In this document: piece by piece, positions 1 through 29,393 of the stretch
How the letters are laid out: each line of letters opens with the position of its first letter
How positions within the stretch are numbered: the first letter of the stretch is position 1
IMG/VR virus record: IMGVR_UViG_3300030109_005078
Span: 1 to 29,393 of that record
DNA from: a virus
Reading direction: 5' to 3' (one strand)
DNA: 29,393 nt
Notes under the pieces: generated by a model
What the model was told of the DNA's origin: nothing
What the model saw: the letters and a program-made list of their open reading frames with translations, nothing else
Databases searched by the model: none
Program-made: the position numbers and the translations under genes

Positions 1-1
1 A

Positions 2-784
2 GAAGAACAATTACTTGGTAATTGGGAAAAGTTGTTGCAACTCGTAGAAGATACATTTGAAGGAGAACGAAAAGAGAAACTCCTTGAGATGTATAAATAC
101 TTTGAAGATAGAATGGTTGTAGCTCCAGCAAGTGGTAAAGAAGAATACCATTATTGTTATGCTGGTGGTTATGTTAATCATGTTCTTCATGTAGTTGAAA
201 CAGCATTAGAAGTATCCAAGACCTATGAAAAGGTTGGTGGGTATAAAGATTGGACAGATGAAGAACTCATCTTTTCTGCCATGCACCACGACTTGGGTAA
301 GGTCGGAGATTTACTTGGGGAGTATTACATTCCACAAGATAATGATTGGAGAAGAAAGACTCTTGGTGAGATATTCACACACAATACAGAAATAGATAAT
401 ATGAGAGTAACAGATAGAGCACTATTTTTACTGCAACACTTTGGGGTAAAGGTCAATCTAAAAGAAACTCTTGCTATCAAGGTATCTGATGGACTCTATG
501 ACGAAGCTAACACCTACTATATGAAAGTGTTTGACGCAAGTCGTTCCTTAAAAAATCATATGCCATACATCATACATTGGGCAGACCATATGGCTACACA
601 AGCTGAATATGATGAATGGAAACGAGAAGATGAGGATAACAAAGAAGAAATGGAAAGTCGGTTAAGTAACATTAAGAATATTAGTGTTGGTAAAAAAGAA
701 TCTAAACCTAAACCCAAACAAAAAGATAAAGTTTTAGAATCTAAACATCAAGATTTATTTGATGAGTTATTTGGAGATAAGTAA
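2..784 (+). CDS. HD-domain metal-dependent phosphohydrolase, 5'-truncated
   Basis: The reading frame is open to the left edge with no convincing start; a TTG at 32 is possible, but the frame upstream of it (EEQLLGNWEK) reads like normal protein, so I treat the gene as 5'-partial. The HD-family metal-binding pattern is visible: a histidine in YVNHVLH (nt 170-190), the HHDLGK core (284-301), HNTEI further on and HWADHMA near the end of the domain. The family hydrolyses phosphate esters of nucleotides or cyclic nucleotides; the substrate here cannot be read from sequence. The last 50 or so residues are a charged Lys/Glu tail. The stop overlaps the next start (TAATG), so it is in one operon with the small membrane protein and the gp55-like sigma factor. 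Family call is firm; biological role is unknown. Confidence 0.8.
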   Translation, partial: EEQLLGNWEKLLQLVEDTFEGERKEKLLEMYKYFEDRMVVAPASGKEEYHYCYAGGYVNHVLHVVETALEVSKTYEKVGGYKDWTDEELIFSAMHHDLGKVGDLLGEYYIPQDNDWRRKTLGEIFTHNTEIDNMRVTDRALFLLQHFGVKVNLKETLAIKVSDGLYDEANTYYMKVFDASRSLKNHMPYIIHWADHMATQAEYDEWKREDEDNKEEMESRLSNIKNISVGKKESKPKPKQKDKVLESKHQDLFDELFGDK

Positions 785-1053
785 TGATATTAGAAATAGG
801 ATTAGGATTATCAATAACCATAGCCGTATTATCACTATATGTTAATTGGAATCTAATGAGAAAAACAGAACTACTCGAAACTTGGGTAGAAGATTTTTCT
901 GATAGAATTAGTAAAGTTCAACAAGAACTTACTGAAATAGATTCAACAGGACATTTTGAAGCTGATGATGAGGTTGGAACAATATTTGAATCAATAAAAG
1001 AGGTAGTTAATGACATTAGTAATTTCACAGAAAAGGAGTCCTTTAGTGAGTAA
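784..1053 (+). CDS. Small single-pass membrane protein
   Basis: An 89-residue protein with a hydrophobic N-terminal segment (about residues 2-21) and a charged, probably coiled-coil remainder rich in Glu/Asp (residues 25-89). The start ATG overlaps the upstream stop, with GGAG at 773-776 as ribosome binding site. Its 3' end overlaps the likely GTG start of the sigma factor gene by 8 bases, so the three genes are probably translationally coupled. I do not recognise a named family. The topology suggests a membrane-tethered helix on the cytoplasmic or periplasmic face; no catalytic motif is seen. Confidence 0.75.
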   Translation: MILEIGLGLSITIAVLSLYVNWNLMRKTELLETWVEDFSDRISKVQQELTEIDSTGHFEADDEVGTIFESIKEVVNDISNFTEKESFSE

Positions 1054-1780
1054 GGCAAAAAAACCAATAAAGAAAAAGAAAAAACCTAAAAATTATTATT
1101 TTAATCAGACAACTGAAAATGCTATTATTAGGTATAATAATACAGATGATGTTAATTTAAAAAATAAAATATACAATGAACATATTTCATATGCGTTTGA
1201 TAAGTTAGCAGAAAATATAATTCATACATTTAAGTTTTATTATTTTGATGTTCCATCAGAACAAGTAAAACACGAGGTGGTTTCATTTCTTGTTATGAAT
1301 ATGCATAAATTCAAAGAAGGTAAGGGAAAGGCATTTTCATATTTCAGTATTGTTGCTAAAAACTATTTGATTCTTCATAATAACAAAAATTATAAGAACT
1401 ATAAGATTCACGACAAAATGGAAGTTCTTGATTATGGTAGTAACATAAAAGAAAAACAGAATATTAGTGATGTCGCTGATTTCAATAAAGAATATGTGAA
1501 TGAGATGTTAGAGTATTGGGATAATAATCTAACTAATATATTTAGACGACAAAAAGATATATTAGTTGCTGACGCCGTATTAGAAATGTTTAGAAGGAGA
1601 GATAACATAGAGAACTTTAATAAAAAGGCTCTTTACATTCTTATCCGTGAAATGACAGGTTCTAAGACTCAACACATTACTCGTATTGTTAATTTGATGA
1701 AAAAGTATAATGCAAATCTAACAAAAGAGTTTCAAGAAACTGGCCAGTTAGATACAGCCAACACAGGATCATTCTTGTAA
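1046..1780 (+). CDS. 55: T4 gp55-like late-transcription sigma factor
   Basis: Resembles the T4 gp55 family, the sigma factor that directs host RNA polymerase to phage late promoters. After a very basic N-terminal tail come the family-like block NYYFNQTTENAI, a central helical region, and KFKEGKGKAFSYFSIVAKN (about residues 88-106), the counterpart of the sigma region-2 helix that T4 gp55 shares with sigma-70. The protein is 244 residues, somewhat longer than T4 gp55 (185 residues). I choose GTG at 1046 because AGGAG lies 7 bases upstream; an in-frame ATG at 1010 would overlap the previous gene by 44 bases and has no good ribosome binding site. It is the last gene before a strong terminator. 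Its presence predicts gp55-type late promoters for the downstream genes. Confidence 0.78.
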   Translation: MSKAKKPIKKKKKPKNYYFNQTTENAIIRYNNTDDVNLKNKIYNEHISYAFDKLAENIIHTFKFYYFDVPSEQVKHEVVSFLVMNMHKFKEGKGKAFSYFSIVAKNYLILHNNKNYKNYKIHDKMEVLDYGSNIKEKQNISDVADFNKEYVNEMLEYWDNNLTNIFRRQKDILVADAVLEMFRRRDNIENFNKKALYILIREMTGSKTQHITRIVNLMKKYNANLTKEFQETGQLDTANTGSFL

Positions 1781-1848
1781 CAAAATGAAACAAGTGTAAC
1801 ATTTTGTTCTAACATAATGATACACTTTTAAATAACTTCTAAAAAAAC

Positions 1849-1878
1849 AAAAACCTCATTTTCGAATGGGGTTTTTTT
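1849..1878 (+). terminator. Rho-independent terminator with UUCG loop
   Basis: A 12-base-pair stem (1849-1860 with 1865-1876, one G-U pair) capped by a TTCG tetraloop and followed by a T run. It closes the HD/gp55 operon. The A-rich 5' arm could give weak activity on the other strand too. Confidence 0.9.
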
Positions 1879-1965
1879 GTGCCCTTGTAACTTCATACAT
1901 ATAGACACTTAAAATTATTTTTATTTTTTTTCTCAAAATGGGGTAGTTTGGTATAGTTCTTGTAG

Positions 1966-1998
1966 TATATAAGTAGAGATAGATTATTCGAATCTATC
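1966..1998 (+). promoter_or_regulatory. Candidate late promoter plus 5' hairpin upstream of pilin genes
   Basis: TATAAGTA at 1968-1975 differs by one base from the T4 late promoter TATAAATA, and no good -35 hexamer lies at the right distance, as expected for a gp55-type promoter. Directly after it, GATAGATT (1978-1985) and AATCTATC (1991-1998) form a perfect 8-base-pair hairpin with loop ATTCG. Transcription starting near 1978-1980 would put this hairpin at the mRNA 5' end, about 16 bases before the AAAGGAG ribosome binding site of the first pilin-like gene. Confidence 0.5.
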
Positions 1999-2025
1999 AA
2001 AACAAAATAATAAAGGAGAACTGAG

Positions 2026-2694
2026 ATGTTCGAAACTATAAAAAAGATTGTAAAAAGGTTGAGTAAGAAAATCAAAAGTACTAATGGTAATTCACTCGCT
2101 GAATTTGCAGTAACAACCGCCATGATGGCAACACTAGCAACAACAGCCGCACCAAAATTTGGACAAGTTGGAGCAGGAGCTAAAGAAAAGAAAACAATGA
2201 ATAACATTGACAAAATTCTTACAGTTGCTAATAACTTTTATAACCAAACATTGTCTGAAGAAGGTAAAGGAAGATTTCCAGGACAAGAGAAGTATGATGT
2301 CGCTGTAGGTGGTATCACTTTAGCTGAAGGAGCTTCTACTGATGAAACTCTTGAAGCTTATGTTGAAACTGTCCTTGATGCAAAAGATTCCTATACATCA
2401 GAGTTAGGTGAGTTCGTTTATGTATTCTCACCAGCAGCAGATGACGATGACGCATTACAAGGTGATTGGATGAGTCTTGAAACATCAGTTGGTTACGATG
2501 GTAACTCTGAAGTTGGTGCTCTTGACTTCAAACAAGACTTTGGTAACAATGGTATGACAAGTCCATTTCAGGATGGTTCATACGCATACTTAGTAATACC
2601 AGGAAGTGGAAGTGGTACATCTGCACAAGCTCCTGTTCTTGTAGTAATAGATACTGAGAATCCATCTAAACTACATAAAACTTTAGTACCTTAA
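2026..2694 (+). CDS. Type IV pilin-like protein with unusual N-terminus
   Basis: A 222-residue protein with a basic 21-residue leader, then Gly21 followed by NSLAEFAVTTAMMATLA and more hydrophobic residues. A glycine at -1, glutamate at +5 and a roughly 20-residue hydrophobic helix match prepilin architecture (cleavage by the PilD-type peptidase, glutamate +5 used in assembly), although the +1 residue is Asn rather than Phe/Met and the sequence is not the standard FTLIEL. The C-terminal 170 residues are acidic, lack cysteine and look like a globular pilin head. AAAGGAG precedes the ATG. It is followed 27 bases later by a canonical prepilin, which supports the pilin reading. Alternative: a Flp/pseudopilin-like or unrelated signal-anchored surface protein. 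Confidence 0.65.
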   Translation: MFETIKKIVKRLSKKIKSTNGNSLAEFAVTTAMMATLATTAAPKFGQVGAGAKEKKTMNNIDKILTVANNFYNQTLSEEGKGRFPGQEKYDVAVGGITLAEGASTDETLEAYVETVLDAKDSYTSELGEFVYVFSPAADDDDALQGDWMSLETSVGYDGNSEVGALDFKQDFGNNGMTSPFQDGSYAYLVIPGSGSGTSAQAPVLVVIDTENPSKLHKTLVP

Positions 2695-2721
2695 TACACA
2701 ACAAAACCGAAAGGAAAAACA

Positions 2722-3162
2722 ATGAAGAACATATTAAAGAATACAAGTAAAGGTTTCACATTGATTGAATTAGTAATGGTTACAATCATATTGGGAATCT
2801 TAGCAGCTGTAGCAATTCCAAGATATCAACAAACGGTTGATAACGCAGAAGCAACTGCAGAGAAAGCATTTGTAGATATGGTATGGGCAGGAGTAGAACA
2901 AGAAGCTTCTGAAAGACTAACAGATGATGGACTTGAAGCATGGCCTTACAATCCACTAACAGTTATTGGTAGGAGTCGTAACATATCAGTTACATTATTC
3001 GAGGGAATACCTGATGAGGATAATGAATGGCAGTTTAGTGTAGATGCAGCTGGTGTACCAGCAATCTTTCATCATAGAAGAAATGACGAAATCTACTACT
3101 ACAAATACGATTCATTGACATTCGAGTTAGACGAAGAACCTACACTTTACACAAACGAATAA
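2722..3162 (+). CDS. Type IV prepilin / pseudopilin
   Basis: The N-terminus is textbook prepilin: short basic leader ending in Lys-Gly, cleavage before Phe12, then FTLIELVMVTIILGILAAVA with glutamate at +5, followed by IPRYQ. Prepilins are cleaved and N-methylated by a prepilin peptidase and assembled into type IV pili or type II secretion pseudopili in the inner membrane. The 146-residue length suits a minor pilin or pseudopilin; the globular part lacks cysteines and ends in an acidic tail. No peptidase, assembly ATPase or PilC-like platform gene is in the window, so assembly would need host machinery. AAAGGA lies 5 bases before the start. It is in tandem with the previous pilin-like gene. 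Confidence 0.9.
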   Translation: MKNILKNTSKGFTLIELVMVTIILGILAAVAIPRYQQTVDNAEATAEKAFVDMVWAGVEQEASERLTDDGLEAWPYNPLTVIGRSRNISVTLFEGIPDEDNEWQFSVDAAGVPAIFHHRRNDEIYYYKYDSLTFELDEEPTLYTNE

Positions 3163-3164
3163 TT

Positions 3165-3195
3165 AATAGGGGATTTGAAAATCATTTCCCCTATT
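3165..3195 (+). terminator. Hairpin after pilin genes, possible terminator
   Basis: AATAGGGGA (3165-3173) pairs perfectly with TCCCCTATT (3187-3195); the loop can form a further TGA/TCA pairing. What follows is T/A-rich (TATTATAAAG) rather than a clean T run, so it may be a partial terminator or an mRNA-stabilising 3' hairpin of the pilin transcript. The next ribosome binding site starts about 8 bases later. Confidence 0.6.
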
Positions 3196-3212
3196 TATTA
3201 TAAAGAGGTATT

Positions 3213-3653
3213 ATGAGATTTAAACTCACATCAGAAATACTGGAAATAATACTTATTTCCGCAATAGGTATAACTTTAGGGTTCGTGTTATTTAGTAAAG
3301 ACGAACCCATAAAAGTTAATGAACCACAACTTGAAAACTTCGATGAATACCCTTTGACTGCCTGGCAAACTTTAGATAGAAAAGGTGGTGAGTGTGTAAA
3401 GATAAAGTATCGTGTACAGAAAAATAAAACTCGACTTTATATGTACAACACTCAAGGTAAAAAAGTTCATCAGCAACAAATATCTTTAAGTCCACATAAG
3501 GATGGTAGAGATAGAGTAGAAACATATGTTTGGAAACTTTATCGAACCGAATGGACAGATAAGATACCACCTGGTGAATACTTGATTATAGTTGGAACAG
3601 ATCACGATAAATCAGCATCAAGAAATCTTACTCTTGAAATAGATATAATGTAA
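3213..3653 (+). CDS. Membrane-anchored extracytoplasmic protein, unknown
   Basis: A 146-residue protein with one N-terminal membrane segment (about residues 8-27) and an extracytoplasmic domain of about 115 residues predicted to be beta-rich. The C-terminal half, with VETYVWKLYRTEW and PPGEYLIIVGT, recalls the Ig-like repeats of FlgD or cell-surface sorting domains, but the match is only by pattern. The stop codon overlaps the start of a 39-residue microprotein, which in turn overlaps the next gene, so the three are likely made together. The position after two pilins suggests an envelope function, possibly pilus-related; this is inference. Confidence 0.65.
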   Translation: MRFKLTSEILEIILISAIGITLGFVLFSKDEPIKVNEPQLENFDEYPLTAWQTLDRKGGECVKIKYRVQKNKTRLYMYNTQGKKVHQQQISLSPHKDGRDRVETYVWKLYRTEWTDKIPPGEYLIIVGTDHDKSASRNLTLEIDIM

Positions 3654-3772
3654 TGTGGATGCCACTTGTTATAATAACATTAGGTGTTTGTCTTATATGG
3701 GAATTGGATGAAAGACAAACAATTAAGAAATACAAAAAGAAAAAGAAAATTGAACAACAGAGAAAAAAATGA
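3653..3772 (+). CDS. 39-residue membrane microprotein
   Basis: A short frame between two coupled genes: its ATG overlaps the preceding stop (TAATG) and its TGA overlaps the following ATG (ATGA). The translation starts MWMPLVIITLGVCLIWELDE and ends in a very basic tail rich in Lys/Arg. One membrane helix (about residues 4-16) with a positive cytoplasmic tail is a common layout for phage regulatory or anchoring microproteins. An internal ATG at codon 3 could also be the start. Perfect packing on both sides is the main evidence that it is real. Confidence 0.6.
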   Translation: MWMPLVIITLGVCLIWELDERQTIKKYKKKKKIEQQRKK

Positions 3773-4392
3773 GATACTTACCCTTATTATTTGTAAGTGT
3801 TATATATTCACAAGTAGACGAACAGGTATTGATAGACAACGATATACAACGAGTATCAGAGTTTAAGAGGGATGTTGCCTACGGACAAGATTGTGATGAT
3901 ACAGAATACAGAGATTACAAAGGTTCACCTGCTTGGAAAGGTTATGGTGGGTGGTTATCCGAATGTGATTCAATCCGTTCTGTAAACTTAGATAAAGAAT
4001 TTACCGAAAGGTCAAAGAAACGGGCACAAGAAAAGGCTATCCAAGATAGTATTGATATGGCATCAATTGATGAAATGGATTTAGATTTGGATGCTATGTG
4101 GGAAAATACGGTTTGGGAAGAAATACAGGATATAGCAGATACAGAAGTTTACGAAACCGAACAGATAACAGCAGTTGCTGGTGTTCGTGGTGCTGAAGCG
4201 GAAGATGAAGCACTTGACCATCTATATTACAGACGAAGTATGAAAGGTCTTGCTATAATGGATTTACAAAAGGCCTATGGTAAGTTAAAAATAAAAAGAG
4301 ATGAACTAATAAAAATAAATCCTCAACATCCAAAGATAGAAAAAGTTGACAACCTCTTGTCACAGCTACAGATTAAAATAAATAAATCATAA
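3769..4392 (+). CDS. Secreted protein with signal peptide, unknown
   Basis: A 207-residue protein beginning with a short signal peptide (MRYLPLLFVSVIYS, probable cleavage near residue 14). The mature part is acidic, contains three cysteines in its first half, an acidic helical middle, a conserved-looking block AGVRGAEAEDEALDHLYYRR (about residues 136-155) and a helical C-terminus. No named family recognised. There is no strong ribosome binding site, and the start overlaps the stop of the 39-residue gene, so translation probably depends on coupling. Likely periplasmic or outer-surface. The short signal ending in SQ is typical of Bacteroidota- or Marinimicrobia-like lineages, hinting that it was taken from a host. 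Confidence 0.65.
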   Translation: MRYLPLLFVSVIYSQVDEQVLIDNDIQRVSEFKRDVAYGQDCDDTEYRDYKGSPAWKGYGGWLSECDSIRSVNLDKEFTERSKKRAQEKAIQDSIDMASIDEMDLDLDAMWENTVWEEIQDIADTEVYETEQITAVAGVRGAEAEDEALDHLYYRRSMKGLAIMDLQKAYGKLKIKRDELIKINPQHPKIEKVDNLLSQLQIKINKS

Positions 4393-4440
4393 ATTAATAA
4401 AAAACTAACAAAAAAGTTGTGTTGTTTCTAAATGTTTAAG

Positions 4441-4474
4441 ATATTTATGTTTTGGAAGATGATGACACTTCCAA
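4441..4474 (+). promoter_or_regulatory. Candidate promoter box plus 5' hairpin before TonB-domain gene
   Basis: ATATTTAT at 4441-4448 is followed 3 bases later by TTGGAAG (4452-4458) and CTTCCAA (4468-4474), a perfect 7-base-pair hairpin with a 9-base loop. It lies in the 118-base gap before the gene at 4511, whose ribosome binding site is AAGGAG. The same box occurs before five other operons in the window. Confidence 0.4.
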
Positions 4475-4510
4475 CAAAATAGTAACTTATCATTTAAAAA
4501 GGAGATACAC

Positions 4511-4837
4511 ATGAAGCGACTAATGTGTTTGTTCTTAATGGGCCTGATTTCTGCTCAGACATTAGAAACATCACTACCAAAACCAAAAGAACCATTCGTT
4601 CTAACATACCACGACATTAGAGAAGATATACTTAAAAAGACGCCACAAGGAAAAATTACAGTAGATTTTTATATTAATGAGAGAGGGGAAGTAGAGAATC
4701 CAGTTATTAGGGATACTTTCAATATCGCTCTTAATGAAGTGGTGTTGGATAAAGTAAGACAAGCATCTTACTATCCAGCAGTTCAAAATGGACGACCAGT
4801 TCGAATCAAATTCACATTACCAATAGTATTTAAATAA
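4511..4837 (+). CDS. Exported TonB C-terminal domain protein
   Basis: A 108-residue protein with a signal peptide (MKRLMCLFLMGLISA, cleavage before Gln) directly followed by a TonB C-terminal fold: ITVDFYINERGEVENPVI, a helix with LDKVRQASYYPAVQNGRPV, and the closing strand RIKFTLPIVFK. Pattern and length (about 80 residues) fit the TonB_C family, which links the inner-membrane energy complex to outer-membrane receptors. The usual N-terminal anchor and proline-rich linker are absent, so it would be a free periplasmic domain and could compete for TonB-dependent receptors or act as a structural module. Strong AAGGAG ribosome binding site; co-directional with the next membrane gene. Confidence 0.78.
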   Translation: MKRLMCLFLMGLISAQTLETSLPKPKEPFVLTYHDIREDILKKTPQGKITVDFYINERGEVENPVIRDTFNIALNEVVLDKVRQASYYPAVQNGRPVRIKFTLPIVFK

Positions 4838-4847
4838 CGGAGGAAAA

Positions 4848-5165
4848 ATGTTAGAATACTTTTTGATGGGAGTTTTGGCACCTATCTTTCTGAATCTTAT
4901 GCACCTATGTGTAGGAATATATGTAGTAATTCAAAGAGGAAATATGATGTCATTGGGATTTTCAGGTATGGGATTTATAACCAAAACCATAGGGATGTTA
5001 TTTCTCACTTGGTTGGGTGTGAGTAAATTAGGATTGGATTATCAAATATTCATTCCACTACTTTCATTCTTTTGGTTCTTTACTCATATCGTGGAAGCCT
5101 TTGTGATTAATCATTATATGAAAGAAAATGTACCAAAATTTCTACAAGACTTGCAAATTAATTAA
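4848..5165 (+). CDS. Three-helix membrane protein, weakly AtpI-like
   Basis: A 105-residue, strongly hydrophobic protein with about three membrane helices (near residues 3-28, 35-60 and 65-90) and a short charged C-terminus. The segment around KTIGMLFLTWLGV and FFTHIVEAF vaguely recalls ATP synthase subunit I proteins, but I would not name it on that basis. GGAGG precedes the ATG and the gap to the TonB-domain gene is only 10 bases. Probably an inner-membrane protein made with its neighbours. Confidence 0.6.
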   Translation: MLEYFLMGVLAPIFLNLMHLCVGIYVVIQRGNMMSLGFSGMGFITKTIGMLFLTWLGVSKLGLDYQIFIPLLSFFWFFTHIVEAFVINHYMKENVPKFLQDLQIN

Positions 5166-5178
5166 AGGATAATAAAAA

Positions 5179-5265
5179 ATGGATATTACATTAACAATTG
5201 GGTTGATAACATCTGTCTTTATATTAGGACTAACATTTGTCCTATATTGGGATGATATAAAATAA
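5179..5265 (+). CDS. 28-residue membrane microprotein
   Basis: A short frame with AAGGA 8-9 bases before ATG, encoding MDITLTIGLITSVFILGLTF followed by VLYWDDIK. It is almost entirely one membrane helix with an acidic C-terminal end. It sits 13 bases after the three-helix membrane gene and ends 5 bases before the terminator stem, so it is the last gene of the cassette. Position, ribosome binding site and hydrophobic pattern support it, but such short frames can be chance. Confidence 0.5.
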   Translation: MDITLTIGLITSVFILGLTFVLYWDDIK

Positions 5266-5270
5266 GCAAA

Positions 5271-5299
5271 AAAAAGGGGAACAATACGTTCCCCTTTTT
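5271..5299. terminator. Bidirectional rho-independent terminator
   Basis: A 12-base-pair perfect stem, AAAAAGGGGAAC (5271-5282) with GTTCCCCTTTTT (5288-5299), and a 5-base loop. The A run on the left and T run on the right let it terminate transcription in both directions. It separates the plus-strand accessory cassette from the converging minus-strand gene at 5316-5537. Confidence 0.92.
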
Positions 5300-5315
5300 C
5301 ATTATCCGATAATAG

Positions 5316-5537
5316 CTATTTACGAAATAAACCCACCAACACCAATAATGCGACTAATCCAGCGAAACCGGATTCGCCGAAGTTATTTATGATTGATGTC
5401 AGGTTACCAATAACATTTACGCCAAAGATACCACTCCCAAACAATACTTCGCTTACAGCTCCGATTGCTATGAAAGAGGCGAGTAGTTGAGCGATGTCGT
5501 CTACCCAACCTTTGACTAATGTGATGACTTCCTTCAT
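5316..5537 (-). CDS. Two-helix small membrane protein, possible holin
   Basis: The only minus-strand gene I support. It encodes 73 residues with an amphipathic N-terminus (KEVITLVKGWVDDIAQLL), a hydrophobic segment (about 17-36), a Gly/Asn-rich turn with FGSGIFG and NNFGESG, and a second hydrophobic segment (about 55-70) ending in FRK. Size, two helices and a basic C-terminal end resemble class II holins; a VirB2/TrbC-like pilin shape is an alternative. GGGAG lies about 9 bases before the start. It has its own candidate promoter and 5' hairpin and ends at the bidirectional terminator. No endolysin is nearby, so the holin idea is weak. Confidence 0.65.
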   Translation of the reverse strand: MKEVITLVKGWVDDIAQLLASFIAIGAVSEVLFGSGIFGVNVIGNLTSIINNFGESGFAGLVALLVLVGLFRK

Positions 5538-5603
5538 TAGTTATCTCCCGTTGTTTTTTCTTATCATTTAACAAAAAAGGGATATTTAACTTCCGTTTTC
5601 TGT

Positions 5604-5658
5604 GTCGAATAAAATCCGACATATATAATTATAGTATATACATATTTTTTGTTAGCAA
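5604..5658 (-). promoter_or_regulatory. Candidate promoter and 5' hairpin of the minus-strand gene
   Basis: On the minus strand, TATAAT (5633-5628) is preceded 19 bases upstream by TTGCTA (5658-5653), a usable -10/-35 pair with a slightly long spacer. Starting about 7 bases after the -10 box, GTCGGAT (5620-5614) pairs with ATTCGAC (5610-5604) around a 3-base loop, so the hairpin would lie at the very 5' end of the mRNA. Confidence 0.45.
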
Positions 5659-5687
5659 TATATATGCACTGATTTTTCAGTTAGTTA

Positions 5688-5709
5688 ATATTTATTTATG
5701 AGTTATAAT
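5688..5709 (+). promoter_or_regulatory. Candidate promoter of the baseplate operon
   Basis: ATATTTAT at 5688-5695 and TATAAT at 5704-5709 lie 35-56 bases before the first baseplate-block gene in the divergent gap. Either could be the -10 element. No clear hairpin follows. The rest of the 206-base gap (5538-5743) holds the minus-strand promoter region and no gene. Confidence 0.4.
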
Positions 5710-5743
5710 ATCTATTTTTAATGACAATGCAAGGAAAATCAAG

Positions 5744-6136
5744 ATGAGTCAAGATTACGAATTATTTGAGGGTAAATCACTATCATCATTATTCAAGGAT
5801 ATTTACGATAATTCCAAACACAATAAAGAACAACTTGAGATATTAGTAAAAGAAGTTGCTGGATATATCAAGGATGGGGATATGGCTATTCAACTAATCC
5901 CTATGATAAAAGAATACTTGGAAATAAATGTAAAGAATGATGAACAACTTGTCAAGTTGGCAACAGTTGTACAGAGATTAATTGCCGCTGAAGGTAAGGG
6001 TGGTAGTGAATCCGAGTTCGGTTTATCTGAAAAAGAAAAGGAACAATTACTCACGAGTATAGATGATGTGGTTGTAGACTTACAAAAAAAATCGGATAAT
6101 CTTACACAAGATATAAAATCAGTTAAGGAAAATTAA
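5744..6136 (+). CDS. Conserved helical phage protein ahead of the gp5-like hub
   Basis: A 130-residue, probably all-helical protein beginning with YELFEGKSLSSLFKDIYDNSK, then a middle with PMIKEYLEINVKNDEQLVKLA, and a coiled-coil-like acidic C-terminus. I do not recognise a named family, though this style of protein is common beside baseplate genes of marine T4-like phages. AAGGA precedes the ATG, and its stop overlaps the start of the gp5-like gene (TAATG), indicating coupled expression. It is the first gene of the baseplate operon; an assembly-factor or minor structural role is plausible but unproven. Confidence 0.7.
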   Translation: MSQDYELFEGKSLSSLFKDIYDNSKHNKEQLEILVKEVAGYIKDGDMAIQLIPMIKEYLEINVKNDEQLVKLATVVQRLIAAEGKGGSESEFGLSEKEKEQLLTSIDDVVVDLQKKSDNLTQDIKSVKEN

Positions 6137-7329
6137 TGTCATATAAAGTAAATCGAGATGATGAACATATCGTCATACCTGATGGCCCGGTAACTGCCCG
6201 AGAAGTCCGTAAGTTGATGAAACAAAAAAAGACTCCTGAGTTCTATGAGTTAGAAGCAGCAGAAGTTATTAATTGTTTTCTCGATGATGAAGATTTACCA
6301 TTTGTTCCTGAAACTGGTGAAAGAGATTATTCTCGATATGGATGGATAGAAGCCCGAATGTTAATTAGTAATAAAGGAGTCGAAGATACTATAATTGCTC
6401 AACCATTGAATTCTGATATTAAAAGATATCCATATCCAAATGAGTATGTGATTATAGCAGAATACTTTGGACAATTTTTTTATACACAAAAAATAAATTT
6501 AAGAAATAGAACCGATACTAATATCGTTCCTGGTCTGAGTAAAACAGCAGGTGCATATTCTCTTGATATAAAAAAAGAAAATTTACCTGTTATTGAAAAT
6601 TCAAATATACGAACACTTAACGCAGAAGAAGGTGATGTAACCTTTGAAGGTAGATTTGGAAATACTATTCGATTGGGTAGTAATGTAAAAGAAATTAAAA
6701 CACAAGATGGTGTAGAAGAAAATACAGGAAAACAAAATTCACCTAATGTGATTATACGAACAGGACAAGGTGTTGAAGAATCTGTGGCAAATAAACCAGT
6801 TAAGGAAGATGTAAATAAAGATAGTTCTTCTTTGTGGATGACCACCGACCAAGTAGTTCCTTTTGAAAGGTCATCCCAAAAGGCACACGGAAAAACAGTT
6901 CCAAATCAATATGATGGAAAACAAATATTAATAAATTCAGATAGAATAGTTTTTAACTCTAAGGTAAATAGTATTCATGCATTTAGTAAAAGTGAAATCA
7001 GTATGGGGGCAGATATAAGGATGAATTTAGAATCACCTATTGTTAATTTAGCAGATAGAATGGCAACACAACCTGCACTTGGTGGAGATATCACAATGGA
7101 TTTGATTGATAAATTATTAAGTTCACTAATCACATTTGCAAATGGAATAGCACCATCGATGGCATCTGTTATTAGTTTTAAAGTTCCAATAGATAATATC
7201 ATAGGACCTTCGATGACCTTAGTATCTGAACTTCAAACATTAAAAACAAGAATGGATGAACCTAAAAGTAGAACCGTATTTGTAGGTAATCCAAATGGAC
7301 CATTTATTGGACCACCAGAGGCATCATAA
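6136..7329 (+). CDS. 5: gp5-like baseplate hub / central spike protein without lysozyme domain
   Basis: A 397-residue protein. Residues about 70-120 (GWIEARMLISN through NEYVIIAEYFGQFFYTQ) look like the OB-fold of gp5/VgrG-type hubs. About 168-205 contain VTFEGRFGNTIRLGS and SPNVIIRTGQG, a block frequent in gp5-like proteins of marine T4-like phages. Residues 264-308 (QILINSDRIVFNSKVNSIHAFSK onward, repeated short strands with Ile/Asn) resemble the beta-helical needle. The T4 lysozyme domain is absent. In T4-like phages this trimer forms the membrane-piercing spike under the tail tube. Overlaps its neighbours at both ends by TAATG, so it is embedded in a coupled operon. Confidence 0.72.
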   Translation: MSYKVNRDDEHIVIPDGPVTAREVRKLMKQKKTPEFYELEAAEVINCFLDDEDLPFVPETGERDYSRYGWIEARMLISNKGVEDTIIAQPLNSDIKRYPYPNEYVIIAEYFGQFFYTQKINLRNRTDTNIVPGLSKTAGAYSLDIKKENLPVIENSNIRTLNAEEGDVTFEGRFGNTIRLGSNVKEIKTQDGVEENTGKQNSPNVIIRTGQGVEESVANKPVKEDVNKDSSSLWMTTDQVVPFERSSQKAHGKTVPNQYDGKQILINSDRIVFNSKVNSIHAFSKSEISMGADIRMNLESPIVNLADRMATQPALGGDITMDLIDKLLSSLITFANGIAPSMASVISFKVPIDNIIGPSMTLVSELQTLKTRMDEPKSRTVFVGNPNGPFIGPPEAS

Positions 7330-8582
7330 TGGCACATAGATGTAAATCGATAGCGGGACAAAGAGTAGTATTGGGACCAGGTGAACCTATTATACCAGGA
7401 TGTGAACTAATAGACGGAAGTGGAATCTTTAGAAGTAAAGAAGAATTTCCATTTATGTTTGCAGTAGTAAATGGTGTTGCGGGTGATAATGGTGCAGTAG
7501 TGATATGGCCCGATACGGGTAATGATTTAATGAAATACGATGAGGGTGATGTTGTTCCTGCAGGAACTATGTTACACGAGGGATGTGTAATTGAAAATGG
7601 GGAAATAAAATGTGCACCATACACCACACAAGATGAATCAACTGCCACAGGTGAAGATGGTGCTGGTGGTAATGATGGTGATGATGGTGAAGAAAAGGGA
7701 TTTTGTGTGGGTTCGGGTAATGTTAATATGCCTTCAAAAGAGGAAAAAGATTTCTTATCCGATATAGCAAATTTTGAAATACCTGATTTACAGGCATTCG
7801 CACTGAGTGGATTTACTGCCAAGATTCAAGAGTTAATGGGTAAGTTAGGACAGGCATTAGGTAAGTTAAATGGTGAAGTAGATAAGATAGTATCAAAGGC
7901 AAAATTAGATCCTGAAGATGTTTGTACTCCTCCAGTAAAAGCTGTTATTAGAAATATGTTAAACATAATGAAACAGCTAATGAAGATAATTCCTATACTC
8001 AAACAGATTATTCAAATTATAAAAATTATTAGAAAAGTAATAAAGATAGTTAAGAAAATTTTAAAGTGGACACCACCATTCATTGTTCCTATTGTTGAAT
8101 CGTTATTAAAAGTATTAGACATAATGGGTTTAGTCGATATGTGTGTTTCAATATTAATAAAAACAGTTGGTAGGTTTACAGCTATAATTCCTATATTACA
8201 AGCACAACTGATGAGTATTCTTGCACAATGTGCGATAGACGCAGGTGGACAACCAGCAAAAACTAAAGAGGAATGTGAGGCACAAGGTGGAACTTGGATA
8301 GACCCGAAAGATTTAGAAGATTTACAAAATATGTATGATCAAATATCATCGGCAGATTTAAATTTAGATAGTGGAGATGAAATAGGATTTTGTTCTATTA
8401 CAGAACACTTAGATAAAGAATCTTGTGAAAAGGCTGGTGGTACTTGGACAGAAATAGATGCAGATTCAAACTTTGATGAAGTAGATACATCGGCACTATC
8501 TAAAGAATTAGCAAAACAAATGGATGAATTGGAAAGATGTTTTTCAAGTCCAGAATTAAACGAATATTTAAGAGGTTTTTAA
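7329..8582 (+). CDS. Unknown structural protein with Ile/Lys amphipathic helix and CxxxGGTW motifs
   Basis: A 417-residue protein not assigned to a family. It has an N-terminal beta-rich, cysteine-containing region (1-95), an acidic Gly/Asp linker (100-125), and a long helical region. Within the helix, residues 210-248 are almost only Ile, Leu, Val, Met and Lys (for example KIIPILKQIIQIIKIIRK), followed by further hydrophobic stretches up to about 300. Two copies of Cys-x3-GG-TW (about 316-323 and 367-374) follow. It lies directly after the gp5-like spike, where some phages encode a tip protein or hub factor, and it could be a membrane-interacting tail protein. Coupled to the gene before it by TAATG. 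Confidence 0.65.
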   Translation: MAHRCKSIAGQRVVLGPGEPIIPGCELIDGSGIFRSKEEFPFMFAVVNGVAGDNGAVVIWPDTGNDLMKYDEGDVVPAGTMLHEGCVIENGEIKCAPYTTQDESTATGEDGAGGNDGDDGEEKGFCVGSGNVNMPSKEEKDFLSDIANFEIPDLQAFALSGFTAKIQELMGKLGQALGKLNGEVDKIVSKAKLDPEDVCTPPVKAVIRNMLNIMKQLMKIIPILKQIIQIIKIIRKVIKIVKKILKWTPPFIVPIVESLLKVLDIMGLVDMCVSILIKTVGRFTAIIPILQAQLMSILAQCAIDAGGQPAKTKEECEAQGGTWIDPKDLEDLQNMYDQISSADLNLDSGDEIGFCSITEHLDKESCEKAGGTWTEIDADSNFDEVDTSALSKELAKQMDELERCFSSPELNEYLRGF

Positions 8583-8599
8583 CAAAGGAGAAAATAACC

Positions 8600-9082
8600 A
8601 TGAAGAAACAAGAACTAATAAAGATAATTGAATTAGTAGTTCGCAAAGAAGTGAAGAAACAGGTAAATGAGATATTTATTAAGGAGAATAAAAAAACTCA
8701 AGAACCATCACTTACTCAATTAGTTTCAGAACCAATCAATGAAGTTGAAACAACACCTAATAAGGAAGTACATTATACAGACAATCAAGAGCTAAATAAA
8801 GTTCTTAATGAAACCAAAGGTGGAGTTCCACAAGGTGAAGGTGGATATGAAACTATGGGTGGTGGAGTTTATGATACTTCAAAGATGAGTGAACTTTTAG
8901 GATATGGTGATTTAGGTGGTGATAAGGAAGTAAAACGAAAAGTAGCAGCAGTAGATACTATTAAAAAGGCTGGTGTGAATGTTGAACAAGTTCCTGACCA
9001 TGTTCAAAACGCATTAACTAAAGATTATTCTAAAGTGATGAAAGCTATTGACCAGAAAAAGGCTGGTGGATACAGACCATAG
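8600..9082 (+). CDS. Conserved phage protein with N-terminal coiled coil
   Basis: A 160-residue protein. I place the start at the ATG at 8600, which has AAAGGAG 9 bases upstream; the open frame reaches back to 8537 inside the previous gene. The N-terminus (KKQELIKIIELVVRKEVKKQ) is a basic amphipathic helix, the middle is Gly-rich (GGVPQGEGGYETMGGGVYD), and the C-terminus is short and helical. Similar small proteins sit among structural genes of marine T4-like phages. No function can be read off. Probably virion-associated or an assembly factor. Confidence 0.7.
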   Translation: MKKQELIKIIELVVRKEVKKQVNEIFIKENKKTQEPSLTQLVSEPINEVETTPNKEVHYTDNQELNKVLNETKGGVPQGEGGYETMGGGVYDTSKMSELLGYGDLGGDKEVKRKVAAVDTIKKAGVNVEQVPDHVQNALTKDYSKVMKAIDQKKAGGYRP

Positions 9083-9091
9083 AGGTAAGTA

Positions 9092-9733
9092 ATGGCATTA
9101 GATAAAAAGTTTTTAAAGTATAAACTTGAAAGAATTAAAAATAAGAGAATTTTTAAAGACCAAGATACTGAAACTAAAATAAGAATAAGAAAAGAAAATG
9201 CACAAGTGGCTGAAGAAGAAGCTGACGCTATACATTCTTATTTGACAGGTGAAGATGAAGTAGATGCTCTTGATAATAAATCTTTTTTAGAAAATAGATT
9301 ACCTGGAAGTTTGTTTTTACATCCAAAATTAACAACACAAGGTAATCAAAAAATGTGGACGGGTGAGATGAACGTGAGACAAGTTCAAACCAATCCTAAA
9401 ACTAAAAAGTCAAAATTATCTGCATTACTTAAAAAATTTAGAACCGTAGCAAAATCTAATTTAGATTCTGCAAAAAGTTTGATAATATTTAAAAGAATTT
9501 TTGATAGTTTAAATCTCGTTTTTAGTCGAGAAGAAATTAAGGTTGATGGTAATATAAACGCACAAGGATATAAAACTATCGTAGATGAATCTGAGTTCGA
9601 AGGTATATCTGATGAATTTCAAATTGCAGATGTAGATTTAGATGATAGCGGTAATATAATACCAACTTCGTATAGAAGAGCAGTAATGATTGTTAAGAAT
9701 GGTTTAATAGTAGAGGTTAGGAGAATAAATTAA
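9092..9733 (+). CDS. Hypothetical protein of the baseplate operon
   Basis: A 213-residue protein with a charged helical N-terminus (Lys/Glu-rich, residues 1-60), a basic middle (TNPKTKKSKLSALLKKFRTV) and a beta-rich C-terminal part. No family recognised. It starts 9 bases after the previous stop, and its own stop overlaps the start of gp25 (TTAATG), so it is made together with the wedge proteins. A minor baseplate role is possible. In T4, gp25 is neighboured by gp53, but I see no similarity strong enough to call it that. Confidence 0.65.
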   Translation: MALDKKFLKYKLERIKNKRIFKDQDTETKIRIRKENAQVAEEEADAIHSYLTGEDEVDALDNKSFLENRLPGSLFLHPKLTTQGNQKMWTGEMNVRQVQTNPKTKKSKLSALLKKFRTVAKSNLDSAKSLIIFKRIFDSLNLVFSREEIKVDGNINAQGYKTIVDESEFEGISDEFQIADVDLDDSGNIIPTSYRRAVMIVKNGLIVEVRRIN

Positions 9734-10161
9734 TGGGAGCAAGAGAAAAAGATTTAAATCCAGATACATTTATCGGATTAAAACTTCCTTTAGGATATTC
9801 CGATAGTGGATATTTTAAACAAACAAAAACCACATTACAACAGGCAAAGTACAATATTATTAATTTAATAAAAACAATTCCTGGTGAAAGACTCGGACAG
9901 CCATCTTTTGGTTCAAATTTACATACTATATTGTTTGAACCGATGAATGAAGATTTTAGTGAGATATTAGAAGATGCAATAAGAACATCAATGTCTACCT
10001 GGTTACCATATATAAATGTTAAAAAAATAGAAATTACTTTTCCAGATCATAATGTCAATCGAGTTGATATAAATATTGATTTTGGATTATCATTTGAACC
10101 TGATAGATTTGGGACAGTTTCGGTAAGTTTTGACCAGTTTGAATCAGCCGTTAAAGAATAG
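9733..10161 (+). CDS. 25: gp25-like baseplate wedge subunit
   Basis: A 142-residue protein matching the GPW/gp25 family in length and motifs: the N-terminal IGLKLPLGYSDSGYF, the helix LQQAKYNIINLIKTIPGERLG, then PSFGSNLHTILFEP (about residues 57-70), which is the family signature, and a C-terminal strand-rich part. gp25 is the sheath-initiator wedge protein at the inner baseplate, where the first sheath ring docks. It stands immediately before gp6, the same order seen in many contractile phages and related injection machines. This is one of the safest calls in the window. Confidence 0.93.
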   Translation: MGAREKDLNPDTFIGLKLPLGYSDSGYFKQTKTTLQQAKYNIINLIKTIPGERLGQPSFGSNLHTILFEPMNEDFSEILEDAIRTSMSTWLPYINVKKIEITFPDHNVNRVDINIDFGLSFEPDRFGTVSVSFDQFESAVKE

Positions 10162-10171
10162 GAGAACGTAA

Positions 10172-12109
10172 ATGGCTACTAAAAGAGTTAGTAAAGAAGT
10201 AAAATATTTAAACAAAGATTTCTCTGGATTTAGAGATGGGTTATTAGAATTTGCCAAAACATATTTTCCAAATACATACAATGATTTTAACGAATCAGAT
10301 CCGGGTATGATGTTTATTGAAATGGCATCTTATGTCGGTGATACCTTGTCTTATTATATGGATGAACAATTTAAAGAAAGTATGTTAGCTTTTGCAGAAG
10401 AAAAGAAAACAATATATGAAATGGCTCAAGGTTACGGATATAAACCAAGATTGTCATCTCCTGCTACGGTTATGGTAGATGTTTTTCAAACCGTACCTGC
10501 GATGGAAGCATCTAATGCAATTACAAAACTAAGAGATCCAAACGAAGATTATTGTATGAATGTTTTAGCAGGAATGGAAATAACATCAGATAACGGAACT
10601 GTATTTAGAACAATAGATGATGTAGTATTTAGTGATTCGAGTTCAATGAGTCCAAGACAACAAGATATATTTGAAGTTGATGATGAACAAAATGTTACAA
10701 AGTGGTTATTAAAAAAACAAGCAAAGGCAGTTAGTGGAACTATTGTTACGGAACAAATTTCATTTGGGGCAGCAGAAAAGTATAAAAGAGTAGCTTTAGA
10801 AAATAGTCCTGTGTTAGAAATTATTTCAGTAACGGATAGTGATAATAACAAATACTATGAAGTTCCATTTTTAGCACAAGATACGGTATATGCAGATTTT
10901 CAAAACAATACAAAAAATTCTCCTGATTTGGTAGATGGTAGAAATTTTGCACCATTTCTTTTAAAACTTGTAAAAACAAACAGAAGATTTAAAACTCATA
11001 TAAGAACAGATGGTAAAACAGAAATGAGATTTGGTTCAGGAACATCAACAAGTAGTGATGAAGAAATAATTCCAAACCCAAGTTCAGTTGGTTCTAATTT
11101 ACCAGGAACACCAAGTTTTCTCGATACTAATTTTGATCCTGCAAACTTTTTAAATACGGCAACATATGGTCAATGTCCAACTGATACTACACTTACTATT
11201 AAATATTCTTATGGTGGTGGTGTAGATGATAATGTAACCTCAGATACAATTGATAATGTCACACGAGATACTTCTGAATTTGATAGTTCAAAAACTTTAG
11301 ATACAAATTTAAGAAGTATAACCCAAAATTCATTAGCAGTATCAAACCCACAACCAGCAGCTGGAGGTGGTGGTTCAGAAACCATAGAAGAAGTAAGAGT
11401 AAATGCCTTAGCTTATTTTCAAGCACAAGGAAGAGCGGTAACTAAGGATGATTTTATAACTCGTGTGTATTCATTACCAGCTAAATATGGTAATATAGCA
11501 AAAGTTTTTATTTTACAAGATGAACAAGTTGCAGCCGTAGGACAGAATGAAGCAGACAAAGACTTTCAAGCTAATCCTTTAGCATTAAATATGTATATGT
11601 TGGGTTATGATAATACAAGAAACTTAGTTCCGTTAAATAACGCAGTCAAAGAAAACATACAAGTTTATTTAAGTCAGTATAGAATGATGACAGATGCAAT
11701 TCAACTTAAAGATGCCTATGTTTGTAATATAGGTCTTGATTTTGCAATTTATACTAAACGAGGATTTAATAAAAATGAAGTATTATTAAATTGTGTTTCT
11801 GTATTAAAAGAATATTTTAAAACCGATAAATGGCAAATCAATCAACCTATTGTTTTGGCAGATGTAGTATCTGAAGTGTTATCGGTAGAAGGAGTTGCAA
11901 CATTAGTTAAACCGAGAGAGGATAGTACAGAATTAATTCTTGTTAGTAATCGTTATGGAACGGTAGCTGGTAGAACTTATTCAGATAACATATACGACAT
12001 AACATCTGCAACTTTTAATAGTGTAGTTTATCCATCAACTGATCCTGCAATATTTGAAATTAAATATCCTGATATAGATATCAGAGGTAGAGTAATGGGA
12101 GACTTATAA
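10172..12109 (+). CDS. 6: gp6-like baseplate wedge protein
   Basis: A 645-residue protein of the T4 gp6 / gpJ wedge class, close to T4 gp6 in length (660 residues). The N-terminal part contains FNESDPGMMFIEMASYVGD and a following helix with MDEQFKESM (residues 39-71), typical of the family. A second typical block is about residues 403-436 (EEVRVNALAYFQAQGRAVTK). A small Ser/Pro-rich loop lies at about 290-320. gp6 dimers link neighbouring wedges and form the core ring of the baseplate. AGGAG precedes the start; the end overlaps the next gene by TAATG. Order gp25-gp6 supports the call. Confidence 0.92.
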   Translation: MATKRVSKEVKYLNKDFSGFRDGLLEFAKTYFPNTYNDFNESDPGMMFIEMASYVGDTLSYYMDEQFKESMLAFAEEKKTIYEMAQGYGYKPRLSSPATVMVDVFQTVPAMEASNAITKLRDPNEDYCMNVLAGMEITSDNGTVFRTIDDVVFSDSSSMSPRQQDIFEVDDEQNVTKWLLKKQAKAVSGTIVTEQISFGAAEKYKRVALENSPVLEIISVTDSDNNKYYEVPFLAQDTVYADFQNNTKNSPDLVDGRNFAPFLLKLVKTNRRFKTHIRTDGKTEMRFGSGTSTSSDEEIIPNPSSVGSNLPGTPSFLDTNFDPANFLNTATYGQCPTDTTLTIKYSYGGGVDDNVTSDTIDNVTRDTSEFDSSKTLDTNLRSITQNSLAVSNPQPAAGGGGSETIEEVRVNALAYFQAQGRAVTKDDFITRVYSLPAKYGNIAKVFILQDEQVAAVGQNEADKDFQANPLALNMYMLGYDNTRNLVPLNNAVKENIQVYLSQYRMMTDAIQLKDAYVCNIGLDFAIYTKRGFNKNEVLLNCVSVLKEYFKTDKWQINQPIVLADVVSEVLSVEGVATLVKPREDSTELILVSNRYGTVAGRTYSDNIYDITSATFNSVVYPSTDPAIFEIKYPDIDIRGRVMGDL

Positions 12110-13620
12110 TGCATTATTTTGAGTTCGCAGAAAAAGATGCCACTTTATATGAAGTAAGTAAAAGTATGAATACAGGACTCGATGAAATTATCGAGGTTAG
12201 AAAAGATATGAATTCTGATGGTACGATTGTCAATGTATCAAGAGGATTAATTAAATTTAATTTAAATTATATTTCAGAATCTATCTCATCAGGTTTAATT
12301 ACTTCATCATCAAGAACAAGATTTGTATTAAACTTATACGATGCAAATTCAGAAGAATTGAATGTATCTCAAAAATTATATGCATACCCAATTAGTCAAT
12401 CTTGGGAAATGGGTTCTGGTAGAGCACAGGCAAATCCAATAATTGAAGATGGGTGTAGTTGGAATTTCAGAGATGGTTCTACAATAGCAACTACTTGGAA
12501 AGGTTCAACAAGTACATTGGTTGGTAATACATTTGCAAGTGGAACTTTTACTATAAACAATGGAAATTATCAAAGTCAAGAATTAAATATTGGTGGAGTA
12601 GATTTTGTATTTATAAGTGGTTCGGTTTACAATAACAGTTCAACCGAAATTTATATATCTTCGGGTTCAACAACTGGTAGTTCGATTAACAATTTAAGAG
12701 ATGCCATTAATAATAGTGGTTCTTTACATGGATTAGCAATTTCAGCAAGTGTTGATTCTACTTCAGGTGATGTTTTGGTGTTATCAGGAAGTGAAAAAGG
12801 AACAGCATCAAATCTTTCAGCACTATCTTCATCAGGATTATTTGTGTTCGGTAACGGAACGACAGCACTTGCGGGTGGAACTGATATAACCACCACACTA
12901 TCAGCACATGGGGGAACTTGGTATAGTGGAAGTGGATATGAAGCACATCAAAATTTTACACACGAACCATCCGATGTTAGAATGGATGTAACCGATATTG
13001 TTTGGAATTGGGTAGATGGTAGAATTCCTAATGAGGGTTTTATGTTAAAGAGAAGTGGTAGTGGAGACAATTCCGATTCTAATGTAGAAGAAGGAAATAC
13101 AACACGATATGGTAATTTTATTTTCTTTGGTAGGGATACACATACAATTTATCAACCAAAGTTAGAAGTTATTTGGGATGATTCCACTTGGTCAACTGGT
13201 TCATTAAGTCCATTGACTTCTGCTAATTTAGAAGATATGGTTTTGTATATGAGAGGATTACGACCTGAATATAAAGAAAAATCAAAAGTAAAATTTAGAG
13301 TTACGGGTAGAGAAAGATATCCTGAAAAAACATACTCTACAAGTGGATATGATACTGGATACACAACAGTAAAATATTTACCAAGTGGAAGTACTTTTTA
13401 TGAAATTAAAGATGCATACACCGAAGAAGTAATTGTTCCGTTTGGAACGGGTTCAATTGTTAGTTGTGATTCAACAGGAAATTATTTTAACCTTTGGATG
13501 GATGGATTACAAGCAGAAAGATTTTATAGAATAAATTATAAGGTTGTTAGTGGTAGTGGAACTGCAGATGAAACAGTAGAATTCTACGATGAAAAACATT
13601 CCTTTAAAGTAGTGAGATAA
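12109..13620 (+). CDS. Baseplate-associated DNRLRE-type protein with inserted domain
   Basis: A 503-residue protein. Residues about 40-120 and 283-360 together look like one DNRLRE-type beta domain: it closes with DVRMDVTDIVWNWVDG, NEGFMLKR and YQPKLEVIWDD, the usual end of that fold. Between them, about residues 130-265, sits a Ser/Gly/Thr-rich insertion whose pattern (LNIGGVDFVFISG, then INNLRDAINNSG, then DVLVLSGSEKG) resembles flagellin-hook IN domains. The last 130 residues are beta-rich. Position after gp6 corresponds to gp7/gp8 in T4, but there is no direct resemblance. Likely a wedge-peripheral or fibre-attachment protein. Coupled to gp6 by TAATG. Confidence 0.7.
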   Translation: MHYFEFAEKDATLYEVSKSMNTGLDEIIEVRKDMNSDGTIVNVSRGLIKFNLNYISESISSGLITSSSRTRFVLNLYDANSEELNVSQKLYAYPISQSWEMGSGRAQANPIIEDGCSWNFRDGSTIATTWKGSTSTLVGNTFASGTFTINNGNYQSQELNIGGVDFVFISGSVYNNSSTEIYISSGSTTGSSINNLRDAINNSGSLHGLAISASVDSTSGDVLVLSGSEKGTASNLSALSSSGLFVFGNGTTALAGGTDITTTLSAHGGTWYSGSGYEAHQNFTHEPSDVRMDVTDIVWNWVDGRIPNEGFMLKRSGSGDNSDSNVEEGNTTRYGNFIFFGRDTHTIYQPKLEVIWDDSTWSTGSLSPLTSANLEDMVLYMRGLRPEYKEKSKVKFRVTGRERYPEKTYSTSGYDTGYTTVKYLPSGSTFYEIKDAYTEEVIVPFGTGSIVSCDSTGNYFNLWMDGLQAERFYRINYKVVSGSGTADETVEFYDEKHSFKVVR

Positions 13621-13623
13621 AAA

Positions 13624-13926
13624 ATGCCATATTCAAAAGATGAGTTATCAAATCTTCCATTCTATCAAGAAATTACTTCTCAGGATGAGAGAAGATACTT
13701 AGAAATGATAGGAAAACAAACTGAAAACGGAATAGTGGAAGATGGAGTTTTACGAGACAAAAAATCTCGTAAAGTTATTTTATTTGAAAACATAATCCCC
13801 AATGAGGGAACAGATGGTACGAGTTTTCCTGCAAATCATAAAATTCAATATCAAGATGGATACTTCAAATATGAAGAAAACGAAGAAACAAGTAAAATAA
13901 TCAAAAGAGAATTTACGGAATTCTAA
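13624..13926 (+). CDS. Small hypothetical baseplate-operon protein
   Basis: A 100-residue, acidic protein with no recognised family. It starts 3 bases after the stop of the previous gene and its own stop overlaps the start of the giant gene (TAATG), so it is tightly packed and almost certainly translated. It starts PYSKDELSNLPFYQEITSQD and has a beta-rich second half. It may be a connector or chaperone for the 2277-residue protein that follows; this rests only on position. Confidence 0.65.
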   Translation: MPYSKDELSNLPFYQEITSQDERRYLEMIGKQTENGIVEDGVLRDKKSRKVILFENIIPNEGTDGTSFPANHKIQYQDGYFKYEENEETSKIIKREFTEF

Positions 13927-16900
13927 TGGCCAAATTAAAAAAATTACAGATAGATCCTGTATCAGGAAAATTATCAAGATTACAAGCAAAAGATTTACCA
14001 CTCGTTGCCATAGATGGTTTAAACGATGGTGATCCGATTGCACCCTTTGGAACATTAACATCTGATATAATTGAGTATTGTATTTATGATGTAGATGACA
14101 ACTATTTAGCTTCTGGTGAATTATCATATCCATTACCTAATGATTTAGATGTAGGAGCCCACGTTAGAAATCTCGGTTTTGAAAGAGGAACTTATAAAGT
14201 AATATATAATTTTTTAAGACAAATAGGTGGTTCTTCAAAAGTAGTTTTAACTAAAAAATCAGATAGAAGTATTTATACTGGTCAATATATGGTGGAGACC
14301 AATGGTAAGATTTTTGCTTCACACAATCCACAACCTGATGTGAATCCGCAAATGGAAGTTCCTTTGATGGAAGATGGAAACCCAATAGAACTATTAGTTC
14401 AAGAAGATAAACTTTTTTTACAAGAAGTTTCACCATCAAAAACCGAAATTAGAATTAGACCAAATCCTGGTATTGTTGATTTAGATGAATTTGAAAAATT
14501 TAGATTGTTGGGATATACTTGTTTATCCTTTTCTGATGTTAGTGGTGATTCAACTATAACATTTGACGGAAGTGGACAAGTAGCAACTATAAATAGTGAT
14601 ACATTAACTATGTCATCTGCAATGGAAGGTGGAACTCTTAAAATCAGAGAGGCCTTCATTGTAGATTACGATGAGACCACAGAACAAATATCAAGATACG
14701 CACCAGTTGTAGATGTAGAAACTGCACCAATAATGGTAAATTTAGTTACAAATGGTGATTTTCAAGAAGGAAATGATATAGCAGAAGTAGGGGTAACGAG
14801 AAACAATTATCAAATTTTACCTCAACCAAATCCTGGAAATAGTAAGTATGTTTTACAACATGCATCAGAAGATACAGATAATGTTTATCAACTTTTATTA
14901 GATGGTATACCAGGTGAAACTTATATAATTAGTTGTTGGGTATACTACACACAAGAATGGCCTGAAAACCAAAAAAGATTATTATTTGGACAAGTAGAAT
15001 CTAATGGAACATTTGTAAATTTCAATGATTCATTATCAGTTAATGATACTAAAGAAGTTGGAATGACTCTTTGGGAACAAAGATATAATGTAATAACAAT
15101 ACCTGAAAATTCTAATGGTAATATAAAATTAAATTTAGGTCAAACTGCAAGTTCAACAACAAGTGGAGCAAGGTGGATTACAAATGTTCAAGTAGAAGCT
15201 GGAGCTGTAAATGGAAAACCAACACCATTTACAAGAGAAAGAGTTCTCGAAGAAGATATACCAACAAGTGGATTTGCAACATTTACCGAAGGTAATAATG
15301 TTGAATTAACATTATCACAAGATGATGAGGGTTTAAATGAATTAATGTCCAATGGTGTTCTAACCATTAGAGATGCTTATGTTGTTGATGAGAGTTTATC
15401 TCAGAATGAGGATTTGGTTGTTATTGAAGATATACCAATAAATAATCCTACTGCAACAGATGTTAGAAAATACGAAAGAGAATTTAGAGTAAGTCCATAT
15501 CATGGACAAACCTCAGATAACAAAATTATATTACAAGTTGATAATGCATATGATTTGTATAGTGTTGGAGTTGGGGGTGGTGAAACCCTAATCGGTTCGG
15601 GTAATGATTGGAGACAATCACAAGAATTTGACTTACCAAGTGGTACTGCAGGATTAAGATTGGAATCACGAAATGGTAACGGAGCTGCAGGGTTTATTGC
15701 AAAAATAAATTACAATGGAGCCGAAATAAAAACTGGTGATGGTAGAGTTGATTTTGAACAAACTTCTCAAAGATGGCAACAAGACGATTCTAAATTTGTT
15801 GATATTCCTGATGTTATCGTAAGAACAGGACCTTGGGAAGTAACTTCAAATTCAGCAAATGAAAATTATTTAGATTGGGAAATAAAAGCTGGAGCAGGTA
15901 AAGGTCCTTGGGGAAGTAAAGTAGATGGTAGGTTAGACGATTGTAAATGGATTTGGACAAAACAAACACAAGATGACCAAGTTCTCCAATGGTCTTGGAC
16001 ACCAGATTCCGCAGTTACAGATTTAATTTGGAAATATCCTGATCCTAATGTTTGGTCTGATGCAATTCATCCAAATGATTGGTCGGATGGATTCAATACT
16101 TTTAATTATGGTGGTAATGGTAATGGAACAACTACGAGGTCACATTGGCATAGTGGTTGGTTAGGATATCACGCCAAGTGGGTACAAAATGCTGGTCAAT
16201 ATGGTGATGCTGTTATGAAGTTTATTGACAAGAATAGTCAATTTGATGCACCTAATCATCAAGAATATTCATATGGTGAACCCTACGGAACAAGATTAAA
16301 CGAAGATTCAACTCAACCCACCACATTAGCACATAGATGGATGGGTATCAGTCAGGTTTTACCACACAAGATGCTATCACAAGGAATAGAAGCTGGTGAT
16401 AGAATCACAATTAGTTGGACACAAAAATCAGATACCATCGAAAAGGGTGCGATGGTCGGATTATACTTTTACAAAGAAAGTGATGGTGGAACAAGTTGGG
16501 GTCCCAACAGAGGTAATAATCCAATCACTCAAGGTAATGACCAAGATGGAATACCTAAGAAGGTAGCATTTGAACGAGAATTTTTTAGATACATACCTGT
16601 TTCTAAAACTGATGAATGGGAACAAGTTAGTTATACAGGAGTTGTTCCTGAAGATTGGGATTTGACAAGACGAACCGTATTGTATGTAAGAGGTGATTAT
16701 GGTCCCGAAGGTACTTTATTAGTAGAGAATGTTAGAATTGAAAAAACACGAGTAAATTCTAATATAGAAAAAACACCAACCACTGCTGATTTAGTAGGTG
16801 AAATACAAAGTGTAAATATAAATAATAACACATTACAATTATCTCAAACATACGAACAATTAGCACCAATTGGTTATGTTTCAGATAATGATTCAAACAT

Positions 16901-19900
16901 AAGAAGGTGGACAGAATTTGATACATTTTTCATAGACTACACATCATCGTTAGCAGAAAAATCACCTATATATGGAACACTTCGTGGTGATATAGAAAGT
17001 ATAAATGGAACTACCATTACACTTAAAAATACTTACGCTGAACTTGGAGAACAAGACGGACACGATTTTGAAAATAACTTAGATATAAATCAAAGCACTT
17101 TATTTAATAAATGGTTTATACAATACCCAAATGACAATGTTGAAAATTTAAGTAAGTTAGTAAAAACAGGACCTAATACTTTTAACTTAATATCTAATTT
17201 TAAAATTGATACTCAAACTTATCCTGATTATCCTCATGCAATAGTTTATAAATTATATGAACCATTGTCAGATGAAGTTCAAGAAAAAGATTATGTAAAT
17301 ATAGTTAGGGAGATGATTCCACCGATTGAAGAAACTATTCAATTAGTTCCATTTGTAGAAGAATTTGTTAGTGATATAGTTTTAAGAACTCCAGAGTTTC
17401 AAAATGTCAATAGTCCAATAGGTGCAGGACAAACAGAGTTTCAAAACTACACCTCATTAGTATCTAATAACGCTAACATAAAGGAAAGTATTGAAAATGA
17501 AATCCTAAGTGGTAGTATGAGTGCCGATATTAATATTGATTTCAATCAATTTTCAAACTTTATTCATTTCAGTTCTGCTGAACAAAGACTTAGAAATTTT
17601 AAAACAAAATTAGATAATATAGAATTATACACAGATAGAAGTGCATCATTGGCAGGAACGAGTAGTGGTTCATCAGGAATACATAGAGTAAAGGCGGCAC
17701 CAGCTGGATACCTAACCATATCTGGTTCAAGTAATACAAATCCACCTTTTGTTGAAGTAAGTGGTTCACTAACACAAATACAATCTTGGGAAGCTAAACG
17801 TCGTGATGTTATTAATAACTTTGATAAATTTGAAAAATATATGTTTGAACAAAGTTCATCTTACTCAACTGGTTCTATTGGTGTATTTCATGAAAATACT
17901 TGGCCGAAAGAAAGTGGTGAGGGAACATATTCAAATCCTTATATAAATTATAGAACAAGTCAATCTGTGGCAACTACTTGGTATGCTAATCAATTAGTTT
18001 CTGCATCTGCATATGATAAAGCAAATAAGAATAGATTACAAAGTCATCTTCCAATGTTTGTTCAAGACGATGATGAAAATGATGTTTTCTTAAAATTTGT
18101 GGATATGGTAGGACATCACTTTGATGGTCTTTGGGTATTTGTTAAGGCTATGACAGATATTCACGATAAACGAGATAAATTAACTGAGGGTATTGCTAAA
18201 AACTTACTACATCCTGTTGCAGCTTCTCTTGGGTGGGAAGTTTTTGATGGTAAGGAGTTAATATCACTACCACAATATATGTTTGGGATGCAGGTAACTG
18301 GTTCGGAAGCACCAGTAGAATACTCACCTACACCTGATAGGGATATATCGAGAGAAATTTGGAGTCGTATTGTAAGTAACATTCCTTACTTTTTAAAGAC
18401 TAAAGGAACTTCAAGGGCAATCAAAGGATTGATAAGTTGTTATGGTATCCCATCGAGTATATTACGAGTTATGGAGTATGGAGGACCTAAGTTACCTGGT
18501 CAATCCGCAGAAAATTTAATAACACGAAAATTTACAAAGGCACTTTTATTTAGAGGTGCATCAAATAATACCTTTGTTCAAAATGAAACTTGGACAAAAG
18601 TTACACAAGGTGAGGGTGCAACAAGTAGAGTACCTGATACCGTAGAATTTAGATTTAAAGCAGCAAGTGGTTCAAATCAAGTCTTGGTAAGACGAGGTGA
18701 TGATTGGGCAATTAGATTGAAGGATAATGGTTCTTCTGATAGATACGGTTATGTATCGTTTATGTTGAGTGGTAGTAATGGATATAGAGAATTATTATCT
18801 TCAGAACTTCCTGTATATGATGGAGACTTTTGGTCTGTAATGTTAACAAGAAATGCATCAGGATCAGGAGATTATTTAACAAGTGATTTCTCAGGTTCAA
18901 ATGTTTCGTATAACTTGTTCACAAAACAATACGATTCTGGTAGAAGTAAGATAGTTTATGAATCATCAACTTCATTGTTGATAAGTGGTTCTCAATCTGT
19001 AGCATCAGCGTCTTATAATTTAGCATACTCAGGAAGTGGAACAACCGTGACGATAGGTGGTCCTGAAGAAAATACTTATTTCGGTGAATCATTTAGTGGT
19101 TCTATGATGGAATATAGAAATTGGACTACACCATTAAAAGAAAGTGCATTTGACAATCATGTAGCATCACCAATAGCATTTGATGGTAATCATATATCAG
19201 CATCATATACTGATTTAGTTACTCGATATTCGTTTGATGATGACAAAGATTTAAGTGTGGGTGCAAATCAATACTTTCAAGATGTAACAGCAGACCAATC
19301 TTTTACCTCATCCGCCGCACCAAATAATTATACAAGTCTATTATTACCACACTTTGAATCGGTAGTGGATGAGTTAAAAATGAAAATGCCTAACTTGGGA
19401 CCGAGTAATCAGTCATCAAGAAAGATTAGAATTGAAGATGATGAGAGAATTGATAAGGTTGGTAATCCTGTATTAAAGTTTAATGAAAGTATAACAATAC
19501 CTGCTTATGATAAGGCTCCATTAGATAGTAATAAACTTGGAATATTCTTTTCACCATCTGCAGCAATAAACGAGGATATCATATCTTCCTTTCCTAATAT
19601 AGATTTTGACCAATACATTGGTGATCCAAGAGACCAATATAAAGAAAACTATACAGGATTACAAACTGCTAGAAATTTATATTGGAAGAAATATTCAGGA
19701 CCTAATAACTTTTGGGATTATTTAAGGTTGTTAAAGTATTATGACGCCTCATTATATAAACAAGTTCATACTTTAGTTCCAGCTCGAGCAAATGCTACAG
19801 TTGGTATATTGATAGAACCTACCATTTTTGAACGAGATAAAATTATTATTGGAAAAGAACCTTCGTTTGAAACACAACATCATGTTACATTGATTGAGGT

Positions 19901-20759
19901 TGGAAATAGTGTTTCAGAGAGTGGTGAATTTAAAAACTTTGAAGATAAAATAAATTGGTCTAATCCATATGGAATCAACAAACATAAAATGGTAACTGGT
20001 TCTTATATTTCTTCTTCTGCAAAATATGAAGCGTTTGAAGCAAATCTAACTTATACAGACCCGTTTAGAGTTAATTACTATACACAACTTAGTGGTTCAG
20101 AACCAAGAGGATTTATATCAGCATCAGCTGAAGATGTAACACCTTGGGGATTAAATACTGCACCTATAAATCTTCGTGATCCTTTTAGAATTAATAACAA
20201 TACTCAAGAAACTGGATCTGGTATTATAATAAGTGGGGAGTTCGTATCGTTTAATGCACCAAGTAATACATTTTCAGAAATAGCAGCTGGAACAGGTTCA
20301 TTTGTATTAAAACATATATTAGAACGACCAGCAATATTCGGTATAGGAGATAAAGATGATAGCGGTTGGTTTGGAAACGATTTTAATGGTTCAACAATAG
20401 AAGCAGGTAGTGTAAAGGTAATATTTGAAGAAGTTGTACAACCAAGAATTGAAACTAATGTAGACTCATTGAATAATTTAGAAACAATGTTTCATTATTC
20501 ATCTTCGTTAAGTGCATCTCTACATAAACCTTATTCATCAAGTTTTGTATTATCAGATTTAGATAACAGATGGGACGAGGCAGTAGGAACTAATAGATTA
20601 TTCTATACAGGATGTGTTCAGACAGATGCAACTACGGTAGTAGATCCAAAAAGTGATTATGATGAGAATTCACCAGCATTTGATACATTCCTCGTATCAC
20701 CTACAAAATTAGTAAGTGGTGATAAAGCTAGTACAAAAATGGAAGTTAAAAACAAATAA
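13926..20759 (+). CDS. Giant multidomain baseplate/tail protein (2277 residues)
   Basis: The largest gene here. Visible regions: an N-terminal beta domain (1-190); a jelly-roll resembling carbohydrate-binding modules (about 270-430, opening NLVTNGDFQEG); a Trp-rich stretch (635-735); a second jelly-roll-like region (739-945, ending LLVENVRIEKT); a helical region (1379-1529) with FLKFVDMVGHHFDGLWVFVK and IPYFLKTKGTSRAIKGLISC, a pattern like P2 tail protein I; a LamG/concanavalin-like region (1560-1775); and a conserved block at 1923-1978 with FWDYLRLLKYYD and LVPARANATVGILIEPTIFER, familiar from structural proteins of marine phages. Position after gp6 suggests a gp7-like wedge scaffold that also carries host-glycan-binding modules. 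Domain names are by eye. Confidence 0.75.
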   Translation: MAKLKKLQIDPVSGKLSRLQAKDLPLVAIDGLNDGDPIAPFGTLTSDIIEYCIYDVDDNYLASGELSYPLPNDLDVGAHVRNLGFERGTYKVIYNFLRQIGGSSKVVLTKKSDRSIYTGQYMVETNGKIFASHNPQPDVNPQMEVPLMEDGNPIELLVQEDKLFLQEVSPSKTEIRIRPNPGIVDLDEFEKFRLLGYTCLSFSDVSGDSTITFDGSGQVATINSDTLTMSSAMEGGTLKIREAFIVDYDETTEQISRYAPVVDVETAPIMVNLVTNGDFQEGNDIAEVGVTRNNYQILPQPNPGNSKYVLQHASEDTDNVYQLLLDGIPGETYIISCWVYYTQEWPENQKRLLFGQVESNGTFVNFNDSLSVNDTKEVGMTLWEQRYNVITIPENSNGNIKLNLGQTASSTTSGARWITNVQVEAGAVNGKPTPFTRERVLEEDIPTSGFATFTEGNNVELTLSQDDEGLNELMSNGVLTIRDAYVVDESLSQNEDLVVIEDIPINNPTATDVRKYEREFRVSPYHGQTSDNKIILQVDNAYDLYSVGVGGGETLIGSGNDWRQSQEFDLPSGTAGLRLESRNGNGAAGFIAKINYNGAEIKTGDGRVDFEQTSQRWQQDDSKFVDIPDVIVRTGPWEVTSNSANENYLDWEIKAGAGKGPWGSKVDGRLDDCKWIWTKQTQDDQVLQWSWTPDSAVTDLIWKYPDPNVWSDAIHPNDWSDGFNTFNYGGNGNGTTTRSHWHSGWLGYHAKWVQNAGQYGDAVMKFIDKNSQFDAPNHQEYSYGEPYGTRLNEDSTQPTTLAHRWMGISQVLPHKMLSQGIEAGDRITISWTQKSDTIEKGAMVGLYFYKESDGGTSWGPNRGNNPITQGNDQDGIPKKVAFEREFFRYIPVSKTDEWEQVSYTGVVPEDWDLTRRTVLYVRGDYGPEGTLLVENVRIEKTRVNSNIEKTPTTADLVGEIQSVNINNNTLQLSQTYEQLAPIGYVSDNDSNIRRWTEFDTFFIDYTSSLAEKSPIYGTLRGDIESINGTTITLKNTYAELGEQDGHDFENNLDINQSTLFNKWFIQYPNDNVENLSKLVKTGPNTFNLISNFKIDTQTYPDYPHAIVYKLYEPLSDEVQEKDYVNIVREMIPPIEETIQLVPFVEEFVSDIVLRTPEFQNVNSPIGAGQTEFQNYTSLVSNNANIKESIENEILSGSMSADINIDFNQFSNFIHFSSAEQRLRNFKTKLDNIELYTDRSASLAGTSSGSSGIHRVKAAPAGYLTISGSSNTNPPFVEVSGSLTQIQSWEAKRRDVINNFDKFEKYMFEQSSSYSTGSIGVFHENTWPKESGEGTYSNPYINYRTSQSVATTWYANQLVSASAYDKANKNRLQSHLPMFVQDDDENDVFLKFVDMVGHHFDGLWVFVKAMTDIHDKRDKLTEGIAKNLLHPVAASLGWEVFDGKELISLPQYMFGMQVTGSEAPVEYSPTPDRDISREIWSRIVSNIPYFLKTKGTSRAIKGLISCYGIPSSILRVMEYGGPKLPGQSAENLITRKFTKALLFRGASNNTFVQNETWTKVTQGEGATSRVPDTVEFRFKAASGSNQVLVRRGDDWAIRLKDNGSSDRYGYVSFMLSGSNGYRELLSSELPVYDGDFWSVMLTRNASGSGDYLTSDFSGSNVSYNLFTKQYDSGRSKIVYESSTSLLISGSQSVASASYNLAYSGSGTTVTIGGPEENTYFGESFSGSMMEYRNWTTPLKESAFDNHVASPIAFDGNHISASYTDLVTRYSFDDDKDLSVGANQYFQDVTADQSFTSSAAPNNYTSLLLPHFESVVDELKMKMPNLGPSNQSSRKIRIEDDERIDKVGNPVLKFNESITIPAYDKAPLDSNKLGIFFSPSAAINEDIISSFPNIDFDQYIGDPRDQYKENYTGLQTARNLYWKKYSGPNNFWDYLRLLKYYDASLYKQVHTLVPARANATVGILIEPTIFERDKIIIGKEPSFETQHHVTLIEVGNSVSESGEFKNFEDKINWSNPYGINKHKMVTGSYISSSAKYEAFEANLTYTDPFRVNYYTQLSGSEPRGFISASAEDVTPWGLNTAPINLRDPFRINNNTQETGSGIIISGEFVSFNAPSNTFSEIAAGTGSFVLKHILERPAIFGIGDKDDSGWFGNDFNGSTIEAGSVKVIFEEVVQPRIETNVDSLNNLETMFHYSSSLSASLHKPYSSSFVLSDLDNRWDEAVGTNRLFYTGCVQTDATTVVDPKSDYDENSPAFDTFLVSPTKLVSGDKASTKMEVKNK

Positions 20760-20780
20760 TGATAAAAATTAAAAAGGATT

Positions 20781-20793
20781 ATATTTATAAGTG
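20781..20793 (+). promoter_or_regulatory. Candidate promoter of the fibre-family operon
   Basis: ATATTTAT at 20781-20788 overlaps TATAAGTG at 20786-20793, which matches six of eight bases of the T4 late promoter. It lies in the 101-base gap after the giant gene and 73 bases before the first fibre paralogue. TTATATT and AATATAA further down could pair around a 17-base loop, a weak leader structure. Confidence 0.45.
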
Positions 20794-20860
20794 AACAATA
20801 ATTAGTTATATTATCGAATCTTATAAAAAAATATAATTCCGTGACATAGGAGAAAAAACA

Positions 20861-21745
20861 ATGGGATATTTAAATAATACAACGCGTGTCTTAGACGCCA
20901 TTTTGACAAAGAAAGGTCGAGAGATTTTGTCAAGTGGTGGAGATTTCGAAGTTAGTAAATTTGCGTTAGGTGATGATGAGATAGACTATGCTCTATGGGA
21001 TACCACACATACAAGTGGTACAGATTTCTATGGGGCAGCTATTGATAATTTACCAGCACTTGAACCCTTCAACGATCCTTCTGAGATTATGAAATACAAG
21101 CTCGTAACGCGTCAAGATGGAACACGAGCAATGGTTAAATTACTGGATGGTGGTCAAACGGCAAATAATTTAGCAGCACTAAAATATTATGCTAGTCCGG
21201 GTAATGATAACGCTAACAGAGTAATAGTTGAACCACAAACAAATGTTACTACAAAACTTGGTGGTGGTGTAGATGGTGGATCAGGTATAAAAATAGACAG
21301 AGTTAGTAACTTAGATGATGGTAATTTAGACTTTACAGCACTACAAGGTGAAACATACACCGTAACCTTGTTGGATTCAAGTGTTGCTATATTAGCACCT
21401 ACATTTGATTCGGTTCAAGTTGGAACAACTGGTGGTGGAGTAGATGGAGCTCCTCAACCTGTATATCAAAATCAAGTATTGACTCAAGGAACAGGAGCAA
21501 CCTTATCAGAAAACGATATGAAATGGGTGCCATTTGTAGATAATGTTCAGCATATATCACAGACTATATCAGGATGTGTAAAAGAGCAGGGAGCAAATTT
21601 AAGAGTTCCTGGACCAAGTGGTGGATTAACCAATTTAAGAGTTTACCCAAAAAATATTTCTGCAAACACTCATACTTCAATAATAGTCATGGGTGAACAA
21701 TCAGGAGCGATAATAGAATTTGATATAACAATTACATTATCATAA
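20861..21745 (+). CDS. Tail fibre/adhesin-family protein, paralogue 1
   Basis: A 294-residue protein, first of four tandem paralogues. The N-terminal domain (about residues 1-86) carries the family pattern: MGYLNNTTRVLDAILTKKGR, then VSKFALGDDEIDYALWD, then LPALEPFNDPSEIMKYKL. The variable middle is Gly/Thr-rich and beta-like, and the end has TSIIVMGEQSGAIIEFDITI, a closing strand motif shared with paralogues 2 and 3. This domain is known to me from structural proteins of marine T4-like phages, probably as an attachment domain for fibres or adhesins. AGGAG precedes the start and a candidate promoter lies upstream. Confidence 0.72.
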   Translation: MGYLNNTTRVLDAILTKKGREILSSGGDFEVSKFALGDDEIDYALWDTTHTSGTDFYGAAIDNLPALEPFNDPSEIMKYKLVTRQDGTRAMVKLLDGGQTANNLAALKYYASPGNDNANRVIVEPQTNVTTKLGGGVDGGSGIKIDRVSNLDDGNLDFTALQGETYTVTLLDSSVAILAPTFDSVQVGTTGGGVDGAPQPVYQNQVLTQGTGATLSENDMKWVPFVDNVQHISQTISGCVKEQGANLRVPGPSGGLTNLRVYPKNISANTHTSIIVMGEQSGAIIEFDITITLS

Positions 21746-21758
21746 AGGATAAAACACA

Positions 21759-22454
21759 ATGGGATTTATAAATAATACTTCTACTATCTTAAACGCTGTA
21801 TTGACCAAGAAAGGTAGACAATACCTTGCAAAAAGTGATGGTAAATTTAACATTACAAAATTTGCAATATCAGACGATGAGATAGACTATACTTTATGGG
21901 ATAGGGCACATCCACTCGGTAATGATTACTACGGTGCTGTGTTAGAAAGTACTCCTATGTTAGAACCTTGTGTTGATCCTGAAGTGGTGATGAAATATAA
22001 ATTATTCACGATGCCAGTTGGAACTAAAGCATTACCATATATTGCAAATGTAACACCACCATCCTTACTTGGTGATAATGCGTTAGTTACTGGATATAAC
22101 GAAACTGAAACAACTAACCCGTGGTCGGTTGAGGATCATGTATTGAATCCAACTACACAAGGTGCAAATGGTGCGTTTTCAGCTGAAGATTATAGTTTTT
22201 TGGTCTTGAATAAAAATGTTATTGATATTGGGGTAGGTCAAGGAGATAACTTAAACTTTAATGTTGGTGCACTATTTAACGAAGAAAGTGGAAGGTTATC
22301 TAAAAAGGTTGTCGGTAGGGTGGCAACAATTAGAACTGCAATCGGAACGGTTGGAACATCGAGGGAGACTTCAATTATTATAACTGGTCAGATGTCAGGA
22401 GCAATATTTGTTGTTCCTGTTAAAGTAAATTATGTTAATAACTCACCAACATAG
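21759..22454 (+). CDS. Tail fibre/adhesin-family protein, paralogue 2
   Basis: A 231-residue protein with the same N-terminal domain as its upstream neighbour: MGFINNTSTILNAVLTKKGR, ITKFAISDDEIDYTLWD and TPMLEPCVDPEVVMKYKL. The middle differs in sequence and is shorter. The end repeats the closing motif as TSIIITGQMSGAIFVVPVKV. AAAGGA precedes the ATG and the gap to paralogue 1 is 13 bases. Conserved ends with divergent middles suggest that duplicated attachment and closing modules hold different receptor-facing parts. Confidence 0.72.
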   Translation: MGFINNTSTILNAVLTKKGRQYLAKSDGKFNITKFAISDDEIDYTLWDRAHPLGNDYYGAVLESTPMLEPCVDPEVVMKYKLFTMPVGTKALPYIANVTPPSLLGDNALVTGYNETETTNPWSVEDHVLNPTTQGANGAFSAEDYSFLVLNKNVIDIGVGQGDNLNFNVGALFNEESGRLSKKVVGRVATIRTAIGTVGTSRETSIIITGQMSGAIFVVPVKVNYVNNSPT

Positions 22455-22462
22455 GAATTATT

Positions 22463-22756
22463 ATGGGCTTTATAGCTAAAGATGAATTAGTATTAGACGC
22501 AGTATTAACAAACAAGGGTAGAGATTATTTGAGAAAAGCTGTCTTTGGTGAGAATCAAAATAATGAGCACGTCATCACAAAGTTTGCATTATCAGATGAC
22601 GAAATAGATTATGGTTTGTGGAATGATGAAAGTTTAGATGGTCAAATTATTGATAATCAACCAGTATTTGAACCAAATGTTAATTGGAGAACACCAACAG
22701 ATAGTGAAATTATGAAATACTTTATATTTAAAAATAAGGTTTTAGAAAATGGGTAA
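22463..22756 (+). CDS. Fibre-family paralogue 3, N-terminal part
   Basis: A 97-residue protein that is just the family N-terminal domain: GFIAKDELVLDAVLTNKGR, ITKFALSDDEIDYGLWN, and QPVFEPNVNWRTPTDSEIMKYFI. It stops (GGG TAA at 22751-22756) where paralogues 1 and 2 continue into their variable middle. The next frame, +1 relative to this one, starts at an ATG overlapping by 8 bases and carries the family closing motif. So the two frames look like one ancestral gene split by a frameshift or made as two chains. Confidence 0.7.
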   Translation: MGFIAKDELVLDAVLTNKGRDYLRKAVFGENQNNEHVITKFALSDDEIDYGLWNDESLDGQIIDNQPVFEPNVNWRTPTDSEIMKYFIFKNKVLENG

Positions 22757-23051
22757 AGTATCAGTAAATCAAACAGGTAAAGATGGTATTGGATTACCAA
22801 AAAAACTTGAAGCCTCATCAATAACATTAAAGGCAAAAGAAGTTCAAATAACAAGAGAAGGTACGATTAGAGTTACTGGATTATCGAGTGGGGCAACCCA
22901 TGTTATTCAATTACTTGTTGACCAAGGTAATGCACCATTACCATATAATCCACCAGCAGTAGCTTCACCAGGACCAACTGCAGGATTTGATTATCAGATA
23001 AATCCAGCATTTGATGGGATAGACGATGGTGTTCTAAATATGGAAAAATAA
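22749..23051 (+). CDS. Fibre-family paralogue 3, C-terminal part
   Basis: A 100-residue frame whose middle, EVQITREGTIRVTGLSSGAT, matches the closing motif of paralogues 1 and 2 (strand, Gly, Ser-Gly-Ala, strand), so it is the missing C-terminal half of paralogue 3. It begins at ATG 22749 with AAGG 9 bases upstream and overlaps the preceding stop. The end (PGPTAGFDYQINPAF) resembles the first strand of a PKD domain. It may be a separate, coupled protein or the downstream part of a +1 frameshift product. Confidence 0.65.
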   Translation: MGKVSVNQTGKDGIGLPKKLEASSITLKAKEVQITREGTIRVTGLSSGATHVIQLLVDQGNAPLPYNPPAVASPGPTAGFDYQINPAFDGIDDGVLNMEK

Positions 23052-23052
23052 T

Positions 23053-23595
23053 ATGGGATATTTAGATAAATCAACAAAAACCGTAACGGCACATTTTACC
23101 AAAAGAGGTAGAGAACTTTTAGCTGATGCACTTTCGGGTAATACAACAGGAGATTATATAATCACCAAATATGCGTTGGGAGATGATGAGATAGATTACT
23201 CTTTATACGATGAATCTCAACCAGAAAATTTAAGAGGTAGGGTAATTGAAAATGCACCTATCCTCGAATCATTTGTTAATGAGCAGGAAATAATGAATAG
23301 TGTTATTAAAAGAGTAACACCACCTGTAGCATTACAAAGTCAAATATCAAATATTCCAGATCAAATAAGATTGGAAGGACGAGGTGATATATTTATATTG
23401 GCACCTCAAACTGATAATATTGACGAAATTGAAGAATATGAATTTATACTAAGTCACGATAACTTAGTAGATATGTACGATAGTAATAATCCACCAGTAG
23501 CAGATTTTGTATTTCAAGTGGATAATCAAGGTTCGATACCAGGATTACCACCTACTGCAAATTTTAATTATCAAGTACAAGGTGAAGGAATATAA
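23053..23595 (+). CDS. Fibre-family paralogue 4 with PKD-start-like repeats
   Basis: A 180-residue protein with the family N-terminal domain (MGYLDKSTKTVTAHFTKRGR, ITKYALGDDEIDYSLYD, APILESFVNEQEIMNSV). The closing SGA motif of the other copies is missing. Instead the C-terminal 35 residues hold two copies of a short pattern, PPVADFVFQVDNQG and PPTANFNYQVQGEG, which look like the first strand of PKD domains. The start lies 1 base after the previous stop, so it is coupled. The next gene begins with the remainder of a PKD domain. Confidence 0.7.
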   Translation: MGYLDKSTKTVTAHFTKRGRELLADALSGNTTGDYIITKYALGDDEIDYSLYDESQPENLRGRVIENAPILESFVNEQEIMNSVIKRVTPPVALQSQISNIPDQIRLEGRGDIFILAPQTDNIDEIEEYEFILSHDNLVDMYDSNNPPVADFVFQVDNQGSIPGLPPTANFNYQVQGEGI

Positions 23596-23606
23596 GGAGA
23601 AAATAG

Positions 23607-24044
23607 ATGCCAGTAACACAAAATATAGCACCAGTTACTATTAGTTTTTCTAATACATCACAAGGAGACGGATTATCATATCTTTGGAACTTTGGTGATG
23701 GTGGAACTTCTACTGATGCAAATCCAACACACACATTTCAGGCAGGTGCGTGGGAAGTAACATTAACTGTAACAAATGAAAATGGAACTGATGTGAGTTC
23801 TGCAGTAATAGTTGCAACTATGCCAACCCAACAACAAAATATACAAGATCCACCACCGGGATTTAGTGCGAATGATGGTCCTCCTCCTGGATTTGTAAAC
23901 CAGCAGCAACAGCAGCAACAACAACAGCAACAACAGCAACAGCAGCAACAGCAGCAACAACAGAATCCTAATAACAATCAACAAACATTGACAGGACCCC
24001 CACCAGGAGTAATGACAGGTGGAGCAGGTGGGTTTAATCCATAA
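23607..24044 (+). CDS. PKD-domain protein with 21-glutamine tract
   Basis: A 145-residue protein. Residues 1-73 form most of a PKD (Ig-like) domain with the hallmark LSYLWNFGDGG, NPTHTFQAGAWEVTLTVTN. Then come proline-rich repeats, PPPGFSANDG and PPPGFVN, an uninterrupted run of 21 glutamines (residues 99-119, codons CAG and CAA mixed), NPNNNQQ, and a third repeat, GPPPGV, before a Gly-rich end. PKD domains mediate surface protein contacts. AAGGAG overlaps the upstream stop, and a TAG directly precedes the ATG in frame, so it is independently started, not a simple extension of paralogue 4. Probably a fibre-tip or surface-displayed protein. Confidence 0.75.
   Translation: MPVTQNIAPVTISFSNTSQGDGLSYLWNFGDGGTSTDANPTHTFQAGAWEVTLTVTNENGTDVSSAVIVATMPTQQQNIQDPPPGFSANDGPPPGFVNQQQQQQQQQQQQQQQQQQQQQNPNNNQQTLTGPPPGVMTGGAGGFNP
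23901..23963 (+). repeat. CAG/CAA polyglutamine repeat
   Basis: Sixty-three bases made only of CAG and CAA codons, giving 21 glutamines in the PKD-domain protein. The codons are mixed, so it is not a pure trinucleotide array, but runs such as CAGCAGCAA recur. Such repeats can change length by slippage or recombination without breaking the frame. Confidence 0.95.
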
Positions 24045-24056
24045 AATTTAACGAGA

Positions 24057-24081
24057 ATACATTAAATGTATATTTATACAT
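24057..24081 (+). promoter_or_regulatory. Overlapping inverted repeats with candidate promoter box
   Basis: ATACATT-A-AATGTAT (24057-24071) and ATGTATA-TT-TATACAT (24066-24081) are perfect inverted repeats that share an arm, so two alternative hairpins can form. ATATTTAT (24070-24077) sits inside. The ribosome binding site AGGAG of the next gene follows within a few bases. This may be a promoter, an operator, or a leader that controls translation. Confidence 0.4.
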
Positions 24082-24094
24082 ATAGGAGAATATA

Positions 24095-25156
24095 ATGAGC
24101 GAAACAACAAATTTTTTTACAGCATTAGCGGGAGAGGATAAAAGAACAAATATCCCAAGTACCATATCTTCGCCAGTATGGTCAGGTGGTTCTGCAACCC
24201 TAACCGCTTTTTACACGGGTTCTACTCAGAGTGGTAGTAGTGGTAATTACTATTACGATGTATACGACAAAGTTGGAACAGACTCAACAAGAGAAGTTCA
24301 GTTTTCCGTAGCATATGGTCATTTTGACGGAAGTGGTTCTCTAAACACCTCAACTGGAAATAATCCATCCAAGGCGATATTCAGACAATTTAGAAATGTA
24401 GCTGTCAGAAATGCATCAAGTGATTCAAAATTTTTATTTCCTGATGACAACTCGACCGTATTTAAAGATGCATATTTTATATCTGTTAATCGAGCTCGAT
24501 ATAGAGAAAAGATTGATCCAGGCAATTGGGAATTACACATAAGTGGTAGTGGAAATGCAGAATTAGCAGCTGGTGACAACCTCATCAAACTAATTGATGA
24601 TAGTGGAGCAACTGCAGATTCTTCTGTAAATGCATCCAAAAGAGTTTTTAATGTGATTAGTGGTTCAATCCAAAGTGGTAATTCTGTTACTAATACAGCA
24701 GCAACAGATGAACCTGATGCAAGTGGTTCGTATGGACTTTTTTATCCTGAATTGGGAGTCATCGTCTTAAACGCTCATAGGTTAGATGATTCTTATGGGG
24801 TAAATATTGGAACAGAAAGAAGTACAAATGCGAATGACGATAACGCTTTAAAATTATTCAACGCGATTGTTCGTGGTGGTAAGTTTCAAGCAAGACGAGA
24901 AGAACAGATAAAATCTTCACATTACTTTTGTAGGGTAAAATCTGATGAATATAACTTCAGTCAGAATCCAACTTATTATCAAGGAACAAGTGCAGAATTA
25001 ACCAATACAACTTTCATTCAAGATCCTAAATCATACATAACTACGGTTGGTCTGTATAATGATAATAATGAATTATTGGCAGTTGCAAAACTAAGTCAAC
25101 CTTTATTAAAATCGAGAGATAGAGAAGCAGTAATTAAAGTGCGATTAGACTTTTAG
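24095..25156 (+). CDS. Structural protein of GLYNDNNEL family, paralogue A
   Basis: A 353-residue protein, first of three tandem paralogues. Shared marks: VNRARYREKIDPGNWELH (about 131-148), LIDDSGA, GSYGLFYPELGVIVLN, ARREEQIKSSHYFCRV (about 268-283), SQNP, and a C-terminal YITTVGLYNDNNELLAVAKL followed by a Lys-rich turn and IKVRLDF. The Ser/Gly/Thr content and strand pattern suggest a beta-rich virion protein. I know the C-terminal motif from structural genes of marine T4-like phages but cannot assign it to a T4 gene product. Likely a fibre, baseplate-peripheral or decoration protein. AGGAG precedes the start. Confidence 0.7.
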   Translation: MSETTNFFTALAGEDKRTNIPSTISSPVWSGGSATLTAFYTGSTQSGSSGNYYYDVYDKVGTDSTREVQFSVAYGHFDGSGSLNTSTGNNPSKAIFRQFRNVAVRNASSDSKFLFPDDNSTVFKDAYFISVNRARYREKIDPGNWELHISGSGNAELAAGDNLIKLIDDSGATADSSVNASKRVFNVISGSIQSGNSVTNTAATDEPDASGSYGLFYPELGVIVLNAHRLDDSYGVNIGTERSTNANDDNALKLFNAIVRGGKFQARREEQIKSSHYFCRVKSDEYNFSQNPTYYQGTSAELTNTTFIQDPKSYITTVGLYNDNNELLAVAKLSQPLLKSRDREAVIKVRLDF

Positions 25157-25171
25157 GAACGGAGACAATAG

Positions 25172-26215
25172 ATGGCTTTTAAAATTTTTGACCAAAAACA
25201 AAAGGTAGAAAATTTATACACAACCGTAGCCGAACCATTGTGGTCAGATGCAGTTGGAACTATAACTACTTTTTTTACTGGTTCTACACAAAATAGTAAT
25301 AATGGAAAGTATTACAATGATATCTATACCACAACAGATGATAGTTTAGAAACTCAATTTTCTGTAACTTATGGTCACATCAATGGTTCTGGTTCTGAAT
25401 CATCAACAACTGCTGGAACATCTAATCCAACTAAGGGTATTTATTCACAATTCAGACAAGTATTATTACCACCAGAATCTACTAAATTTAATTTTGGTGG
25501 ATATCTAAGTGATGATTTTTACGCGATAGTATTAAACAGAGCTCGTTATAGGGAAAAGGTTGATCCAGGTAATTGGGAATTACATTTAGCAAGTGGTAGT
25601 GATGGGCCAGGAGGTTCACCTACTTCTTCTGCGGTTCAGTTAATTGACGATAGTGGAGCAAATACTAATCCAGCACTTGGAAATACAAAAAGAGAGTTTA
25701 ATATTGTAAGTGGTTCAATAGCAAATGGTATTCATACAACCTCAACGGCAACAGCAACAGCAACCAACTCAGGTTCATATGGTTTATTCTATCCTGAAAT
25801 GGGTATTTTCCTTTTGAATCCTAACGCTTTAGGTTCTGCAGATGTAGCAGCTTCAACATATATTCGACCAAAAGGAACAAGTACAGCTACTAATGATTTT
25901 AATCATAGAAAATTATTTAATTCAATAAAAAGTGGTTCATATTTTTCAGCCCGTAGAGAAGAACAAAAAAGAAGTTCGTTTTATTTTTGTGATATAAGAG
26001 CAGGTGAATTCAATCATAGTCAAAATCCATCCTTTACAAGTGGTTCAGCTGCGGAGTTAGTAAATAGTTCTTTTATTTCAGAACCAAATGTTTATATTAC
26101 TACGGTTGGTCTATATAATGATAATAATGAATTACTTGCAGTTGCTAAATTATCTAAACCTTTCAAAAAAGATCCAAATACAGAAGCACTTATCAAAGTA
26201 AGACTTGATTATTAA
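25172..26215 (+). CDS. Structural protein of GLYNDNNEL family, paralogue B
   Basis: A 347-residue close relative of the upstream gene, with LNRARYREKVDPGNWELH, LIDDSGA, GSYGLFYPEMGIFLLN, ARREEQKRSSFYFC, SQNPSFTSGSAAEL and the C-terminal YITTVGLYNDNNELLAVAKL then IKVRLDY. Differences cluster in the N-terminal third and in Ser/Thr/Gly loops. The gap to paralogue A is 15 bases with GGAG ahead of the ATG. The two could form hetero-oligomers or alternative versions of the same part. Confidence 0.7.
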   Translation: MAFKIFDQKQKVENLYTTVAEPLWSDAVGTITTFFTGSTQNSNNGKYYNDIYTTTDDSLETQFSVTYGHINGSGSESSTTAGTSNPTKGIYSQFRQVLLPPESTKFNFGGYLSDDFYAIVLNRARYREKVDPGNWELHLASGSDGPGGSPTSSAVQLIDDSGANTNPALGNTKREFNIVSGSIANGIHTTSTATATATNSGSYGLFYPEMGIFLLNPNALGSADVAASTYIRPKGTSTATNDFNHRKLFNSIKSGSYFSARREEQKRSSFYFCDIRAGEFNHSQNPSFTSGSAAELVNSSFISEPNVYITTVGLYNDNNELLAVAKLSKPFKKDPNTEALIKVRLDY

Positions 26216-26226
26216 AGGAGATTCTA

Positions 26227-27330
26227 ATGTTTAAGGATATATCTCCAGACGATAGAACGGTAAAAGAATTCAAGACTTATAAAAAATTCACTTTCACAAA
26301 TAAAGATAGTGGTAGTGGTGTTTTTGGTCTTGAAGGATTAAGTGGAAGTTTCCATAACTTTCTAACAGGTTCTGCAGCATCTCAAAGTTTCGGTGTTTAT
26401 AATGCAGAATCTAAAAGTCTTGGTAAACCTTATGATACTTGGTATAGTAATGGAACTTTTTTTAAAATTCCTTTGTATTACCAAATAAGAAATTGTTATT
26501 ATCAATATGATACCATTCCTAATCCTAAATCAGAAGTTGCCAGATTTCCATTGTATAGTGGTGGTAATTGGAGTAGAAAATATCCGTACAATAGAGAAGA
26601 TTGGGGTTCAGTAGTTCCAAGAGAACTACACGATTCGGTAAATGTAATTACAATCCCACAAAAGTATTTTGGTGAAGAAGTAAAACCATATTCATTTAGA
26701 ATGACAGACGATAGCAGTGCTGTAACAGTTGATTTAAGAGATGATGGATATGGACAGATATATGATTTTAATTTTTCGTCAAGTTTTGCAGCAGGAACAC
26801 TTACTGCACAAGGTAGTGGAAGTTGTATAGGAAATATATTTTATGAACACGGAATTGTTGCATTAACAAATACTGGTTCAAGATATACTTCAGCTGGTCT
26901 TGGTACAGGAACAGATGGTTGGGAGATAGAATTTCAAGCAACCAAAACATCATATGAGTATTCATACTTATGTAACATTGGAGAATATCAATTAAACGCT
27001 ACTACCAATCCAAGTGTAGTTGTTGGTAGAAGTGGTAGTATTCAAATTCCTGTGGATGCTCAATATATTTATGATGGTAATATGGAAAACCCACAATACG
27101 ATAATACTATTAATTTAATAATGCCACCAGCAACAAGTTCATATAAAACAAGTTATGGTGCAGGAACAGAATATCAAAATTTTACAACTCACTCAGAGTT
27201 TGGAGCTTATGTAACCACAATAGGGTTGTATAACGATACAAATGAATTAATGGCTATAGCAAAACTCTCTAATCCAATCAAAAAGGATAACGATTTACCA
27301 TATTCATTTTTAGTACGATTTGACTCGTAA
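26227..27330 (+). CDS. Structural protein of GLYNDNNEL family, divergent paralogue C
   Basis: A 367-residue protein, the divergent third member. It keeps the C-terminal module: YSYLCNIGEYQLNATTNPSV in place of the FC and SQNP block, then YVTTIGLYNDTNELMAIAKL, a Lys-rich turn and FLVRFDS. The N-terminal two thirds differ from A and B and are rich in Tyr, Ser and Gly, with FYEHGIVALTNTG where A and B have the LFYPE strand. AAAGGAG precedes the start. Probably the same scaffold carrying a different exposed part. Confidence 0.68.
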   Translation: MFKDISPDDRTVKEFKTYKKFTFTNKDSGSGVFGLEGLSGSFHNFLTGSAASQSFGVYNAESKSLGKPYDTWYSNGTFFKIPLYYQIRNCYYQYDTIPNPKSEVARFPLYSGGNWSRKYPYNREDWGSVVPRELHDSVNVITIPQKYFGEEVKPYSFRMTDDSSAVTVDLRDDGYGQIYDFNFSSSFAAGTLTAQGSGSCIGNIFYEHGIVALTNTGSRYTSAGLGTGTDGWEIEFQATKTSYEYSYLCNIGEYQLNATTNPSVVVGRSGSIQIPVDAQYIYDGNMENPQYDNTINLIMPPATSSYKTSYGAGTEYQNFTTHSEFGAYVTTIGLYNDTNELMAIAKLSNPIKKDNDLPYSFLVRFDS

Positions 27331-27346
27331 TTCCCTCGTATATATT

Positions 27347-27381
27347 ATATTTATTACAGAATAAAAGAGACTAATAGTCTC
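27347..27381 (+). promoter_or_regulatory. Candidate promoter plus 5' hairpin before distal membrane genes
   Basis: ATATTTAT (27347-27354) is followed 12 bases later by GAGACT-AAT-AGTCTC (27367-27381), a perfect 6-base-pair hairpin. The ribosome binding site AAAGGAG lies 2-3 bases after the hairpin, so the structure could also influence translation of the gene at 27395. Confidence 0.45.
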
Positions 27382-27394
27382 AGAAAGGAGTAGT

Positions 27395-27754
27395 ATGATA
27401 GGATTACTCGAATTATTAATCGGTATTGCAATCGGATTAGGTATATCTGATGCATTAGACGATGCGAAACCAATTATTCCAAATGATAGCACTAAAGTTA
27501 GTGCTGAATATTATATAATTTACCAAGATAGGTACTTTGGTAGAGGATTAGGATATTCTTGGTACAATGATTACTGGTGGAATAAATCTACAACAAATTA
27601 CAGATATCATATTGATGTTCCAAAGAGAAGATATTATGGTATTAGTAAAGGTAAAAAAAGTGGTGAATATACCAAACCTAAAACTCGTAACGATGGGGGT
27701 GGTAAAGGTCGACATCACGGAGGTAAAGGAAATAAAGGAAGAAAGAAAAACTAA
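27395..27754 (+). CDS. Small membrane-anchored protein with basic Gly/Lys/His tail
   Basis: A 119-residue protein with a hydrophobic N-terminus (about residues 2-19), a Tyr/Trp-rich centre (YYIIYQDRYFGRGLGYSWYN and neighbours, about 38-66) and a strongly basic, Gly-rich tail (80-119) containing GRHHGGKGNKGRKKN. No family recognised. The layout suggests an anchored or exported protein with a nucleic-acid-, polysaccharide- or metal-binding tail. AAAGGAG precedes the ATG. It is followed 15 bases later by the MscS-like gene. Confidence 0.6.
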   Translation: MIGLLELLIGIAIGLGISDALDDAKPIIPNDSTKVSAEYYIIYQDRYFGRGLGYSWYNDYWWNKSTTNYRYHIDVPKRRYYGISKGKKSGEYTKPKTRNDGGGKGRHHGGKGNKGRKKN

Positions 27755-27769
27755 AATAGGAGAATAATC

Positions 27770-28120
27770 GTGGACAACCAAACACAAGGTCTTGTCGAGG
27801 GGTTGATAGGACAATATGGTTGGTTATTTATTGTGGGTGTAATAACACTCATCTTTCAAAATACCATAAGAGAGGCAGTAGATGGTTTCATGGTCTTTTT
27901 GGGTAATGATTACAACGAAGATGATGTCGTTGAAGTTGATGGAGAACCAGGAAGAATAGTAAGAGTGAGTATGTGGAAAACTGTATTCTTTATCTATCAT
28001 GTAATTGATGGTAAAGTTGTCGGTGGTTCAAAGTTAGTAGTGGCAAATTCAAAGTTGAAAGATTTGAAAATAGAAAAACCATTAGCTAATCTTGATTTAT
28101 CTAAATATTCAAAAAAATAA
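27770..28120 (+). CDS. One-helix MscS-like protein
   Basis: A 116-residue protein starting at GTG, with AGGAG 7-8 bases upstream. One membrane helix (about residues 16-33) is followed by a beta domain resembling the MscS pore-proximal domain: NDYNEDDVVEVDGEPGRIVR, then WKTVFF, then KLVVANSKLKDLKIEKPL, matching the usual sequence of GD-x-V, G-x-V, a Thr-containing strand and a V(V/I)xNS loop. MscS channels gate under membrane tension and assemble as heptamers; a normal MscS has three helices and about 280 residues, so this is a minimal version. It could modulate host channels or form a small pore. The fold call is by motif only. Confidence 0.62.
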   Translation: MDNQTQGLVEGLIGQYGWLFIVGVITLIFQNTIREAVDGFMVFLGNDYNEDDVVEVDGEPGRIVRVSMWKTVFFIYHVIDGKVVGGSKLVVANSKLKDLKIEKPLANLDLSKYSKK

Positions 28121-28128
28121 GTATTGTG

Positions 28129-28158
28129 ATATTTATAATTGTTAAGTAACGCTAGCAA
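28129..28158 (+). promoter_or_regulatory. Candidate promoter plus short hairpin
   Basis: ATATTTAT (28129-28136), overlapping TATAAT (28134-28139), is followed by TTGTTA (28139-28144) and TAGCAA (28153-28158), which pair with one G-U around an 8-base loop. The start of the last gene is 13 bases further on, with GGAG between. Confidence 0.35.
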
Positions 28159-28171
28159 TATGGAGATATAA

Positions 28172-29393
28172 ATGAAAAAATTATTGATTGGTCTGTTAAT
28201 TAGTGTAAATTTATTATCAGCCGAAAATGAACTTTGGAAATTTTTTAAGTATTCGACTGCATACGCAAGTTTCAGTTTGAATGCACCAAGACACCAAGAT
28301 GATAGGTTTGCTATTATAGGTGGATTGAGTACAGGACAATTACAAGTCGGTAGAACCGAAAGAGAATTAAAACCTGATTTTCAAACATCATTTGGATTAA
28401 GAAAAATTGGTAGATTTAATTATGAACCAAAACGAGGAGTTAAAAATGCTGGTGTTGGTGGAACTTGGTATGATGGTTCAGAATCAAATGCTAACGAAAG
28501 TGCTACATTTGGTCCTGTTCAAGGATGGGAGTATTTGATTAAATGGTCGGAAGGTCGTCAATGGGGTAACGAATATTTAAATCAAGAGTATTGGGTAAGA
28601 TATACAAGTGATTGGTGGATGGCTAAAATAGGTTGGACAGAGTTAGGATTGGAAGAACTTGAATATGGTCAAGGTGAATTAAGATTTAAATGGACACCAC
28701 CTATTGTAGATGACAAAATAAATTTAAGTATTGGTGTAAAGCATAGACAACATCCTGTATATGGATTTGACGCTATGGTTTTAGATACAACTTGGTACAA
28801 AGGTTCTTGGTGGAATTTTGCAGAAGATGCCTTTGGTATTGATGATAACGCTTGGTTTACTGAAGAATACCATAATGATGGTAATGGTAATATTGACCAA
28901 GACATTCAACTATATGAAATAGATCCTATAACTGGTGAGTTAAGACCAATAGAAGGTGGTGGTCCTTTTTGGAATGATGATGGTAGATTTCTCGGTGTTG
29001 ATTGGTTGTGGAGAGACCAAAATGGTAAAATATTTGCATATACAGATAGAGAATATTTCTTATATCACTTTCCAAGAATGTTAGAAAAATATATTGGTGG
29101 TGTTAAACAAGAAATAGGATATCAGAGAGAAACTTCAATAGTATTGGGAGCTGATTTTTATCATTATGATGATTATTGGTGGTTACATGCTTGGGGTAAC
29201 TGGTTACCATATCATTTCGGACATGATAAATACTCGTATCATAACGGAGCACATTATCAAACACATTTAGAAGAAGGTGGTGAACCAAATGAATTTGAAT
29301 TTAAAGACGCGATGTGGCATAGTTGGCATGACTATGACTTTGGTGCTATCTTTGGTGTGAAGATTAAGGAGAACTTAGGTGTGTTCGCAGAAG
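28172..29393 (+). CDS. Large exported protein, 3'-truncated, possibly outer-membrane
   Basis: The frame opens with MKKLLIGLLISVNLLSA, a signal peptide, and stays open to the right edge (407 codons), so it is 3'-partial. GGAG lies 6 bases before the ATG. The mature part is very rich in Trp, Tyr, Gly and acidic residues with alternating patterns (WEYLIKWSEGRQWGNEYL, YWVRYTSDWWMAKIGW, LRFKWTPP, INLSIGVKHRQHP), which recall strands of an outer-membrane beta-barrel, though a soluble beta protein is also possible. Function unknown. Phage-encoded exported barrels could alter receptors or exclude superinfecting phages, but nothing here proves that. Confidence 0.7.
   Translation, partial: MKKLLIGLLISVNLLSAENELWKFFKYSTAYASFSLNAPRHQDDRFAIIGGLSTGQLQVGRTERELKPDFQTSFGLRKIGRFNYEPKRGVKNAGVGGTWYDGSESNANESATFGPVQGWEYLIKWSEGRQWGNEYLNQEYWVRYTSDWWMAKIGWTELGLEELEYGQGELRFKWTPPIVDDKINLSIGVKHRQHPVYGFDAMVLDTTWYKGSWWNFAEDAFGIDDNAWFTEEYHNDGNGNIDQDIQLYEIDPITGELRPIEGGGPFWNDDGRFLGVDWLWRDQNGKIFAYTDREYFLYHFPRMLEKYIGGVKQEIGYQRETSIVLGADFYHYDDYWWLHAWGNWLPYHFGHDKYSYHNGAHYQTHLEEGGEPNEFEFKDAMWHSWHDYDFGAIFGVKIKENLGVFAE

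Follow-up and report, generated by a model that had tools for sequence, protein, structure and literature searches.

The DNA analysed here, called the window, is a 29.4-kb virus fragment with T4-type baseplate genes (IMG/VR record IMGVR_UViG_3300030109_005078, positions 1 to 29,393). Two pilin genes and six genes for exported or membrane proteins lie ahead of its baseplate operon, together with several sequence elements that may control them:

1776 to 1824, plus strand: three copies of the palindrome TGTAACAnnnTGTTACA, 2 mismatches each, a putative enhancer for the host pilus regulator
1947 to 1966, plus strand: sigma-54-like promoter TTTGGTATAGTTCTTGTAGT; the -24 GG is kept and -12 reads TTGT, as in some host copies
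2026 to 2694, plus strand: pilA, a major-pilin-like protein with prepilin site G^NSLAE and homologs in Marinimicrobia pilus operons
2722 to 3162, plus strand: pilB, a GspG-like second pilin with site G^FTLIE and an N_methyl domain (PF07963), 42% identical to the host second pilin
3165 to 3195, plus strand: AATAGGGGA/TCCCCTATT hairpin between pilB and g1, a possible attenuator judged from sequence, also in several relatives
3213 to 3653, plus strand: g1, a membrane-anchored Ig-like protein (N-terminal TM helix and Ig-like domain), apparently virus-only
3653 to 3772, plus strand: mic1, a 39-aa single-TM microprotein with a basic tail and homologs across viral contigs
3769 to 4392, plus strand: g2, a secreted protein with a signal peptide and a C-terminal domain homologous to a host pilus-cluster protein
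4441 to 4450, plus strand: a tentative late-promoter-like element ATATTTATGT before tonB; a similar element precedes the baseplate operon
4511 to 4837, plus strand: tonB, an exported TonB C-terminal domain (TonB_C PF03544, 1.2e-11)
4848 to 5165, plus strand: TM3, a three-helix membrane protein, found at other sites in many related viruses
5179 to 5265, plus strand: mic2, a 28-aa single-TM microprotein, found in three relatives
5270 to 5300, no strand: bidirectional terminator with a 14-bp stem

An earlier note, made from the letters of this DNA, had read the six consecutive genes from 3213 to 5265 as one tightly packed cassette ended by a strong terminator. All six open reading frames are present at those coordinates; g1, mic1, g2, tonB and TM3 each have homologs across many viral contigs, so these five are genes and not chance frames, and mic2 has its three relatives. 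The terminator at the end of the cassette was likewise confirmed. Packing is tight within g1-mic1-g2, where mic1 overlaps g1 by 1 base and g2 by 4 bases, and within tonB-TM3-mic2, but not between these sets, which lie 118 bp apart, with a possible separate promoter in the gap. The six-gene cassette as a single unit was rejected, and its boundaries had to be redrawn: the core unit is pilA-pilB-g1-mic1-g2 (2026 to 4392, or 1776 to 4392 with its control region), to which the pilins belong, and tonB, TM3 and mic2 (4511 to 5265) form a second set. The two sets are independent because TM3, mic2 and at times tonB sit elsewhere in relatives. Taken more broadly, the core consists of pilA, one to three further pilins, g1, mic1 and g2.

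Viral contigs were scanned with g1, TM3 and pilA as queries and then with g1 as a profile (2.9 million contigs), and more than 80 contigs were found to carry module genes. pilB follows pilA in 53 of 53 viral loci, g2 in 48, g1 in 39 and tonB in 19; the loci counted are those with at least 3.5 kb downstream of pilA, and some are near-copies, so that the counts are not independent. In these scans g1 was seen only in such pilA loci or in short fragments, and the mic1 peptide family also occurs between or after pilins in L167 and L169. Only viruses closely related to the window have TM3 beside the core; in others it stands elsewhere. The core genes are under purifying selection, with dN/dS of 0.14 for pilA, 0.18 for pilB, 0.24 for g2 and 0.33 for g1.

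Of the two pilins, pilB matches N_methyl (PF07963) at 3.3e-7, above the cut-off, and its G11 and E16 are invariant. pilA has no Pfam or NCBIfam match and gives weak pilin matches in the PDB (E 0.007-0.07; MshA 0.007, geopilin domain 1 0.045). Its prepilin peptidase site, G21^NSLAE26, is invariant in 23 viral sequences and is followed by a hydrophobic alpha1-N segment rich in Ala and Thr, and a pilA homolog is encoded in a type IV pilus operon of Marinimicrobia.

That operon points to the source of the core. When 84,980 species genomes were searched with the pilA profile, the homologs recovered were 38-61% identical; most come from genomes titled Marinimicrobia or Neomarinimicrobiota and the rest from MAGs with uninformative or doubtful titles. 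Host matches of full length are 38-49% identical to pilA, and the 61% match is L075, a probable viral contig. The pilA locus of L076 encodes PilD, the PilB ATPase, an NtrC-family regulator, PilC, pilA, a second pilin, minor pilins, PilM/N, PilO and PilP, names that, except for the regulator, were assigned from sequence and order. The third pilin of some viruses is 40-43% identical to the third host pilin, and since the two are orthologous the host order of pilA, second and third pilin is kept in viruses. In the pilA tree the window falls in a long-stem virus-only clade (100/100) and other viral pilins fall among host ones; these separate places therefore imply more than one transfer. As a side observation, the host pilus clusters of L082, L080, L083, L084 and L087 contain two to five diverged pilA copies in tandem, many of them with a sigma-54 promoter of their own.

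Another element shared with the host is g2. Of 121 genomes of the order, 27 encode a match to its C-terminal domain, as a rule a single one; two occur in G196 and, as a fragment, in G152. In G001 the host homolog lies downstream of PilO, PilP, PilQ, a cyclase, an FG-GAP surface protein and a PorV-TPR protein, and G002 has the same order; this position is seen where the contig reaches that far, and the homolog adjoins the same PorV-TPR gene in all loci read. The viral g2 has in addition a Cys-containing, virus-specific N-terminal domain and lacks the last approximately 27 residues, the TPR end, of the host protein. Its AlphaFold model is poor (pLDDT 66).

No host counterpart was found for the other two core genes, and g1 and mic1 appear to be virus-only. 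The model of g1 shows one N-terminal TM helix and a 7-strand Ig-like domain (AlphaFold pLDDT 85), for which a fold search returned generic Ig-like matches only (E about 1e-3). A host origin of g1 was considered and rejected: 199 Marinimicrobia genomes hold no convincing match to it, and 17 of them carry pilA. The sole g1 match there has an E-value of 0.003 and lies in a frame with 8 stops. An HMM comparison of g1 with the FlgD-like domain of the host FG-GAP protein gave no match, PDB sequence searches with g1 and g2 gave none, and no informative homolog of g1 or mic1 was found.

The homologies together suggest that viruses took the core, a type IV pilus module, from Marinimicrobia, which, on the strength of homologous genes, are probably the hosts. 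The Marinimicrobia pilus cluster (e.g., L076/L116) shares with the module pilA, the second and in some viruses the third pilin in the same order, as well as the g2 homolog and the type of promoter and enhancer. Unlike that cluster, the module lacks PilB/C/D/M-Q and adds g1 and mic1, and it joins genes that are 20 kb apart in the host. An identical block in host genomes, which the earlier note had named as the sign of an assembly error, is absent; hosts carry diverged homologs over about 20 kb of the pilus cluster, and because these are diverged and spread, assembly error is excluded.

The control region also resembles that of the host genes. A sigma-54-type promoter (e.g., TTGGCACAGATATTGCT) precedes nearly every pilA copy of the hosts, TGTAACAnnnTGTTACA lies upstream of most, and viral pilA copies carry both. 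The copies of TGTAACAnnnTGTTACA in the window lie at 1776-1792, 1795-1811 and 1808-1824, where all window sites with up to 2 mismatches fall. At the same threshold the 6 kb upstream of viral pilA hold 19 sites, versus 3 in 333 kb elsewhere, an enrichment of about 350-fold; the motif was defined after viewing viral and host sequences, and the shuffle and elsewhere counts are thus controls and not a blind test. A matrix made from host pilA promoters only (L075, titled Alphaproteobacteria MAG, was left out of this set) ranks the 1947-1966 site 2nd of 58,748 window positions, and in 23 of 23 loci it ranks the viral site 1-9 among 9,190-58,748 positions. A sigma-70 promoter scan remained at chance level.

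Compared with the sigma-54 pattern (GG at -24, GC at -12, 12 nt apart), the viral spacing is exact and the GG is found in most copies. At -12 the window reads GT, as some host copies do, and L011 reads GC. Most viral promoters show the variant TGGTACAnTTnTTGTAC, with TGGTAC..TTGTAC where the host has TGGCAY..TTGCT, and because of this difference the use of RpoN at viral promoters stays putative. The viral variant TGGTACAnTTnTTGTACTATATAGG, palindromic around GTACA/TGTAC, precedes pilA in nearly all viral loci (in the window at 1947-1966), even where the viral pilA groups with host pilA. RpoN is present in 8 of 9 host genomes. The regulator of the host operon belongs to the NtrC family, with a Sigma54_activat domain and a GSFTGA loop, and is the putative factor acting through the TGTAACAnnnTGTTACA sites.

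The core is mobile, with at least four genomic contexts. In one it stands between a late-sigma-like gene and the baseplate; in a second it follows several exported proteins together with a thioredoxin and a possible outer-membrane protein; in a third it precedes gp32, RecA, helicase and class II RNR genes, and in a fourth a possible MscS-like gene. The site occupied in the window lacks the core in L061, L064, L065, L068 and L071, which hold other cargo (a DNA methylase in L064) or nothing there. Two cultured phages examined for an empty site (L242 and L243), Flavobacterium phage immuto and Microcystis phage Mel-JY01, have the flanking homologs 33 and 5 bases apart. Since relatives and cultured phages lack the block at this site, the block with its control region is an insertion, a point that the earlier note had proposed to check for its cassette. 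Scattering in relatives, which the same note had set against its reading, affects TM3 and sometimes tonB, but not the core.

The surroundings of the core gave several further observations. By eye, the protein encoded at 1010-1780 is similar to gp55, the T4 late sigma factor; it has no family match. The gap between this putative late sigma gene and the baseplate (1780-5744 in the window; also L061, L064, L065, L068 and L071) is a cargo hotspot, occupied by the pilin module, a DNA methylase, other ORFs or a tRNA-like sequence, or left empty. On the minus strand, 5316-5537 encodes a strongly conserved 73-aa membrane protein, found both at the baseplate site and in another context (L011, L027). 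Among the tail genes lies a PKD-like protein in which about 20 glutamines follow one another (23607-24044). A 116-aa protein at 27770-28120 resembles part of the MscS channel, and its L027 homolog has a weak MS_channel_2nd match (E 0.025). After the tail genes, a frame open at its end (28172-29392) encodes an exported protein of at least 407 aa, possibly an outer-membrane protein; related genes stand upstream of the pilin core in L012, L015, L017 and L044. Another neighbour of the core is a viral POPDC-like membrane protein of the cyclic-nucleotide-binding type (L016:2904-3554).

Probably, then, the core is a virus-borne host-pilus module that is read by host RpoN and the pilus regulator and feeds the host pilus machine. 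After entry, the RpoN holoenzyme and the NtrC-family regulator of the pilus cluster would activate the viral operon in the same way as host pilA. The prepilin peptidase of the host would process the viral pilins, which would enter the filaments of host pili, and g2, as a modified pilus-cluster protein, would act with g1 and mic1 on the assembly machine at the inner membrane and in the periplasm. It is possible, though we hold this with less than even confidence, that the viral operon replaces host pilus subunits during infection, with g1, mic1 and the remodelled g2 taking part, which would be subunit replacement and not inhibition. More tentative still is the payoff, of which superinfection exclusion may be the likeliest by analogy. 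The host-envelope modification island of the earlier note thus survives as a mobile, non-virion envelope module, and its generic function gives way to a putative role at the pilus.

Jamming of the pilus in a dominant-negative manner is somewhat unlikely: viral pilins and the truncated g2 would upset the subunit balance or clog the platform, leaving pili unmade or unretracted. The loss of the last approximately 27 residues from g2 fits such an effect, the ratio of minor to major pilins controls pilus dynamics in Vibrio cholerae (PMC13249403), and known phage proteins block pili and exclude other phages (PMC11436027), although a small inhibitor would be simpler than two to four conserved pilins with accessory proteins. 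Because published pilus-acting phage proteins exclude and pilin ratios control dynamics, exclusion or jamming would be the likely payoff.

The main rival to both is maintenance, an unlikely reading in which the viral pilins would sustain pilus function as transcription of host genes breaks down, and attachment or uptake could go on throughout infection; they would then serve as auxiliary genes and not alter the pilus. The strength of purifying selection on pilA, the retained host-type switch and a host that supplies the rest of the machine would all suit this role. However, the main viral pilA clade stands on a long branch away from host pilA, and g2 has its virus-specific domain and shortened C-terminus, so neither is a plain copy.

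Two other explanations are very improbable. A virion or tail-associated structure merely using a pilin-like fold would account for the baseplate genes adjoining the module in the window, but elsewhere the module adjoins gp32, RecA and RNR genes or other exported proteins, which bears out the earlier note's view that these are not virion genes, and viral relatives without it keep intact baseplate operons. Neutral cargo in an insertion hotspot, with no role in infection, would agree with the methylase, other ORFs or empty site of relatives, but dN/dS is well below 1 and the core with its control region is retained in more than 80 contigs.

In the second set, tonB may bear on entry by another route. 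The gene encodes 108 aa, a short signal peptide followed by the domain, with neither an inner-membrane anchor nor a proline-rich spacer; host TonBs have about 200-230 aa. The count of the ATATTTATGT-type late-promoter motif in the window is not above chance. Cor of phages phi80 and N15 inactivates FhuA, giving superinfection exclusion at TonB-dependent receptors (review PMC11436027), and by analogy tonB may likewise hinder TonB-dependent entry. Unlike Cor, it is a TonB C-terminal domain on its own, and it does not depend on the pilin core. On a related subject, L022:18673-20421 and its cluster mates in L014, L032 and L036 encode a TonB-dependent receptor plug with a CarboxypepD_reg domain; viruses of the L022 type have the gp32/RecA/RNR context, and some carry both the receptor and the TonB domain.

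To return to the host-pilus module, its closest functional parallels are Tip, Aqs1, Gp21 and Pf pVII, pilus-acting phage proteins that give superinfection exclusion (review PMC11436027). They share its class of host target and plausibly its payoff, and the comparison is by function alone: each is a single protein that lowers or blocks pilus assembly, whereas the module supplies pilins and a pilus-cluster homolog. Scattered pilin genes of other phages, among them Vibrio phage 033B and phages of Acinetobacter and Aeromonas (PHROG 3433, annotated as pilin under moron), share the N-terminal prepilin signal. In a set of 50,697 phage records no counterpart of pilA, g1 or TM3 was found, and the 8 records matched by pilB align to its N-terminal part only, over 26-43% of its length. 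A literature search, covering few subscription papers, gave no precedent for phage-encoded pilins or for pilins of Marinimicrobia viruses.

The module belongs with phage-borne host genes that act on the host surface. Phages are known to switch type IV pili off; if the proposed reading is true, a conserved pilin operon accompanied by regulatory DNA of the host would give a widespread group of marine viruses another means of controlling a host organelle. g1, mic1 and g2 are testable proteins without an assigned role. The finding would tie a large group of uncultured marine viruses to the abundant uncultured phylum Marinimicrobia/SAR406, and it would point to type IV pili as central in the interaction between these viruses and Marinimicrobia.
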